From contig JACCET010000005.1 of the NCBI GenBank assembly GCA_013416405.1, forward strand, positions 1-64,000: 64,000 nucleotides of DNA, given 5' to 3'. Positions 1 to 64,000 of this stretch are shown piece after piece (the stretch's first letter is position 1; every line of letters starts with the position of its first letter). The stretch comes from Alcaligenaceae bacterium (GTDB lineage: Bacteria > Pseudomonadota > Gammaproteobacteria > Burkholderiales > Burkholderiaceae_B). Below the pieces are notes generated by a model that made no database searches, was not told where the DNA came from, and worked only from the letters and a program-made list of their open reading frames with translations. The position numbers were made by a program, and so were the translations under genes.

Positions 1-1
1 C

Positions 2-109
2 GCCTTGCTCATCGGGGAAAACCCTGATGTGCTGGCTGCGAAAGAACAGAACTATAGCATAGCTTTTTTAGCCCGTGCAACTGGAAAACCCAAGAAAAAC
101 ATCTTTTAG
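2..109 (+). CDS. possible C-terminal end of an unidentified gene (5' truncated by window)
   Basis: An open frame enters from the window edge and runs 35 codons to a TAG at 107-109, ending in a Lys-rich tail (GKPKKNIF). I do not recognise it. It does not look like the C-terminus of Maf or RlmH, which often lie upstream of rng in this family. It could be chance reading through non-coding DNA. No function is proposed. Confidence 0.25.
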   Translation, partial: ALLIGENPDVLAAKEQNYSIAFLARATGKPKKNIF

Positions 110-307
110 ACCACCTTTTTAAGCCCAAGGCAATTAAGCCATTGAAATACAACTGAAATATTTTTTAAGCCTAAGTGAAATAATTTTCTCCGGGAGGCTG
201 GCGACGGCCAAAAAGGACTGAAAAGTCATTGCAAGGGTACAAAACACAGGAGTTCGGGCGCGGGAAAGCACGCCTTTTGCGTATTGCACCCCCTTCTTTA
301 TGTTTCG

Positions 308-388
308 CTCTTTATATAGAGGCCATGGGCTGCGCCCCGTATTGCCCGGCCCCATCCCCAACAGCGTGCCAAGCTCCTATATAAAGAG
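308..388. repeat. 12-bp perfect inverted repeat upstream of rng
   Basis: The arms CTCTTTATATAG (308-319) and CTATATAAAGAG (377-388) are perfect reverse complements separated by 57 bp. They lie in an AT-rich stretch before rng, and the right arm is followed by another TATA-rich run. The rest of the 110-471 gap holds no convincing gene. The role is unknown: it could be a regulator site or a remnant of a mobile sequence. Confidence 0.5.
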
Positions 389-423
389 TTCCTATATATA
401 TAAGACACACAGAACCGCGCCAA

Positions 424-451
424 TTGACTCTACACTTGCAGTATTGATAAC
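424..451 (+). promoter_or_regulatory. candidate sigma-70 promoter of rng
   Basis: TTGACT (424-429) is followed after 16 bp by GATAAC (446-451), matching 5 of 6 and 4 of 6 consensus bases. Transcription would start near 458, giving a very short leader before the rng ATG at 472. No strong Shine-Dalgarno is visible there. This is a by-eye match only. Confidence 0.4.
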
Positions 452-471
452 CAGAAGCCACTTCCTTTTCC

Positions 472-1935
472 ATGACTGAAGACATACTGATTAACGTCAC
501 CCCTTTTGAAACCCGCGTCGCATTGGTGGAGCAAGGCGCAGTCCAGGAATTACATATAGAGCGCAGCATCCAGCGCGGCCATGTCGGCAATCTCTATCTG
601 GGAAAGGTGGTGCGGGTGCTGCCAGGCATGCAAAGCGCTTTCGTCGACATAGGTCTGGAGCGCGCTGCCTTCATACACGTGGGCGATCTCAGACAAAACC
701 GCAAGGAGCGCACCAACGGCTCGGCCATTACACCCATAGAAAAATTGCTGTTCGAAGGGCAGTCACTGATGGTGCAGGTCATTAAAGATCCTTTGGGCAC
801 GAAAGGAGCCCGCCTATCCACCCAGGTCAGCATAGCCGGACGCATGCTGGTGTACCTGCCTCACGATCCACACGTGGGTATTTCACAAAAAATTGAATCC
901 GAAGAAGACAGGATATCGCTACGCGAACGCGTATTGCGTTTCAGCGCCCCCGATGAAAAAGGCGGTTTCATTGTGCGCACCCAGGCGGAAGGCGCCTCCG
1001 ACGATGAGCTGCAGGCCGATCAGTCTTATCTGCGCACTTTATGGGGCAGCATACAAAACAAGGCCAGAAGCCAGCCCACACCATCACTGCTGTATAACGA
1101 TCTAACGCTGGCGCAGCGCGTGCTGCGCGATATGGTGGGGCCTCACACCGGCAGCATTACGGTCGATTCACGCAGCACCACGCAAATGTTGCTGGACTGG
1201 GCTGCTACTTATACGCCATCCGTGCTGGAAAGAATCAGGCACTACAGCGGCGAACGTCCTTTATTCGACACTGCCAATGTCGACGAGGAAATCGCGCGTG
1301 CCCTGTCGCGCCGTGTGGACCTTAAGTCAGGCGGCTATCTGATCATCGACCAGACCGAGGCCCTGACCACGGTAGACGTAAATACCGGCGGCTTTGTGGG
1401 GGGCCGCAATTTTGACGACACAATATTCAAGACCAACCTGGAAGCGGCGGTAGCCCTGGCGCGCCAACTGCGGCTGCGTAATCTGGGTGGCATTATTATT
1501 CTGGATTTCATCGATATGGATGACGCCGAGCACCGCAACTCGGTGCTGGCCGAACTGAACAAGGCACTGGGTAAGGATCGCACTCGCATGACAGTGAGTG
1601 GGTTCAGCCAGTTGGGCCTGGTGGAAATGACGCGCAAGCGTACTCGCGACTCTTTGGCGCATCAGTTGTGCGAACCCTGCCCTACTTGTCAGTCGCGCGG
1701 CAACGTGCGCACGCCACGCACACTTTGCTATGAAATTTTGCGTGAAATACTGCGTGAATCCCGCCAGTTCAATCCCAAGGAGTTTCGAATTCTGGCCTCG
1801 CAGGATGTGGTGGATCTATTCCTTGAAGAAGAAAGCCCGCATCTTGCCATGCTGGGCGACTTTATCGGCAAACCCATTTCTCTGGAAGTGGAAAGCCAGT
1901 ATTCGCAAGAACAATATGACATCGTCCTTATATAA
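472..1935 (+). CDS. rng: ribonuclease G
   Basis: This is an endoribonuclease of the RNase E/G family that matures the 5' end of 16S rRNA and turns over some mRNAs in the cytoplasm. The 487 residues are the usual length for RNase G, without the long C-terminal scaffold of RNase E. An S1-like RNA-binding region lies near residues 35-125. The metal-binding catalytic segments DVNTGG (about 302-307) and DFIDMDD (about 345-351) are intact. The Zn-link cysteines follow in CEPCPTC (about 400-406). The gene runs toward the lipoprotein/msbA unit on the other strand, and its upstream neighbour is not resolved. Confidence 0.96.
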   Translation: MTEDILINVTPFETRVALVEQGAVQELHIERSIQRGHVGNLYLGKVVRVLPGMQSAFVDIGLERAAFIHVGDLRQNRKERTNGSAITPIEKLLFEGQSLMVQVIKDPLGTKGARLSTQVSIAGRMLVYLPHDPHVGISQKIESEEDRISLRERVLRFSAPDEKGGFIVRTQAEGASDDELQADQSYLRTLWGSIQNKARSQPTPSLLYNDLTLAQRVLRDMVGPHTGSITVDSRSTTQMLLDWAATYTPSVLERIRHYSGERPLFDTANVDEEIARALSRRVDLKSGGYLIIDQTEALTTVDVNTGGFVGGRNFDDTIFKTNLEAAVALARQLRLRNLGGIIILDFIDMDDAEHRNSVLAELNKALGKDRTRMTVSGFSQLGLVEMTRKRTRDSLAHQLCEPCPTCQSRGNVRTPRTLCYEILREILRESRQFNPKEFRILASQDVVDLFLEEESPHLAMLGDFIGKPISLEVESQYSQEQYDIVLI

Positions 1936-1946
1936 GTAGTAGACAA

Positions 1947-1960
1947 GCATGGCACCATGC
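1947..1960. terminator. short hairpin between convergent rng and lipoprotein genes
   Basis: GCATGGCACCATGC is a self-complementary 14-mer in the 48-bp gap between two convergent genes. It is enclosed by a further weak pair, AAGTAG (1934-1939) with CTACTT (1984-1989). There is no clear T-run directly after the stem, so a terminator role is only suggested by position. Confidence 0.3.
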
Positions 1961-1983
1961 CTGACGCACTTGCGCTCTAGGGG

Positions 1984-2472
1984 CTACTTTTCGGCCTGAC
2001 CTTCATCGGCTTGCGCTCCAACACCCAGGCCAGTGCAATCCTGTGGATGCGTGATGGCGTTGAACATCTTCGCTATCCGTTCATCGACAGCACCACCGGC
2101 ATAATAGCTATATGTCGTGGCGCGAGTGCGCCAGTCGCGCTCAGCCGTCTTGTCCAGTATGGTTTCCACATCACTGCCCTGGTACAACACCAGCTCTGCG
2201 TAAACAATCTGTTTGTAATCGCTGCCTTCCAACGGCGTGTCGGTGAGCCTGGCGTAGGCGGTCTGTCCGGGCTCCAGTGCAAACTCGGGTGCCGAACCGC
2301 ATGCAGCCTCGTGCTTGAACAAGGCCATCTGTATTTGCGGAAAGGTCAGGTGCAGCACGCGTTGATCACGGAAGTGGGCTTTGCTGCGCAAGTCCATCAA
2401 CCTGGTCATATCGGTATTCTTTGCACATCCCGCCAACACCAGCAGCGCCAACAGCGCCATACCCTTTTTCAT
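1984..2472 (-). CDS. putative outer-envelope lipoprotein, unknown function
   Basis: The 162-residue product starts with a lysine-flanked hydrophobic segment ending in the lipobox LAGC (Cys16), a clear type II lipoprotein signal. The mature part is hydrophilic, has a few more cysteines, and shows no domain I recognise. It starts 22 bp after the msbA stop on the same strand, so the two are probably co-transcribed. A role near the LPS export machinery is possible from position alone. The C-terminal residues are Gln/Glu-rich and probably disordered. Confidence 0.75.
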   Translation of the reverse strand: MKKGMALLALLVLAGCAKNTDMTRLMDLRSKAHFRDQRVLHLTFPQIQMALFKHEAACGSAPEFALEPGQTAYARLTDTPLEGSDYKQIVYAELVLYQGSDVETILDKTAERDWRTRATTYSYYAGGAVDERIAKMFNAITHPQDCTGLGVGAQADEGQAEK

Positions 2473-2494
2473 GGCTTAAATCCCTTATTCAACT

Positions 2495-4270
2495 TTAGTC
2501 TTGAAATTGCATGCGATACAACGACGCATAGCGGCCATCCTGCTGCAGCAGCTCGTCGTGGCGCCCTTGTTCGACGATCCGACCCGCCTCGAGCACAACG
2601 ATACGATCCGCTTTCTGAACCGTGGACAGTCTGTGCGCGATAACCAGTGTGGTACGCCCGACCATCAAACGCTCCAGCGATGCCTGAACCTGCCGCTCTG
2701 ATTCGTTATCGAGCGCCGAAGTAGCCTCGTCAAGAATAAGAATAGGCGCATTCTTGATCAACGCCCGAGCAATGGCCAGGCGTTGACGCTGTCCGCCCGA
2801 GAGCTGGCCGGCGTTCTCGCCAACGGGGGTATCCATGCCTTGAGGCAGGCTGTTGACGAAATCCAGCAGATTGGCCGCCTGCAGTGCCGCATTGATCTCT
2901 TCGCGACTGGCATCGTGCAAAGAACCATAGCCCACGTTATCGGCGATCGTACCTTCGAACAGAACGACATCCTGACTGACCAAAGACAGCTGCGAACGCA
3001 GGCCACGCAGGCTGATATCCCTGATGTTTTGCCCATCGATCAGGATTTCGCCGCTGTTCGGGTGCACGAAACGCGGCAGCATATTGGCCAAAGTGGTTTT
3101 TCCGCTGCCTGATTGACCCACCAATGCAATGGTGGAGCCCGGCTCAGCCACAAAAGACACATCAGACAAGGTATCACGATGGGCATCTGGAAAACGGTGA
3201 TGGACATTCTTGAACTCGACGCGGCCCTGTACCGGCATATCAAGCATTTTGGCGCTGGTATCGTGTTCGGGGGCCTGGTCGATCAGTGTGAATACGCTTT
3301 CGGCGGAAATCAGCATGCGTTGCATGGCGCTGGCGATTTTGGTCAGGCGTTTCATGGGGTCGAATATCTGACCCAGCGCCGCCATAAAAGCAGCAAAGCT
3401 GCCAACCGTCAGGCCTTGGTTATTGGCCTGAAACAGCGCTACGGCAATCACCGCAGCGATAGAAATAGCAATGGAGAACTGCGATAGTGGCGACATGGCC
3501 GCATCGGCGCTGGCAGCACGCATGGCGTAGCGACGCAAGCGTGTGTTCACATATTCAAAGCGCGTTGCTTCACGTTGGTGGCCATCGAACAGCTTGATCA
3601 CCCGCTGACCGTCTATGCCTTCACGCACAACACGCGTGAGTTCGGCATTCATACCTATGGTTTCACGATTGATGCGCCGCAACCGCTTGACGAAAATACG
3701 GATGATCAGGCTGGAAACAGGAAGCATGACCAGCACAATCAAGGTCAGTGGCCACGACATATACAGCAGCACGCACAGCAAAGCCACCACTACCAGGGTT
3801 TCGCGCACAAGAACCGTGACCACTTCAGTGGCCAGTTCCGTGACCGTGCCGGCATCTATGGTGAAGCGATTGAGCAGCCTGCCCGTGTCGCCGCGCTTGA
3901 AGTCTTCATCGGGCAGCCCCAGCAAGCGTTCGAACATGTCTTTGCGCAAGCCCAGCAACATATTATTGGCGACCCAGGCCAACAAATAGTTGCTGGCAAA
4001 ACTACATATACCGCGCAGCAGCATCAGCCCAATTACCAGCAGCGGAATCGACCAGATGTACGAAGGCTTGGCTCCAGAAAAACCGTCATCGAGCAAGGGC
4101 TTCATGATGAGCGCCAGTGTAGGCTGTGTAGCCGCTGCCACGCTCACCAGCAAGACAGCCAGTACCACGACCTTCCAGTGCTTGCCTACGCGGCTGTATA
4201 TCCGGCGCCACAATTCCGTCTGGACGGGATCGGACTGGGACGATGTGGTGTTGTCAGCTGACTTCAACAA
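2495..4270 (-). CDS. msbA: lipid A export ATP-binding/permease protein MsbA
   Basis: This half-size ABC exporter flips lipid A-core from the inner to the outer leaflet of the inner membrane. The 591 residues consist of an N-terminal six-helix transmembrane domain (about 30-320) and a C-terminal nucleotide-binding domain. The Walker A is GQSGSGKT (about 385-392), the signature LSGGQ (about 490-494) and the Walker B ILILDE (about 510-515). All ATPase motifs are intact and the length matches the family. It is divergent from the GT9 gene, across a 105-bp gap that holds a perfect palindrome, and is followed by the lipoprotein gene. Confidence 0.96.
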   Translation of the reverse strand: MLKSADNTTSSQSDPVQTELWRRIYSRVGKHWKVVVLAVLLVSVAAATQPTLALIMKPLLDDGFSGAKPSYIWSIPLLVIGLMLLRGICSFASNYLLAWVANNMLLGLRKDMFERLLGLPDEDFKRGDTGRLLNRFTIDAGTVTELATEVVTVLVRETLVVVALLCVLLYMSWPLTLIVLVMLPVSSLIIRIFVKRLRRINRETIGMNAELTRVVREGIDGQRVIKLFDGHQREATRFEYVNTRLRRYAMRAASADAAMSPLSQFSIAISIAAVIAVALFQANNQGLTVGSFAAFMAALGQIFDPMKRLTKIASAMQRMLISAESVFTLIDQAPEHDTSAKMLDMPVQGRVEFKNVHHRFPDAHRDTLSDVSFVAEPGSTIALVGQSGSGKTTLANMLPRFVHPNSGEILIDGQNIRDISLRGLRSQLSLVSQDVVLFEGTIADNVGYGSLHDASREEINAALQAANLLDFVNSLPQGMDTPVGENAGQLSGGQRQRLAIARALIKNAPILILDEATSALDNESERQVQASLERLMVGRTTLVIAHRLSTVQKADRIVVLEAGRIVEQGRHDELLQQDGRYASLYRMQFQD

Positions 4271-4323
4271 TAAACTCGCTTATATACTATTGGATGGAGT
4301 ATTTTAACGTTCAACCCATGCAT

Positions 4324-4340
4324 CCTGGTTAAGAACCAGG
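4324..4340. promoter_or_regulatory. perfect palindrome in the msbA/GT9 divergent promoter region
   Basis: CCTGGTT-AAG-AACCAGG forms a perfect 7-bp inverted repeat with a 3-base centre. It lies 36 bp before the GT9 start and 54 bp before the msbA start. Its size and position suit a dimeric repressor operator, but a small RNA hairpin in the GT9 leader is equally possible. Confidence 0.35.
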
Positions 4341-4375
4341 CTCATCATACCGCCCTGCGTCAAACACCCATACCC

Positions 4376-5386
4376 ATGTCGACTATTTCCGCCATTTACC
4401 TGCGCCTTCCCAACTGGATAGGTGATGTCTGCATGAGTCTGCCCAGCCTGCACACCTTGCTCGATACCGGGCTGCCCATTGTGGTTTGCGCCCGCCCCTG
4501 GGCCAGGGATCTGCTGGCATCCTACAAACTGGGCGGCTTCATAGACATGAAGGGCCGGTGGCGCGAAGACAGGGCTGCCGTACATGCCTTTCGTAAGAAA
4601 GCACAGCATGCACACCCTCGCGGCATTCTGCTTCCCGATTCGCTGTCCAGCGCCATGGTGTTCAAGTTTGGCGGCATACCCAGCGCGGGCTACCGCGACG
4701 ATGGTCGCAGCCTTATCTTGCGCTGGCCCGTCAACAAGCCTGCAAACAACCTGCATGCGGTTGAAGCATGGCATTACATTACCAATCAGGCATTGAAACG
4801 CTGGAATTTGCCCCTTGGCGGTCTGCCCGCCCCCCGTCGTTTGGGATTGCAACTGGCCGAGCGGCATGAGGCCGAAGCGCGACAGGCATTGTCCGAGGCG
4901 GGACTGCAGCCTGGTCGCTACGTGCTGATCGCCCCCACGGCCACCGGCTTGCATAAAGGCAAGGTCAAAGTCTGGCCTTATTACGACACGCTCACCCGGC
5001 ATCTGCAAGCCAAGGGTTACACCGTCGTCATGTGCCCGCCAGCAGCCGAAACCGACGAAGCGCGCAAGAATGCCCCTTCGGCGCTCTTGCTTCCCCCATT
5101 GAAGTTGGGTGCATTTGCTACACTAACCCGGCTTTCAACTCTGGTAATTTGTAATGACTCAGGGGTATCGCACCTTGCCGCCGCAGCCGGGGCCCGTCAG
5201 TTGACTCTGTTTGGCGTCACACAACCCGAAAGAACCGGGCCGTGGTCGGATCAGGCATCGTGCCTGGGCTCGGCTCAGGCATGGCCCCTGGAAACTCAGG
5301 CCATGGAATACGTCGACGCCCTGCTGGAGCCTGTTGACGCCTCCAAGCAAGATCGCGACTCATTCAGTCTTGTTGGCAAGCCCTAA
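4376..5386 (+). CDS. glycosyltransferase family 9 protein (heptosyltransferase-like)
   Basis: This 336-residue protein resembles LPS heptosyltransferases of family GT9, which transfer L-glycero-D-manno-heptose onto the inner core on the cytoplasmic face. The N-terminal segment YLRLPNWIGDVCMSLP is the typical opening of the GT-B fold. The C-terminal part carries NDSGVSHLAAAAG, the conserved sugar-nucleotide binding region. The name WaaF, WaaC or other cannot be fixed by eye. It is divergent from msbA and is followed by a YdcF-like gene after 25 bp. No strong ribosome binding site is visible before the ATG. Confidence 0.85.
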   Translation: MSTISAIYLRLPNWIGDVCMSLPSLHTLLDTGLPIVVCARPWARDLLASYKLGGFIDMKGRWREDRAAVHAFRKKAQHAHPRGILLPDSLSSAMVFKFGGIPSAGYRDDGRSLILRWPVNKPANNLHAVEAWHYITNQALKRWNLPLGGLPAPRRLGLQLAERHEAEARQALSEAGLQPGRYVLIAPTATGLHKGKVKVWPYYDTLTRHLQAKGYTVVMCPPAAETDEARKNAPSALLLPPLKLGAFATLTRLSTLVICNDSGVSHLAAAAGARQLTLFGVTQPERTGPWSDQASCLGSAQAWPLETQAMEYVDALLEPVDASKQDRDSFSLVGKP

Positions 5387-5411
5387 CCCAGCAGCAGGTA
5401 AACAGCAGCGC

Positions 5412-6176
5412 ATGACACTTTCAAGCTTTCTGACCAACCTGGTTATTCCACTGAATTTATGCATCGCCCTTTTACTGGCAGCCGTCATCCTGTTCATGGT
5501 GCGTTTGCGCAAAACGGCTTTCGTCATTGCCGTCGTTGGGCTTAGTTGGGCGCTCTTCTGGTCGTTACCGGCATCATCACTCTGGGCCGGCGGCCGTCTG
5601 GAGCAGTTACACCCCTACGAAGCAGCAAGCCAAGCGCCCACAGCCGACGCCATAGTTGTACTGGGCGGGCATACGGCAAACGGGCGCCAGAACTGGTTCG
5701 AACCCTACGATAGCGATACGGCCACAACCAGAATCAATAGAGCTGCAGCCCTGTATAAGGCAGGCCGGGCGCCCTTGATCATCGTTTCGGGCGCGGCCCT
5801 GGAGGGCGATGTCAGCGAAGCCCAGGTAATGGCCAAGGCCTTGAAGCAGCGCGACATTCCTGACAGCGCCATTATCATGGAAAGCCGCAGCCTGACCACC
5901 CACCAGAATGCAGCCTATACGGCACAGATATTGAAGGAGCACGGCATCCAGCACATTCTGGTGGTAACGTCGGCATTGCATATGCCGCGGGCCATGGCCG
6001 TCTTCGACAAGCTGGGTGTCTCGGCTGTCGCCGCGCCCCTGAAGCCGCAAATCGTCGTGCCCGACGATCCTCGTTTTTCATTCTGGCAGCCCGACACCCG
6101 GGCACTGGCGGCCAGCCGTTCCATCGTCAAAGAGTACGTGGGTTTGCTGGTGTACTGGGTCAGAGGGTGGGTTTAA
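5412..6176 (+). CDS. YdcF family (DUF218) membrane-anchored protein
   Basis: The 254-residue product has two hydrophobic segments at its N-terminus (about 8-30 and 34-55), then a globular domain opening with DAIVVLGG, the hallmark of the DUF218/SanA-YdcF family. Related proteins (ElyC, SanA) affect envelope integrity and peptidoglycan or antigen assembly, but the reaction is unknown. I chose the ATG at 5412, just after the GT9 stop. An open frame extends further back, but only as overlap with GT9. The neighbourhood suggests an envelope role. Confidence 0.85.
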   Translation: MTLSSFLTNLVIPLNLCIALLLAAVILFMVRLRKTAFVIAVVGLSWALFWSLPASSLWAGGRLEQLHPYEAASQAPTADAIVVLGGHTANGRQNWFEPYDSDTATTRINRAAALYKAGRAPLIIVSGAALEGDVSEAQVMAKALKQRDIPDSAIIMESRSLTTHQNAAYTAQILKEHGIQHILVVTSALHMPRAMAVFDKLGVSAVAAPLKPQIVVPDDPRFSFWQPDTRALAASRSIVKEYVGLLVYWVRGWV

Positions 6177-6179
6177 ATC

Positions 6180-6449
6180 ATGCAATGCCGAACCGGCTGC
6201 GCAGCCTGTTGCATCGCGCCCTCCATTTCCAGCTCTATCCCGGGAATGCCCTATGGGAAAGCTGCAGGCATCCGATGCATACAGCTGGATCCCGACAATA
6301 AATGCCTGATTTTCGGCCGCCCAGAGCGGCCTTCAGTATGCGCATCCCTACGCCCCGAGCCCATGATGTGCGGAGAGGACCGGGAGCAGGCATTATTCTG
6401 GTTGCAGAACATGGAAGAATTGACCGCTCCGGATAAGTCATCCATGTAA
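6180..6449 (+). CDS. YkgJ family cysteine-cluster protein
   Basis: This 89-residue protein has eight cysteines (3, 7, 10, 11, 33, 42, 54, 64) spaced as in the YkgJ/UPF0153 family, thought to bind zinc or an iron-sulfur cluster. It starts 3 bp after the YdcF-like stop and so is very likely in the same transcript. The family function is not established. A GC-rich hairpin follows directly. Confidence 0.85.
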   Translation: MQCRTGCAACCIAPSISSSIPGMPYGKAAGIRCIQLDPDNKCLIFGRPERPSVCASLRPEPMMCGEDREQALFWLQNMEELTAPDKSSM

Positions 6450-6454
6450 CGGTC

Positions 6455-6475
6455 AGGGCGGCCCTGAGCCGCCCT
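6455..6475. terminator. GC-rich hairpin after the YkgJ-family gene
   Basis: AGGGCGGC (6455-6462) pairs perfectly with GCCGCCCT (6468-6475) around a 5-base loop. It starts 5 bp after the stop codon. There is no T-run behind it, so it may be a weak terminator or an mRNA-end stabiliser. Confidence 0.45.
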
Positions 6476-6548
6476 CCCGTTGCGCAGGGAACGATATGCG
6501 CCTGGCATGGTCGTATCGAGTCTAGATTTCACAGCAAGGGAACTTCAT

Positions 6549-7250
6549 ATGTCCATACAGCAACTATTGCAACAGGTGCTTCAGTCCGGCCAAGGTCTGG
6601 TCCAAAACGCGAGCTCAAGCGTCAACCAGGCCGCACCGGGCCTGTCTTCCAAGTTCGGGGGATTTGGCGGCGGCGCGCTGGCGGGCGGAGCATTGGGATT
6701 GCTGCTAGGCAACAAAAAATTCCGCAAAATGGGCGGCAAGTTCGCAACTTACGGCGGCGCGGCCGCTCTGGGCGCACTGGCTCTGAAAACCTATCAGGAC
6801 TGGCAGCAGCAAAAGCCCGCCACCAATGTGGCGGTCGCTCCTGCACAGGCCCACACGCCAGTGCCCCTGGCCGCCCCCGCCCTGCCCGCCGGCACGCTGG
6901 AGGAACACAGCCGCATCATTCTGGCGGCCATGATCGCTGCCGCCAAGGCAGATGGTCATATCGGCAATGAAGAGCGCGCGCTCCTGGACAGCGAGGTTGC
7001 AAAACTGGCTGGCGACACGCACGATCTGTCCTGGTTCGAGGCGGAGTTGGCGAAACCGGCCGATCCCGGCGTGGCGGCTGCATTGGCCAGCACACCCGAG
7101 CAGGCCGCCGAAGTCTATCTGGCCAGTCTATTGGTGATTGACGAACAAAGCTATATGGAGCGCGCCTATCTGGACGAACTTGCCAGGCAACTGCCCTTGC
7201 CCGATGGCCTGAAAACTCATCTGGAGACCCAGGCACGCAATCTGGCCTGA
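6549..7250 (+). CDS. DUF533 / TerB-like inner membrane protein
   Basis: The 233-residue product has a Gly/Ala-rich hydrophobic region (about 35-80, with GGGALAGGALGLLLG) followed by a Pro/Ala linker. A helical C-terminal domain (about 120-233) resembles the tellurite-resistance TerB fold, as in the YebE/DUF533 family. Function is unknown in the family. I use the ATG at 6549 because AAGGGAAC lies just upstream; a longer open frame back to 6480 has no such support. The gene converges on the glycosyltransferase at 7300. Confidence 0.85.
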   Translation: MSIQQLLQQVLQSGQGLVQNASSSVNQAAPGLSSKFGGFGGGALAGGALGLLLGNKKFRKMGGKFATYGGAAALGALALKTYQDWQQQKPATNVAVAPAQAHTPVPLAAPALPAGTLEEHSRIILAAMIAAAKADGHIGNEERALLDSEVAKLAGDTHDLSWFEAELAKPADPGVAAALASTPEQAAEVYLASLLVIDEQSYMERAYLDELARQLPLPDGLKTHLETQARNLA

Positions 7251-7299
7251 AAGCCACGGCACCGGGCGCATCACAAGCGGCCTGGCAGCGCCACGGCAA

Positions 7300-8463
7300 T
7301 CAAGGCCGGCCACGCTCTTGCAGCACCTTTGCGTATAAATCCAGGTAGGTTTTGGCAATTTCACGCCATGCATGACGATCGACCACCTGGCTTGCGCCTT
7401 GTATCAGCTGTTGGCGCCACGGGGCATCTTCGCTGATGCGCTGTATACATTGCGCCAGCTGACCGTCGTTTTCAGGATGATCCAGCATCATGACATCACG
7501 CCCATCCTGTACATATTGCGCAAAACCGCACCAGGGGGCCGGACTGAGAACCACGGGTATCCCAAATGACATGGCCTCGAGCGGCGCCATCCCAAAGCTG
7601 TCGTTCAGCGTGGGATGCACATAGATATCGGCTATCTGATAATACGGCGCCACATCGGATGTTTCCTCTATCAGACGTATGCGCTCCGCCATACCCTCGT
7701 ACTCAGGCGCTGCATGCACAAAGCTGCGCGTTGCGGCATTGCTGCCCACGACCACCAGTTTGTAGCGCTCCGGCAACCGGGACATGGCCCGCATGACTGT
7801 CGGCAGCCCTTTACGCAAGGGATTGCGTGCCACCAGCAGACAAACGCAGTCCTGGGAATCCAGGCCCAGGCTGGCTCGCATGCGCAAAGCATCACCGTTG
7901 GCGGGAGGCGCCGGCCGGGTAACGCCTGGCGGAATGATCGGAAAATCCTTCTGGCCGTAGGCCTGTGTGAGCTGCTCGGCAATCAGACCGGACACGGCCA
8001 CCGTACGATGGCCCGGACTTGGGGCGACCCTGCGCGCCTCGAGGGCCAGGTACGTTTGCACACGCAGGCTGACGTAGGACAGCAGGCGTTTTGTGGTCGG
8101 TAGTGCCCTGACCCGCCAGTTATAGCGCACAGGTGTAACGTGCACGACCTCGATGTCGCCGCACCAGCCATTGGTGTGGGAGTGCACGATGTCGTAGCCT
8201 TTGCGAGTCAAGCGGCGGACACGAATGGCAAACAGCAAGACACGTAGCCAACTGGGCAGAAATGACCAGGAACGCAGGGCCACAAAGGGCAGCTTCAAGT
8301 TGCAGCCGGGATCGTAATCACGGGCAAAAATGATGATGTCGTGATCTACAGCCAGCTCGCGCATCAACTCGACGCCATAGGCCTCGGCCCCACCATAGCG
8401 GTTTCCGAATCGATCAACGACAAATGCAATGTTCAAACGGGTGGCGGGCATGGGTTCATTCAC
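7300..8463 (-). CDS. glycosyltransferase family 4 protein, probable LPS core enzyme
   Basis: This is a 387-residue GT-B enzyme resembling WaaG-type core glucosyltransferases. The N-terminal acceptor domain opens with IAFVVDRFGNRYGGAEAYG. The C-terminal donor domain contains the EX7E-type segment NDSFGMAPLEAMSFGIPVV that binds the nucleotide sugar. It is last in the dnaE-led unit, and its ATG overlaps the stop of the upstream deacetylase gene by 4 bp. It probably acts at the cytoplasmic face on the growing core oligosaccharide. Sugar and linkage cannot be told from the sequence. Confidence 0.88.
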   Translation of the reverse strand: MNEPMPATRLNIAFVVDRFGNRYGGAEAYGVELMRELAVDHDIIIFARDYDPGCNLKLPFVALRSWSFLPSWLRVLLFAIRVRRLTRKGYDIVHSHTNGWCGDIEVVHVTPVRYNWRVRALPTTKRLLSYVSLRVQTYLALEARRVAPSPGHRTVAVSGLIAEQLTQAYGQKDFPIIPPGVTRPAPPANGDALRMRASLGLDSQDCVCLLVARNPLRKGLPTVMRAMSRLPERYKLVVVGSNAATRSFVHAAPEYEGMAERIRLIEETSDVAPYYQIADIYVHPTLNDSFGMAPLEAMSFGIPVVLSPAPWCGFAQYVQDGRDVMMLDHPENDGQLAQCIQRISEDAPWRQQLIQGASQVVDRHAWREIAKTYLDLYAKVLQERGRP

Positions 8464-9182
8464 GCTGTACGACGCCGATCTTCAAGACGTGTCATGCATT
8501 TCTGTAGAAAACGCAGGATATTTGTAGACCGGGCAACGGTGGCACGCGGCAGCCCATACAGATCGTCGTCTATGCGTGCCAGGCCACGCTCGGTTGTGGT
8601 GGCATTGGTATAGCCGGCCGCCCGCACCATGGCACGGATCTGGGGGGTTTCTCCACCATAGGGATAACAAAACGCCGTGACTTCAGAACCAATAATCTCT
8701 TCCAGTTCTTGCCTGGATTGTTTGATCTGGAAGGTGGCAATATCTGGCGACAGTTTGGGCAAAAATGGATGATCGAGCGTATGCGAGCCCACTTCCATTC
8801 CCGCTGCCGCCCAGTCGCGCATTTCATCAGCAGACATCAGATCCGAATGCGCTATGCCTTTTTTGTAATCCCATACGTTGCCGCCATCAAGCTGATGCAC
8901 AACAAAATAATTGGTGGCCGTAAAACCCTGCTCGCTTAACACGGGCAAGGCATTGCGATGCACATTGCGATAACCGTCATCGAAGGTGATACCCACCACC
9001 TTGCCCTGTCGTTCGCCACGCACATACGGCAGCAAATCGCGCATGGATAGACCGCGGTAGCCAAAACGGCGCAGCCAAGTCATTTGTCGCCGGAAATCGG
9101 CCGGATGCACGGTAAGCCCACGATAGGGTGCTCCCTTGGAACCCGGCTGGCCGACCTGATGGTACATGAGTATAGGTATCAT
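8460..9182 (-). CDS. polysaccharide deacetylase (NodB/CE4 family)
   Basis: This 240-residue CE4 deacetylase removes N- or O-acetyl groups from amino sugars. The metal motif TFDDG lies at 66-70, and the second motif SHTLDH holds His134 and His138. No signal peptide is visible, so it likely works in the cytoplasm on a lipid-linked or nucleotide-linked sugar. I chose the ATG at 9182 because the protein then opens with the conserved ILMYHQ segment and leaves 7 bp after the upstream gene. Its stop overlaps the next start (ATGA). It is one of two deacetylases in this cluster. Confidence 0.88.
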   Translation of the reverse strand: MIPILMYHQVGQPGSKGAPYRGLTVHPADFRRQMTWLRRFGYRGLSMRDLLPYVRGERQGKVVGITFDDGYRNVHRNALPVLSEQGFTATNYFVVHQLDGGNVWDYKKGIAHSDLMSADEMRDWAAAGMEVGSHTLDHPFLPKLSPDIATFQIKQSRQELEEIIGSEVTAFCYPYGGETPQIRAMVRAAGYTNATTTERGLARIDDDLYGLPRATVARSTNILRFLQKCMTRLEDRRRTA

Positions 9183-9189
9183 GCGTTGA

Positions 9190-10323
9190 TTATATCGGTG
9201 CAGGCTTATTGCGTGCCACACAATAAGCCTGCCTATACACCGCCTGAGTATTTTCGATAAATGCAGTTTCGCAAAATACCTGCTGTATGCGATCACGTGC
9301 CGAGCGCCCCATGACCGGCAGTGATTGCGGATAAGCCAGCATGTCATGCAGGACATCGATCAGGGCATCTATGTTGCCGGCGGGCACCACCCGTCCGTCC
9401 TGGCCGTCCCGTACATTTTCGGGCAACCCCCCTACGTTGGATACCAGCGTAGGCAAGCCCATGGACATGGATTCACAACAAGCGTAGGACGCCGCCTCTT
9501 GGTACGACAGCACAAAGCCTATATCACTGGCTCCCAGCACAATGCGCACATCGGCCAGCAGACCGGGAAATACCACCTGATCCTGCATGTTGAACGAAGC
9601 AACCTTGGCACGCATGGTGGCCGACGGCGGAGCACCTGCCACCACAATGCGCACGCGACGCCGCAATTCAGGCTTGAGCCTGGAAGCGGCATGAACGAGA
9701 TCCAGCCACCCCTTGTTGTAATCCGTGCCTCCGGTGCTACCCAGCACCAACACATCGTTGGCTAGCGAACCCAAAAGCTGTTGCCTGAATGTCTGCTTTT
9801 GTATCGGTTCAACCGGTTGAAAGTAATCATGGTCGATACCGAGCCTGACCAAACACATAGACCTGCGACCGTAACCTGAACTATCCAAAAGACGGGCAAC
9901 ATATTCACAGACAGCAATGGATGCCTGGGTGCCGAATCGGGCGCGCAGGCGGTGGCCGAAACTGGAGACGGGATTGGTATTGTGCTTAGTCCAGACAATA
10001 GCGGGTCGGTGGCGCATACCCAGACTGGCCAACATGACATGCCTGTGATCAGCCCCTCCGTTGACGTGTATGACATCGAAACGCTCCTGGAGCAGAAACC
10101 GACGCAATTGCCGAACTTCTTTGAACAGGGGTAATGGTCGGGATGTATACAAGCCGGGCAGAGTACGCACACCGGTTCGCGCTGCCGCAGCATACAGGCG
10201 CCCGGTGGGCGGAACGAGTACGGTCAGATCGTGCTGGCCTTTCAAGCCCTTCAGCAGACTGAGCACATACGTAACGTGCCCTCCACCATTGCCATGATGA
10301 ATATCGGTAATAAGTATCTTCAT
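9190..10323 (-). CDS. glycosyltransferase family 4 protein
   Basis: The 377-residue GT-B protein opens with MKILITDIHHGNGGGHVTYV, a typical GT4 nucleotide-fold start. A donor-binding region follows near residue 280 (SYQEAASYACCESMSMGLPTL), with the two glutamates of the family motif. I take the ATG at 10323 rather than an upstream in-frame codon because the fold begins directly there. It sits 41 bp after the WaaE-like gene and 7 bp before the deacetylase. An LPS or surface-glycan core role is inferred from context, and the substrate is unknown. Confidence 0.86.
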   Translation of the reverse strand: MKILITDIHHGNGGGHVTYVLSLLKGLKGQHDLTVLVPPTGRLYAAAARTGVRTLPGLYTSRPLPLFKEVRQLRRFLLQERFDVIHVNGGADHRHVMLASLGMRHRPAIVWTKHNTNPVSSFGHRLRARFGTQASIAVCEYVARLLDSSGYGRRSMCLVRLGIDHDYFQPVEPIQKQTFRQQLLGSLANDVLVLGSTGGTDYNKGWLDLVHAASRLKPELRRRVRIVVAGAPPSATMRAKVASFNMQDQVVFPGLLADVRIVLGASDIGFVLSYQEAASYACCESMSMGLPTLVSNVGGLPENVRDGQDGRVVPAGNIDALIDVLHDMLAYPQSLPVMGRSARDRIQQVFCETAFIENTQAVYRQAYCVARNKPAPI

Positions 10324-10364
10324 TGTCGCGAGCCAGCGAAAGCCGCTCGCGGCATGCGCTTTGA

Positions 10365-11120
10365 TCAATCGCCCTGTTTGTTCTGTTTATTTAATAATAG
10401 TAATTTGTTGTAACGGAAAAAGCTACCCGCGCAGGCCATCATCGCAAGCATGAAGCCCTCTTTGCCATCCAAAAAACCACGCCGCACGACATAGATACGA
10501 ATAAAGGTCCAAAAAGCATGGCCAACGGCGCCCGGCACGCTTGTTTTCTTGCCCTTGGCATGGAGCATGGCTGCTGCAACAGATGAATAATGATTAAGCT
10601 TGGCGATATGGGATTCCAGGTCGGCATAGGGATAATGCAGAAAGTGGCCATTCAGCACCGCCACGGGCGAGGAAGTTTGCACACTTTCATGCACTGCAGC
10701 ATCGTTGAAGCGTGCCTTGCCCCGCTTGAACAAGCGCAACACATGGTCTGGCCACCAGCCACTATGCCGCATCCAGCGGCCGGCATAATTCGAAAGACGT
10801 GCGATCCTGTAGGCATCGGCGCGTGGATGCTTAAGCTCGGCTTGAATTTCAGCAGCCAGTTCAGGAGTAACACGCTCATCGGCATCGATAGACAGCACCC
10901 ATTCCGCGCTTGCCAGATCCAGCGCCCTGTTTTTTTGCTGGCCAAAACCCGGCCAGTCCGCCAGGGTTACTTTGGCACCCAGCTCCTGTGCAATCTCGCG
11001 CGTTTGATCGGTACTACCGGAATCGACCACAATGATTTCGTCAGCAAAGCTCACGGAAGCAATACATTCACCAATATTCAAGGCTTCATTCTTGGTAATG
11101 ATGATGACGGAAAGCTTCAT
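10365..11120 (-). CDS. waaE: WaaE/KdtX-type family 2 glycosyltransferase
   Basis: This 251-residue GT2 enzyme resembles WaaE (KdtX), which adds a beta-1,4-glucose to heptose I of the LPS core in several Gram-negatives. The GT-A fold opens with LSVIIITKNEALNIGECI. VVDSGSTD (about 31-38) and SIDADE (about 78-83, the DxD metal site) are intact. The length matches the family. Its start overlaps the stop of the upstream deacetylase by 4 bp, so the two are translationally coupled. The symbol is by family likeness; the exact acceptor is not proven. Confidence 0.85.
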   Translation of the reverse strand: MKLSVIIITKNEALNIGECIASVSFADEIIVVDSGSTDQTREIAQELGAKVTLADWPGFGQQKNRALDLASAEWVLSIDADERVTPELAAEIQAELKHPRADAYRIARLSNYAGRWMRHSGWWPDHVLRLFKRGKARFNDAAVHESVQTSSPVAVLNGHFLHYPYADLESHIAKLNHYSSVAAAMLHAKGKKTSVPGAVGHAFWTFIRIYVVRRGFLDGKEGFMLAMMACAGSFFRYNKLLLLNKQNKQGD

Positions 11121-11956
11121 TTGGACTTCCTGAGCTCACGCTTCCAGCGTTTCCATTTATTGAAGAGTGGCCCTATTACCGGGTGCGCAGCGACCTGAAT
11201 GCGGCGTCCGACAGAGCTGCCCGAGGTATTGCGCACCGCAAAGCGATAGATATGCGCGGGGTCGGTGCCCGCCCGGTTCTGGCCAAAGGCCTGGGTGGTA
11301 TACAAGTAGCGAAAGCCCGTTTCCTGAGCCAGACGCACATAGCCGGCGTCAAAGTAACCTTGTGGCCAGCAAAAGTGTTCCGACACGCTCCCCAGTTGGG
11401 CTTGCAAAGTCTGCCGGGACAAGGCCAGTTCTTGCGCAATATGGCTGTTCTTGTTTGCAGGTTCGATCAGATCCCAGCGCGTATGCGTGTGCGTGTGGCT
11501 ATGAAACTCCATCACGCCGTCATCGCGCATGGCCTTGATTTCGCTCCAGCGCAAGGCGACTTCGTCGCTTCGGCCCTGTTCTATAAGGTCTTCACAGTCT
11601 TTATGAGAAGGGGTTGCGGGCAATTCGCCCTGCCCCAGGATGTTGCGCGCCGGACCGTCATGTATCCAGGATGTCACCAGGAATACCAACGCGCTGAAGC
11701 CGTATTTCTTAAGCAGCGGATAGGCATAGACCCAGTTGTCGAGATAGCCATCGTCAAAGGTGATCAATATGGATTTCTCGGGCACCGGCGCGCCCTGCAG
11801 ATGTCCTGCAAACTCATCGCTGCTGAGAGACCGATAGCCGCGCCGCTTCAACCACAGCAGTTGGTCTTCGAAGTTGGCCGGTGACGCCGTGATCGCCCCT
11901 TCAGAGGGAGAAACATGGTGGTACATCAGTACGGGTACTGTCCGGGTGGTTGTCAT
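11117..11956 (-). CDS. polysaccharide deacetylase (NodB/CE4 family), second copy in cluster
   Basis: A 279-residue CE4 deacetylase, distinct from the one at 8460 but with the same opening (VLMYHH) and the metal motif TFDDG at 66-70. The His motif is FHSHTHTHT, with His154 and His158 likely metal ligands. It carries an insertion between the two motifs (about 95-140) that the other copy lacks. The ATG at 11956 overlaps the upstream GT4 stop as ATGA, which decides the start. No export signal is seen, so a cytoplasmic role in trimming N-acetyl groups is likely. Confidence 0.88.
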   Translation of the reverse strand: MTTTRTVPVLMYHHVSPSEGAITASPANFEDQLLWLKRRGYRSLSSDEFAGHLQGAPVPEKSILITFDDGYLDNWVYAYPLLKKYGFSALVFLVTSWIHDGPARNILGQGELPATPSHKDCEDLIEQGRSDEVALRWSEIKAMRDDGVMEFHSHTHTHTRWDLIEPANKNSHIAQELALSRQTLQAQLGSVSEHFCWPQGYFDAGYVRLAQETGFRYLYTTQAFGQNRAGTDPAHIYRFAVRNTSGSSVGRRIQVAAHPVIGPLFNKWKRWKRELRKSK

Positions 11957-13053
11957 TGTTTTCGCTCCGCAAGCCAACGTGTATAGCACGACTCTATGCG
12001 CTGCACCATCGCATCAGGGCCGAACCTACCCTGTGTACGACAAAAATCCAAACCCGCTCGCCCCATGCTGTGGCGTAAATCGGGGTCATCGATCAAGCGC
12101 CTGAGCGCATCGGTTAATGCAGCCTGGTCATCCAGGGGAACCAACAAGCCGCTGACGCCTGCCTGCATCATTTCAGGCACACCATCAACCTGGGTACCCA
12201 CCACCGGCAAACCGGCAGCCCCCGCCTCGACAAACACGGTTCCAGACGCTTCCTGCCGCGTGGCCAGCGCGAACAGATCGAAACCTGCCAGCAGATTCGG
12301 CACATCACGACGCACACCCATCAGATGCACACGCTTTTCCAGGTTCTTCTCGGTGATATAGTCCTGCAGCTGCTCGAACACCGGTGAGCCGCCTCCGACC
12401 AGCACCAGATGAATATTGGGTCGTTCCCTGATCAATGGCGCCACGGCATCGATTAGATCCTTATGCCCTTTCTGAGGCCGCATGATGGCTACGCAACCAA
12501 TCACGATATCGTTCTGAGCCAGGCGCAATTCCTGACGCAGGCTTGATGCGGCAGGAGGCGAAGCCAGTTCCACTGCGGGATAAACGGTGGCAACATGGCC
12601 AGGCTTAACTCCGCGTTCTATCAGGTGGTTGCGCACAAAATCACTGGCTGTCGTTACACGATGCGGGATGATGGTGTAGGAAAGCAAAGACCCTACACGC
12701 TTGGCCAGATGCCGGGTACGCACGATAAGCGGCGTGCCTGCCAACCTGCCGGCGCAGCCAGCCACGATGGTGTCGCGCCGGCTGTGTGTATTAAGCACGT
12801 CAAAGCGGCCGCCGCGCAGCACGCGGCGTATGGTGGCCACGCCTTTTACAAAGTTAACCGGGCCATCCATAAGGGTGGTGTGCACCGTAAAGCCCTGCTC
12901 GCGCAGGCGCTCGGTCAGGATCGCGTGTGGCTGACAGACGGCCTCGAGATGGTGTCCACGCTCGCGCATGGCCAGCATCATGCGATAGATATACTGTTCC
13001 TGCCCGCCAAAACTGGTCGCTGCCTCTGAGTGCAATATACGCAAGGGCGTCAT
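11953..13053 (-). CDS. glycosyltransferase family 4 protein
   Basis: This 366-residue GT-B enzyme begins with RILHSEAATSFGGQEQYIYR, like LPS-core GT4 proteins that carry the GGxE/Q acceptor loop. The donor half holds GCVAIMRPQKGHKDLI and the glutamate motif EASGTVFVEAGAAGLPVV. It is the first glycosyltransferase after dnaE, and its ATG overlaps the dnaE stop by 4 bp. It therefore depends on dnaE transcription and probably on its translation too. The transferred sugar is unknown. Confidence 0.88.
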   Translation of the reverse strand: MTPLRILHSEAATSFGGQEQYIYRMMLAMRERGHHLEAVCQPHAILTERLREQGFTVHTTLMDGPVNFVKGVATIRRVLRGGRFDVLNTHSRRDTIVAGCAGRLAGTPLIVRTRHLAKRVGSLLSYTIIPHRVTTASDFVRNHLIERGVKPGHVATVYPAVELASPPAASSLRQELRLAQNDIVIGCVAIMRPQKGHKDLIDAVAPLIRERPNIHLVLVGGGSPVFEQLQDYITEKNLEKRVHLMGVRRDVPNLLAGFDLFALATRQEASGTVFVEAGAAGLPVVGTQVDGVPEMMQAGVSGLLVPLDDQAALTDALRRLIDDPDLRHSMGRAGLDFCRTQGRFGPDAMVQRIESCYTRWLAERKQ

Positions 13054-16000
13054 GAGTAGTTGATCTCCACACCGTCAGGCTCGACCCAACCTTCCAGTTG
13101 CTCAAGCAAGGAATCGGCCATACGCACGCGCCAGTCTTCACCCAGGCGCACGGTACACAAAAACTGATCCCGCAAAAGCCTAACCTCGACCGGTACTCCG
13201 GGAACACCATTTTCCGGTTCCGCACGGAAGGGATTAAGCAACTGGCGCAGCTTCTGGGCGTCGGCATTGCCATTAAGCGTGATGCGCAGGCTGCGAGCGC
13301 GGGCCTCACGGGCCAACTGCAAGTCGAATATTTCGTCGGCCGAAACACGCAGGCCACCCGAGTAGTCGTCATTGCTGACCTTGCCATGAATGATGACCAA
13401 CCTGTCTTCCTTGAGGCGATTGCGGTGCTGTTCGTAAAGCTCGTTGAAGATGGCGACTTCGACCTGCGACGAGCCATCATCCAGCAGGGCGTAAAGCATT
13501 TTTCCACGTCGGGTCATTTTGGGACGCACGGAAGACAGTACACCGGCAAACCATTGCAAGCCGCGCGACGGTTCCAGGCGTGCAAGCGGCTTGGGCGCGA
13601 AACGTCTGACCTCGTCACGCCATGCATCGAAAAGGTGGCCGCTGAAGTAAAAGCCCAGGGCGACTTTCTCCTGCAGAAGCCGCGTCTGCAAATCCCAGGG
13701 TGCTACTTTGGCCAGTTCCCCTTCCACGATATCGTTTGCATCGTCGGCAAACAAGGAAACCTGGTTGGCACTGCGCTCGGCCTGCTCGGCCGCCTCGATA
13801 GCATTGGCCACGGTGGCAAGCAAGGCAGCACGGTTTTCTTCTATGGTGTCGAAGGCGCCCGCACGTATCAAAGCTTCGATGCTGCGCCGATTAACCGTAT
13901 GCCTGTCGATGCGGCGGCAAAAATCGAACAGGCTGGCAAAGGGCCCGTCTTGCGTCCTGGCCCGGATGATTTCTTCGACGGCAGACTGACCTGTTCCTTT
14001 GACGGCACCGAGGCCATAACGCATGGTACGCGGCGGTTGCCCCTTGGCCATATGCTCGTCGGCAACCGGTTCAAAGCGATAGGCCGAGGCATTCACGTCG
14101 GGCGGTAGCACCTCTATGCCATTGGCAAGACAATCCTTCCAGAAAATTTGAACTTTGTCGGTGTCATCCATATCGGATGACAAAGTGGCCGCCAGAAACT
14201 CGGCGGGATGATAGGCCTTGAGCCAGGCCGTCTGGTAGGCAATCAGCGCATAAGCCGCCGAGTGACTCTTGTTGAAGCCATAGCCCGCAAATTTTTCCAT
14301 CAAGTCGAAAAGCTTGACGGCCAGATCGGCGTCATAGCCCTTCTCGACCGCGCCTTTTTCGAAAATGGCCCGGTGCTTGGCCATTTCCTCGGCTTTCTTC
14401 TTGCCCATGGCACGCCGCAGCAGATCGGCGCCCCCCAGCGTGTATCCGCCGATGATCTGCGAAATCAGCATCACCTGCTCTTGATACACGATCACGCCAT
14501 AGGTACTTTGCAGCACCGACTCCAGGTCGGGATGGAAGTAATCGACTTCCGCCCGCCCATGCTTGCGATTGACGAAATCCACCACCATGCCGGATTCGAG
14601 CGGCCCTGGCCGGTAGAGCGCCAGCATGGCAATCACATCTTCAAAGGTATTGGGCCGCAGATTTTTCAGCAGCTCTTTCATACCGCGCGATTCAAGCTGA
14701 AAGACGGCGGTGGTGTTGCCATCGCTGAGCAGCTTATAGGCTTGCGGGTCGTCCAGTTCCAGGGCCATGACATCGAAGTCACGCTTGCCTTCGTTGAACT
14801 GGCGCACATAGCGCACCGCCCAGTCCAGGATGGTCAGGTTGCGCAGACCCAGAAAGTCGAACTTGACCAGGCCCGCCGCCTCAACGTCGTCTTTGTCGAA
14901 TTGCGATACCGCGCTGGCATCAACACCAGGCTGGCAATACAAGGGGCAGAAGTCAGTCAGTTTGCCGGGCGCGATCAATACGCCGCCGGCGTGCATGCCT
15001 ATGTTGCGCGTCAGTCCTTCCAGCGGGCGCGCCAAGTCGATCAGCGCGCGTACTTCTTCGTCTTGATCGTAACGCTCTTTAAATGCCGGTTCTTCTTCAA
15101 GTGCTCGCTTGAGCGTCCAGGGATCGGCCGGGCTGAAGGGAATCAGCTTGGACAGGCCATCACACAGCATATAAGGCATTTCAAGCACACGGCCCACGTC
15201 GCGCACCACGGCCTTGGCGCCCAAGGTACCAAAGGTGGCGATCTGACTGACCGCTTCCTTGCCGTAACGCTGCTTCACATAGTCGATCACGCGCTCGCGG
15301 TTGTCCTGGCAGAAATCGATATCGAAGTCGGGCATGGACACCCGCTCCGGATTCAAGAAACGCTCGAACAGCAAATCGTAGCGGATAGGATCCAGATCGG
15401 TAATGCCCAGGGAATAAGCCACCAGAGAGCCAGCACCCGATCCGCGTCCAGGCCCCACGGGAACGCCGTTATTCTTGCCCCAGTTGATGAAGTCGGCCAC
15501 GATAAGGAAATAACCCGGGAAGCCCATGCCAACGATGGTCTTGCATTCCCACTGCAGGCGTTCCAGATACTGCGGATACTTTTCCTGGCGCTCGGCCGCG
15601 TCCGGAAACAATTGCTCCATCCGCGTTGCCAGGCCTTCCTCGGCCAGCTGCACCAGATAATCGTCCAGCGTAATGCCATCGGGCGTAGGAAAATCGGGCA
15701 AGCGAGGCTTGCCCAGCTCCAGGGTCAAGTTGCAGCGCTTGGCTATCTCAAGGGTGTTGACCAGCGCCGACGGCACATCCGCAAAGCGCTGCTCCATTTC
15801 GGCCGAGTCCAGCAAATACTGTTCTGCGGTAAAGCGGCGCACCCGTTTGGCATTACCCAATTGCTCGCCGTCGGCGATACAAACCCGGGCCTCGTGCGCA
15901 CGAAAATCGTCGGCCTGCAAAAACTGCACCGGGTGGGTAGCCACCACGGGCAGGCCTGTGCGCCCAGCCAGACGCATGGCGGCCTGGACATAGGTTTCAT

Positions 16001-16541
16001 CGCCTTCGTGCCCGCTACGCTGCAGTTCAATGAAATAGCTGTCTGGAAAAGCCTTGGCCCACGAAGTAGCCACCACAGCCGCTTCTTCGATATTGCCCGC
16101 CTCGATCAACTGTCCTACATCTCCGGCCCGACCGCCCGAAAGAATGATCAGGCCCGTTCGACCCAGCAACCATTCACGGCGAATCTCGGCCCGGCCACGG
16201 TACTGATTATCCAACCATGCACGGCTAAGCAGTTCGCACAGGGCCAGATACCCTTGCTGGTCACTGGCCAGGAGCAACAAGCGATGAGGCTTGTCGCGGT
16301 CGTGTTCGTTCTCGAGCCAGACATCGCAACCCGCTATGGGCTTGACGCCCGCATTGCGGGCCGCTCGGTAAAATTTGATATAGCCGAACAGATTGGATAG
16401 ATCGGTCAGGGCCATGGCAGGCTGCCCGTACGCGGCCGCCTTTTTGATGAGTTCAGGGATGCGGGCGATGCCATCCACCACCGAAAATTCGGAATGGACA
16501 CGCAGGTGTACGAAAGTAGGAGTTGATATTGCTGCAGTCAT
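13050..16541 (-). CDS. dnaE: DNA polymerase III subunit alpha
   Basis: This is the replicative polymerase of the DNA polymerase III holoenzyme. The 1163 residues match the family length. An N-terminal PHP domain (opening LRVHSEFSVVDG) is followed by the polymerase core with PDFDIDF at about 404-410, whose aspartates bind the catalytic metals. A helix-hairpin-helix region and the C-terminal OB fold complete it. The gene starts 82 bp after hrpA on the same strand and runs straight into the polysaccharide genes through an ATGA overlap, which is odd company for an essential replication gene. Confidence 0.97.
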   Translation of the reverse strand: MTAAISTPTFVHLRVHSEFSVVDGIARIPELIKKAAAYGQPAMALTDLSNLFGYIKFYRAARNAGVKPIAGCDVWLENEHDRDKPHRLLLLASDQQGYLALCELLSRAWLDNQYRGRAEIRREWLLGRTGLIILSGGRAGDVGQLIEAGNIEEAAVVATSWAKAFPDSYFIELQRSGHEGDETYVQAAMRLAGRTGLPVVATHPVQFLQADDFRAHEARVCIADGEQLGNAKRVRRFTAEQYLLDSAEMEQRFADVPSALVNTLEIAKRCNLTLELGKPRLPDFPTPDGITLDDYLVQLAEEGLATRMEQLFPDAAERQEKYPQYLERLQWECKTIVGMGFPGYFLIVADFINWGKNNGVPVGPGRGSGAGSLVAYSLGITDLDPIRYDLLFERFLNPERVSMPDFDIDFCQDNRERVIDYVKQRYGKEAVSQIATFGTLGAKAVVRDVGRVLEMPYMLCDGLSKLIPFSPADPWTLKRALEEEPAFKERYDQDEEVRALIDLARPLEGLTRNIGMHAGGVLIAPGKLTDFCPLYCQPGVDASAVSQFDKDDVEAAGLVKFDFLGLRNLTILDWAVRYVRQFNEGKRDFDVMALELDDPQAYKLLSDGNTTAVFQLESRGMKELLKNLRPNTFEDVIAMLALYRPGPLESGMVVDFVNRKHGRAEVDYFHPDLESVLQSTYGVIVYQEQVMLISQIIGGYTLGGADLLRRAMGKKKAEEMAKHRAIFEKGAVEKGYDADLAVKLFDLMEKFAGYGFNKSHSAAYALIAYQTAWLKAYHPAEFLAATLSSDMDDTDKVQIFWKDCLANGIEVLPPDVNASAYRFEPVADEHMAKGQPPRTMRYGLGAVKGTGQSAVEEIIRARTQDGPFASLFDFCRRIDRHTVNRRSIEALIRAGAFDTIEENRAALLATVANAIEAAEQAERSANQVSLFADDANDIVEGELAKVAPWDLQTRLLQEKVALGFYFSGHLFDAWRDEVRRFAPKPLARLEPSRGLQWFAGVLSSVRPKMTRRGKMLYALLDDGSSQVEVAIFNELYEQHRNRLKEDRLVIIHGKVSNDDYSGGLRVSADEIFDLQLAREARARSLRITLNGNADAQKLRQLLNPFRAEPENGVPGVPVEVRLLRDQFLCTVRLGEDWRVRMADSLLEQLEGWVEPDGVEINYS

Positions 16542-16580
16542 GGCGAGATTGTACCTATGGCCCGGAAATTTGCGGGGCGA

Positions 16581-16605
16581 TAACGCGTGGCGTTAACGCG
16601 TGGCG
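16581..16605. repeat. tandem 12-mer with 13-bp period in hrpA-dnaE gap
   Basis: TAACGCGTGGCG occurs at 16581-16592 and again at 16594-16605, one base apart. The pair lies in the 82-bp gap between hrpA and dnaE, 40-64 bp before the dnaE start. It may be a regulator site or simple replication slippage. Confidence 0.5.
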
Positions 16606-16623
16606 ATAAAGGCTGGGCCGACA

Positions 16624-19600
16624 CTAACGCTGCATGGCCGACCACGCCTTTTGCAGGCGCTTGACTGAAACCGGCATGGGCGTACGCAGTTCCTGCGCGA
16701 AAAGCGCCACCCGCAACTCCTCGAGCAGCCAACGGAACTCTTCGAGCTGGGCATCCCTGGCCCCTTTCAAGCCAGACACAGCTCTTTGATACTGCACCAG
16801 CAAGGGCGCCATATCGGCCATCAACCGGGCATCACGAGCTGGATCCGAGCGCAATTTATCTATGCGCACCTGAGCGGCCTTCAGATAGCGTGGGAAGTGT
16901 TTGAGCTGACCATACGGTGTATTACCCAAGAACTTTTTGTCCATCAGGCCGCCTTGCTGCTTTTGCAGGTCGATGTAGGCCGATGCATGGGGCTTGGCTT
17001 GCGGCAGCTTCTTTTGCAAGCCAGTCCATTCTGCAAGCACCTGTCCCGCCAGTCGGGCGATTTCCTGCACCAGTAAGCCCAGGCGGGCCTTGCCTTCATT
17101 ACGCCGCTGTTCAAAGTCTTGCTGGTTGGCCGGCCAGGGTTCGGCCAGACAGGCCTGATCCAGCGCACTATCGATGATTTGCTCGCGCAGTTCCTCTTGC
17201 GTACCCAGGCTCATGTACAACATGCTCATGCGGGTCAGATCCGCAATATTCTTTTCCTGGAACTTGACCTGCTCGCGCAGGGCAAGACGAAACAGACGCA
17301 GCAAGCCTGCGTGATGGTGCTGGCGCGCTGCGGCCGGATCATCGAAGACATCAAGATCACAGTGAGTCTGCCTGTCCACCAGAGCCGGATACCCTACAAA
17401 GGATTGCCCTTTGCGCTGTATCTCCATGAGCTCGGGCAAGGGCCCAAAAGACCAGTCTGTCAGATTTTCGTGTGCCAGCGCCTGAGCAATCTGGTCGTCG
17501 TGGGCAGCAACCTTCTGGAACGAGGCTTGTGCCTGCTTTCCGTGCTCGGCCTTAAGCTGATCCAAGTTGCGCCCACCCGACAGCATGCGTCCATGCTCGT
17601 CCACGACCTTGAAATTCATGAACAAATGGGCTGGGAGCGTTTCGGGCTTGAAGTCACTGCGCAGAGGCCTGATCTTGACCTGCTCCCACATATCGGCGCT
17701 GATGGCTTCAAGCAAACCTCTGTCGGGTTGCGTAGCACGCTCGAACCAGCGCTCGACAAAGCCTGCCGCATAGTCCGGCAAGGGCACACAATGGCGGCGC
17801 ATTTTCTGCGGCAAAGACTTCAGCAGCAAATGCGTTTTTTCCTTGAGCATGCCGGGCACCAGCCATTCACAGCGCAAGGGATCGATCTGGTTCAGGGCAA
17901 ACAAAGGCACGGTCAGCGTGACACCGTCACGTACGGAACCAGGCTCAAAATGGTAATCGAGCGCCATGGACACGCCCTGCCAGTCCACCGTCTTGGGAAA
18001 GACATCGGTAGTGATCCCGGCGGCATCGTGGCGCATCAGCGCATCGCGCGTCAGCAACAAGGCCTTGGCCTGCTCTTTGCTTAAACCCTTATGCCATTTT
18101 TCCAGGCTGGCGGTTTGGCACATTTGCTCAGGGATATGCTGGTCGTAGAAGGCATATATCAAAGCATCGTCGACCAGGATATCGGGCCGCCTGGTCTGAT
18201 GTTCCAGCTTTTCAATAGACGCAATCAGCTGTCGGTTGTGCTTAAGGAAAGATAGCGATGTATCGATGTCACCCGGTACCAGCGCCTGCCTGATGAACAG
18301 TTCACGCGCTTGGGCCGGGTCTATCTTGCCAAAGTTCACGCGGCGGCCCGTATATACCGGCAAGCCATAAAGGGTCGCCCGCTCGTTGGCAACGACCTGT
18401 CCCGCCTTTTTTTCCCAGCGCGGATCCGACCAGTTGCGCCTGAGCAAATGGGCGCCGGCCTTTTCCAGCCAGGCCGGGTCAATCCGGGCCACGCAGCGCG
18501 CATACAAGCGCGTGGTCTCGACCAATTCCGCGGCAACCAGCCACCGTCCCGCTTTTTTTACCAGACGGGAACCGGGATGTATGTGGAAGCGAATATCGCG
18601 CGCACCCTGATAAACAGCGGATTCTTCACTTTTCAGCCCTATATTGCCCAACAGGCCGGCCAGCAAAGCCATATGCGTCTGCTCATAGGTGGCATCCAGC
18701 GTATTCAGGCGCCAGCCTTGTTCTCCCACCAGCGCGGCCAATTGGCTATGGACATCGCGCCATTCACGCAAACGCAGAGGCGACAGGAAATTCTGGCGCA
18801 GCAAGGCCACCAACTTGCGTTGCGATCCCTTATGCTCAACTTGTTCGCCATACCAGCGCCACAGTTTCAGATAAGAAATGAATTCTGACTTATCGTCGCC
18901 GAACTTGGCATGGGCTGCTTCCGAGGCCTCGCGCTCTTGCATGGGGCGATCGCGTGGATCCTGTACCGATAAGGCCGATGCAATGATCAGGATTTCGCTT
19001 AAACACTGGTGCTCATTGGCCGCCAGAACCATCCGTGCCAGACGCGGATCGACCGGCAGGCGCGACAGCGTGCGCCCCACTTCGGTCAACTGATTCTGTT
19101 CGTCTATTGCGCCCAGCTCTTGCAGCAGATGATAGCCGTCGGCCACCGCCCGCCCGGGTGGGCGATCCACAAAGGGGAAGGTTTCAATGTCATCAAGCTT
19201 GAGCGCCTTCATGCGCAGAATCACCGAAGCCAGCGACGAGCGCAGCACTTCAGGATCGGTAAATGGCGCCCTCTGCTTGAAATCGGCTTCGTCATAGAGA
19301 CGTACGCACACACCCGGCCCAATACGGCCGCAACGGCCCGCACGCTGATTGGCTGATGCCTGACTGATGGGTTCTATACGTAGCTGCTCAACCTTATTGC
19401 GCCAGGAATAGCGCTTCACACGCGCCAGCCCGCTATCGACCACATAGCGTATACCGGGCACGGTCAAGGATGTCTCGGCCACATTGGTGGCCAGCACGAC
19501 ACGACGTCCATTGCCCTGCGGGCGAAAAATACGCTCTTGCTCGGCCTGCGACAAACGCGCGTACAAAGGCAGCACCTCGGTGCCAGGCGGATGATGCTTG

Positions 19601-20484
19601 CGCAGCGCCTCGACGGTTTCACGAATTTCACGCTCGCCAGGCAAAAAGACCAGTACATCGCCCGGCCCGTGGCGGGCGCATTGATCCACGCCATCGACCA
19701 CGGCATCGATAAGGTCGCGCTCTTCATCCGCCGTCTGGCGGCGGCTACCCAGCTCATTACCCTGATCTGGGTTGTCTTGCTGCACGGGTTGGTACAGGAT
19801 GTCGACGGGATACAGGCGGCCGGACACTTCGATAACCGGGGCCGGCTTGTCATGCTGGGCGAAATGCTGTGCAAAACGGTCAGCATCTATCGTGGCCGAC
19901 GTAATGATGAGCTTTAAATCGCGACGTCTGGGCAGCAACTGCAACAGAAAGCCCAATAGAAAATCAATATTCAGACTTCGCTCGTGTGCCTCGTCGATAA
20001 TAATCGTATCGTAGCGGCGCAACAGCGGATCTCGTTGCGATTCGGCCAGCAGTATGCCGTCTGTCATCAGCTTGACGGCCGCATTCGGCCCGGTACGATC
20101 ATTGAAACGTATCTGGTAGCCCACCCAGTCACCCAGCTCAGTATTGAGTTCCTGGGCGATGCGCTTGGCGACCGATGTGGCGGCCAGCCTGCGCGGCTGG
20201 GTATGGCCTATCATCTTCTGACGGCCGCGCCCCAGCTCCAGGCAAATCTTCGGTAATTGCGTGGTCTTGCCCGACCCGGTTTCGCCACAGACTATGACCA
20301 CTTGATGGTTCTGTATGGCCTGTGCGATATCGGCGCGGCGCGCGCTGACCGGCAAGTCTTCAGGATAGTGCAAGGCCGGCAAGAGGCGTTCCGGCTTGCC
20401 CTGGCCAGCCCTATTCCGGCCTTTGGGGCCGCCTGTTGCGCTTACTGTGTGTGTGTTTTCCGACAAATTAACTGGCGCTTGCAT
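16624..20484 (-). CDS. hrpA: ATP-dependent RNA helicase HrpA
   Basis: This is a large DEAH-box helicase, 1286 residues like its homologues. The N-terminal helicase core carries the Walker A GETGSGKTT (about 66-74), the DEAH box in IIDEAHERS, and SATID (motif III). An HA2/OB-fold region and a long C-terminal DUF3418-type domain follow. Family members act on mRNA and on stalled ribosomes. The start at 20484 lies 79 bp from argA on the other strand, so the two probably share a divergent promoter region. Confidence 0.95.
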   Translation of the reverse strand: MQAPVNLSENTHTVSATGGPKGRNRAGQGKPERLLPALHYPEDLPVSARRADIAQAIQNHQVVIVCGETGSGKTTQLPKICLELGRGRQKMIGHTQPRRLAATSVAKRIAQELNTELGDWVGYQIRFNDRTGPNAAVKLMTDGILLAESQRDPLLRRYDTIIIDEAHERSLNIDFLLGFLLQLLPRRRDLKLIITSATIDADRFAQHFAQHDKPAPVIEVSGRLYPVDILYQPVQQDNPDQGNELGSRRQTADEERDLIDAVVDGVDQCARHGPGDVLVFLPGEREIRETVEALRKHHPPGTEVLPLYARLSQAEQERIFRPQGNGRRVVLATNVAETSLTVPGIRYVVDSGLARVKRYSWRNKVEQLRIEPISQASANQRAGRCGRIGPGVCVRLYDEADFKQRAPFTDPEVLRSSLASVILRMKALKLDDIETFPFVDRPPGRAVADGYHLLQELGAIDEQNQLTEVGRTLSRLPVDPRLARMVLAANEHQCLSEILIIASALSVQDPRDRPMQEREASEAAHAKFGDDKSEFISYLKLWRWYGEQVEHKGSQRKLVALLRQNFLSPLRLREWRDVHSQLAALVGEQGWRLNTLDATYEQTHMALLAGLLGNIGLKSEESAVYQGARDIRFHIHPGSRLVKKAGRWLVAAELVETTRLYARCVARIDPAWLEKAGAHLLRRNWSDPRWEKKAGQVVANERATLYGLPVYTGRRVNFGKIDPAQARELFIRQALVPGDIDTSLSFLKHNRQLIASIEKLEHQTRRPDILVDDALIYAFYDQHIPEQMCQTASLEKWHKGLSKEQAKALLLTRDALMRHDAAGITTDVFPKTVDWQGVSMALDYHFEPGSVRDGVTLTVPLFALNQIDPLRCEWLVPGMLKEKTHLLLKSLPQKMRRHCVPLPDYAAGFVERWFERATQPDRGLLEAISADMWEQVKIRPLRSDFKPETLPAHLFMNFKVVDEHGRMLSGGRNLDQLKAEHGKQAQASFQKVAAHDDQIAQALAHENLTDWSFGPLPELMEIQRKGQSFVGYPALVDRQTHCDLDVFDDPAAARQHHHAGLLRLFRLALREQVKFQEKNIADLTRMSMLYMSLGTQEELREQIIDSALDQACLAEPWPANQQDFEQRRNEGKARLGLLVQEIARLAGQVLAEWTGLQKKLPQAKPHASAYIDLQKQQGGLMDKKFLGNTPYGQLKHFPRYLKAAQVRIDKLRSDPARDARLMADMAPLLVQYQRAVSGLKGARDAQLEEFRWLLEELRVALFAQELRTPMPVSVKRLQKAWSAMQR

Positions 20485-20514
20485 GAAACTTCTTTAGTAT
20501 AGGCTGTGCATCAT

Positions 20515-20520
20515 TATAAT
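20515..20520 (+). promoter_or_regulatory. candidate -10 element for argA
   Basis: A perfect TATAAT lies 44 bp before the argA ATG in the hrpA/argA divergent gap. No good -35 hexamer sits at 16-18 bp (TTTAGT at 20493-20498 is the closest), so an activator or another sigma contact may be needed. Confidence 0.45.
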
Positions 20521-20563
20521 TTTGTCTGGACGCAACCATTTTGCAGAGACTATAAACGACGAC

Positions 20564-21922
20564 ATGAGCACACTAGATACCGACACGACACTATCCGCAC
20601 AAGACGCCCCAGAATTTGCCCCGGCCCAGTTTGTGCGATGGTTTCGAGAGGTTGCGCCTTATGTGCACGACTTTCGGGGCAAAACCTTTGTCGTGGCATT
20701 TGGCGGCGAGCTGGTCAGCGACGGCGCCCTGAACACGCTGATACAAGATTTATCGCTGTTGTCGGCACTGGGTGTGAAGTTGATTCTGGTGCACGGTTCG
20801 CGCCCGCAAGTGAACGAGCAGCTCAAACTGAAAGGTTACCAGATTCAATTCGGACGCGGCACGGAACCCACCGGCGCCGAAGCGCTCGAGTGCGCCAAAG
20901 AGGCGGCCGGAGAAATACGCCTGGATATCGAAGCCGCTTTCAGCCAGGGCTTGCCCAACACACCCATGTCGCATGCCCACGTTCGTGTCATTTCGGGCAA
21001 CTTCGTCACGGCTCGCCCGGTAGGCGTCATAGACGGGGTCGACTACAAGCATGCAGGGTCAGTACGCAAGCTGGATGTTGACGCCATAAAAAGCGTCATC
21101 AACCAGGGGGCCATCGTGCTGCTGTCGCCACTGGGATTTTCACCCACGGGCGAAGCTTTCAACCTGGCCATGGAAGACCTGGCCACCAGCGCAGCCATTG
21201 CCCTGCGTGCCGAGAAGCTTATTTTCCTGACCCAGAATCGCACTGTGCGCGATGAAGACGGCTCGGTGGATACCGAGCTTGCCCGTGAAGACGCCGACAG
21301 GCTGCTGGCCGAAGGCCACCTGGATGAAGACACCGCCTTCTTCCTGTCTCATGCTTCAAGGGCGGTCAAGCGCGGTGTTGCACGCGCCCATCTGGTGCCC
21401 TACACGCTGGACGGCAGCGTGCTGCTTGAAATATTCACCCACGACGGCGTGGGCACCATGGTGGTGGAAGACACTCTGGACGACCTGCGGCCCGCCTCGG
21501 TCGACGACGTCGGCGCCATCGTGCAGCTTATCGAACCCCTGGAAGCCGACGGTACGCTGGTGCCGCGTGGCCGAGCGGTCATTGAGCGCGACGTCGAAAC
21601 GTTCACTGTACTGGAACACGATGGCGTGATCTACGGTTGCGTTGCCATCATTCCGTATCTATCCGAGAACATGGCTGAAATGGCCTGCCTGATTGTGCAC
21701 CAGGAATGGCAAGGCACGGGCGAAGGCGAAATGCTGCTGCGCCATGCCGAACATCGCGCGCGCTCCATGGGCGCCAGGCGCCTGTTCGTGCTGACCACCC
21801 GCACTTCGCATTGGTTCATGAAGCGCGGCTTTGTTCAGGGCGGCATCTCCGATCTGCCCAAAGAGCGCCAGACGCACTACAACCGCTCGCGCAACAGCCT
21901 GGTTTTCATCAAAAAGTTATAA
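20564..21922 (+). CDS. argA: amino-acid N-acetyltransferase (N-acetylglutamate synthase)
   Basis: ArgA acetylates L-glutamate with acetyl-CoA, the first step of arginine synthesis. The 452 residues carry an N-terminal amino-acid-kinase-like domain (about 20-290, with FVVAFGGELV and LILVHGSRPQ). A C-terminal GNAT acetyltransferase domain (about 305-452) holds the acetyl-CoA loop near VHQEWQGTGEGEML. I chose the ATG at 20564 rather than the in-frame TTG at 20522. The kinase-like domain normally carries arginine feedback. The next gene, yggX, starts 78 bp later. Confidence 0.94.
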   Translation: MSTLDTDTTLSAQDAPEFAPAQFVRWFREVAPYVHDFRGKTFVVAFGGELVSDGALNTLIQDLSLLSALGVKLILVHGSRPQVNEQLKLKGYQIQFGRGTEPTGAEALECAKEAAGEIRLDIEAAFSQGLPNTPMSHAHVRVISGNFVTARPVGVIDGVDYKHAGSVRKLDVDAIKSVINQGAIVLLSPLGFSPTGEAFNLAMEDLATSAAIALRAEKLIFLTQNRTVRDEDGSVDTELAREDADRLLAEGHLDEDTAFFLSHASRAVKRGVARAHLVPYTLDGSVLLEIFTHDGVGTMVVEDTLDDLRPASVDDVGAIVQLIEPLEADGTLVPRGRAVIERDVETFTVLEHDGVIYGCVAIIPYLSENMAEMACLIVHQEWQGTGEGEMLLRHAEHRARSMGARRLFVLTTRTSHWFMKRGFVQGGISDLPKERQTHYNRSRNSLVFIKKL

Positions 21923-22000
21923 GGTTCAATCGGCAACAGCCCCGCCCTCATGCCAGTACAATGGCTGGGTTAGCCAACTCGTTCTAAAGGTAATACTGTT

Positions 22001-22273
22001 ATGGCACGCATGGTGCAATGTGTAAAACTCAAACGTGAAGCCGAGGGCCTGGATTTCCCACCGTACCCCGGTGAAATCGGTGTTCGTATCTGGCAAAGCA
22101 TTTCCAAAGAAGCCTGGGCGCAATGGATGGACACCCAAACCCGGCTCGTGAATGAAAACCGTCTGAACCTGGCTGATGCCCGTGCGCGTAAATACTTGGC
22201 CGAGCAGATGCAAAGCTTTTTGTTTGAAGACGCCAATGTTGAAGCACAGGGTTACGTGCCGCCTCCGGCCTGA
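22001..22273 (+). CDS. yggX: YggX family Fe(2+)-trafficking / oxidative damage protection protein
   Basis: This 90-residue protein starts [10 protein letters not shown] and contains [13 protein letters not shown], both diagnostic of the YggX family. Members help protect iron-sulfur clusters from oxidation and may carry Fe(II). The conserved cysteine (Cys7) is present. AAAGG lies 10 bp before the ATG, and a TACAAT hexamer at 21957-21962 could be a -10 element, so it may have its own promoter in addition to read-through from argA. A clear bidirectional terminator follows. Confidence 0.95.
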
Positions 22274-22302
22274 CATCACGCCCGATTCGCCGGGCAGCAA
22301 TG

Positions 22303-22342
22303 AAAATCGGCAGGCCATCCATGATGACCTGCCGATTTTTTT
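22303..22342. terminator. bidirectional rho-independent terminator between yggX and phoU
   Basis: AAAATCGGCAGG (22303-22314) pairs perfectly with CCTGCCGATTTT (22328-22339), followed by a T-run to 22342. The A-run on the left arm makes it work for phoU on the other strand as well. Confidence 0.9.
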
Positions 22343-22360
22343 AGGCTCGCCGACTTGTGC

Positions 22361-23128
22361 TTATGCCTGCTGGTCCTCGGACGGATTGCCATCGGGCTGA
22401 TCCTGCTTGGGTTCTTGTTGTTGCAAGCTCTCGCCACGTGCCAGGCGTTCGGTTTGTTTGAGCCCCAAATGACGCACGTCGTCGCCGTGGACCATGTAGA
22501 TGACCCGCTCAGCCATGTTCTTGGCATGATCGCCTATGCGTTCAAGCGCGCGGGCGATGAAGATCAGGTCGATGGAATGCGAGATGGTGCGCGGATCTTC
22601 GATCATGTAGGTAATTACATGGCGCAAGGACCCCTTCCACTCTTTATCAACTTCCTTGTCGTTGCGCACAACCTGAGCCGCATGGACGGGATCCATGCGG
22701 GCGAAGGCGTCGAGGGAGTCGCGTATCATGGAGGTGACAAAGGTGGCCATATGACGCAGTTCGACAACGGGCTCGTAGTTGCTGTGGTTTTCATGCAGGC
22801 GACGCGCCATCTTGGCGATTTTTTCGGCTTCGTCGCCACAGCGTTCCATGTCGGTCAGCATTTTGGATATCGACAGCAAAACGCGCAGGTCGATGGCCGT
22901 GGGCTGGTTGCGTGCAATCAGCAGGCTGATGCGCTCGTCGATGTCGACTTCAAGCGCATTGACATTTTTTTCGCGTTCGCGCACCTGATCGATCAGGCTC
23001 AGGTCGCCTGTGGCCAGTGCGTTCATGCTGTCTTTGACCATGGCCTCGACCAGGCCACCCATTTGCAGGAACAGGGATCGGGTGGTTTCAAGGTCAGTAT
23101 GGAATTGCTTATTGGTATGCTCGGACAT
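22361..23128 (-). CDS. phoU: phosphate signaling complex protein PhoU
   Basis: PhoU is a peripheral cytoplasmic protein that links the Pst phosphate transporter to the PhoR/PhoB two-component system and damps the Pho response. The 255 residues form two PhoU helical repeats (about 15-105 and 120-210) with the metal-binding signatures near MERCGDEAEKIA and ALERIGDHAKNMAE. The Gln/Pro-rich tail is variable. AAGG lies just before the ATG. No pst, phoB or phoR gene is in the window, so phoU is transcribed apart from them here. A Pho-box-like site lies about 100 bp upstream. Confidence 0.94.
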   Translation of the reverse strand: MSEHTNKQFHTDLETTRSLFLQMGGLVEAMVKDSMNALATGDLSLIDQVREREKNVNALEVDIDERISLLIARNQPTAIDLRVLLSISKMLTDMERCGDEAEKIAKMARRLHENHSNYEPVVELRHMATFVTSMIRDSLDAFARMDPVHAAQVVRNDKEVDKEWKGSLRHVITYMIEDPRTISHSIDLIFIARALERIGDHAKNMAERVIYMVHGDDVRHLGLKQTERLARGESLQQQEPKQDQPDGNPSEDQQA

Positions 23129-23229
23129 GTCAACCTTCTGATCAGCGCAAGATTAAGTAATCAACTAGCGTATCACTATCGTGGGCCATTGTGTAGCCCG
23201 TGTACGTCTTGCAAGGCTACACGGCAATT

Positions 23230-23247
23230 ATGTCGCGATTATGACAA
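23230..23247 (-). promoter_or_regulatory. Pho-box-like site upstream of phoU
   Basis: Read on the minus strand, TTGTCATAATCGCGACAT has two 7-base half-sites spaced 11 bp apart, as PhoB sites do. The first half, TTGTCAT, is near-perfect and the second, GCGACAT, is partial. It lies 102-119 bp before the phoU ATG, in the rpiA-phoU gap, which also holds an 8-bp inverted repeat (GTGTAGCC at 23191-23198 with GGCTACAC at 23215-23222). Confidence 0.4.
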
Positions 23248-23252
23248 TTTGG

Positions 23253-23933
23253 TTATGGGTTTTTTTCAAACCGGCTGACACCCGCCTGGGTGGACATCAG
23301 CACAAGGTCGGCGCCGGACAAGGCAAACAGTCCACAACTGACTACACCCGGAATATTATTTATCAACGCTTCGGTATCGGCTGGCGCGGTAATGCTCAGA
23401 CCGGATACATCCAGGATCTGGCAGCCGTTGTCGGTGACGAAATCGCCTCGAAGCACCGGTGCCCCGCCCAGCGCAGTCAGGCGGCGAGCCACAACCTCGC
23501 GGGCCAAGGGTATCACTTCCACCGGCAAGGGAAAGCGGCCCAGCGTTTCCACCCGCTTTGATTCATCGACTATGCATACAAAGCGCTGCGCAACCGAGGC
23601 AACGATTTTTTCCCGGGTCAGGGCGCCACCCCCACCCTTGATCATATTGAATGCATGATCGACCTCGTCGGCGCCGTCGATATACCAAGGCATGGTTTGC
23701 ACCTGATTCAGATCCAGAACCTGAATACCCAGCGCACTCATGCGTTCCGAACTGCGTTCGGAGCTGGACGTGGCACCACGAAAGCGGCTTTTGTAGGGAG
23801 CCAGGGCGTCTATGAAAAGATCTACCGTAGACCCCGTGCCCACGCCCAGTATGACGTCGGGCCCCAGAAAAGGCAGCACGAATTGAACAGCCGCATCGGC
23901 CACATTCTGTTTGAGTTCCGTTTGGGTAAGCAT
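23253..23933 (-). CDS. rpiA: ribose-5-phosphate isomerase A
   Basis: RpiA interconverts ribose 5-phosphate and ribulose 5-phosphate in the pentose phosphate pathway. The 226 residues hold GVGTGSTVDLFIDAL (phosphate binding, about 31-45), DGADEVD and KGGGGALTREKI, which carry the catalytic Asp, Glu and Lys of the family. It starts 16 bp after the Spx-like gene, so it may be the last gene of a long unit that begins with potF. Confidence 0.96.
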   Translation of the reverse strand: MLTQTELKQNVADAAVQFVLPFLGPDVILGVGTGSTVDLFIDALAPYKSRFRGATSSSERSSERMSALGIQVLDLNQVQTMPWYIDGADEVDHAFNMIKGGGGALTREKIVASVAQRFVCIVDESKRVETLGRFPLPVEVIPLAREVVARRLTALGGAPVLRGDFVTDNGCQILDVSGLSITAPADTEALINNIPGVVSCGLFALSGADLVLMSTQAGVSRFEKNP

Positions 23934-23949
23934 GCTTGAACCTTGTGTA

Positions 23950-24306
23950 TCAGGCGAACAATTCGCCGTATTTTTTTTCTGAAAAACCTACATAAACACG
24001 CCCGTCGTTGGCAACGGTGACCGGACGCCTGACCAAAGCCGGATATTCGGCTATCAAGGCCAGCCATAGCTCATCGGTATCGGGGGTCTTGCGCTCGTCA
24101 GGCAAGTTGCGCCATGTCACGGATGCACGGTTGACCAGTTTCTCCCAGGCGCCCAACTCGTGCGCCCAGGCCTTGAGCTGTTCAGGCGCAACAGGATGGT
24201 CACGATAATCAGTGAAATTGTAAGCAATATCGGCTTGCTCCAACCATTTGACGGCTTTTACGCAAGTGCTGCATTTCTTCAATCCGTATAACTGCACGAT
24301 ACTCAT
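23950..24306 (-). CDS. Spx/MgsR/ArsC-family (YffB-like) protein
   Basis: This 118-residue thioredoxin-fold protein starts with a CSTC motif (Cys12, Cys15) in YGLKKCSTCVKAVKWL and has the conserved RRPV near residue 92. The family includes arsenate reductases, Spx regulators and YffB, a glutathione-dependent thiol reductase of unclear substrate. The sequence looks closest to YffB. It lies 15 bp after potI and 16 bp before rpiA, so it is probably co-transcribed with both. No arsenic-resistance genes lie nearby. Confidence 0.88.
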   Translation of the reverse strand: MSIVQLYGLKKCSTCVKAVKWLEQADIAYNFTDYRDHPVAPEQLKAWAHELGAWEKLVNRASVTWRNLPDERKTPDTDELWLALIAEYPALVRRPVTVANDGRVYVGFSEKKYGELFA

Positions 24307-24321
24307 GGAAAGACTTCCTTC

Positions 24322-25122
24322 TTAAACTTGCTTGCGCCACTGCATGCGGTTGGCAATCACGACAAACAGGCCAACTACCAGTATGAACAAAGTGGCCAAC
24401 GCATTGATTTCGGGCTTAAGCCCCAGCCTGACCCGTGAAAAGACCTCTAGTGGCAAGGTGGTATAGCCCGGGCCCGACAAAAACGAGGCGATCACGACAT
24501 CGTCAAGTGAAAGCGTGAATGCCAGCAGCCAGGCCGCCAGCAGGGCAGGAATGATCAGTGGCAGCGTGACCAGGAAAAAAACCTTGAGGGGAGTGGCGCC
24601 AAGGTCGAGCGCGGCCTCTTCGAGCGAGCGATCCAGGTCGCGTATGCGGGCCTGTATGACAACCGCCACATAGGCCATGCAAAGGGTAACGTGCCCCACC
24701 CAGATCGTGAATACGCCGTTGCCGTCTGGCCAGCCGAATAGATTACTGATTTCAACGAACATCAGCAGCAGCGAAATGCCCAGCACGACCTCGGGTACAA
24801 CCAAAGGCGCGCTGACCATGCCTATATACAGGGAAATGCCGCGAAAACGCCCCATGCGTGCCAGGACGTAGGCAGCCCACGTGCCTATGACCACCGCCGT
24901 CGTTGCGGTTAATACAGCAATCAGCAGTGACAGGCGTGCGGCATCAAGCAAAGCCCTGTCGTTGAACAGTTCGACATACCACCTGAAAGAGAAGCCCGAC
25001 CAGGACGTCATCATAGCCGAGTCGTTGAAGGAGAACACCATCAGGCACAGTATGGGCAAATATAGAAAACCATAGCCTAGAATCAGCACCAGGGCACGCA
25101 GTACGGGATGAGGCCTGATCAT
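24322..25122 (-). CDS. potI: putrescine/polyamine ABC transporter permease PotI
   Basis: This is one of the two inner-membrane permeases of a polyamine ABC importer. The 266 residues form about six membrane helices. The cytoplasmic EAA loop, EEAALDLGATPLKVFFLVTL (about 160-190), contacts the ATPase. Its ATG overlaps the potH stop by 4 bp. It ends 15 bp before the Spx-like gene. The best assignment is PotI of a PotFGHI system, but PotC of a spermidine system is hard to exclude. Confidence 0.92.
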   Translation of the reverse strand: MIRPHPVLRALVLILGYGFLYLPILCLMVFSFNDSAMMTSWSGFSFRWYVELFNDRALLDAARLSLLIAVLTATTAVVIGTWAAYVLARMGRFRGISLYIGMVSAPLVVPEVVLGISLLLMFVEISNLFGWPDGNGVFTIWVGHVTLCMAYVAVVIQARIRDLDRSLEEAALDLGATPLKVFFLVTLPLIIPALLAAWLLAFTLSLDDVVIASFLSGPGYTTLPLEVFSRVRLGLKPEINALATLFILVVGLFVVIANRMQWRKQV

Positions 25123-26036
25123 GCCAACCTCGAGCTTTGCTCGGCAAACTGCCGTGCCTGATTACGCTGAAAGATGACCAGCGGCACCAGCAGCAGCAAC
25201 ACCATGACGCAAGTGACGGCCGCCGCCATGGGCCAGTCTGCATTATTGAAGAACTCGTTCCACATCACCCTGCCCATCATGAGCGTGTTGGCGCCTCCCA
25301 GCATCTCGGGGATGACATACTCGCCAACCGTAGGGATGAACACCAACATGGCGCCCGCCACCACCCCGGACATGGAAAGCGGCAGCGTTACCTGCACAAA
25401 GGCACGCCAGGGCCGCGCTCCCAGATCATAGGCCGCTTCCAGCAGCCGCAAATCGAGCTTGACCAGGCTGGCATAGAGCGGCAGGATGAAAAAAGGCAGA
25501 TAGGCATAAACCAGGCCTATATATACGGCCAGATCGGTGCGGTAGATTTCCAGGGGGGCATCGATCAGGCCCAGCCACTGCAGAAGATTATTCAGCAAGC
25601 CGTCGTTGCGCAAAATGCCTACCCAGGCATATACGCGCAGCAGCAACGATGTCCAGAACGGCAGGATCACACCCAGCAACAACAGATTGCGTATCGACGG
25701 CCGAGAGCGCGCAATGTAGTACGCCATGGGGTAGCCTATGAGCATGCAGCACAACGTCGTAACGGCAGCCATTTTCACCGAGTTCAAATAGGTGGCGATA
25801 TACAGGCTATCGGTAAACAGCAAGGCATAGCCCCGCAGGCTGAGCGCCAGTGTCAGCGTTTGCTCTTTAATTTCGGATAGCGGCGTGTAAGGCGGAATGC
25901 CAAATCGCAAGTCTGAAAAACTGATCTTAAAAACCAGCAAGAATGGCAACAACAGGAACAGGCCCAGCCACAAGAATGGCGGTGCAATCGTCAGCAGCCG
26001 GCGCACGCGCGCAGATTGCCAGTTCCAGCCTCTCAT
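25119..26036 (-). CDS. potH: putrescine/polyamine ABC transporter permease PotH
   Basis: The 305-residue permease partner of PotI has an N-terminal membrane helix (about 13-38), several more helices and the EAA loop EAAYDLGARPWRAFVQVTLP (about 198-217). Translation is coupled on both sides: its start overlaps the potG stop and its stop overlaps the potI start, each as ATGA. It imports polyamines with PotF, PotG and PotI. Confidence 0.93.
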   Translation of the reverse strand: MRGWNWQSARVRRLLTIAPPFLWLGLFLLLPFLLVFKISFSDLRFGIPPYTPLSEIKEQTLTLALSLRGYALLFTDSLYIATYLNSVKMAAVTTLCCMLIGYPMAYYIARSRPSIRNLLLLGVILPFWTSLLLRVYAWVGILRNDGLLNNLLQWLGLIDAPLEIYRTDLAVYIGLVYAYLPFFILPLYASLVKLDLRLLEAAYDLGARPWRAFVQVTLPLSMSGVVAGAMLVFIPTVGEYVIPEMLGGANTLMMGRVMWNEFFNNADWPMAAAVTCVMVLLLLVPLVIFQRNQARQFAEQSSRLA

Positions 26037-27163
26037 GACGGCAGCACCGTCACGCTGTCGCTAGACCAGACAACATAGACTTCGTCATCCAGCCCTGGTG
26101 CATCGGCCTGGGCCAGCGCCAGGCTGTGTACAGTTGCCTCAAGCGCCATGCCGCTGTCCAGACGAATCTGGTAGCGCGCATAGCTGCCCAACCAGGCCAC
26201 ATGGCTGACCATGCCATGCCCCCAGTTATCTTCCGTGCCTGGCTGTTCGCGCAATATGCGGATGTTCTCGGGCCGTATGGATACATGCACTTCCATACCC
26301 AGCGGCTCGCTAACGCCGTGACTGACGTGCAAAGGACGGGACAGGTCGGCACTTTCTATCAGTATGTGGTCGGCGGCATCTACGACAATAGTGCCTGTGA
26401 ACAGATTGGTCGAGCCAATGAAACCGGCCACAAAGCGCGAGTTGGGAAAGGCGTAGACATCTTGCGGTGTACCGCATTGCACGATCTGGCCTTCGCTCAT
26501 GACGGCCAGGCGGTCGGCCATGGTCATGGCCTCTTCCTGATCATGGGTCACCATGATGCACGTGACCCCGACCTGCTCAAGTATCCTGGCCAGCTCAACC
26601 TGTGTTTTCTGGCGTATTTTCTTATCGAGAGCCGACATTGGTTCATCGAGCAGCAAGAGCTTAGGACGCTTCACCAGGCTGCGTGCCAATGCCACCCGCT
26701 GCTGCTGTCCGCCCGAGAGCTGATGCGGTTTGCGGCGGGCATAGCCCGCCATCTGCACAAGATCCAGCGCCTCGAACACGCGCTCGTGAATTTCGTTCTT
26801 GGCGACCCCTTCCTGCTTCAGGCCAAAAGCCACGTTGGCTTCTATGCTCATGTGGGGAAACAGTGCGTAAGACTGGAACATCATGTTTACCGGGCGCCGA
26901 TAGGGCGGCAGATCCGTGATGTCTTCGTTGTCGAGATAGATGCGCCCGGAGGTAACCTCTTCGAAGCCGGCCAGCATGCGCAGCAAGGTGGACTTGCCCG
27001 AACCGGAACTGCCCAGCAAGGCGAAGGTTTCGTGCCTGCGCACAGACAGGCTGACAGACTGGACGGCAACCGTGTCGTCGTAAATCTTGACGACCTCATC
27101 GATCCGCACGAACTCTTCGGCATCGCCCGACCAGGGCGAAGCCGCAGAACGACTGTCCGACAT
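26033..27163 (-). CDS. potG: polyamine ABC transporter ATP-binding protein PotG
   Basis: This is the ATPase of the polyamine importer. The 376 residues carry the Walker A LLGSSGSGKST (about 50-60), Q-loop, signature LSGGQQQR (about 150-157) and Walker B LLLLDEPMSALD. A C-terminal regulatory OB-type TOBE domain (about 300-370) follows. It starts 3 bp after the potF stop. All catalytic motifs are intact. Confidence 0.94.
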   Translation of the reverse strand: MSDSRSAASPWSGDAEEFVRIDEVVKIYDDTVAVQSVSLSVRRHETFALLGSSGSGKSTLLRMLAGFEEVTSGRIYLDNEDITDLPPYRRPVNMMFQSYALFPHMSIEANVAFGLKQEGVAKNEIHERVFEALDLVQMAGYARRKPHQLSGGQQQRVALARSLVKRPKLLLLDEPMSALDKKIRQKTQVELARILEQVGVTCIMVTHDQEEAMTMADRLAVMSEGQIVQCGTPQDVYAFPNSRFVAGFIGSTNLFTGTIVVDAADHILIESADLSRPLHVSHGVSEPLGMEVHVSIRPENIRILREQPGTEDNWGHGMVSHVAWLGSYARYQIRLDSGMALEATVHSLALAQADAPGLDDEVYVVWSSDSVTVLPS

Positions 27164-27166
27164 GAT

Positions 27167-28267
27167 CTAGCGCCCCGACTTCAGCTCTGCCCACATGCTG
27201 GTTTGCAGGCGCAAGATGGGCAGGGGCTGGGGCAGGATGACGAACAAGGTCTTGGAAACTTCCGCCGGGGGGTAGATCATGGGGTTGCCTGCGACTTCCT
27301 TCATGACGTACTGGCGCGCTTCCTTGTTCGCATTGGGGTAGAACATGGTGTTGGTGATGGCGGCATGCACTTGCGGCGTTTCAATATAGTTGATGAAGGC
27401 CAGGGCTTCATCAACATTGGCGGCACCCTTGGGAATGGCCATGGTGTCGAACCATACCGGCGCGCCGCCATCGGGAATGTAGTAATCAATTTTGTACTGT
27501 TTGCCTGCCTCGGCGGCGCGGTGCGCCGAGATCATGACATCGCCCGAATAGCCGTAAACCATGCACAGGTCGCCGCCTGCCAGCTCATCGATGTAACCCG
27601 AGGAACTGAATTGCCGGATATAGGGCCGGATGGTTTTCAATAACGCCAGGGCCTGCTTGTAGTCTTCCGGCTCGCTGCTGTTGGGATCCTTGCCCAGGTA
27701 GTGCAGCACGGCGGGGAATACAGCCGAAGCTTCGTCAAGTACCGAAATACCGCAGGCCTTGAGCTTTTCCGCATTTTCCGGCTTGAACAGCATGTCCCAG
27801 CTATTCAGGGGCGCATCGTCGCCGAGGATTTCACGCACCTTGGTCACGTTGTAGCCCAGCCCATTGGTGCCATAGCCCCACGGCACCAGGTATTCATTGC
27901 CCGGGTCTACCTTGGCAACGATATCCATGATGTCCTGATCCAGATATTTCCAGTTGGGTATCTTGGACTTGTCGAGCTTCTGGAACAAACCGCCTTTGAG
28001 CTGGCGGGCGGCATAATGCGTGGACGGCACCACGATGTCGTAGCCTGATTTGCCAGTCAGCAGCTTGGCCTGCAGCACATCATTGCTGTCATAGACATCG
28101 TAGCGCGCCTTGATGCCGGTCTCGCGCTCAAAACCCGGGATAGTGTCGGGGGCCGTGTACTCGGCCCAGTTGTATACATTGACAACCCTGTCCTGGCTCA
28201 AGGCAGGTGCCATTGTTGCGGCAAGGGCAGCGCCCAGTAACCATGTTTTCGTGGTGGTGAGTGTCAT
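27167..28267 (-). CDS. potF: polyamine ABC transporter substrate-binding protein PotF
   Basis: This is the periplasmic receptor that delivers putrescine or a related polyamine to PotGHI. The 366 residues start with a signal peptide (hydrophobic to about residue 24, cleavage near ALSQ). NVYNWAEYTAPDTIPGFE, the typical PotD/PotF opening, follows. Aromatic and acidic ligand-binding residues occur in SGYIDELAGGDLCMVYGYSGD. I use the ATG at 28267, which has GGGGA upstream; an ATG eight codons earlier lacks this. A tandem 17-bp repeat lies just upstream and is the likeliest control region. Confidence 0.94.
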   Translation of the reverse strand: MTLTTTKTWLLGAALAATMAPALSQDRVVNVYNWAEYTAPDTIPGFERETGIKARYDVYDSNDVLQAKLLTGKSGYDIVVPSTHYAARQLKGGLFQKLDKSKIPNWKYLDQDIMDIVAKVDPGNEYLVPWGYGTNGLGYNVTKVREILGDDAPLNSWDMLFKPENAEKLKACGISVLDEASAVFPAVLHYLGKDPNSSEPEDYKQALALLKTIRPYIRQFSSSGYIDELAGGDLCMVYGYSGDVMISAHRAAEAGKQYKIDYYIPDGGAPVWFDTMAIPKGAANVDEALAFINYIETPQVHAAITNTMFYPNANKEARQYVMKEVAGNPMIYPPAEVSKTLFVILPQPLPILRLQTSMWAELKSGR

Positions 28268-28313
28268 TGCCAGCGTCCCCAGACGATACAAAAAGACAAA
28301 AAAAGTGATGATA

Positions 28314-28350
28314 AAGCTTTTCTGGCTAAACGTAAGCCTTTTTGGCTAAA
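28314..28350. promoter_or_regulatory. tandem 17-bp repeat upstream of potF
   Basis: AAGCTTTTCTGGCTAAA (28314-28330) and AAGCCTTTTTGGCTAAA (28334-28350) differ at two bases and repeat with a 20-bp period, about two helical turns. Each holds a small AGC/GCT inverted core. They lie 47-83 bp before the potF start, and the second overlaps the kdkA stop. A regulator binding as two dimers is a reasonable guess, although a weak kdkA terminator could also explain the paired stems. Confidence 0.45.
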
Positions 28351-29068
28351 TGTGGCCGCCGGCCGTTACTAGTTGTCCGTAAGCACTATCCAGCTTCGTC
28401 CACCATGGCATGGCCTGCTCGCCAGCCACCTTCAATAGCGAACGCCGCAAGCGCAGCAGATTGTCTTGCCGCTGCTTGTCCTGCAAAACCTGCCTGCGTC
28501 CCTTGTCGAAATCTATCAGCCAGGCCTTGCCTTGCGCATCCAGCAGAATATTGTACGCATTCAAGTCGGCATGCCATACGCCAGCCTGGTGCATATCGAA
28601 AATGGCTAGTGCCACAGCGGCAGCGTCTGCCGTGGGCCATACCACTGCCAGCGGCTCTACCATGGCTATACGCTGCACCAGAATGGCGGCGCGATAAGTA
28701 CAGCCCTGGCGCCAATAGGCTGCTGCCAGAGGCCTGGGCACGGGCAGGCCCACTTTATACATGAAGCACAACAGCTGGAACTCGGCAAAAGATCGTGTGG
28801 CCGTAGCCCCCGTCCAGATATAGCGATTGGCACTGAGCTTGGCAATGAGGCCGCCACGCCGGTAATGACGCAGCACAGCTGAACCAAAGTCGCCCTGAAC
28901 AAACCATGCCGCCTGCCGCCCTCCTTTTCCTACCGCAACCGCCCCCAGTTCACTGGAAGACGGATCAAACAGAAAAGCAGCAGGATGCGGCACGCTATTT
29001 GCGTCGATAAGCATGGCGCCGTTGGGCGCCAGGGGTAACTCTTGCTGCAAAATCGCCTGTGTTTTCAT
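28346..29068 (-). CDS. kdkA: 3-deoxy-D-manno-octulosonic acid kinase
   Basis: KdkA uses ATP to phosphorylate the first Kdo of the LPS inner core at position 4. The 240 residues resemble the KdkA/RfaP kinase-like family. The catalytic loop is HADLNAYNILLD (about 165-176) and the metal site IDFDKGR (about 184-190). I chose the ATG at 29068, which overlaps the stop of the permease gene as ATGA; the frame stays open upstream but only within that gene. A single phosphorylated Kdo is known for Bordetella-type LPS, which fits the family placement. Confidence 0.86.
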   Translation of the reverse strand: MKTQAILQQELPLAPNGAMLIDANSVPHPAAFLFDPSSSELGAVAVGKGGRQAAWFVQGDFGSAVLRHYRRGGLIAKLSANRYIWTGATATRSFAEFQLLCFMYKVGLPVPRPLAAAYWRQGCTYRAAILVQRIAMVEPLAVVWPTADAAAVALAIFDMHQAGVWHADLNAYNILLDAQGKAWLIDFDKGRRQVLQDKQRQDNLLRLRRSLLKVAGEQAMPWWTKLDSAYGQLVTAGGHI

Positions 29069-31566
29069 GCCAATTCTCGTAAGGAGACCAGTGGAGGCGT
29101 CTTTAACACACCCGTGAGTGCGAATTTTCCACCAATCAGCGCGGCAGCAGTGCCGGCCAGCACACCCGCAAGCCATGGCCATAGCGACAAGTCCAGGGAA
29201 AACTCAAACACATACTGTGCCAGCAGCCAGGCTATGGCGACGGAGGCAAAGGCCGAAAGCAGACCCGCCATGGTTCCCAGCAGCACCAGTTCCAGCCGCA
29301 AGGCGCCGGCTAACTGACGGCCACTGGCGCCCAGCGCCCGCAGTACGGCCACCTCATGCATGCGTTCATCGCGCGTGGAAAACATGGCCGCACCCAACAC
29401 CAGCACGCCCGCTGCCACGGTAAACAGGAACAGCAACTGCACCGCTTGAACCACTTGATCCAGCACGTGCTGGATCTGCCCCAATATGGAGCCGACATCG
29501 AATACGGTCAGATTGGGAAACGTACTGACCAGATCCTGAACCACGTCTTGCATCGATGGGCTCACGTGCAAGGAGGTAATAAAGGTGGCCGGCGCATCGG
29601 CAAGCGCTACGAGGCTCATGACGGCAAAAAAATTGGCCTGAAAGGAGTCCCAGTCCACTTTGCGCAAGCTGCTTACCTGAACCTGCACCGGGCGGCCCGC
29701 CACATCAAAAGTCAGGCTATCGTTCAGACTAATGCCCAGCGTTTCGGCCAGGCCGGTTTCCAGCGAAACCTCGGGTTTGTCGGCTTGCAACCAACGGCCT
29801 TCCGTGATGTCGTTGCTCATTGGCATCGTATCGGCATAAGACAGGTTGAACTCTCTGTCGGCCATGCGCTTGGCGCGCGGATCTTCATAGTTCTCGCCAG
29901 TCACGGCTTGCCCATTGATCGCCACCAGACGCCCTCGTATCATGGGCGACATCACCACGTCGTCCACCCCGGCCGCGACCAGCCTCTGCGTAACGGCATC
30001 GCGCTGATCAGGCTGGATATTGATCAGAAATGTATTGGGGGCATTGGCCGGTAAAGTGCTTTGCCAGCCTTCCAGCAAATCGGTGCGGGTAATGGCCAGC
30101 AACAGCAATATGGTCAAGCCCATGGACAACGCGCACAGCTGGGCGACTGTCAGACTCTTGCGGCGTGCCATGCCGGCCAGGGCGAAGCGCAACGCCGGGC
30201 GTCCCACGCTGCGATGACGAAACAGGCCCAGCGTCCAGACCATCAGATAAGCCAGACCGATAAACACCAGCAATGCCAGCGTAAACCCACCGGCAACCAC
30301 CACGCTCAGCCGCAGGTCGCCCGACATCCAGACAATGAGCAGAAAGAAAGCGGTCAGACCCAGCAAGTAGGCAGGCCAGGATCGGGCGGCGGCACCTGCC
30401 TGCCTGCGCAATACGCGGGCGGGCGCTACATTGCGCAAGGCGGCCAACGGCGGCAACGCAAAACCCAGCAACATCAGGAAGCCGGTCGCCATGCCTTGCC
30501 AGGCAGGCCGCAGACTGATCGCCGGCAAGCTGGTTTGCAGCCAGGCATCCACCATGGACACCAGCCCTAGATGCACAACATAGCCACCCAAAGATCCCAG
30601 CGCTGACGCGAACACCGCCAACAGCAAAAACTCCACCCACAGCATCCACGCCAGCTGGGTCTTACTGGCCCCCAGACAACGCATGACCGCAATGCCGTCC
30701 TGATGTCGCAAACCAAAGCGGCGCGCTGCCAAGGCGATGGCCACGGCCGCAATCATCACCGTCAACAAGGCCACGAGCACAAGAAACTGGTGTGCGCGGG
30801 TCAGTGCCCGCTGCACTTCCGGCCTATTGGTTTCCAGAGTGCTTAACCTTTGCCCGCGTTGCATATTCGCTTCCAGCCAGTGCTGATAGTCACGGACCGA
30901 TGATTCGCTGCCCGCCACCAGCAGGTGATAGGCTATGCGGCTGCCCGGCGCGACCAGGCCGGTGGCCGGCAAGTCATCCAGATTCATCATGACGCGCGGT
31001 GCCACATTAACGAACTGCATGCCGCGATCGGGCTCATAGCTGATGACACGCGTGATCGTCAGGGCGCTGTCACCCACCTGCAGCTCGTCGCCCACAGCCA
31101 ATCCCAGCAACCCCAGCACTTGCGGATCCACCCATAGCGTGCCCGGCTTGGGAGCATGCGCCACATCGACGGCCTGGCCTGCTGGCGTATCGGTCAGTCG
31201 CATGGCACCTCGCAGGGGATAAGCCTGAGATACCGCTTTCAGGGAAACCAGTTGCGCCTTGTCGCCGCTACTGGCCATGGAGGGAAACTGCAGAGTCTGT
31301 GCGGTATCGAGCTGTCTGACCCCAGCCTGGGCAAGGAATTCGGCCGGGATGGGTTCATCGGCACGCAGGGCAAGGTCGCCGCCCAACATTTGGCCAGAGT
31401 CGCGTTCGAGTGCACGCCCCACCCTATCGGCCAGGAAGCCGACACTGGTCACGGCGGCCACCGCAATCAACAAGGCCAGCAGCAACAAGCGCAACTCGCC
31501 AGAGTGCCAGTCGCGCCGCAACGCCTTTACCCCCAGCCGGGTATTTGCAACGATTCCAGAACGCAT
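29065..31566 (-). CDS. ABC transporter permease with FtsX-type domains (YbbP-like)
   Basis: This 833-residue membrane protein has an N-terminal helix, a large periplasmic part, an FtsX domain (about 255-380), several middle helices and a second FtsX domain near the C-terminus (about 710-830). This is the two-FtsX layout of YbbP, LolC/E and MacB relatives. Such proteins drive lipid or lipoprotein movement together with a separate ATPase, but no ATPase gene lies beside it here. It follows the TauE/SafE gene by 5 bp and is coupled to kdkA. An envelope-lipid role is inferred from that pairing. Confidence 0.88.
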   Translation of the reverse strand: MRSGIVANTRLGVKALRRDWHSGELRLLLLALLIAVAAVTSVGFLADRVGRALERDSGQMLGGDLALRADEPIPAEFLAQAGVRQLDTAQTLQFPSMASSGDKAQLVSLKAVSQAYPLRGAMRLTDTPAGQAVDVAHAPKPGTLWVDPQVLGLLGLAVGDELQVGDSALTITRVISYEPDRGMQFVNVAPRVMMNLDDLPATGLVAPGSRIAYHLLVAGSESSVRDYQHWLEANMQRGQRLSTLETNRPEVQRALTRAHQFLVLVALLTVMIAAVAIALAARRFGLRHQDGIAVMRCLGASKTQLAWMLWVEFLLLAVFASALGSLGGYVVHLGLVSMVDAWLQTSLPAISLRPAWQGMATGFLMLLGFALPPLAALRNVAPARVLRRQAGAAARSWPAYLLGLTAFFLLIVWMSGDLRLSVVVAGGFTLALLVFIGLAYLMVWTLGLFRHRSVGRPALRFALAGMARRKSLTVAQLCALSMGLTILLLLAITRTDLLEGWQSTLPANAPNTFLINIQPDQRDAVTQRLVAAGVDDVVMSPMIRGRLVAINGQAVTGENYEDPRAKRMADREFNLSYADTMPMSNDITEGRWLQADKPEVSLETGLAETLGISLNDSLTFDVAGRPVQVQVSSLRKVDWDSFQANFFAVMSLVALADAPATFITSLHVSPSMQDVVQDLVSTFPNLTVFDVGSILGQIQHVLDQVVQAVQLLFLFTVAAGVLVLGAAMFSTRDERMHEVAVLRALGASGRQLAGALRLELVLLGTMAGLLSAFASVAIAWLLAQYVFEFSLDLSLWPWLAGVLAGTAAALIGGKFALTGVLKTPPLVSLRELA

Positions 31567-31571
31567 CCGAG

Positions 31572-32354
31572 TCAGGCCTTAATAAGCAATAAAACCATGA
31601 TAACAAGAAGCATGCAGCCAAAAATCAGCTTCAACCGGGGTTCGGGCAAGGCGTAGGCCAACTTTACGCCATAAGGCACCAGCGCCATGCTGCCCAGCGC
31701 CATGGGTATCCCTATCAGCCAGTTCGCCTGGCCATGGACCGTGTAGGTAAGCAGGGCCACCGTGGTACCGGGAATAATCATGGTCAGGGCCAGGGCTTGC
31801 GCCCCGGTCTGGGTAAGACGAAATACCGTGGTCAGTATGGGCACGGCAAGCACCGAGCCACCCACACCAAAAATGCCACCTATCAAGCCAGCTGCAACGC
31901 CCAGCAACGCAAACCAGCCTTTGTGGAAGGCTTCGGCGCTACGTCGCTCCGGCAACTGGCTATCCTTGCGTGCTCCACGCAGGCTCTGGTACAGATAGAA
32001 CAAGGCCACGGCCAGCACAAACGCCGCATAAATACGCCGCAACAAGATTGGGTCTATGCCCAGTGCAAACCGGGCACCCACCCAGGTAAAGATGATGGCA
32101 CCCAGCGCCCCTGCGGCGGCCGCACCCAGGTCGATTTTGGCGTTCTGGTTGTATTTTCGTACCGTAATCAGTACAGCGGGCAGCACCATGACCAGGGCTG
32201 TGCCCTGCGCTTCCTGCTGATTCATGCCCGCAACCAGGCCCAGCAGCGGTATGGCCAGCAAGCCGCCGCCTATCCCTAGAATGCCACCCACGTAGCCTAT
32301 GATTGCACCCGCCGCAAGGCATAGCGGCACGAAAACATACCAGTCCAAGGCCAT
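31572..32354 (-). CDS. TauE/SafE family sulfite/anion exporter permease
   Basis: This 260-residue inner-membrane protein has about eight helices. The family glycine-rich repeats GGILGIGGGLLAIPLL and GGIFGVGGSVLAVPIL open each half. The family exports sulfite, sulfoacetate or other organic anions, or imports metals; the substrate here cannot be named. It starts one base after the radA stop, so the two are co-transcribed. It is not linked to the tauA gene at 63007. Confidence 0.9.
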   Translation of the reverse strand: MALDWYVFVPLCLAAGAIIGYVGGILGIGGGLLAIPLLGLVAGMNQQEAQGTALVMVLPAVLITVRKYNQNAKIDLGAAAAGALGAIIFTWVGARFALGIDPILLRRIYAAFVLAVALFYLYQSLRGARKDSQLPERRSAEAFHKGWFALLGVAAGLIGGIFGVGGSVLAVPILTTVFRLTQTGAQALALTMIIPGTTVALLTYTVHGQANWLIGIPMALGSMALVPYGVKLAYALPEPRLKLIFGCMLLVIMVLLLIKA

Positions 32355-32355
32355 C

Positions 32356-33717
32356 TCAGGATGCTTCGCGCAGGCGCGCTATGGCGGCGTCGACACGATC
32401 GACTGCCCAGATCTCCAAACCTTCTATGGCTTGCTTGGGTGCATTGGCCTTGGGTATGAGCGCCACGCTAAACCCCAGCTTGGCCGCCTCGCGCAAGCGC
32501 TCCTGGCCCCGGGGCGCCGGCCGGATCTCGCCTGCCAGGCCGACTTCACCAAATACGACCAAGCCTTTGGGCAAGGGCTTATTCCCCAATGACGACATAA
32601 TGGCCAGCAAGACCGCCAGGTCGGCCGCCGGCTCGGTGATTTTCACCCCACCCACGGCATTAACGAAAACGTCCTGGTCATAAGTGACCACACCGGCATG
32701 CCGGTGCAGCACGGCAAGCAGCATGGCCAGCCGCGTGCCCTCCAGCCCTACCGACAGACGACGCGGATTGGGCACATGCGCCGTATCGACCAGGGCCTGA
32801 ATTTCGACCAGCAATGGCCGCGTGCCTTCCTGCGTGGCCATGACGCAAGAGCCTGGCACATTCTGCTCGTGCTGTGACAGGAACAAGGCCGAAGGATTTG
32901 CCACACCCCGCAAGCCACGGTCGGTCATGGCAAAGACACCCAGTTCGTTGACCGCTCCGAAACGATTCTTGAACGCCCTGATCAGCCGGAAGGACGAGTG
33001 AGTGTCCCCCTCGAAATACAGTACGGTATCGACAATGTGTTCCAGCACGCGCGGCCCGGCCAGCGTGCCGTCTTTGGTCACGTGGCCGATCAGCACGATG
33101 GTGATACCGGTCTGCTTGGCCAGCCGGGTAAGCTGTGCCGCGCACTCACGCACTTGCGATACCGAGCCCGGCGCCGCACTCAGCTCGCTGGAATAAAGAG
33201 TTTGAATGGAGTCGATAACCGCCACGCTGGGCTGCTGTTCGGTCAGCGCACCCACGATGGCTTCAAGGCGAATTTCCGCCAGCAGATTCACCTCACCGGT
33301 AACCAGCTCCAGCCGCCGGGCACGCAAAGCGACCTGTTCGGCCGACTCTTCCCCTGTGACATACAAAACCTTGACCGCCCGGGACAATGACACCAACGCC
33401 TGCAAAAGCAGTGTGGATTTGCCTATGCCTGGGTCGCCGCCTATCAGCACCACCGCGCCCGACACCAGGCCGCCGCCCAGCACCCTATCGAACTCGTCGA
33501 TACCCGACGGTTGACGCGGAAGCTCGCGCGCTTCGATTTCGGCAAGGCTGCGTACCGGACTGGCGCCCGCCAACGGAGCGTACCGGTGTGCCGAAACGCC
33601 CGCATCGCGTGATTCCTGGAGCGTATTCCAGGAGCCGCAATGCGGGCATTTTCCTTCCCACTTGGGGCAGTTTCCGCCGCATTCACTGCAGACGAACAGA
33701 GTTTTTGACTTGGCCAT
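32356..33717 (-). CDS. radA: DNA repair protein RadA
   Basis: RadA is a RecA-like branch-migration ATPase that helps process recombination intermediates. The 453 residues hold an N-terminal C4 zinc finger (CSECGG...CPHCGSW, about 10-30), the Walker A GGDPGIGKSTL (about 93-103), the RadA-specific KNRFG motif (about 250) and a C-terminal Lon-protease-like domain (about 345-453). All motifs are intact. It lies between the SDR gene (26 bp upstream) and the TauE/SafE gene. Confidence 0.96.
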   Translation of the reverse strand: MAKSKTLFVCSECGGNCPKWEGKCPHCGSWNTLQESRDAGVSAHRYAPLAGASPVRSLAEIEARELPRQPSGIDEFDRVLGGGLVSGAVVLIGGDPGIGKSTLLLQALVSLSRAVKVLYVTGEESAEQVALRARRLELVTGEVNLLAEIRLEAIVGALTEQQPSVAVIDSIQTLYSSELSAAPGSVSQVRECAAQLTRLAKQTGITIVLIGHVTKDGTLAGPRVLEHIVDTVLYFEGDTHSSFRLIRAFKNRFGAVNELGVFAMTDRGLRGVANPSALFLSQHEQNVPGSCVMATQEGTRPLLVEIQALVDTAHVPNPRRLSVGLEGTRLAMLLAVLHRHAGVVTYDQDVFVNAVGGVKITEPAADLAVLLAIMSSLGNKPLPKGLVVFGEVGLAGEIRPAPRGQERLREAAKLGFSVALIPKANAPKQAIEGLEIWAVDRVDAAIARLREAS

Positions 33718-33743
33718 GGTGCGAGTTTAACCGGCCATCACGC

Positions 33744-34460
33744 TTACCGGCCTGCCAGACTGCCTCCGCCATCCACGCCCAATACCTGGCCGGTGATATA
33801 AGCTGCGTCGTCGCTCAAAAGAAAGGTTACTGCCGCGGCGACTTCGGAGGGAGAACCGAAGCGACCCAAAGGGATGGATCCCAGAGCCTTTTTTTCCGAG
33901 TCACTGCCTTCGGGATGGCCGGCGCGGAACAGTTCGGTCTCGATGGGGCCGGGCGATACCGCATTCACTGTTATGCCGTAAGGCGCAAGTTCCAGCGCCC
34001 AGGTGCGGGTGCAGCCTATCAGGGCGCTCTTGGCGGCGGAATAACTGGTGCGATTTTGCCCGCCGTGCGTGACACGGCTGCAAATATTGACGACACGCCC
34101 TTCCTTGCGCGCCTTCATGGAGGGAACAAAAGTTTGAGTTACCTGGACCGCGACCCTGACATTCAGGTCCAGCACCTGATAGAGCGAAGCCAGGTCGATT
34201 TCGCCCAGCGGCTCGGGCATGACCACACCCACATTGTTCACCACCGCATCGATCGGATATTTTTCACGGATGACACGCAGGATGTCTTCGGTTTCGCCCG
34301 CATTGTTCAGGTCGCAGGAATACAAATAACCGGGGAAATCGATCTCTTGCGTGTTGCGGGCAAGGCCCACAACGTGGCAGCCCTGGTCGGCCAAGCGCTG
34401 GCTGATCGCCCAACCTATTCCCTTGGTTGCACCCGTTACCAATACACATTTATTCTTCAC
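33744..34460 (-). CDS. SDR family oxidoreductase (FabG-like)
   Basis: The 238-residue short-chain dehydrogenase has the NAD(P) motif TGATKGIGWA (about 10-19), NNVG, a catalytic Ser near residue 130 and SYSAAK with the catalytic Tyr/Lys (about 143-148). It resembles 3-oxoacyl-ACP reductases, but it is not next to other fatty-acid genes and lies between alr and radA. The substrate is unknown. Confidence 0.85.
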   Translation of the reverse strand: MKNKCVLVTGATKGIGWAISQRLADQGCHVVGLARNTQEIDFPGYLYSCDLNNAGETEDILRVIREKYPIDAVVNNVGVVMPEPLGEIDLASLYQVLDLNVRVAVQVTQTFVPSMKARKEGRVVNICSRVTHGGQNRTSYSAAKSALIGCTRTWALELAPYGITVNAVSPGPIETELFRAGHPEGSDSEKKALGSIPLGRFGSPSEVAAAVTFLLSDDAAYITGQVLGVDGGGSLAGR

Positions 34461-34546
34461 GCGATTTCCTTATGGGTGGATAGACACAACGCCGCACAAG
34501 CGCATTGGGGATTAAACCGTTGACCGGCCCGTCCCGTCAATGAGTA

Positions 34547-35677
34547 CTAATCGATGACCTTTCTGGGCACACGCGGGGCTATGGCGCACAAAAGTTCATA
34601 ACCTATGGTGGCGGCCGACTGAGCGACTTCGTCTACGGAAGGCCCGCCCTCGCCCCATAATACGACGGGACTGCCCACAGTAGCCTGGGGAACCGGCGTC
34701 AGATCAACGGCCAGCATATCCATGGACACACGCCCCACCAGCCGGGTGCGTACACCGTCGACGACTATCGGCGTGCCAGTGCCTGCGTGTCGCGGATAAC
34801 CGTCGGCATAACCGCAGGCAACGATGCCTATGCACATGCGTTCAGCAGTTGTGAAAGTATGGCCGTAACCGACGCCCGCGCCTGGAGCAATATCGCGCAC
34901 GCTGATCAATTTCGATGCCAGGGTCATGGCTGGACGAAAATCCAGGCTGGCAGCGGTCTGGTCGACGAAAGGCGAGCTTCCGTACAGGCAGATGCCGGGC
35001 CTGACCCATTGTTCCTCGTTGCTTGCAACGGTCGCCCACAAACCTGGCGTCAGGGTGGCGGCCGAATTGCAGACGCTGATCGGGCCTTGCAAGCCCTGCG
35101 TGCAGCGCTCGAATATATCCAGCTGCGCGCGCGTGGTCACCGCATCATCGTCGGCGCGAGCGAAATGACTCATTTTTCCGGCCCAGGCCAATTTGCCTTG
35201 TTGACATAGCTGGCGGGCCTGCTGATAAGCTGCTGGATATGCCTGCTCGGAGAATCCCAACCGGTTCATACCGACGTTAAGCTTGACGAAGGCATTCAAG
35301 GGCCGCGCGAGTTTGGCCAGCGTCAGCATATCCAGCTGTTCCTGACTGTGCAGGGCGGTCGTCAGGCGGTACTCATCCAGAATGGCGATATCGGCAGGTT
35401 CGAAAAAACCTTCGAGCAGCATGATGGGCTTGTCCCAGCCCAATTCACGGCATCGCACGGCCTCGTTCAAGTCCAGCATGGCCAGTCCGTCGGCCTGGCC
35501 GAACCCACGCACGGCCGGTTCGAGTTCGTGACCATAGGCATTGGCCTTGATGACCGCCCAGATATTGGGCCGACGCGGCCTGGCCGTGCTGCACGACTGC
35601 TGTAGACCCGTGGCAACGCGTTGCAGATTATGACTTAATGACGACACAGCAACCGTCGCTGAAATCGGACGCGGCAT
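34547..35677 (-). CDS. alr: alanine racemase
   Basis: Alr is a PLP enzyme that makes D-alanine for peptidoglycan. The 376 residues carry the PLP lysine in AVIKANAYGHE (Lys44) and the second catalytic Tyr in GVGYGHTF (about 270). It is the first gene of the minus-strand unit alr-SDR-radA-TauE/SafE-FtsX-kdkA, with an 86-bp gap before the SDR gene. It is divergent from hpnC, across a gap with a REP-like palindrome. Confidence 0.95.
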   Translation of the reverse strand: MPRPISATVAVSSLSHNLQRVATGLQQSCSTARPRRPNIWAVIKANAYGHELEPAVRGFGQADGLAMLDLNEAVRCRELGWDKPIMLLEGFFEPADIAILDEYRLTTALHSQEQLDMLTLAKLARPLNAFVKLNVGMNRLGFSEQAYPAAYQQARQLCQQGKLAWAGKMSHFARADDDAVTTRAQLDIFERCTQGLQGPISVCNSAATLTPGLWATVASNEEQWVRPGICLYGSSPFVDQTAASLDFRPAMTLASKLISVRDIAPGAGVGYGHTFTTAERMCIGIVACGYADGYPRHAGTGTPIVVDGVRTRLVGRVSMDMLAVDLTPVPQATVGSPVVLWGEGGPSVDEVAQSAATIGYELLCAIAPRVPRKVID

Positions 35678-35758
35678 GACTCCTCCAAAAGAAGAGGAAA
35701 GTCTAAACTACTTGGAGCTCGCGCGCGAGGCTGGACAGCAGCGGCGCGTCAAATCGTA

Positions 35759-35803
35759 AAATGGGGTCAGACACTGTGTTTGGAATCGTGTTTGACGCCA
35801 TTT
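35759..35803. repeat. REP-like imperfect palindrome in alr/hpnC gap
   Basis: AAATGGGGTCAGACAC (35759-35774) and GTGTTTGACGCCATTT (35788-35803) form 16-bp arms with two mismatches around a 13-bp centre. The GGGGTCAGACAC word is typical of dispersed palindromes linked to REP-associated (Y1) transposases in betaproteobacteria; that link is from memory. No transposase is nearby. A TATACT at 35822-35827, ahead of the hpnC ATG, may be a -10 element. Confidence 0.55.
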
Positions 35804-35835
35804 GACCATTACCACGTGGCTTATACTCACCGCCT

Positions 35836-36732
35836 ATGGCTGTGGATCATTACGAAAATTTCCCTGTTGCATCAATATTGCTGCCCCGGCGCCTGCGTGT
35901 TCCGGTGCGCAATATCTATCGATTCGCCCGCAACGCCGACGATATCGCCGACGAGGGTGAGGCCCTGCCTGACCAGCGGATCGGGCAACTGTCGCAATAC
36001 CGCAGCGCCCTGCAACAAATCCAGGATGGTGGCCTGAATCTACCCCAGACAGATCCCCTATACCCAGTATTCCAGCCGCTGGAATACACCATACGGCACC
36101 ATGGTTTGCCTATGGAACCGTTTTTTGATTTGCTCTCGGCTTTCACGCAAGACGTCACCACAACGCGCTATGCCAACGACCAGGCACTGCTTGATTATTG
36201 CCGCCGCTCAGCCAATCCGGTCGGACGCCTGATGTTGCATCTGTATGATCAGGCCAGCGCCGATAACCTGCAGCAGGCAGACGCCATTTGTACCGGCCTG
36301 CAACTGACCAATTTCTGGCAAGACATTGCCATAGACTGGCATAAGGGCCGTGTCTACTTGCCGCAAGACAAACTGAATCAGCACGGAGTGACCGAAGATT
36401 ACATTGCCAAACAGACGCATCTGGGCATGCAGGCTGCCGGTCTACAGCCCGCCGCAGCCGGCGCGGTCACGCCGCTGGACACCAACTGGCAGGCACTTCT
36501 ACATGAACAGGTCGCACAGGCCCGAGAGCTGCTGCAGTCAGGCTTGCCACTGGCCCACGGGCTGGGTGGCCGGATAGGCCTGGAGTTAAGGCTGGTCGTG
36601 CATGGGGGCTTGCGTATCCTTGAGCGCCTGGAGCAATTACACTACGACATATTCTTTCAGCGGCCCACACTTGCCAAAAGCGACTGGGCCCTGCTTCTGT
36701 GGCGTGCAATAGCCCGACCTGCACGCCTTTGA
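35836..36732 (+). CDS. hpnC: hydroxysqualene synthase HpnC
   Basis: HpnC converts presqualene diphosphate to hydroxysqualene in the bacterial squalene pathway. The 298 residues form a trans-isoprenyl fold with aspartate-rich motifs NADDIAD (about 33-39) and FWQDIAIDWHKGR (about 158-170). The length fits the family. It leads the hpnC-hpnD-hpnE operon, with 29 bp to hpnD. The name rests on order and likeness, since HpnC and HpnD are paralogues. Confidence 0.9.
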   Translation: MAVDHYENFPVASILLPRRLRVPVRNIYRFARNADDIADEGEALPDQRIGQLSQYRSALQQIQDGGLNLPQTDPLYPVFQPLEYTIRHHGLPMEPFFDLLSAFTQDVTTTRYANDQALLDYCRRSANPVGRLMLHLYDQASADNLQQADAICTGLQLTNFWQDIAIDWHKGRVYLPQDKLNQHGVTEDYIAKQTHLGMQAAGLQPAAAGAVTPLDTNWQALLHEQVAQARELLQSGLPLAHGLGGRIGLELRLVVHGGLRILERLEQLHYDIFFQRPTLAKSDWALLLWRAIARPARL

Positions 36733-36761
36733 TCCCCATACGCTTTACATGATGCACACGC

Positions 36762-37625
36762 ATGAGCCCTGACGAATACTGCCAGAACAAAGCTGCCAAG
36801 AGCGGCTCCAGCTTCTATTACGCCTTCCTATTCCTGCCGCCTGACCGCCGCAAAGCCATCACGGCCCTCTATGCCTTTTGCCGCGAAGTCGACGACGTGG
36901 TCGACGAGTGCACCGATCCGGGAGTGGCCCGCATGAAGCTGGCCTGGTGGCGCAGCCAGATTGAAAGCATGTACGCCGGCAAACCCGAACACCCGGTCAC
37001 ACAGGCCCTGGAACCGCACGTCCATGCCTTCGACCTGACTGCAGAACGCCTGTATGCCATCGTGGAAGGCATGGAAATGGATCTGGATCAGGCCCACTAT
37101 GACGATTGGGCCGGTTTGCGCAAGTATTGCTGGCATGCGGCAGGCGTAGTCGGCGAACTGTCGGCCAATATCTTTGGCCACACACAGCCCGAAACCCTGG
37201 ACTATGCGGAAAAGCTGGGCCTGGCATTCCAACTGACCAATATCATTCGCGATGTCGGTGACGATGCCCGGCGCGGCCGCATCTACCTGCCTGTGGAAGA
37301 CATGCAGAAATTCAACGTGACGGCAGCCGAGATTATCGATGGCGTTCACTCCGACCGTTTTGTGGCCTTGATGCGCTTCCAGACCGACAGGGCCAGGCAA
37401 TGCTACCGCGATGCGGCGCAATCACTGCCCGACGCCGACAGGCGATCGCAACGGCCCGGGCTGATGATGGCCGCCATTTATTACACCCTGCTCAAGGAAA
37501 TAGAGCGCGACAACTGGCAAGTACTCGACCAGCGCATTTCGCTCACACCCATACGCAAATTCTGGCTGGCCTGGAAAGTTTGGGTGGGCGGAGGACGCGG
37601 CCTGGTCAGGCACCTGCGGCGATGA
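36762..37625 (+). CDS. hpnD: presqualene diphosphate synthase HpnD
   Basis: HpnD condenses two farnesyl diphosphates into presqualene diphosphate. The 287 residues have the aspartate motifs EVDDVVDE (about 42-49) and RDVGDDARRGRIYLP (about 163-177), closer to squalene/phytoene synthases than HpnC is. The farnesyl diphosphate would come from IspA, also in this window. Its stop overlaps the hpnE ATG as ATGA, so the two are translationally coupled. Confidence 0.93.
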   Translation: MSPDEYCQNKAAKSGSSFYYAFLFLPPDRRKAITALYAFCREVDDVVDECTDPGVARMKLAWWRSQIESMYAGKPEHPVTQALEPHVHAFDLTAERLYAIVEGMEMDLDQAHYDDWAGLRKYCWHAAGVVGELSANIFGHTQPETLDYAEKLGLAFQLTNIIRDVGDDARRGRIYLPVEDMQKFNVTAAEIIDGVHSDRFVALMRFQTDRARQCYRDAAQSLPDADRRSQRPGLMMAAIYYTLLKEIERDNWQVLDQRISLTPIRKFWLAWKVWVGGGRGLVRHLRR

Positions 37626-39001
37626 AAATAGCGGTCATAGGCGGTGGCTGGGCCGGCCTGACCGCCGCCTGGACGCTGCAGCAGCAAGGCCACGCCGTGG
37701 CACTTTTTGAAGCAGCCCGCACCCTGGGCGGACGCGCCCGCCGCATACACTCGCGCTCACTGAATCTGGCCATAGACAACGGGCAGCACATTCTGCTGGG
37801 TGCTTATACCGAGACCCAGACCGTCATGCGCGAACTGGGCCTGGATACCAGCCGCCTGTTCCACCGGGAACCTCTGTCGTTGCAAGCGGCCGATGGCACA
37901 TTTGGCCTACGCACCCTGCCCCTGCCCACCCCCCTGCATCTGCTTGGAGGAGTGCTTGCCGCACACGGCCTGAGCCTAAACGAGCGCATGAGCCTGATCA
38001 CCTTGACCGCCTCCTTGCGTCTGCATGGCTGGAAAACCACGGCCGGCCTGAGCGTAGGACAATGGCTGGAACAAGGCGGGCAATCACCTGATGTCATACG
38101 CAGCTTCTGGCAACCGCTGTGCCTGGCTGCGCTGAACACGCCCATTTCGGATGCCTGTGCCCAGTTGTTTGCCCACGTGCTGCGCGATAGCCTGGGTGGC
38201 CCCAAAGCGGCCACAGACGTCCTGATACCCCGGGTGGACTTGTCGCAACTATGGCCCGATGAGCTTGCGCACCGACTAAACCAGCAGACCGCCGAAGGTG
38301 CGGGATTGCATCTTGCTCACACGGTCAGAAAACTGAGCGCGTGCACGTCCGCTGTCACGGTAGACGATTCACGCTTTGACGCGGTGATGGTAGCCGGCAA
38401 CGTACCGTCCACACTCAGACTGCTGAAACAACTGGAACCTGTAAAAGGCAGCCAGCGCTACCTGGATAGGTTGGCGGGCTTTGGCTTTCTGCCCATAGCC
38501 ACGATTACCCTGAAGCTGGAGCAACCGTGGCAACTGCCCCAGCCCATGCTGCTGTTGCGCGACCATCCTGCCAAGCTACAGTTCGGCCAGTGGCTTTTTG
38601 ACCGCAGCGCCTTTGCCCGTGCTGATCCTGAAGCAACAACTTCGCCCGCAGGCAACGCCGCCACGATTCAGGCTGAACATTTAATTCATATTGTCATCAG
38701 CGACGCGTCGGCTTTGCAGACACACGACCAAAGCGACGTTGTTGCGGCGGTCACGGCGCAAGTCCAGGCCCAAACACGGCGCTTCGGCCCCATGCCGCAC
38801 GTGACAGGTCACGATGTCATCGTAGAAAAGCGCGCCACCTTCGCCGCAAGGCCTGGACTGGCCAGGCCCGCAGTCGACTCACCCTGGCCGCGCGTATGGG
38901 TGGCCGGCGACTGGACAGACACCGGCTACCCCGGTGTACTGGAAGGCGCCGTGCGCAGCGGCCGCCAGGCTGCGGCAGCGCTGCTGCGCAGCCTGGCATA
39001 A
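37622..39001 (+). CDS. hpnE: hydroxysqualene dehydroxylase HpnE (FAD-dependent)
   Basis: HpnE reduces hydroxysqualene to squalene. The 459 residues open with the FAD dinucleotide motif IAVIGGGWAGLTAAW (about 3-17) and GGRAR, and end with the FAD-binding segment VWVAGDWTDTGYPGVLEGAV typical of the amine-oxidase/desaturase family. I chose the ATG at 37622 because it overlaps the hpnD stop and starts the Rossmann fold; the frame open further upstream lies only within hpnD. No squalene-hopene cyclase is in the window. Confidence 0.93.
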   Translation: MKIAVIGGGWAGLTAAWTLQQQGHAVALFEAARTLGGRARRIHSRSLNLAIDNGQHILLGAYTETQTVMRELGLDTSRLFHREPLSLQAADGTFGLRTLPLPTPLHLLGGVLAAHGLSLNERMSLITLTASLRLHGWKTTAGLSVGQWLEQGGQSPDVIRSFWQPLCLAALNTPISDACAQLFAHVLRDSLGGPKAATDVLIPRVDLSQLWPDELAHRLNQQTAEGAGLHLAHTVRKLSACTSAVTVDDSRFDAVMVAGNVPSTLRLLKQLEPVKGSQRYLDRLAGFGFLPIATITLKLEQPWQLPQPMLLLRDHPAKLQFGQWLFDRSAFARADPEATTSPAGNAATIQAEHLIHIVISDASALQTHDQSDVVAAVTAQVQAQTRRFGPMPHVTGHDVIVEKRATFAARPGLARPAVDSPWPRVWVAGDWTDTGYPGVLEGAVRSGRQAAAALLRSLA

Positions 39002-39026
39002 GACGACCTACGCCGGGTCACAGCCC

Positions 39027-40436
39027 TTAGGCAGGCGCGTGTTGGCTGATGTAATCCCTGACCAGTTCCAACTTGCAATCAAATACTTCGACACGCTGCG
39101 GCAGCGAGGCCAGGCCTTGCAAATGAGTAGGAACCGGCGCAGGTTTACCTGTGGCAGCCTCTATGGTTTCACTGAACTTGGCGGGTAGCGCGGTTTCCAA
39201 TACCAGCATGGGGATACCCGGTTCGACGTAGCTGGCCGCCACCTTGACACCGTCTGCCGTGTGCGGATCGATAAGCACCCCCGTTTCGCGCTGGATGTCA
39301 CGTATGGTCTGCAGCCTGTCCGCGTGAGTGCTGACGCCGGCGACAAAGCCATAGCGCGATTCGAACTCAGGCTGCCTGGCGCTCAAGTCAAAGTGGCCTT
39401 GGGTGGCCAGTTCGCTCCAGCACTCCTTAACCTTGGCGGCATCCGCGCCCAAAAGATCGAACACAAAGCGTTCAAAATTCGATGCCCGGGAAATGTCCAT
39501 AGACGGGCTGGAGGTTGCATGAGTTTCGGATGCAGGGCGTGGTCGGTAAATACCGGTACGGAAGAACTCTTCCAGCACATTGTTTTCATTGGTAGCCAGC
39601 ACCAAGCGGCGCACCGGCAAGCCCATTTGGCGTGCAATGTGCCCGGAAAGAATATTGCCGAAATTACCGGATGGCACGGCAAAAGATACTTGCTGGCCAG
39701 GGCCATTGGTGGCACGCAGCCAGCCCCAGAAATAATAAATAACCTGTGCAGCGATGCGGGCCCAGTTGATGGAGTTGACTGCGCCTAGGTTGTATTTGGC
39801 CTTGAAATCGAGATCGCCGGCCAGTGCCTTGACGATATCCTGGCATTCGTCAAATACGCCCTTAAGGGCGATATTGTGAATATTCGGATCTTGCAGCGAA
39901 TACATTTGCGCACGTTGAAAGTCACTCATGCGTCCGTGAGGCGAAAGCATAAAGACAGTTACACCGCGTTTTCCCCTTAAAGCGTATTCTGCGGCCGATC
40001 CGGTATCGCCCGAGGTGGCACCCAGAATATTCAGCGTGGCCTGACGTTTGTCTAGTACATATTCGAACACTTGGCCCAGGAACTGCATGGCCATATCTTT
40101 GAAGGCCAGCGTCGGCCCTTCTGAAAGGCCCAGCAAAGTCAGGCCATTATTCAGGGGCTTGAGCGGCACGATGTGCTCGCTGCCAAACGTCTGTGCGTTA
40201 TAGGCGGCATGCGTCAGGCGCGAGAGATCAGCTTTGGGAATGTCATCGATGAACAGCCCCAGAATCTCGGTGGCCAATTCCGCATAGCTTAGCTTGCGCC
40301 ACGCTTCCAGTGTATTGGCACTGATCGTGGGCAGGTTTTCTGGTAGGGCCAGGCCACCATCGGGCGCCAGCCCTTCGAGCAAAATATCGGAAAACGGTTG
40401 TGGGGCCATGCCGCCACGGGTAGACAAGTATTTCAC
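39027..40436 (-). CDS. thrC: threonine synthase
   Basis: ThrC is a PLP enzyme that converts O-phosphohomoserine to threonine. The 469 residues have the PLP lysine in LAFKDMAMQ (Lys113) and the phosphate loop GATSGDTGSAAEYA (about 139-152). Its start overlaps the hom stop as ATGA. It converges on hpnE, with only 25 bp between the stops and no clear terminator. Confidence 0.96.
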   Translation of the reverse strand: MKYLSTRGGMAPQPFSDILLEGLAPDGGLALPENLPTISANTLEAWRKLSYAELATEILGLFIDDIPKADLSRLTHAAYNAQTFGSEHIVPLKPLNNGLTLLGLSEGPTLAFKDMAMQFLGQVFEYVLDKRQATLNILGATSGDTGSAAEYALRGKRGVTVFMLSPHGRMSDFQRAQMYSLQDPNIHNIALKGVFDECQDIVKALAGDLDFKAKYNLGAVNSINWARIAAQVIYYFWGWLRATNGPGQQVSFAVPSGNFGNILSGHIARQMGLPVRRLVLATNENNVLEEFFRTGIYRPRPASETHATSSPSMDISRASNFERFVFDLLGADAAKVKECWSELATQGHFDLSARQPEFESRYGFVAGVSTHADRLQTIRDIQRETGVLIDPHTADGVKVAASYVEPGIPMLVLETALPAKFSETIEAATGKPAPVPTHLQGLASLPQRVEVFDCKLELVRDYISQHAPA

Positions 40437-41737
40437 AGCAGGTTCTCCACACGCAGACGCGTTACCTTGGTGTGCACGAAAGGCAGCGCATGAATACGAT
40501 CCAGAGCCGCGTCGATCGCCCCTTCGCGGGCCTGGTGCGAAAGAAAGATGATGTCGGCTTCGGTCTCACCATGCGGTTCCTGGAACATGGAGCCGATGGA
40601 AATATTCATTTCGGACAAAATGCTGGCGATATCGGCCAGCACGCCAGGGCGGTCTTGCACACGCATGCGCAGATAATACGCAGACACGACCTCGGAAACC
40701 GGCAGTATTGGGGTATCGTCCATGGCATCGGGCTGGAAGGCCAGATGCGGTACGCGATGCCCCGGATCGGCCGATTCCAGACGGGCCACATCGACCAGAT
40801 CGGCAACCACTGCCGACGCGGTAGGCATCTCGCCGGCGCCCTGGCCGTAGTACATGGTTGGGCCTACTACGTCGCCGCTGACCAGCACGGCATTCATGGC
40901 ACCTTCAACGTTGGCCAGCAGACAACTGATCGGCACCAGGGTCGGGTGCACACGCAGTTCAATCCCCTTGTCGCTGCGACGCGTAATTCCCAGCAACTTG
41001 ATACGGTAGCCCAGCCGTTCGGCATGGGCGATATCTTCCGCCGCCAGCAAAGAGATGCCCTCGATGTGTGCCTTGTCGAACTGCACGGGAACACCAAAGG
41101 CCAGCGAAGCCAGCAACGTCAATTTATGGGCGGCATCAACCCCTTCGATATCGAAGGTGGGATCGGCTTCGGCATAGCCCAGCCGTTGCGCCTCGGCCAA
41201 CACCTGCTCGAAGGGCATGCCCTTGGAGCGCATCTCGGACAGAATGAAATTGGTGGTGCCATTGATGATGCCCGCCAGCCACTGAATGCGGTTGGCGGTC
41301 AGGCCTTCACGTATGGCCTTGACGATTGGAATACCACCGGCTACGGCTGCCTCGAAGGTCACCATGACACCCTTGGCATGCGCCGCGGCAAAGATTTCAT
41401 TGCCATGCTTGGCCAGCAAGGCCTTATTGGCCGTAACCACGTGCTTACCCTGGGCTATCGCCTCCATGATCAGCTCGCGCGCCAGCGTGTCGCCGCCCAT
41501 CAGCTCGACCACAATATCGATTTCAGGGTTGCGCACGACCTCTAGGCCGTCCTGGGTGACCAGCACTGCGCCGCCGACCAAACGCCTGGCCTTCTCGATA
41601 TCGCGTACCGCCACGGCAGTCACTTCGATATGGCGACCCGCACGGCGGGCAATTTCCTGAGCGTTGCGCGTCAAGACCTTCCAGGTACCGCCCCCTACAA
41701 CGCCCAAACCCAGCAAACCTACTTTTATAGGAGTCAT
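40433..41737 (-). CDS. hom: homoserine dehydrogenase
   Basis: Hom reduces aspartate semialdehyde to homoserine, the branch point to threonine and methionine. The 434 residues have the NAD(P) motif [11 protein letters not shown] (about 8-18), the catalytic core near [14 protein letters not shown] (about 157-170) and a C-terminal ACT domain (about 350-430) that usually senses threonine. Its start overlaps the alaC stop and its stop overlaps the thrC start, so the three genes are tightly coupled. Confidence 0.96.
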
Positions 41738-42921
41738 TTACCTAATCCGTCCTTACGGAACATTTCTTTGATGCCACGCACCGCCTGACGGGTACGTTGC
41801 TCGTTTTCAATCAGTGCAAAGCGCACATAGCCATCACCATACTCACCAAAACCTATGCCGGGCGATACCGCTACCTTGGCGTCGGCCAGCAGGCGTTTGG
41901 AAAACTCCAGCGAGCCCTGCTCTTCATAGAACTCGGGAATTTTCGCCCAGATATACATGGACGCCTTAGGTATGTCGACCATCCAGCCGGCTTCATGCAA
42001 GCCTTTGGCCAGTACATCGCGACGGTTACGGTATTGCTCGACAACCTGGGACACTTCATCTTGTGGCCCCTCGAGGGCGGCAATGGATGCCACCTGTATG
42101 GGTGTGAACATGCCGTAATCGTGGTAGCTTTTGATGCGCGCCAGGGCGTTGACCAATTCCTGATTACCGACCATGAAGCCTACGCGCCAGCCAGCCATGT
42201 TGTAGCTTTTGCTCATGGTGAAGAATTCAACCGCCACATCGCGCGCGCCCTCGACCTGCATGATGGAAGGCGCCTTATAGCCGTCGAACGTGATGTCGGC
42301 ATAGGCCAGGTCGTGCACCACCAGGATATTGTGCTCTTTGGCCAGGGCAACGACGCGCTCGAAGAACGCCAGATCGACACACTGCGCGGTGGGATTGCTG
42401 GGGAAACCCAGTATCATCATCTTGGGCTTGGGTATGCTTTCACGCACTGCCCTTTCGATTTCATCGAAAAAGTCCAGCCCCGGCGTCATGGGCACCGAAC
42501 GGATATTGGCACCCGCAATGACAGCGCCATATATATGGATGGGGTAGCTGGGATTGGGCACCAGCACGGTGTCGCCACGATCCAGCGTGGCAAGCATCAG
42601 GTGGGCCAGGCCCTCTTTGGAGCCTATGGTAACGATGGCTTCGGAATCGGGATCGATTTGCACGCCATAGCGCCGGTCGTACCAGCCCGAAATGGCCTTG
42701 CGTAGACGCGGTATGCCCTTGGACACCGAATAGCCGTGCGTATCAGGCCGGGTGGCGGCCTCGACGAGTTTGTCTACAATGTGCTTGGGCGTGGGCCCAT
42801 CGGGGTTGCCCATAGACATGTCGATAATATCTTCGCCTCGCCGGCGCGCCGCCATTTTCAATTCACCGGTGATGTTGAATACGTAGGGCGGCAGACGTTC
42901 TATACGGGGGAAATTCGTCAT
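41734..42921 (-). CDS. alaC: alanine transaminase AlaC (PLP class I aminotransferase)
   Basis: This 395-residue class I aminotransferase resembles AlaC, which moves amino groups between glutamate and pyruvate. The PLP lysine lies in [13 protein letters not shown] (about 230-242), and the N-terminus [15 protein letters not shown] is typical. I chose the ATG at 42921; the frame is open another 73 codons upstream, but that part has no homologous look. Placement before hom and thrC is common in betaproteobacteria. A role in supplying amino groups to this pathway is possible. Confidence 0.93.
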
Positions 42922-43096
42922 GATGTTCCAGGGCGTGGTAAGCGTAGGCAAGTGTCGAAGGGTGCAATGCAACAAAATCGTCGTCCGACCAGTGCCGAAC
43001 GAGAACCCACAAGTGTAATCCATTCGAAAAAAACAGGAAATCGCCGTATGCCGCGAAAGCTTTGCGCTATGATCAAGATGATTTTTGGAGTGTCCC

Positions 43097-43546
43097 GTGC
43101 AATTACAAAGCGAATCCAATCCTGCCCTCAATACCGTCACAGCCTATGGTCACAACTACGTTGAAATCAACGAAGTCAGCTACACGCACCCCGTGTATTT
43201 TGCGCCTGAAGGCGAAGTACACGCATGGCAAGTCGCTACGGCTGCCGACATCAGCGCGGCAACCCTGCGCGAGATCGCCGGCCTTACCGATGCCAAGCCC
43301 GATCCCATGGCTTTTCTCGACGGTAATACCGCGTTGCAAAAACCAGCTGATGCGCCCGAGGTCGTACTGATAGGCACAGGGCTGACGCAACACCTGCTGC
43401 CCAACCATATTACGCAAGCCTTGCTCGGTGTGGGCATAGGCGTGGAAGCCATGAGCACCCAGGCTGCAGCCCGCACCTACAATATCCTGATGTCCGAAGG
43501 CCGACGCGTTGTTGTCGCCCTGTTACCCCACGAGGAGGCCGCATGA
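43097..43546 (+). CDS. Mth938-like domain (DUF498) protein
   Basis: This 149-residue protein has the Mth938/NDUFAF3 fold signature [16 protein letters not shown] (about 95-110) and [17 protein letters not shown]. The bacterial function is unknown. The start is taken as GTG at 43097 because GGAG (43087-43090) lies 6 bp upstream; a TTG at 43085 would lack a ribosome site. A TATGAT at 43068-43073 may be the -10 element. Its stop overlaps the bcp start by 4 bp. Confidence 0.86.
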
Positions 43547-44010
43547 GCCAGATTGCCGTAGGCAAAGCCATTCCCGACTTTACCGCCGCCAGCACCCAGG
43601 GCGAAATCAGCCTTAAGTGCTTGCACGGCCATCGCGCCGTCCTGTACTTTTATCCTAAAGACAGCACGCCGGGCTGCACCACCCAGGCCCAGGGCTTTCG
43701 CGACCACTATCAAGCTTTTGTCGATGCAGGCTGTCAAATTGTTGGCATCTCGCGCGATTCCCTGAAATCTCACAGCAACTTCACCGATAAACAGGAACTG
43801 CCCTTCCCGCTGATCTCTGATCAAGACGAAGCTTTGTGCCAACTGTTTGGCGTCATCAAAATGAAAAATATGTACGGTAAACAGGTACGTGGCATTGAAC
43901 GCAGCACATTTCTGATTGATGCCGACGGCACCCTGTTGCATGAATGGCGCGGCCTGCGTGTACCAGGCCATGTCGAAGAAGTCTTGCAGGTCGCCCGCGA
44001 ACAGGAATAA
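43543..44010 (+). CDS. bcp: thioredoxin-dependent peroxiredoxin (Bcp/PrxQ family)
   Basis: Bcp reduces peroxides with thiols. The 155 residues hold the peroxidatic Cys45 in DSTPGCTTQ. The usual resolving cysteine five residues later (CX4C in E. coli Bcp) is replaced here by Gln50. Two other cysteines (64, 99) lie elsewhere, so this may be a 1-Cys form or use another resolving residue. It is translationally coupled to the Mth938-like gene and precedes phoH. Confidence 0.92.
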   Translation: MSQIAVGKAIPDFTAASTQGEISLKCLHGHRAVLYFYPKDSTPGCTTQAQGFRDHYQAFVDAGCQIVGISRDSLKSHSNFTDKQELPFPLISDQDEALCQLFGVIKMKNMYGKQVRGIERSTFLIDADGTLLHEWRGLRVPGHVEEVLQVAREQE

Positions 44011-44063
44011 ATACTGCGGCAATCCACGTTGCCACTTTACAGAACCACAGGAGCACACCCTTT

Positions 44064-45746
44064 ATGCCGCTACCAAAGTTGCCGACCCGCATGGGCGCCA
44101 TGGTTTCCGCCCCTACCTCTGCCGCGATGCCTGAAGCCCCTGAAATCAAAACACCGGCAACTCTTTCCGGCTCGCCGCACGGCAAGCCCTCCGGCGTGCA
44201 TCCTGGCAAGTCTTCGAGCGAGCCTTCCGCCAAACGCCAGGCGCCCGCCCAGGCCCGTCCCAAGGCCATTGCTCCCATCGTCCCCGAACCGCCGGCCCTG
44301 GCGGTGGTTGCCGTCAGAAACGAAAAAAAGAAACGTCTGCCTGTCACCCAGCGCAAGCTGTTCGTGCTGGATACCAATGTATTGCTGCACGACTCCAATT
44401 CCTTGTTCAAGTTCGAAGAACATGATATTTTCCTGCCCATGATGGTGCTCGAGGAACTCGACCACCAGAAAAAAGGCATGTCGGAAGTCGCCCGCAACGC
44501 ACGTCAGGTCAGCCGCTTTCTGGATGGTCTGGTCAGCGACACAAACAAGCTGGACAAAGGCGTGGCGCTGGACGCCCTGGGCAACCAGGAAGCCTTGGGC
44601 AATCTGCATTTTCAAACGTCCGCCCTGCATTCGCAATTGCCTATCGAGCTGCCACTGGGCAAGGCCGATAACGCCATCCTGAATGTGGTGCATGCGCTGC
44701 AGCTGGCCCATCCCAAGCGCGAAGTCGTTCTGGTGTCTAAAGACATCAATATGCGACTCAAGGCCCTTTCGCTCAGCCTGCCCGCCGAAGATTACCTGAA
44801 CGACCACGTTCTGGACGACTCCGACCTACTGTACGACGGCGTCATGCCGCTACCGGAAAATTTCTGGGCCAAGCATGGTAAAGACGTCGAATCGTGGCAG
44901 CAGGGCGGCACCACCTATTACCGCATTACCGGCCCTTTATGCTCTGAGTTCATCGTCAACGAATTCGTTTATTTCGATGGTGACCTCCCCCTGCAGGCCC
45001 AGGTCAAGGAAGTCAATGGGCGTAGTGCGGTGCTGGCCACCCTGCGCGATTACAGCCATGGCAAGAACAACGTGTGGGGCATTACCGCCCGCAATCGCGA
45101 ACAGAACTTCGCCCTGAATCTGCTCATGAATCCCGACTGCGACTTCGTCTCGCTGCTGGGTCAGGCAGGTACGGGCAAAACGCTGCTGGCCCTGGCTAGC
45201 GCCCTGACCCAAACCCTGGAAACCAAGCGGTATAACGAAATCATCATCACCCGGGCAACCGTCCCGGTGGGTGACGACATCGGTTTCCTGCCAGGTACGG
45301 AAGAAGAAAAAATGTTGCCCTGGATGGGCGCGCTCGAGGACAACCTGGAAGTCCTGCACCTTGGAGCCGGCAATAATGAAATGGGCGGCACCGGTGGCCA
45401 GGACTGGTCCAAGAATTCGACCATGGAACTGATACGCTCACGCATCAAGGTCAAGTCGCTGAACTTCATGCGCGGGCGAACCTTTCTGAACAAGTTCTTG
45501 ATCATAGACGAGGCCCAGAACCTGACGCCCAAGCAGATGAAGACCTTGGTCACCCGGGCCGGCCCGGGTACGAAAATCGTGTGTCTGGGCAATATCGCCC
45601 AGATCGATACCCCCTACCTGACCGAGGGCAGTTCGGGGCTGACCTATGTCGTAGACAGGTTCAAGGGCTGGCCGCATTCTGGCCATATCACCTTGCAAAG
45701 GGGCGAGCGCTCAAGACTGGCAGACTACGCCAGCGAAGCGCTTTAG
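44064..45746 (+). CDS. PhoH family ATPase with N-terminal PIN domain
   Basis: The 560-residue protein has a disordered Pro/Ala/Lys-rich N-terminus (1-95), a PIN nuclease-like domain (about 98-230, first Asp103 in VLDTNVLL) and a PhoH ATPase/helicase domain (about 320-560). The latter carries the Walker A GQAGTGKT (about 366-373) and Walker B LIIDEAQNL. The PIN-PhoH fusion (PhoH2-like) is an RNA helicase/RNase type in other bacteria. GGAG lies 10 bp before the ATG at 44064. It is unrelated to phoU despite the name. pdxA follows by 20 bp. Confidence 0.93.
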   Translation: MPLPKLPTRMGAMVSAPTSAAMPEAPEIKTPATLSGSPHGKPSGVHPGKSSSEPSAKRQAPAQARPKAIAPIVPEPPALAVVAVRNEKKKRLPVTQRKLFVLDTNVLLHDSNSLFKFEEHDIFLPMMVLEELDHQKKGMSEVARNARQVSRFLDGLVSDTNKLDKGVALDALGNQEALGNLHFQTSALHSQLPIELPLGKADNAILNVVHALQLAHPKREVVLVSKDINMRLKALSLSLPAEDYLNDHVLDDSDLLYDGVMPLPENFWAKHGKDVESWQQGGTTYYRITGPLCSEFIVNEFVYFDGDLPLQAQVKEVNGRSAVLATLRDYSHGKNNVWGITARNREQNFALNLLMNPDCDFVSLLGQAGTGKTLLALASALTQTLETKRYNEIIITRATVPVGDDIGFLPGTEEEKMLPWMGALEDNLEVLHLGAGNNEMGGTGGQDWSKNSTMELIRSRIKVKSLNFMRGRTFLNKFLIIDEAQNLTPKQMKTLVTRAGPGTKIVCLGNIAQIDTPYLTEGSSGLTYVVDRFKGWPHSGHITLQRGERSRLADYASEAL

Positions 45747-45766
45747 CGTCCAGTCTGGTGAATTCC

Positions 45767-46756
45767 ATGAACGCTTGCACAAGCCTGCCCATAGGTTTCA
45801 CGATGGGCGATGCGGCCGGCATCGGCCCGGAAATCATCGTCAAGCTCTTTGCCCAGGGCTTACCCAAGGCCGCCCTGGTCTATGGCGATGCCGGCATCCT
45901 GGACGACACCATAAGGCAGTTGGGCCTGACCAATGCTTTGCGAGTCGAACTCATCAGCGAACCAGAACTGGCACTGGGCCAGGCAGGCCTTATACCGGTG
46001 CTTAATCGCTGGCGCGAACTGCCTGCCGACCTGCCTGCGGGCCAGCTCAGCGCGCTGGCGGGGCGGGGCGCGTACGAATACCTGTGTCACGCCATCGACG
46101 ATGCCATGGCAGGAAAATTGCGGGCCATCGTCACGGCGCCACTGAACAAAAAAGCCATGCAAGCAGGCGGCGCCGACTATCCCGGCCATACCGAGATCCT
46201 GGCTGAACGCAGTGCAACCCAGCACTACGCAATGATGCTGGCCAATCAGGAATTGCGTGTCATTCTGGCCACTATACATGTGCCTATCAGCCAGGTCAGC
46301 ACCCTGCTTACTCAGGAGCTTGAACTCAACACCATACAGCTTGCGCATCGTGCCTGTCTTCAGGCCGGCATAGCAAAGCCGCGTGTGGCCGTGGCGGGCC
46401 TTAATCCGCATGCCGGAGAAGACGGGCGGTTCGGCCAGGAAGAAATTCTGCTGATAGAACCGGCCATACGCCAGGCTCAAGCACTGGGCATAGAGGCCAG
46501 CGGCCCCTGGCCTGGCGACACGGTCTTTATGCGCGCGCGCCAGGGCGAGTTCGATATCGTGGTGGCCCAATATCACGACCAGGGCTTGATCCCGGTGAAA
46601 TATCTGGGTATAGACCAAGGCGTGAATGTCACCGTCGGTTTACCCTTTATACGCACCAGTGTCGATCACGGCACGGCATTCGATATTGCCGGACAAGGCG
46701 TTGCCGACCCGGCCTCTTTGCGCGCCGCCTACGACTTGGCGCTGACCATGAGCTGA
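45767..46756 (+). CDS. pdxA: 4-hydroxythreonine-4-phosphate dehydrogenase
   Basis: PdxA oxidises 4-phosphohydroxy-L-threonine in pyridoxal phosphate synthesis. The 329 residues have GDAAGIGPEI (about 15-24) and the metal-binding segments AGLNPHAGEDG (about 208-218) and AQYHDQGLIPVKY. The ATG at 45767, 20 bp after the phoH stop, gives the normal N-terminus; an open frame reaching back into phoH is not used. It converges on dnaB across a 506-bp gap that holds repeats. Confidence 0.95.
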   Translation: MNACTSLPIGFTMGDAAGIGPEIIVKLFAQGLPKAALVYGDAGILDDTIRQLGLTNALRVELISEPELALGQAGLIPVLNRWRELPADLPAGQLSALAGRGAYEYLCHAIDDAMAGKLRAIVTAPLNKKAMQAGGADYPGHTEILAERSATQHYAMMLANQELRVILATIHVPISQVSTLLTQELELNTIQLAHRACLQAGIAKPRVAVAGLNPHAGEDGRFGQEEILLIEPAIRQAQALGIEASGPWPGDTVFMRARQGEFDIVVAQYHDQGLIPVKYLGIDQGVNVTVGLPFIRTSVDHGTAFDIAGQGVADPASLRAAYDLALTMS

Positions 46757-46922
46757 ATGACGTCACGCTTTTCCATAGACCCGTTTCTGCTCAAGCTGCT
46801 TGCCGGCCCAATGTAGGTGTGCCCTCGTGAAAGTGGAGCACTGAAGTTTCGATGCCAGCACCAATACCGCCTGCATGCACGTGGCAGGTATGCCCCCAGC
46901 CTCCCAATATGTCGGTACATGA

Positions 46923-47154
46923 CAAGCCGTGCGTATCAGGGGCTGTGCAGGCGCCTTGCGCACGCCGGTTAATTCGGGTCGACCGGAGAGGCAAGGCCAC
47001 AGTTGTTTGACCGCGACGGTTGTGGACAATCCGGGGGATTGTCCACCGCGGGAGTTCTGTGGCCTCTCCGGGCGGCACGAATTAACCGGGAAGCCTTGAC
47101 GCAGCCAAGGCCGTAGCGCGTGAAGCCGGAACAGCACCTGATACACACGGCTTG
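46923..47154. repeat. 232-bp imperfect palindromic element between pdxA and dnaB
   Basis: The outermost arms CAAGCCGTGCGTATCAGG (46923-46940) and CCTGATACACACGGCTTG (47137-47154) match at 17 of 18 bases. Further arms nest inside: CCGGTTAATTCG (46965-46976) with its complement at 47078-47089; CCGGAGAGG plus CCACAG (46983-47002, with a 5-base insert) with 47057-47071; and GTGGACAATCC (47022-47032) with 47036-47046 around a 3-base loop. No target-site duplication or T-run is visible. It fills much of the gap and has no convincing gene. A non-autonomous mobile element or large extragenic palindrome is likeliest. Confidence 0.7.
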
Positions 47155-47157
47155 CTT

Positions 47158-47217
47158 AAGCACTGATTCCAGGGAGGCCGAGCACTGAATAGGCCAAGCA
47201 CTGATTCCAGGGAGGCC
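47158..47217. repeat. 22-bp direct repeat, 38-bp period, beside the palindrome
   Basis: A 22-base word beginning AAGCACTGATTCC and ending AGGGAGGCC occurs at 47158-47179 and identically at 47196-47217. A shorter echo, GCACTGAATAGGCC, lies between (47182-47195). The pair starts 4 bp right of the palindromic element and about 45 bp beyond the dnaB stop, so it may be part of the same element. Confidence 0.7.
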
Positions 47218-47262
47218 TACAACTAAAGGCTCAGCACTAAATATCGGAAAACCGCCGATACC

Positions 47263-48651
47263 CTAATGCCCCAAGCCGCCCGTATAGTTCAGAAACCGCG
47301 TGCTGGATCCCTGGAACGTCAGGCGCACACTACCTATCGGCCCGTTACGCTGCTTACCGACGATAATTTCCGCCGTCCCCTTATCGGGCGAATCCGGGTT
47401 GTAAACCTCATCCCGATAAATGAACAAAATCAAGTCAGCATCTTGCTCGATAGCACCCGACTCGCGCAGGTCACTCATGACGGGCCGCTTGTTCGGACGC
47501 TGTTCCAGGCTTCGATTCAGCTGCGACAAGGCAATCAAGGGGCAATTCAGTTCTTTGGCCAGCCCTTTGAGTGAGCGGCTGATTTCAGAAATTTCAGTCG
47601 CACGGTTCTCGCCCGAAGAATTGGCGGACATCAACTGCATATAGTCTATGATGATCAGGCCCAGTTGGCCGCATTGACGCGCCAACCGACGCGAACGCGC
47701 CCGTACTTCCATCGACGACAGAGCCGGAGTTTCATCGATATAGATCTGAGCCTCTTGTACCTGCTGCACTGCATGGGTCAGCCGTGGCCAGTCGTCGGTT
47801 GTGAGCTTGCCCGTGCGCATACGATGCTGGTCCAGCATGCCCACGGAACCCACCATGCGCATGGCCAACTGCACGGCACCCATTTCCATGGAAAATACAG
47901 CTACAGGCAAACCCTGCTCGATGGCAACGTGCTCACCTATATTCATGGAGAATGACGTCTTGCCCATGGACGGGCGGCCGGCAACAATGACCAGGTCGCC
48001 GGCCTGCAAGCCCGAGGTCATGCGGTCCAGATCGGTAAAGCCGGTAGGCACGCCGGTAACATCGGAGTCGCCTTCGCGGTGATACAGCTCATCAATACGC
48101 TCAACGACTTGCGTCAGCAAGGGTTGGATGTCTTGAAAGCCTGTGGCCCCGCGCGCACCTTCCTGGGAAATCTGGAATACGCGGGACTCGGCCTCGTCCA
48201 GCAGCTGACGTGCTTCTTTGCCCTGCGGATTGAAGGCGGCAGCGGCGATTTCGTCGGCAACCGACACCAGCTTACGCAGCATGGAACGCTCGCGCACGAT
48301 TTCGGCATACCGACGAATGTTGGCGGCCGACGGCGTATTATGAGCTAGCGCATTCAGGTAGGCTAGGCCACCCACGTCGTCAGATTTACCGGCGCTGGCC
48401 AAAGACTCGTGCACCGTAACCACGTCAGCAGGTCGGGCCAGGCTTATCAGCCGGGTAATGTGCTGCCAGATGATCTTATGATCAAAGCGATAAAAATCGT
48501 CTTCATTCAATACGTCGGTAACCCGATCAAATGCCGCGTTGTCCAGCAGCAAGCCACCCAGCACCGACTGCTCGGCTTCGACCGAGTGCGGTGGCACGCG
48601 CAGATAATCCAGTTGCGGGTCGCTTTGTGTCTTCTTGCTGCTCAAATCCAT
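47263..48651 (-). CDS. dnaB: replicative DNA helicase DnaB
   Basis: DnaB is the hexameric 5'-3' helicase at the replication fork. The 462 residues have an N-terminal DnaB domain (about 18-120) and a RecA-like domain with the Walker A GRPSMGKTS (about 225-233) and Walker B LIIIDYMQLM. I chose the ATG at 48651, preceded by CCGGAG; the open frame 30 codons longer runs across the terminator hairpin and is not used. It lies after the rplI terminator on the same strand, so it likely has its own promoter there. No intein is seen. Confidence 0.96.
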   Translation of the reverse strand: MDLSSKKTQSDPQLDYLRVPPHSVEAEQSVLGGLLLDNAAFDRVTDVLNEDDFYRFDHKIIWQHITRLISLARPADVVTVHESLASAGKSDDVGGLAYLNALAHNTPSAANIRRYAEIVRERSMLRKLVSVADEIAAAAFNPQGKEARQLLDEAESRVFQISQEGARGATGFQDIQPLLTQVVERIDELYHREGDSDVTGVPTGFTDLDRMTSGLQAGDLVIVAGRPSMGKTSFSMNIGEHVAIEQGLPVAVFSMEMGAVQLAMRMVGSVGMLDQHRMRTGKLTTDDWPRLTHAVQQVQEAQIYIDETPALSSMEVRARSRRLARQCGQLGLIIIDYMQLMSANSSGENRATEISEISRSLKGLAKELNCPLIALSQLNRSLEQRPNKRPVMSDLRESGAIEQDADLILFIYRDEVYNPDSPDKGTAEIIVGKQRNGPIGSVRLTFQGSSTRFLNYTGGLGH

Positions 48652-48669
48652 GCTCCGGACAAGATGGGT

Positions 48670-48700
48670 AAAAAAAAAGCCGGCATACACCGGCTTTTTT
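48670..48700 (-). terminator. rho-independent terminator after rplI
   Basis: GCCGG (48679-48683) pairs with CCGGC (48690-48694) around a 6-base loop, flanked by A and T runs that extend the stem. On the minus strand the stem is followed by nine T residues. It ends the rpsF-priB-rpsR-rplI transcript just before dnaB. Confidence 0.85.
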
Positions 48701-48752
48701 GCTGTGCGATGTACTTTCCCGCTAAGGAATGTACCACGCAAGGCAGGCGGTA

Positions 48753-49208
48753 TCAGGCCATTTCGCCCTGAACCACGAGATTGATTTCGGTAACCACGTC
48801 GGCGTGCAGCACAACCTGAACGGGAAACTCACCGACGGCCTTGATAGCACCTTCGGGCAGGCGAACCTGCGATTTCTCAACAGTTTCGAAGCCTGCCTTG
48901 ACCAGGGCAGCAGCAATATCCATGCTGGTGACCGAACCAAACAGACGGCCGTCCACACCTGCTTTTTGAGCGATGGTGACGGTCGAACCCGACAGCTTCT
49001 CGCCGACAGCCTGTGCGGCAGCCAGTTTCTCAGCCTGAATCTTTTCGAGCTCGGCGCGGCGCGCTTCGAATTCTTGCAGTGCTGCGGTCGTTGCACGACG
49101 CGCAATCTTTTTCGGGATCAGGTAGTTGCGGGCATAGCCGTTGCGCACGCGGACGACTTCGCCAAGATTACCCAAATTGACAACTTTTTCGAGCAGAATA
49201 ATTTGCAT
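48753..49208 (-). CDS. rplI: 50S ribosomal protein L9
   Basis: L9 is a primary 23S rRNA binding protein of the large subunit. The 151 residues show the N-terminal domain [19 protein letters not shown], a long connecting helix (about 40-75) and the C-terminal RNA-binding domain. It follows rpsR by 16 bp and is last before the terminator. Confidence 0.98.
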
Positions 49209-49224
49209 GACTATAGGCCCCGGA

Positions 49225-49497
49225 TTAGTTGTGGTTATCGGTGTAAGGCAGCAAAGCCAGGAAGCGGGAGCGCTTGATGGCGCTGTCCAGCTGGCGTTGG
49301 TAGATTGCCTTGGTACCTGTCAGGCGGGCAGGAATGATCTTGCCGTTTTCCTGAATGAAATCACGCAGCGTGTCGAGATCTTTGTAATCGATCTCTTCAA
49401 CATTGGCGGCTGTGAAACGGCAGAATTTGCGACGTTTGAACAGCGGGTTTTGCTGCGTGAATTTGCGTTTTTCTTTGCTTTTTTTGAAGTAAGCCAT
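49225..49497 (-). CDS. rpsR: 30S ribosomal protein S18
   Basis: S18 pairs with S6 on the platform of the small subunit. The 90 residues contain the conserved core [17 protein letters not shown] and the basic [20 protein letters not shown] helix. It lies 91 bp after priB and 16 bp before rplI in the conserved ribosomal operon. Confidence 0.98.
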
Positions 49498-49588
49498 AAT
49501 GTGCCTCTTGTGTGTCCGGAGTGCTTCCGGACGGTAAATTCGATGCGCCTGACAGTCAGAACGCTCAAGCTTTTGCTATGAATTCCTG

Positions 49589-49906
49589 CTAAACAACGGC
49601 GCTTGCGCCCCCGGCATATATCCGGTCAGCCTGCTGTATGTGCAGCACTATTTTGTTCGAACCCTTGCGTGCCGGAGCAATAAACCCCTGTATCGACAAG
49701 AACGCGCCCAATGGTGTGTCGGCCAACAGCAAAGCGATGTCTCCGAGAGCAACTGCGGAAAGAACCAGTTCGATCCGGCGCATGTGGCCAGCCTCTTGGA
49801 CTTCCGACTCGTGACTCAGCGTGATCTCGACTGCCGGTAAGCCTGCCGGGGTATACCTTAACGGTTGCACCTCGGTGGCAATGGCGGTCAGGGCAAGCTG
49901 GTTCAC
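49589..49906 (-). CDS. priB: primosomal replication protein N (PriB)
   Basis: PriB is an OB-fold single-strand DNA binding protein that stabilises PriA at stalled forks and so works in replication restart. The 105 residues have the expected opening [21 protein letters not shown]. The start is GTG at 49906, 25 bp after the rpsF stop; no ATG is available at the right place. It lies between rpsF and rpsR, as is usual for the family. Confidence 0.92.
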
Positions 49907-49931
49907 TTAGTAACCCGGAACGACATGCGCC

Positions 49932-50312
49932 TTATTCTTCCGACTGAGCCGTTGCAGGGGTTTCAACGCTGGCCTTGCGGGCCTCTTCGCGTTCAACCGA
50001 TTTCATCATCAGCGACGGTGCAGTAACAGCCTTCTTGGTCTTGATAACCAGGTGTCGCAAAATGGCGTCGTTGTAGCGGAACGAATGCTCGAGCTCGTCA
50101 AGTACAGTCTGGCCACACTCGATGTTAAGGCAAACGTAATGGGCTTTGACCAGCTTTTGAATGGGGTATGCTAATTGGCGACGTCCCCAGTCTTCCAGAC
50201 GGTGCACTGTGCCAGCATTGCTGGTGACAACAGCTTGATAGCGCTCGATCATGGCGGGCACTTGCTCGCTTTGATCGGGATGCACAATAAACACTACTTC
50301 GTAGTGACGCAT
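49932..50312 (-). CDS. rpsF: 30S ribosomal protein S6
   Basis: S6 binds S18 and 16S rRNA in the central domain. The 126 residues start [19 protein letters not shown], and a Glu/Ala-rich tail follows the folded domain. AAGGAG lies upstream of the ATG. It leads the operon and is preceded by a structured leader that may carry autoregulation. Confidence 0.98.
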
Positions 50313-50341
50313 AAACTACACTCCTTGAGGATATCTTTTGC

Positions 50342-50408
50342 AAAAAAACCCATTAAAACAATGGGATAAATTTAGGCAAAAGGGACAGCCCGCCTATAGA
50401 TTGCCTAA
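50342..50408 (-). promoter_or_regulatory. structured rpsF leader with attenuator-like hairpin
   Basis: On the minus strand an outer stem TTAGGCAA/TTGCCTAA (arms 50401-50408 and 50372-50379) encloses a small GGG-CTGT-CCC hairpin. A second hairpin, CCCATT/AATGGG (50349-50365), is followed by seven T residues (50348-50342), 30 bp before the rpsF ATG. The second looks like a rho-independent terminator inside the leader. S6-S18 binding to an rpsF leader is known in other bacteria; whether this is that motif is not shown. Confidence 0.5.
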
Positions 50409-50532
50409 TAAAAGCGCAGCTATAAATCGAGCAAGAAACCAGTTATGTTAACAGTTTTTTGACTGTCATGGCAAAGGCCCTGCCGCGCCAGGCGTCGGGC
50501 AAGACGCACCCAGACCTTTCTTAGGCAGTAGA

Positions 50533-51339
50533 TCAGCCTTCGACCACGGCGTAGGCGGAGTGATTGTGTATGGATTCAAAGTTTTCGGCAACGACGCGAA
50601 AGCGTTGTATGCCAGCGACAGCTTGCAATTGAACCGCAACATCGCGTACCAGGTCTTCAACAAACTTGGGGTTTTCGTAGGCGCGCTCGGTAACGTATTT
50701 TTCATCGGTACGCTTGAGCAGACCCCACAGTTCGCATGACGCCTGCTGTTCGGTCAAACGGATCAGGGCATCGAGTTGGGCCAGATCAGGCTGGGCGAAC
50801 ACCGCCGTGACGGTGACATGCGAGCGCTGGTTATGCGCGCCATACTCGGAAATGGCCTTGGAGCACGGGCACAGGCTGGTCACGGGAACCTGAACGGAAA
50901 GCTCAAACTCGGCCTGGCCTTCGGTTTGCGCCCGCGCCGTCCAGGTGACCTGGTAGTCCATAAGGCTGACCACGCCAGACACAGGGGCCCGCTTGCTCAT
51001 GAAGTAGGGAAACGATGCGCTGATGTCACCCTTTTCGGCATTGAGCAGAGGCAACATGGCCTGGGCCATGGTGCAGAATAAAACCGGCGTCATGGGGGTT
51101 GCGCGATATTGCTCAAGCAAGGCCACAAACCGTGACATATGCGTGCCCTTTTCTTCGGCAGGCAAAGCTACTGTGAGTTCCCAGCTACCCACGGTCGGCA
51201 TAGACGTACCGTCTGCGACGGCCAGCAGCATGGGATGACGAACTCCGCGAACGCCTACGCGCTCTATGGCCAGGTGGCGTGTATCGACGCTGCTCTGCAC
51301 ATCAGGCATGGCAACAGCGGAATCAATCAGAATATTCAT
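50533..51339 (-). CDS. folE2: GTP cyclohydrolase FolE2
   Basis: FolE2 (type IB) makes 7,8-dihydroneopterin triphosphate from GTP at the start of folate synthesis, and does not need zinc as FolE1 does. The 268 residues contain the conserved Cys-rich [24 protein letters not shown] (given here by its ends, about 150-173) with the catalytic Cys and a metal-binding Glu/His set. Zur often controls folE2 in other bacteria. A small palindrome lies 46-59 bp upstream. dxs is 122 bp before it on the same strand. Confidence 0.94.
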
Positions 51340-51384
51340 GAACTTAAAACCTTATGCGCGCCCGCACGAAAATGGACGACAATT

Positions 51385-51398
51385 TACTGATAACAGTA
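51385..51398. promoter_or_regulatory. small palindrome upstream of folE2
   Basis: TACTGATAACAGTA has matching 5-base arms TACTG and CAGTA. Its TGTTAT half (other strand) recalls part of a Zur site, but the second half does not fit well. The position, 46-59 bp before the folE2 ATG, is suitable for an operator. Confidence 0.25.
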
Positions 51399-51461
51399 CA
51401 TGGCGGCACCGCCACATTGCTAGAAAACGACCCCGGTTACTTTACCGCAAAATACATGCCC

Positions 51462-53333
51462 TTACGCAACCTGGGACAACAAGATGCCAAACCGTGCACG
51501 CACCGAGCGCTCTATGCCGGCCGCATTCAAGCCCAATTCGCCCAATATGGCAGTCTGTTCGCCATGATCGATAAAGGCATCAGGCAAACCCAACTGTAGT
51601 ACCGGACAGCATATGCCCTGCTGACTGAAATACTCAAGCACGGCACTACCTGCGCCCCCCATGATGGCGGCCTCTTCGATAGTAACGAAGGCCTGATGCG
51701 TGTCGGCCAGTTGCTGGAGCAAGGCTGTATCAAGCGGTTTGACGAAGCGCATGTCCACCACCGTGGCGTCTAGTGCCTGGGCAGCCTGCAGGGCGGCCCC
51801 GACCAACGTACCAAACACCAGCATGGCAATCTGCTGACCCTGACGCCTGATCACGCCCTTGCCTATGGCTACTACATCGAGCCCTTGCTCGACCGTGGCG
51901 CCGCAACCTGCGCCGCGCGGATAGCGTATCGAGGCCGGGCCTGGATGCTGATAACAAGTACTGAGCAGCAAACGGGTTTCGTTTTCGTCGGACGGCGTTG
52001 CCACCACCATATTGGGCACGCAGCGCAAATAGGCAATATCGTAATTGCCGGCGTGAGTTGCGCCATCGGCGCCCACTATGCCGGCCCGGTCAAGTGCGAA
52101 CGTGACATCAAGGTTTTGCAGCGCAACATCATGTATAAGCTGATCGTAGCCACGCTGCAGAAATGTAGAGTAAATAGCCACGACTGGTTTCTGGCCTTCG
52201 CATGCCAGTCCGGCCGCAAAGGTCACGGCATGCTGCTCTGCGATACCCACATCGAAATAACGGTCAGGAAAACGCTGTTCGAACTCGACCATGCCGCTGC
52301 CTTCGCGCATGGCCGGCGTAATACCCACCAGACGCTGGTCAGCCTTGCCCATGTCGCACAACCAGCGCCCAAATACCTGCGTAAAGGTTTGCTTGGGCGG
52401 CTCTTTGGGCTTCTGTATGCCTATATTGGGATCAAACTTGCCCGGTCCGTGATAAAGCACAGGATCAGCCTCGGCCAGCTTGTAGCCCTGCCCTTTTTTG
52501 GTGACCACATGCAGAAACTGCAGGCCGCCCAATACTTTCAGGTTTTCCAGCGTGGGCACCAGGGCATCAAGGTCATGGCCATCGATAGGCCCCACATAGT
52601 TAAAGCCCAGCTCTTCGAAAAGCGTGGCGGGCGATACGATGCCCTTGGCATGGCCTTCTATGCGTCGGGCGAATTCCAGCATGGGTGGCATGTGCTGCAG
52701 CACGGCGCGCCCAACGTTCTTGGCGGTGGCATAAAACCTGCCGGACAGCAGTCGGGCGAAATAGCGGTTAAGCGCCCCCACCGGCGGCGAAATCGACATA
52801 TCGTTGTCGTTCAGGATCACCAGTACATTGACATCGCGCGTGACCCCTGCATTGTTCAGGGCTTCAAATGCCATACCCGCCGTCATGGCGCCATCGCCGA
52901 TCACCGCGATGTGCTTGCGATCGAGTCCCGCGTTACGGGAAGCGACGGCCATGCCCAACACAGCGGAAATCGAAGTGGACGAATGCGCCGTGCCAAACGC
53001 GTCGTACTCAGACTCGCTACGTTTGGGAAAACCCGAGATTCCGTCTTTTTGGCGCAATGCAGCCATTTGCTCACGCCGACCGGTCAGGATTTTGTGCGGA
53101 TAAGACTGGTGCCCGACATCCCAGACTATGCGGTCATGCGGGGTATTGAACACGTGATGCAGCGCAATGGTGAGTTCAACAGTACCCAGATTGGACGACA
53201 GATGGCCACCGGTTTTTGAAACCGACTGCAGCACAAACTCTCGCAACTGAACGGCGATCTCGTTAAGACCGGGTCTATCCAGCGATCGAAGATCGGCCGG
53301 CGAGTGAATGTTTTCTAAAGAGACAATAGCCAT
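51462..53333 (-). CDS. dxs: 1-deoxy-D-xylulose-5-phosphate synthase
   Basis: Dxs condenses pyruvate and glyceraldehyde 3-phosphate with thiamine diphosphate, the first step of the MEP isoprenoid path. The 623 residues have the TPP motif [18 protein letters not shown] (about 151-168), a central domain and the C-terminal transketolase domain. It lies 179 bp after ispA and 122 bp before folE2 and likely feeds ispA. Confidence 0.97.
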
Positions 53334-53512
53334 ACAGATTAAAGAGTTCAGTCAAACCACATTGTAACCGCCCAGAATACCAGCAAGTGGACGTAAGGAA
53401 CATCGGCCTAACATCCTGTCTTATTCTTTGAACCGGACACAAGTGCCAGGAGAGCCTAGAACAAGCACGATGAAAAGCCGCTGCGGCAGAAGGTATGAGC
53501 CCAGAAGCGTGC

Positions 53513-54427
53513 CTAGCGGTCGCGTCCGACGACGTAGTCGGCGATACCAGCCAACTGGGCACCCGCAGGCCCCAGGGGCAACAGTGCCTCGTGGGCTTGC
53601 GCATGCAGCGAATGTAGCAGCTCACGCGAACTGTCCAGGCCCAAGATAGAGACATAGGTAGGCTTGTTGCCCGCCGCATCCTTGCCGGCGGTTTTGCCCA
53701 GCGTAACGGTATCGGCCGTGACATCAAGAATATCGTCGACAACCTGAAAGGCCAGGCCTATGGCAGAGGCATAGCGTTCTAGACACTGGCGCGCCGATGA
53801 TCCTGCCCCCGCGACTATACCGCCCAGAAGCACGCTGGCTTCAAGCATGGCACCCGTTTTCATGCTGTGCATTTGCTGCAACTGCTCGGCAGAAAGCTCC
53901 AGCCCCACGCTCTCGCAATCGATGGCCTGGCCGCCCACCATACCCATGCTGCCCGCCGAGCGAGCCAGCAATTGGGTAGCCTGCACTGTCAGTGCGGGAG
54001 CAATCGGCATCAAGCCCAGCAGTTCAAAGGCCAGCGGCTGCAGGGCATCACCAGCCAGCATCGCAGTCGCCTCGTTAAAGCGGACATGCACGGTAGGACG
54101 ACCCCGCCGCAGGGTATCGTCATCCATACAGGGAAGGTCATCGTGGATCAGCGAATAAGCATGGATGAGCTCGACTGCCGCTGCCGCGTGATCCAGGCCA
54201 ATTTCCTGGGCCGAAGCGGGAGCGCTGGTTTGCAGGGTGGCCTCGCCCGCGGCATAGACCAACGCTGCCCGCACCCGCTTCCCCCCACCAAGAACCGCAT
54301 AGCGCATGGCCTCGTGCAGACTTGCAGGCGCTTCGGTAACGGGGGGCAAGAGCTGATCAAGCACACTTTCTATATGCTGCACCCGGTCGTCCAGCCACGC
54401 TGGGAAATCTATGGAGTTATGCCCCAT
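53513..54427 (-). CDS. ispA: farnesyl diphosphate synthase (polyprenyl synthetase)
   Basis: IspA joins isopentenyl diphosphate units to make farnesyl diphosphate in the cytosol. The 304 residues have the first aspartate-rich motif DDLPCMDDD (about 96-104) and the second in QVVDDILD (about 236-243). It starts 2 bp after the xseB stop. Its product is the substrate of HpnD, encoded about 16 kb away. Confidence 0.96.
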   Translation of the reverse strand: MGHNSIDFPAWLDDRVQHIESVLDQLLPPVTEAPASLHEAMRYAVLGGGKRVRAALVYAAGEATLQTSAPASAQEIGLDHAAAAVELIHAYSLIHDDLPCMDDDTLRRGRPTVHVRFNEATAMLAGDALQPLAFELLGLMPIAPALTVQATQLLARSAGSMGMVGGQAIDCESVGLELSAEQLQQMHSMKTGAMLEASVLLGGIVAGAGSSARQCLERYASAIGLAFQVVDDILDVTADTVTLGKTAGKDAAGNKPTYVSILGLDSSRELLHSLHAQAHEALLPLGPAGAQLAGIADYVVGRDR

Positions 54428-54429
54428 AC

Positions 54430-54717
54430 CTAGTCCTCTTGCGTATCAGAGGTGTCAGTCAGCGGCTTCAGGAGATTGTCTTGCAAGACTTTTACCTGCT
54501 GCTCGGCCTGATCAAGGCGGCGCTGGCATATCTTGGCCAGCTCGACACCCTGCTCGTAGGCCGCCAGTGACTGATCAAGGGCCAGTGCACCAGTTTCCAT
54601 TTGCGCCACCAGGGACTCCAACTGCGCCAACGCCGTTTCAAAATCCTGAGGCAGACTTGCCTTATTCAGTTCATTATCGCCAACTGCAGGCTGCGCGCCC
54701 GCCTTTACTTCGTTCAT
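54430..54717 (-). CDS. xseB: exodeoxyribonuclease VII small subunit
   Basis: XseB is the small helical subunit of exonuclease VII, which degrades single-stranded DNA. The 95 residues carry the family core FETALAQLESLVAQMETG and LAAYEQGVELAKICQRRL. The large subunit xseA is not in the window. xseB-ispA-dxs is a common order in proteobacteria. Confidence 0.95.
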   Translation of the reverse strand: MNEVKAGAQPAVGDNELNKASLPQDFETALAQLESLVAQMETGALALDQSLAAYEQGVELAKICQRRLDQAEQQVKVLQDNLLKPLTDTSDTQED

Positions 54718-54813
54718 GAGCTATTCCAGTAAACAGGCGCGCCATCATGTCGCGCTCTTTTGAAATTGCCTAAATTGTACGAGAAGCTGGCCATACCCGC
54801 CCGGCCACAATGA

Positions 54814-55683
54814 CTAGTCGCTCCCGCGAGCCACCGGTCGACTGGTATCGCTGCACCATTCGCTCCATGACCCGGGATACAAGGCCGAGCCTTCAAGGCC
54901 AGCCAGCTCCATGGCAAATAGATTGTGGCTGGCGGTAATACCCGAGCCGCATTGATGAACAATTTGCCCGGCAGGGCGGCCGTCGAGCAAGGCCTCGAAT
55001 TCCTGCCTTAATGCTGGCACCGGCTTGAAACGGCCATTATCCTGAAGGTTCAGGCTGTTGGGCCGGTTCAAGGCTTGCGGAATATGGCCGGCCACAGGAT
55101 CCATGGGTTCAGTCTTGCCCAGATAGCGATCGCTGGCTCTGGCATCAACCACCACAAATTCGGGGTTGGTCAGATTGTTCAATACGGCCTGCGCATCAAC
55201 GACCGGCATGCCCGCCGCACCAGGCAAACTCAGGCCTTGCACGGCCTGCGCCTCGGTCAGCTTAGCTGAGTTTGTTCCAGTTTGAACGGCCCCCGATGCG
55301 TTTAACCAAGCCTGCCAGCCTCCATCCAGAATGGCCACCCGTTCATGGCCCAGCCAACGCAGCATCCACCACAAATGCGCCGCATAGATGCTGTTGCCGC
55401 CGTCATAAACCACCACTTGCGTTTGCTGCTTCAAACCCTGACTGCTCATGAGGGCGGCCAGGTCTTTGCGACTGGGCAAAGGATGGCGGCCGTTGCGCCC
55501 AGTTTTAGGCGCCGAAAGCTCTTGTTCATGATCAAGATATAGCGCGCCTGGAATATGGCCTTGCTCGTAGGCTTTCCTGCCTGCCTCGTGATCGACCAGG
55601 TCATGCCTGACATCAAATACGAGCCAATTGCCCGCGGGGATGTTATTTTGCAGTTCTTCTGCGCTAATCAATAGCTTAAACAC
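54814..55683 (-). CDS. sseA: sulfurtransferase (rhodanese family, SseA-like)
   Basis: This 289-residue tandem-rhodanese enzyme moves sulfane sulfur. Its active-site loop is CGSGITASHN (about 240-249), close to the CGSGVTA of 3-mercaptopyruvate sulfurtransferases rather than the CRKGVT loop of thiosulfate enzymes. The start is GTG at 55683: GGAG lies 7 bp upstream, and the frame open earlier lies inside the DMT gene. It overlaps the end of that gene by 8 bp, so the two are co-transcribed. Confidence 0.9.
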   Translation of the reverse strand: MFKLLISAEELQNNIPAGNWLVFDVRHDLVDHEAGRKAYEQGHIPGALYLDHEQELSAPKTGRNGRHPLPSRKDLAALMSSQGLKQQTQVVVYDGGNSIYAAHLWWMLRWLGHERVAILDGGWQAWLNASGAVQTGTNSAKLTEAQAVQGLSLPGAAGMPVVDAQAVLNNLTNPEFVVVDARASDRYLGKTEPMDPVAGHIPQALNRPNSLNLQDNGRFKPVPALRQEFEALLDGRPAGQIVHQCGSGITASHNLFAMELAGLEGSALYPGSWSEWCSDTSRPVARGSD

Positions 55684-56593
55684 GTCGAGTCTCCTGTATT
55701 TCAGCATCAACCGTTGTCGCTGGCGCCGCCGTTAGACCGCGCATAATGCGATCCTCGGAATAGGTGCGCCAAACCGACAGCAACCCAGAGGCTATGATAA
55801 GCCCCATTCCAGCCCAAGCAATAACGTCAGGCAAATCACCCCAGAAAATGATGCCCAGCACGGCCGCGAAGATTATCGTTGTGTACTGCAAGGCAGCTGT
55901 CAATAGCGCAGACCCTAGACCAAAAGCCCGCGTCATGGCCAGTTGTCCAACCAAGCCAAATACGCCTACGCCCACCAAGGCCAACCAGGCCCGCAGGCCG
56001 ATATCGCGCCAGCCATCGAACAGCAGGCCCACCATGCCCGTCAGGCAAACAGCACAGGAAAAAATGAACACCGTACGCCATTCGGGTTCACCCACTCGGC
56101 CCAGTTGGCGTATCTGCATCATGGCAACCGCCGCCATGGCACCGCCTACCAGGCCTATTGCGGCCGCAAGAAAATGCTCGTGCTCGACACTGGGCCGCAG
56201 TACGGCTAGTACCCCCAGGAACCCCAGCAGGACAGCCACGATACGCACCGGATCACGCTGGTTGCCACCCCTGCTCAGCATCCAGGCTGCAATAAACAAA
56301 GGTGCCGTGTAATTAAGGCTGACAGCTGTGGACAGAGGCAGATGGGAGAGGGCAAAAAAACCGAACCACATCGCTGTGACGCCAGCCAGATTGCGCCAGA
56401 AGTGGAGTTTCCAGCTAGTGGGGATCAGACTGCGGTGCGTAGCCTGGGTCCAGATAAACAAAAGCAGCACCGAGGGTATGCCGCGAAACAGGACGACATG
56501 CGGCAAGGACGCCCCATAGTCAGCAGCCACTTTCACACAGGCGCCCATGCCGGCAAACATGATACTCGCCAGTAACATCCACAGAGACTGCAT
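55676..56593 (-). CDS. DMT-superfamily (EamA) transporter
   Basis: This 305-residue inner-membrane protein has about ten helices in two EamA repeats (about 5-135 and 150-280). The family exports or imports small metabolites such as amino acids or nucleotide precursors; the substrate is not visible. It is divergent from htpX and translationally close to sseA. Confidence 0.88.
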   Translation of the reverse strand: MQSLWMLLASIMFAGMGACVKVAADYGASLPHVVLFRGIPSVLLLFIWTQATHRSLIPTSWKLHFWRNLAGVTAMWFGFFALSHLPLSTAVSLNYTAPLFIAAWMLSRGGNQRDPVRIVAVLLGFLGVLAVLRPSVEHEHFLAAAIGLVGGAMAAVAMMQIRQLGRVGEPEWRTVFIFSCAVCLTGMVGLLFDGWRDIGLRAWLALVGVGVFGLVGQLAMTRAFGLGSALLTAALQYTTIIFAAVLGIIFWGDLPDVIAWAGMGLIIASGLLSVWRTYSEDRIMRGLTAAPATTVDAEIQETRRV

Positions 56594-56667
56594 GTACTCG
56601 ACCGCTACTCAGAATAAAAAACCAGCCGATACTATACTCTGGTGCCAGAAAAAATATCGGCGTGCCG

Positions 56668-56696
56668 CTTTAAATTCCTGGAACCCGCCCCCATTT
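56668..56696 (+). promoter_or_regulatory. sigma-32 (heat-shock) promoter of htpX
   Basis: CTTTAAA (56668-56674) matches 6 of 7 bases of the sigma-32 -35 consensus CTTGAAA, and CCCCATTT (56689-56696) fits the -10 consensus CCCCATNT fully. The spacer is 14 bp, within the usual range. Transcription would start near 56703, giving a leader of about 57 bases. htpX is a known heat-shock gene in E. coli, so the match fits. Confidence 0.75.
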
Positions 56697-56759
56697 ATAC
56701 AGTCCAACCCCGAATAACAAAACACTTCCAACGCTCGCCTTGACTGGAATCACCAGAAT

Positions 56760-57641
56760 ATGAAACGAATTTTTCTGTTCCTCATGACCAACGTTGCAGT
56801 CATGATCGTACTTAGCGCATCCATGAACATCCTGGGCGTGGGCCGCTACATGACGGCCAACGGCCTGGATCTGACTCAGTTGCTGATCTTTTCAGCCCTG
56901 ATAGGTTTTACCGGCTCCATCATTTCATTGCTGATCAGCAAATGGATGGCCAAGCGCTCGACCGGGGCGCAAGTCATTGATCCTCAGGCTCCCGCCAATG
57001 CCCGCGAGGCCTGGCTGCTGGATACCGTGCACCAGTTGGCCGACCGGGCCGGCATTGGCCGCCCTGAAGTCGCCATCTACCAAGGCGCGCCCAACGCGTT
57101 TGCCACCGGCGCCTTCAAGAACGACGCCCTGGTCGCCGTCTCGACAGGCTTGCTGGAAAGCATGTCGGAAGAAGAAGTCGCCGCTGTTTTGGGACACGAA
57201 GTTGCCCACATTGCCAATGGCGACATGATTACCCTGACCCTGATACAAGGCGTGGTCAATACCTTTGTCGTGTTCCTGGCACGTGTTGCCGGCTACTTTA
57301 TTGATAGAGTCGTATTCAAGAACGACCGTGGCGTGGGCATGGGCTACTACATAACGGTTATTGTCTGTGAGCTGGTATTTGGTGTGCTGGCCTCGATTAT
57401 CGTGTCGTGGTTCTCGCGTCAACGCGAATACCGCGCCGATGCAGGGTCGGCCAGCCTGCTGGGCTCGCGCGAGCCCATGATACGCGCACTGGCCCGCTTG
57501 GGCGGTGTCGAGGCCGGCGAACTGCCCAAGGCCTTCCAGGCTTCGGGCATTTCAGGCAATAAGGCCATTAGTGCCATGTTCTCGTCGCACCCACCGATTG
57601 CGGCACGTATTCATGCGCTTCAGGCAGCGCAGCGACTGTAA
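56760..57641 (+). CDS. htpX: zinc metalloprotease HtpX
   Basis: HtpX is an inner-membrane M48 protease that degrades misfolded membrane proteins along with FtsH. The 293 residues have two N-terminal membrane helices (about 4-25 and 38-60), the zinc motif HEVAH (146-150), further helices and a downstream Glu ligand near [10 protein letters not shown] sigma-32 promoter lies upstream. It converges on polA with 23 bp between the stops. Confidence 0.96.
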
Positions 57642-57664
57642 GCCTTGGTGTCATGTTTGATTGA

Positions 57665-60382
57665 CTAGTGGGCCTGCTCCCAGTTAGGCCCTGCACCTAC
57701 CTCGGCCACCAGAGGAACGCTCAGGCTGGCTACATTGCACATCAGGCCGGGCAGGTGCTGTTTGATGATATCGACTTCGTCATTGGGCACTTCGAGCACC
57801 AGCTCATCGTGCACCTGCATGACCAACAGGGTTTTCAGGTGCTCGGCCTCGAGCCAGTCTTGTACCGCAACCATGGCCATCTTGATAAGGTCAGCGGCGG
57901 TGCCTTGCATAGGCGCATTGATGGCGGCCCGCTCGGCGGCTGCGCGACGCGGGCCTTTGGCTCCGCGCAGTTCGGGCAACCATAAACGACGGCCAAACAC
58001 CGTTTCCACATAACCCTGTTCATTGGCCATGCGTTTGGTCGTTTCCATATACGACGCCACACCTGGATAGCGGGCAAAGTAGCGATCGATATAGGCCCGT
58101 GCCGCGTCACGCGTGATTTCAAGATTGGATGCCAGGCCGAATTCGCCCATGCCGTAAATCAAACCAAAGTTAATAGCTTTTGCCGCCCGACGCTGCTCGG
58201 CCGAGACGTCTGCCTTCGCAACACCAAAGACCTCGGCGGCCGTGGCCCGGTGAATATCATCGCCTTGTGCGAACGCTTGCTTAAGGTTCTCGTCGTCTGA
58301 CACATGCGCCATGACGCGCAACTCGATCTGGGAATAATCGGCCGACACAATCTGGCCGCCATCGGCCACAAAGGCCGATCTGACCCTGCGCCCTTCGGGT
58401 GTACGCACGGGAATATTCTGCAGATTGGGATCAGACGAAGACAACCGACCGGTGATGACGGCCGCCTGCGCATAGCGGGTATGGACGCGCCCTGTACGCG
58501 GATTAATCATCTTGGGCAGCTTGTCGGTATAGGTCGACTTGAGCTTAGCCAGCCCCCTGTACTCTAGCAACAAGGCTGGCAAGGGATAGTCGCGTGCCAG
58601 CTTGGTCAGAACGTCTTCATCGGTTGAAGGTGCACCGCTGGGCGTCTTGCGTACTACGGGCAGCGCCATACGCTGGAACAGGATTTCACCCAACTGTTTG
58701 GGCGAATTCAAATTGAAGGGTTGCCCGGCGAGTTCGTAGGCCTTTTCTTCAAAAGCCAACAATTTCTGGCCCAGCTCATGGCTTTGGAGCGCCAGCAGTT
58801 TCCCATCGATGGCCACGCCGTTGCGCTCTATGGTGGTCAGGGTTGCCGATGCCTTGATTTCAAGCTTATATATGCGCTCAAGCCCAGAGTCTTCTTGTAC
58901 CTTGGGGCGCAATACCTGGTGCAATTGCAGAGTGAAATCGGCATCTTCGCAGGCATAGTGCGATGCCTTCTCGACATCGAGCTCATCAAACCCGATTTGC
59001 TTGGCGCCCTTGCCGCACAATTCTTCATACGTGGTGCCGGTGCGCCCCAGCCAGCGCTCGGCCAATTCCTGCATATTCACACGCTTGTGTGACTCCAGCA
59101 CATAGGCCTGCAACATGGTGTCTTCGGTCACCCCCGCCAGCGTCACTGCCTCGTTGGCGAACACATGAGTATCGTATTTCGCATTGTGCAGCAGCTTGGG
59201 CGCGCCGGCGTTCTGAAGCCAAGGACGCAAGCGCTCCAGGACTTCCTGTTTGGGCAACTGAAGGGCGTGGTCGGTGCCGCGATGGGCCACCGGTATATAG
59301 CACGCAGCGCCCGCCTGCACCGACAACGACAGGCCCACCAGCCTGGCCTGCATGGGATCCAGCGAGGTCGTTTCGGTATCAAGCGCCACCAGATCGGCCG
59401 ATTCTATGATTTGCAACCAGCGGTCAAAATCGGCCCAGGTATCTACGGTTTCATAGGCCAGTTGCTCGGGCGCCTGGGGGGCTGCTTGCGGTTGGCGGCT
59501 GTCTTGCTCGGGAACACGTTCGGCATCGCCGGTTAGTTCACGCAACCAGCTGCGAAAGCCGTACTCGTTGTACAGGCTGATCAAGGTATCGTTATCGACA
59601 GGCGTGGGAACAAAGGCCGACAAGCCTGCGGCCAGCTCCGGAATATCGCAGTCGATTTTGATGGTGACCAGCTTGCGGGTCATTTCAAAATTGGGAATGG
59701 CGGCCCGCAAATTATTGCCTGCGACGCCCTTCACGGTATCAGCGTTCTCGATCAGGGCATCCAGGGTGTTGAACTGCGCCAGCCATTTGGCAGCCGTTTT
59801 GGGGCCGACCTTTTCAACGCCCGGAATATTATCGGCCGTGTCACCCGTCAGCATCAGAAAATCTACAATCTGATCAGGTTTGACCCCAAATTTTGCGATA
59901 ACACCGTTAATATCCTGGCGCTCCGCACTCATGGTGTTGACCAGCTCCACATGCTCATTGACCAGTTGGGCCAGGTCTTTGTCGCCAGTGGATATCACCG
60001 TATGTATGCCTTCCTGTGCCGCGCACCGGGCCAGCGTGCCAATAATGTCATCGGCCTCGACCCCCGGCACCGCCAGCACCGGCCAACCCAAGGCGGCGAC
60101 CGCCTTGTGTATGGGCTCGATCTGGGCAGCCAGCTCTTCAGGCATGGAAGGTCGATTTCCTTTGTATAAAGGATAGATATCGTCACGAAATGTTTTACCG
60201 CGCGCATCAAAAACACAAGCGGCGTAATCTGCCTTGTAATCCTGTACCAGTCTCCTTAACATGGAGATGACTCCGTAAAGGGCACCCGTGGGTTCTCCTT
60301 TGGCGTTTCGCAGGTCTGGCATAGCGTGATAAGCACGATACAAATAACTGGACCCATCAACAAGCAACAAGGTTTTTTTCAT
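57665..60382 (-). CDS. polA: DNA polymerase I
   Basis: PolA fills gaps and removes RNA primers. The 905 residues contain the 5'-3' exonuclease domain (about 1-290), a proofreading 3'-5' exonuclease domain with intact DTETTS (about 335-340) and HNAKYD, and the polymerase domain with AAKAINFGLIYGMGEFG and QVHDELVLEV. The ATG at 60382 starts the conserved KTLLLVDGSSYLYRAYHA segment; the longer open frame lies in the divergent gene. No good ribosome site is seen upstream, and a TATTTT on the minus strand (about 60392-60397) could be its -10, which would make a very short leader. Confidence 0.95.
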   Translation of the reverse strand: MKKTLLLVDGSSYLYRAYHAMPDLRNAKGEPTGALYGVISMLRRLVQDYKADYAACVFDARGKTFRDDIYPLYKGNRPSMPEELAAQIEPIHKAVAALGWPVLAVPGVEADDIIGTLARCAAQEGIHTVISTGDKDLAQLVNEHVELVNTMSAERQDINGVIAKFGVKPDQIVDFLMLTGDTADNIPGVEKVGPKTAAKWLAQFNTLDALIENADTVKGVAGNNLRAAIPNFEMTRKLVTIKIDCDIPELAAGLSAFVPTPVDNDTLISLYNEYGFRSWLRELTGDAERVPEQDSRQPQAAPQAPEQLAYETVDTWADFDRWLQIIESADLVALDTETTSLDPMQARLVGLSLSVQAGAACYIPVAHRGTDHALQLPKQEVLERLRPWLQNAGAPKLLHNAKYDTHVFANEAVTLAGVTEDTMLQAYVLESHKRVNMQELAERWLGRTGTTYEELCGKGAKQIGFDELDVEKASHYACEDADFTLQLHQVLRPKVQEDSGLERIYKLEIKASATLTTIERNGVAIDGKLLALQSHELGQKLLAFEEKAYELAGQPFNLNSPKQLGEILFQRMALPVVRKTPSGAPSTDEDVLTKLARDYPLPALLLEYRGLAKLKSTYTDKLPKMINPRTGRVHTRYAQAAVITGRLSSSDPNLQNIPVRTPEGRRVRSAFVADGGQIVSADYSQIELRVMAHVSDDENLKQAFAQGDDIHRATAAEVFGVAKADVSAEQRRAAKAINFGLIYGMGEFGLASNLEITRDAARAYIDRYFARYPGVASYMETTKRMANEQGYVETVFGRRLWLPELRGAKGPRRAAAERAAINAPMQGTAADLIKMAMVAVQDWLEAEHLKTLLVMQVHDELVLEVPNDEVDIIKQHLPGLMCNVASLSVPLVAEVGAGPNWEQAH

Positions 60383-61061
60383 GTCAAGCAATAAAATAGT
60401 TCGCACGCCGGCGGCGCAGCAGATTCCAGGAATTATGGCAGAGTTACAGACGGCTGCCGAAACACTGCAGAGCATAGGGTGGGGCGTAAGCGTATTCGGA
60501 AGCGCGCGTATTAAACCCGATTCGCCCTATTATGCCCTGAGCGAAGAGTTAGGCTCCCGGCTGGCCAAGGCCGGCCTAACCGTCATTGCAGGCGGCGGGC
60601 CGGGCATTATGGAAGCCGCCAACAAGGGTGCATTTGAAGCCGGCGGCAACAGCATAGGCCTGAATATCAGCCTACCCAACGAAGCCAAGAATAACCGCTA
60701 TCAAACCCACAGCCTGTCTTTTGACTATTTTTATTCGCGCAAGGCAACTTTCTTCATGCACAGCGCGGCCTACATTGCCCTACCCGGCGGATACGGCACG
60801 CTAGACGAACTATTTGAAGTCATGACGCTGGTTCAAACCCGTAAGGTACCGCCCGCACCCATCATCCTGATCGGCACCGAGTTCTGGTCTGGCCTGATCG
60901 AATGGCTTAAGCAGGGCCCGCTGGCGAACCACCTTATCGCGGCACAGGATATCAGGCTGTTCACCCTAACCGACGATCTGGATTTAGCCATGAGCCATAT
61001 CGAAGGATTCTGCGCAGAATTCATCGACGAGCGCCACACGGCTCCGGCCTTGCCCGAATAA
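60381..61061 (+). CDS. LOG-family (TIGR00730) Rossmann-fold protein
   Basis: This 226-residue protein has GGGPGIMEAANKGAFEAGG (about 71-89) and PGGYGTLDE (135-143), the phosphate-binding signature of LOG nucleotide 5'-monophosphate phosphoribohydrolases. These cleave AMP or cytokinin nucleotides; the bacterial substrate is unsettled. The ATG at 60381 has AAGG 8 bp upstream, but that lies within polA coding. An ATG at 60435 with a close AGGA is the alternative and would leave a 52-bp gap. The start is therefore not settled. Confidence 0.88.
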   Translation: MSSNKIVRTPAAQQIPGIMAELQTAAETLQSIGWGVSVFGSARIKPDSPYYALSEELGSRLAKAGLTVIAGGGPGIMEAANKGAFEAGGNSIGLNISLPNEAKNNRYQTHSLSFDYFYSRKATFFMHSAAYIALPGGYGTLDELFEVMTLVQTRKVPPAPIILIGTEFWSGLIEWLKQGPLANHLIAAQDIRLFTLTDDLDLAMSHIEGFCAEFIDERHTAPALPE

Positions 61062-61120
61062 GCCACGGAAACAGGCATACAATATTTTTCTGTCTAACAA
61101 ACCTCTGATAACCACACACC

Positions 61121-62602
61121 ATGACACTACAGCAACTGCCCATACAGCTAGAAGATCCTGCTCTATTCAAGACTGCTTCATATATAGATGGTAAATGGGT
61201 TCAGGCCACCGACAACAGCACCTTCCCGGTCGATAACCCCGCCAACGGGCAAACCATAGCCCAGCTGGCCAACCTTGAAGCAGACCAGGCCCAGGCCGCC
61301 ATCGCGGCGGCCGACAAGGCTTTCAAAACCTGGCGTGCACGCACCGGCAAGGAACGTGCTGGCATTTTGCGCAAATGGTTTGACCTGATCATCGCCAACA
61401 CCGAAGACCTGGCCAAGATCATGACACTGGAGCAAGGCAAACCCATCGCCGAGTCCCGTGGCGAAATCGGCTACGGGGGCTCTTTTGTCGAATGGTTTGC
61501 CGAACAGGCCAAACGTATCAGCGGAGACATCATGTCCTCGCCCAGCAAGGCCAACCGCATGCTGGTCATGCGTGAGCCCATAGGTGTGTGCGCCGCCATC
61601 ACGCCCTGGAACTTCCCCAACGCCATGATTACCCGCAAGGTTGCACCGGCCCTGGCCGCAGGCTGCACCGTGGTGCTCAAGCCTGCCGAACAAACGCCCC
61701 TGTCGGCGTTGGCGCTGGCCGAACTGGCAGAGCGTGCAGGCATACCCGCCGGTGTACTCAACATCATTACCGCCGACAGCGACCGCTCCATCGCCATCGG
61801 CAAGGTTTTGTGCAACAGCCCGATAGTCAAGAAGGTGACATTTACCGGATCAACGGCTGTCGGACGCATACTCATGCAGCAAAGCGCGTCCACCATCAAG
61901 AAAATGTCGCTGGAATTGGGCGGCCATGCACCTTTCATCGTTTTCGAAGACGCCGACATCGACGCGGCTGTAGACGGCGCAATGGCAGCCAAATACCGCA
62001 ATGCAGGCCAAACCTGCGTGTGCACCAATCGCATTTATGTGCATGAATCGGTTTACGATACCTTCCTTGAAAAATTCTCCGCCAAGGTTGGTGCCCTGCA
62101 GGTCGGCGATGGATTCACCGACCAGATCACGCAAGGCCCGCTCATCGATGACGCCGCCGTGCAAAAAGTACGCGAGCACGTGGAAGATGCCCTGGGTAAA
62201 GGCGCCAAGGTTGCAACGGGCGGGCAGGCGCACCAGATGGGCGGGCGTTTCTTCCAGCCCACAGTGCTGTCCAATATCAGCGAAGACATGCTCTGCATGC
62301 GCGAAGAAACCTTCGGCCCGCTGGCACCCGTGGTCAAGTTCACCGACGAAGACCACGTGATTGAACTTGCCAACAATACCGAATACGGCCTGGCTTCTTA
62401 TTTCTACAGCCGCGATGTCGGACGTATTTTCCGTGTGGCCGAAGCGCTGGAATATGGCATGGTGGGCGTCAATACCGGCTTGATATCCAACGAAGTTGCG
62501 CCGTTCGGAGGCGTAAAGCAGTCAGGCCTGGGGCGTGAAGGTTCAGTCTATGGCATGGACGACTTTATGGAAATGAAATATGTATGCCTGGGCGGCATGT
62601 AA
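61121..62602 (+). CDS. gabD: NAD(P)-dependent succinate-semialdehyde dehydrogenase
   Basis: This 493-residue aldehyde dehydrogenase resembles GabD, which oxidises succinate semialdehyde to succinate in GABA breakdown. The catalytic Cys lies in NAGQTCVCTNR (about residue 300), and the Glu is in LELGGHAPF (about 265-273). The N-terminus fits the family. No gabT or gabP lies beside it, so glutarate or other semialdehydes remain possible. Two hairpins follow. Confidence 0.88.
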   Translation: MTLQQLPIQLEDPALFKTASYIDGKWVQATDNSTFPVDNPANGQTIAQLANLEADQAQAAIAAADKAFKTWRARTGKERAGILRKWFDLIIANTEDLAKIMTLEQGKPIAESRGEIGYGGSFVEWFAEQAKRISGDIMSSPSKANRMLVMREPIGVCAAITPWNFPNAMITRKVAPALAAGCTVVLKPAEQTPLSALALAELAERAGIPAGVLNIITADSDRSIAIGKVLCNSPIVKKVTFTGSTAVGRILMQQSASTIKKMSLELGGHAPFIVFEDADIDAAVDGAMAAKYRNAGQTCVCTNRIYVHESVYDTFLEKFSAKVGALQVGDGFTDQITQGPLIDDAAVQKVREHVEDALGKGAKVATGGQAHQMGGRFFQPTVLSNISEDMLCMREETFGPLAPVVKFTDEDHVIELANNTEYGLASYFYSRDVGRIFRVAEALEYGMVGVNTGLISNEVAPFGGVKQSGLGREGSVYGMDDFMEMKYVCLGGM

Positions 62603-62648
62603 GCCAGTGCCCTGTTTGGCTAATTCGAAACTAAGCTGACAGAACACT

Positions 62649-62672
62649 GCCCGCCCCGTCCGTGGGGTGGGC
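62649..62672. terminator. GC-rich hairpin after gabD
   Basis: GCCCGCCCC (62649-62657) pairs with GGGGTGGGC (62664-62672) around a 6-base loop, with one G-T wobble. There is no T-run, so termination is uncertain. It is 46 bp past the gabD stop and next to a second, larger palindrome. Confidence 0.45.
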
Positions 62673-62678
62673 TGCGTA

Positions 62679-62750
62679 CCTCAAAACGCGTATCGGGCGC
62701 TTAAGGAATATAAACCGTCCTTCAGCGCCCGATTTGCGTCTTGCTTGAGG
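62679..62750. repeat. large palindromic hairpin between gabD and tauA
   Basis: TCGGGCGC (62693-62700) pairs with GCGCCCGA (62725-62732). An inner AAGGA/TCCTT pair (62703-62707, 62718-62722) and an outer CCTCAA/TTGAGG pair (62679-62684, 62745-62750) extend it, giving a stem of roughly 20 bp with mismatches. No T-run follows. The remainder of the 62603-63006 gap holds no convincing gene. A TATAAA at 62971-62976, 31 bp before tauA, is a possible -10. Confidence 0.6.
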
Positions 62751-63006
62751 CTGTTTTGCCCACACCAGACCCATGGGCGTTTACCCTTAAAGCCCATGCC
62801 GAACCAAGGTGATGACAAGCGGCCTGAAACCAGCATGAAATATAGGTTTCCTAAGAAATATCAAGGGCATCTGCAAGAACTGGTCCTATCTAATAAAACC
62901 AACTGGACCTAGTCGCAGCGCAGGACTGTGGGCACTATCGAACTCACACAGAGACACAAATGACGCAATCTATAAATGTTGTCCTGCCACCTCACTGGAG
63001 AAAACC

Positions 63007-64000
63007 ATGGATTCCCTGTTTAGACGTGCACGCAAAGTCGCCCTGCTTGGTATCACCACGGCCGCATTTGGTCTTGGATCTTTCGCCGCCCATGCCCAGA
63101 CCAAAGTAGTGGTCGGTTATCAACAAATCGTAGGCCCTTTCGTCAGCGCCATTGCCGATGGCAGCTTCGACAAAGCCGCAGCCGAGGCCGGCTATGCAAT
63201 AGACTGGCGCCAGTTCAGCTCTGCCGGCGATATCTCCAGTGCCTTTGCTTCCCGTGACGTACCCATAGGCGTGCTTGGATCCACAGGCATTACGGCAGCC
63301 GTTACGCGCGGGGTCGAGATGGAGCTGTTCTGGATTCTGGACAACATAGGAAAATCAGAAGCATTGGTTGCCCGTAACGGCTCAGGCATAGAAAAACCCG
63401 AAGATCTGATCGGCAAAAAGGTAGGTGTACCCTTTGTATCTACGTCCCACTTTCACCTGCTGGTCGCCATGGACAAGATCTGGAAACTGGATCCCAGAAA
63501 AGTCAATATTCTGAACATGCAGCCGCCACAAATCGTCGCCGCCTGGCAACGTGGCGACCTGGATGCCGCCTACGTATGGCCACCTGCCCTGACCGAAATT
63601 CAAAAAACCGGCAAAAACATTGCTGACTCGGAACAAATCGGTAAACAAAGCGTACCCACCTTCGACGGCATAGTCGCCGACAAAGACTGGGCAGCAAAGA
63701 ATCCCAAGTTCATGGCTGCCTTCACCAAGGTTCTAGCCAAATCCTATGCCGACTACAACGCCAACAGCGGCAAGCTGACAGCAGACTCGCCCGAGATCAA
63801 AGGCATAGTCAAGATGATAGGTGGCAAACCAGAAGATATCCTGTCGGCCCTGAGTCTGCTCCTTTTTCCCGATGCCAAGGAACAAGCTTCAAATGCCTGG
63901 CTGAGCGGCGGTAAAGACAGCGGCGCAGCCAAAGCATTCAGCGCCAGCGCAGACTTCCTTAAAACACAGCGTCAGATCGACAAGCCACTGGCTGACTACA
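63007..64000 (+). CDS. tauA: taurine ABC transporter substrate-binding protein (3' truncated by window)
   Basis: TauA is the periplasmic receptor of the TauABC taurine importer used for sulfur supply. The frame is open from the ATG at 63007 (GGAG at 62997-63000) to the window end, 331 codons. A signal peptide ends near AAHAQ (about 28-32). VVVGYQQIVGPF and SSAGDISSAFASRDVPIGVLGSTG match the family opening. The stop and any tauBCD genes lie outside. A sulfonate of another kind cannot be excluded. Confidence 0.92.
   Translation, partial: MDSLFRRARKVALLGITTAAFGLGSFAAHAQTKVVVGYQQIVGPFVSAIADGSFDKAAAEAGYAIDWRQFSSAGDISSAFASRDVPIGVLGSTGITAAVTRGVEMELFWILDNIGKSEALVARNGSGIEKPEDLIGKKVGVPFVSTSHFHLLVAMDKIWKLDPRKVNILNMQPPQIVAAWQRGDLDAAYVWPPALTEIQKTGKNIADSEQIGKQSVPTFDGIVADKDWAAKNPKFMAAFTKVLAKSYADYNANSGKLTADSPEIKGIVKMIGGKPEDILSALSLLLFPDAKEQASNAWLSGGKDSGAAKAFSASADFLKTQRQIDKPLADY

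Follow-up and report, generated by a model that had tools for sequence, protein, structure and literature searches.

A 232-base palindrome between pdxA and dnaB belongs to a family of dispersed, covarying structured elements that favour convergent gene ends

Between pdxA and dnaB of an Alcaligenaceae bacterium lies a nested palindrome of 232 bases (46923-47154), which raises the question whether such a structure is a chance palindrome, a transcription terminator, a dispersed mobile sequence or a large structured RNA. It is contained in the 64,000-nt stretch of DNA that we analysed, referred to as the window. The preliminary description of this DNA had reported terminal arms agreeing at 17 of 18 bases, further arms nested around a three-base centre near 47034 and inserts mainly in the right half, and the geometry was borne out on re-examination. 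The outer arms 46923-46940 and 47137-47154 match at 17/18 positions and lengthen to 39 nt with 79% complementarity, the inner arm pair 46965-46992/47062-47089 is 89% complementary, the apex is a 3-base loop at 47033-47035, and the extra bases, which lie mainly in the right arm, form a side hairpin (47093-47111). The neighbouring genes had also been named correctly: Pfam identifies pdxA (PF04166), converging from the left, and dnaB (PF03796 and PF00772), converging from the right.

As had been proposed, both strands were folded as RNA, giving -142.5 kcal/mol (z -10.2) for the + strand and -139.9 kcal/mol (z -11.3) for the - strand, with none of 200 shuffles equal in either case. The element exceeds the 232 bases, as an outer helix (46899-46905/47172-47178) and a degenerate tandem repeat (47158-47227) are added to it. 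We excluded an intrinsic terminator, in agreement with the earlier judgement, since a scan of 46700-47320 returned no intrinsic-terminator-like site and the element has no short GC-rich hairpin tailed by a T-run. The same scan gave no sigma-70-like site. A coding role was rejected as well: two of the three overlapping open reading frames had no Pfam match at E<=0.1 and the third scored 16.9 bits, below the 27-bit cut-off. An RNA family known to Rfam was ruled out because its covariance models gave no match at E<=1 for window positions 46600-47400, and six element loci had no Rfam match at gathering score.

A plain DNA search of the host genome (3.66 Mb, 59 contigs) already returns several copies. 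We aligned 31 oriented copies from the host genome, its genus and a few other family members (alignment A1) and built the covariance model R1 from them. Searching the host genome with R1 yielded 39 matches at E<=0.01, comprising 26 copies and 13 opposite-strand echoes. Scoring covered 150 of the 1910 candidates, which makes 26 a minimum, so that at least 25 further copies lie outside the window; the 26 occupy 20 sites, six of which are pairs. Within the window R1 returned the element, its opposite-strand echo and otherwise one 12.6-bit match (E 0.045), consistent with the earlier remark that no further copy is present there. An 18-base near match to the outer arm, with 2 mismatches, lies at 42730-42747; no R1 match or partner arm was reported for it.

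RNAalifold predicted 81 pairs on A1. The resulting family anatomy runs from an outer stem through conserved internal loops to a core stem, and from there to an inner stem, which contains a G.A-rich loop, and an apical hairpin; a side hairpin in the 3' arm creates a three-way junction and gives the element a direction. The parts of the window copy are as follows.

46921-47162, + strand: whole structured element (model R1, 236.6 bits; + is the better-folding strand)
46923-46946, + strand: 5' arm of outer stem P1, paired with 47131-47154; two-sided changes in 18/24 pairs
47131-47154, + strand: 3' arm of outer stem P1, partner of 46923-46946
46947-46964, + strand: conserved internal-loop segment, 5' side; invariant or near-invariant columns of A1
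47112-47130, + strand: conserved internal-loop segment, 3' side; invariant or near-invariant columns of A1
46965-46988, + strand: 5' arm of core stem P3, paired with 47066-47089; two-sided changes in 18/24 pairs
47066-47089, + strand: 3' arm of core stem P3, partner of 46965-46988
46995-47002, + strand: 5' arm of stem P4, paired with 47057-47064; two-sided changes in 7/8 pairs
47057-47064, + strand: 3' arm of stem P4, partner of 46995-47002
47004-47011, + strand: 5' strand of the G.A-rich internal loop; family consensus CTGTYYGAG, window copy ending in GAC; loop also in distant relatives
47051-47056, + strand: 3' strand of the G.A-rich internal loop; family consensus CGAGTT, window copy GGAGTT
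47024-47044, + strand: apical hairpin with 3-nt loop 47033-47035, from the RNA fold
47093-47111, + strand: side hairpin of the three-way junction, setting the element direction; two-sided changes in 6/6 pairs
46899-46905, + strand: 5' arm of outermost helix P0, from the fold of a longer stretch; pairing in other copies was judged by eye and is uncounted
47172-47178, + strand: 3' arm of outermost helix P0, from the fold of a longer stretch
47158-47227, + strand: short degenerate tandem repeat next to the element's 3' end; arrays also lie beside many other copies
46757-47262, no strand: pdxA-dnaB intergenic stretch, 506 bp
45671-46756, + strand: pdxA (PF04166), converging from the left; start putative
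47263-48741, - strand: dnaB (PF03796, PF00772), converging from the right, with its stop turned towards the element's 3' end

In the A1 consensus structure 97.0% of the cells are paired and 59 of the 81 pairs show two-sided compensatory change, values not reached in any of 500 shuffles. Since kinship alone can lift sequences above shuffles without any structure, a better control is to slide the partners by 1-3 columns, upon which only 36.6-41.5% remained paired. Thus, the fold is kept among the copies although the sequence changes, as expected for the large structured element that had been suspected; the outer stems differ strongly from copy to copy. Together, fold z-scores and covariation rule out a chance palindrome. 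The element measures about 240 nt, or about 300 nt with flanks, and is chromosomal, intergenic and apparently non-coding. Some copies are partly deleted, and the stretches L018:535-600 and L009:1430-1571 look like scars in which the outer flanks of an element are present without its core. A single copy per genome, relatives without the arms and a lack of covariation had been named as observations that would speak against a mobile or structured element, and none of the three was made. We are almost certain that the palindrome is a full-length member of a family of dispersed structured elements.

The copies also allow the favoured strand to be determined. The test comprised 25 host-genome copies (the 26 without a deleted one) and 67 copies from named loci. 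The latter derive from an R1 search of 80 named loci, which gave 124 matches and, after subtraction of 15 echoes, 109 copies; 68 of these were used and one with unknown bases was removed. The sense of the window's + strand was the more stable in 22/25 host-genome and 62/67 named copies, 84/92 altogether. The named set is not fully independent of A1, because some of the loci that it includes from the congener G003 had entered that alignment too. The advantage of the + strand averages 10-12 kcal/mol, and with DNA folding parameters it was favoured in 25/25 host-genome and 64/67 named copies. The base pairs point in the same direction. Pairs predicted from a single strand favour that strand (G.T to A.C 45:2 for pairs predicted from + only and 1:99, read on +, for those predicted from - only), so that the 76 pairs predicted from both strands are the fair set, and among these G.T outnumbers A.C by 49 to 14. 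Selection probably acts on the folded strand.

Covariation could, in principle, also result from template-switch repair between the arms (quasi-palindrome correction), in which case the fold would be functionless. Such a process would suit the long, nearly perfect arms and an inverted core at one site, described below, that suggests recombination between arms. Yet the side hairpin, the asymmetric bulges and the G.A-rich loop persist uncorrected and one strand is favoured, and we consider this origin of the covariation very improbable.

As the preliminary description had suggested, we then searched relatives. R1 matched in 79 of 268 family genomes and 27 of 43 genera, with scoring limited to 8 candidates in each genome; when plain DNA served as the query, with fewer candidates scored, 22 of the 268 were positive. 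Among 80 of 86 exact-pattern stretches the hosts include Pusillimonas, Pollutimonas, Parapusillimonas, Paralcaligenes, Pigmentiphaga, Eoetvoesiella and Alcaligenes faecalis. At the level of the order 25/399 genomes match, 22 of them beyond the family, many with a single weak match. With a second model, R2, built from a broader sequence set, 11/398 genomes match at the level of the phylum, several of them multicopy. In 20 stretches picked from order-level loci the loop shows no variation in the letters TGT-TGAG and CGAGTT, and the three-way junction is seen in many folds of distant loci. Outside the host genome, the loop motif was present at the match in 16/17 phylum-search loci (gaps from 3), the background being 12 chance or other hits per 84,000 control bases. 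At L180, L319 and similar distant loci a relative of the core precedes a second hairpin whose arms resemble GGTTACTTTCTTT, an arrangement unseen in the window family. Hairpins of the GGTTACTTTCTTTG type beside distant relatives are common in related genomes and were observed here only at loci such as L180 and L319.

The elements are placed non-randomly with respect to genes. Neighbours were called for 89 of the 109 named copies, 62 of which have a gene end on their near side. For the comparison of gaps we used 88 of these 89 and excluded gaps of 1500 bp or more; 27/46 gaps with an element are convergent as compared to 40/291 without (p 2e-10), and divergent gaps are rarer with an element (3/46 versus 58/291). 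Convergent placement alone is not special, as a survey of bacterial genomes reports that stable stem-loops in general favour convergent gaps (PMC1590033). Where two copies are neighbours within 1.6 kb, their arrangement is head to head in 6/6 host-genome and 27/29 named cases, 33/35 overall; one of the two exceptions, L214, is also the inverted-core site. With the genes of the host genome predicted from a simple codon model, 23/26 copies there have their 3' end directed at a stop codon, 22 of them within 150 bp. A rule that the 3' end always faces the stop of the preceding gene was nevertheless rejected: in tandem gene contexts at the named loci orientation is unbiased (near end to stop 10, to start 13), and crude gene calls around distant relatives likewise gave 17 versus 17 among 38.

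On the folded strand, the flank between element and stop codon is A-rich (A-T 0.226, n=20, versus 0.016 in 22 controls, p 2e-6), whereas a Rho-loading function of this flank is weakly supported because C is only slightly above G. Some pairs enclose genes of an ordinary or accessory kind, namely two GNAT acetyltransferases and a nitroreductase in the host genome and, elsewhere, a gene for a YhcG-type nuclease and one for a small TraY/RHH-like protein. The head-to-head pair around two GNAT genes on contig C56 of the host genome (L269:644-2125) lies in a stretch with a G+C content of 0.54; the two genes were missed by the window-trained codon model.

The overall explanation that we consider best, though with slightly less than even confidence, is a structured intergenic repeat family acting at convergent transcript ends. 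More specifically, we tentatively propose that the element is a barrier or processing site there. In a head-to-head pair, read-through from each gene would, shortly before the opposing gene, run into the far copy on its better-folding strand; the hairpin and its A-rich flank may then form an RNA barrier, or a processing site, by which convergent transcripts are ended or trimmed. This is our best guess because paired read-through would encounter first the folded far copy and then the A-rich flank before reaching the opposing gene. A comparable role has been proposed for REP/BIME and ERIC hairpins. While the status as a family is firm, we infer the function and the route of spread.

To trace the history of the sites we compared them with congeners. 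An empty site, which the preliminary description had suggested looking for, is found twice: the pdxA-dnaB gap lacks the element in the congeners G003 and G002 and measures 33 and 29 bp there (counted by eye) versus 506 bp here, and in a third congener dnaB has a different downstream neighbour. At 11 of the 20 host sites at least one flank matches a congener locus in which a whole or partial element is present. In 12 site comparisons the identity of the element is 0.70-0.93 and that of the left flank at 30-80 bp is 0.38-0.62, the flank values of sites A and M being too low because they were compared in the orientation of an element that is, or may be, inverted; at three sites the 30 bases adjoining the element are 0.80-0.90 identical.

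Stem and core were then followed separately at seven shared sites. For the outer stem the ortholog is the best or tied-best match at 5/7 (A, B, D, E and H), and for the core at 2/7 (D and E), while the best core match is another host-genome copy at 4/7 (A, B, H and M) and, at site F, G003 copies of other sites. Hence, the two histories are clearly separate at 3/7 sites (A, B and H), where the outer stem follows the site and the core follows the genome. The core is inverted at site A, since the genes on both sides match in reverse and the element in direct orientation; the same may hold for site M, judged from one flank. Strain CGII-64 carries eight units that align over a common stretch and diverge beyond it. 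Seven of them have the two-hairpin form (98-115 bp apart), and the alignment of the eighth, L188, starts partway into the left hairpin. These patterns fit rare spread of whole units together with some exchange of cores by recombination, and our model accordingly would have copies spreading rarely and some swapping cores. The argument from conservation is thereby weakened, as core exchange can keep copies alike without local selection. In Parapusillimonas granuli the spacers between the paired hairpins of L186:6284-6596 and L232:4002-4328 are near-identical, which suggests a recent duplication of a whole unit.

Cores that resemble other copies of the same genome, as at the four of seven sites above, would also be expected of an independent structured ncRNA that is encoded at multiple loci, evolves partly in concert and binds a protein or RNA in trans through its core. 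Conserved internal loops and a three-way junction with strong covariation, as well as a G.A-rich loop that is invariant in the 20 picked distant stretches and present at the match in 16/17 phylum loci, argue in the same direction. However, no promoter was found in 46700-47320, the outer stems vary among copies, Rfam has no match, and the copies lie head to head between genes, unlike separate transcription units, making an ncRNA of this kind rather improbable.

The second reading suggested by the site histories is selfish, non-autonomous mobile DNA of the BIME, REPIN or MITE type, in which the head-to-head pair is the mobile unit, a transposase recognises the single-stranded hairpin and convergent gaps are where insertion does least harm. 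It would account for the eight similar units of one strain (seven in two-hairpin form, 98-115 bp apart), for the gap that is element-free in two of three congeners and has another neighbour gene in the third, for partly deleted copies, for the preference for one folded strand, for the scarcity of copies in divergent gaps and for the pair flanking two GNAT genes. Against it stands that 11/20 sites are common to congeners and that no target-site duplication could be established: none is readable by eye, and the flanks carry arrays and have diverged. Therefore only part of the earlier suggestion of a MITE-like or otherwise dispersed element stood. The element is dispersed (at least 26 copies and a site that is element-free in two congeners), and it has terminal inverted repeats; for a MITE in the strict sense, no target-site duplication was readable and no parent transposase was found among the two enzyme families searched.

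Candidate partner enzymes, for which Y1_Tnp and RVT_1 were the sole families searched, do not track the elements either. Y1 transposases occur in 17/79 element-positive and 47/189 element-negative family genomes (p 0.64); among individual genomes, the host genome (G000) and G003 have a Y1 gene and G001 and G002 have none. Unfiltered R1 hits near the Y1 gene of the host (best 27.9 bits) coincide with palindromes of about 50 nt beside it. A RAYT/Y1 parent was rejected in view of the gene's own, unrelated palindromes and its distribution across the family. This sole Y1/RAYT-like gene (L276; contig C33:395489-395812 plus flanks) is bordered by near-perfect palindromes that contain GGGGTCAGACAC and form a separate repeat family. 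A reverse transcriptase is present in 10 and absent from 5 of 15 element-bearing genomes, these 15 being drawn from the 22 positive by plain DNA query; SINE-like retroposition, considered in view of the A-rich 3' flank, was dropped because no reverse transcriptase is constant. Neither an exact-pattern search of IMG/VR nor a blastn search of 72,556 plasmid and 50,697 phage records with copy L005 returned an element, which further argues against mobile DNA. All in all, selfish mobile DNA is possible though doubtful; it comes close behind the barrier or processing site, and both can be true.

Which known repeats come closest? ERIC/IRU (RU-1), YPAL and Correia/NEMIS are, according to two reports, intergenic repeats of about 100-200 bp whose transcripts are long stem-loops, and ERIC and NEMIS are proposed there to act on neighbouring mRNA (PMC2229807, PMC2267715). 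The window family shares with them dispersed intergenic copies that each form one long stem-loop. By description and by Rfam it differs from them in its length of about 240 nt, its three-way junction, conserved internal loops and variable outer stems, and its head-to-head pairs. REP and BIME sequences are non-coding and near gene ends (PMC1590033, PMC3733652), BIMEs being paired in alternating orientation (PMC2817692) and REPs being 20-40 bp long with GTAG or CGTC tags (PMC3733652). Compared with REP, BIME and REPIN, the window family is likewise non-coding, near gene ends and paired in alternating orientation, but at about 240 nt it is several times longer than a 20-40 bp palindrome, and RAYT (Y1) genes do not track it across the family.

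Bordetella belongs to the same family as the window host. Its Bor-2 repeat is described as a stem-loop intergenic repeat of 167 bp with 17 sequences (PMC2267715), and the first-described Bor repeats as having a REP-like core of 26-30 bp (PMC1590033). The window family resembles Bor-1 and Bor-2 in being a stem-loop intergenic repeat, Bor-2 having been compared by description alone, and differs from the first-described repeats, with their REP-like core of 26-30 bp, in measuring about 240 nt. A literature search by host, by kind and by sequence strings returned no description of the window family; many subscription papers lay outside its coverage, so one may exist. The window family is best read as a new, large variant among palindromic intergenic repeats of the ERIC/BIME kind; it differs from ERIC, NEMIS, BIME and Bor in size, junction, internal loops, pairing and some split stem and core histories.

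A more far-reaching view, which we regard as unlikely but worth stating, is that these elements, which would share one near-invariant G.A-rich loop and a hairpin at the junction, are an old, unrecognised class found in many Gammaproteobacteria (as defined by GTDB) where convergent genes end, with cores that can be replaced or inverted within site-specific outer stems, so that many of the cores in one genome evolve together. If this were true, a trans-acting partner would read the core everywhere while the outer stem marks its own site, and the elements would constitute a genome-wide system for separating convergent transcripts. Since natural deletions and swaps already exist, and the copies are many, paired, shared with or missing from sister species and partly swapped, direct testing is possible. 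With dozens of copies in each genome, covariation and no entry in Rfam, this large element deserves a name, and it bears on how bacteria separate convergent transcripts and how palindromic repeats can disperse when no transposase is apparent.
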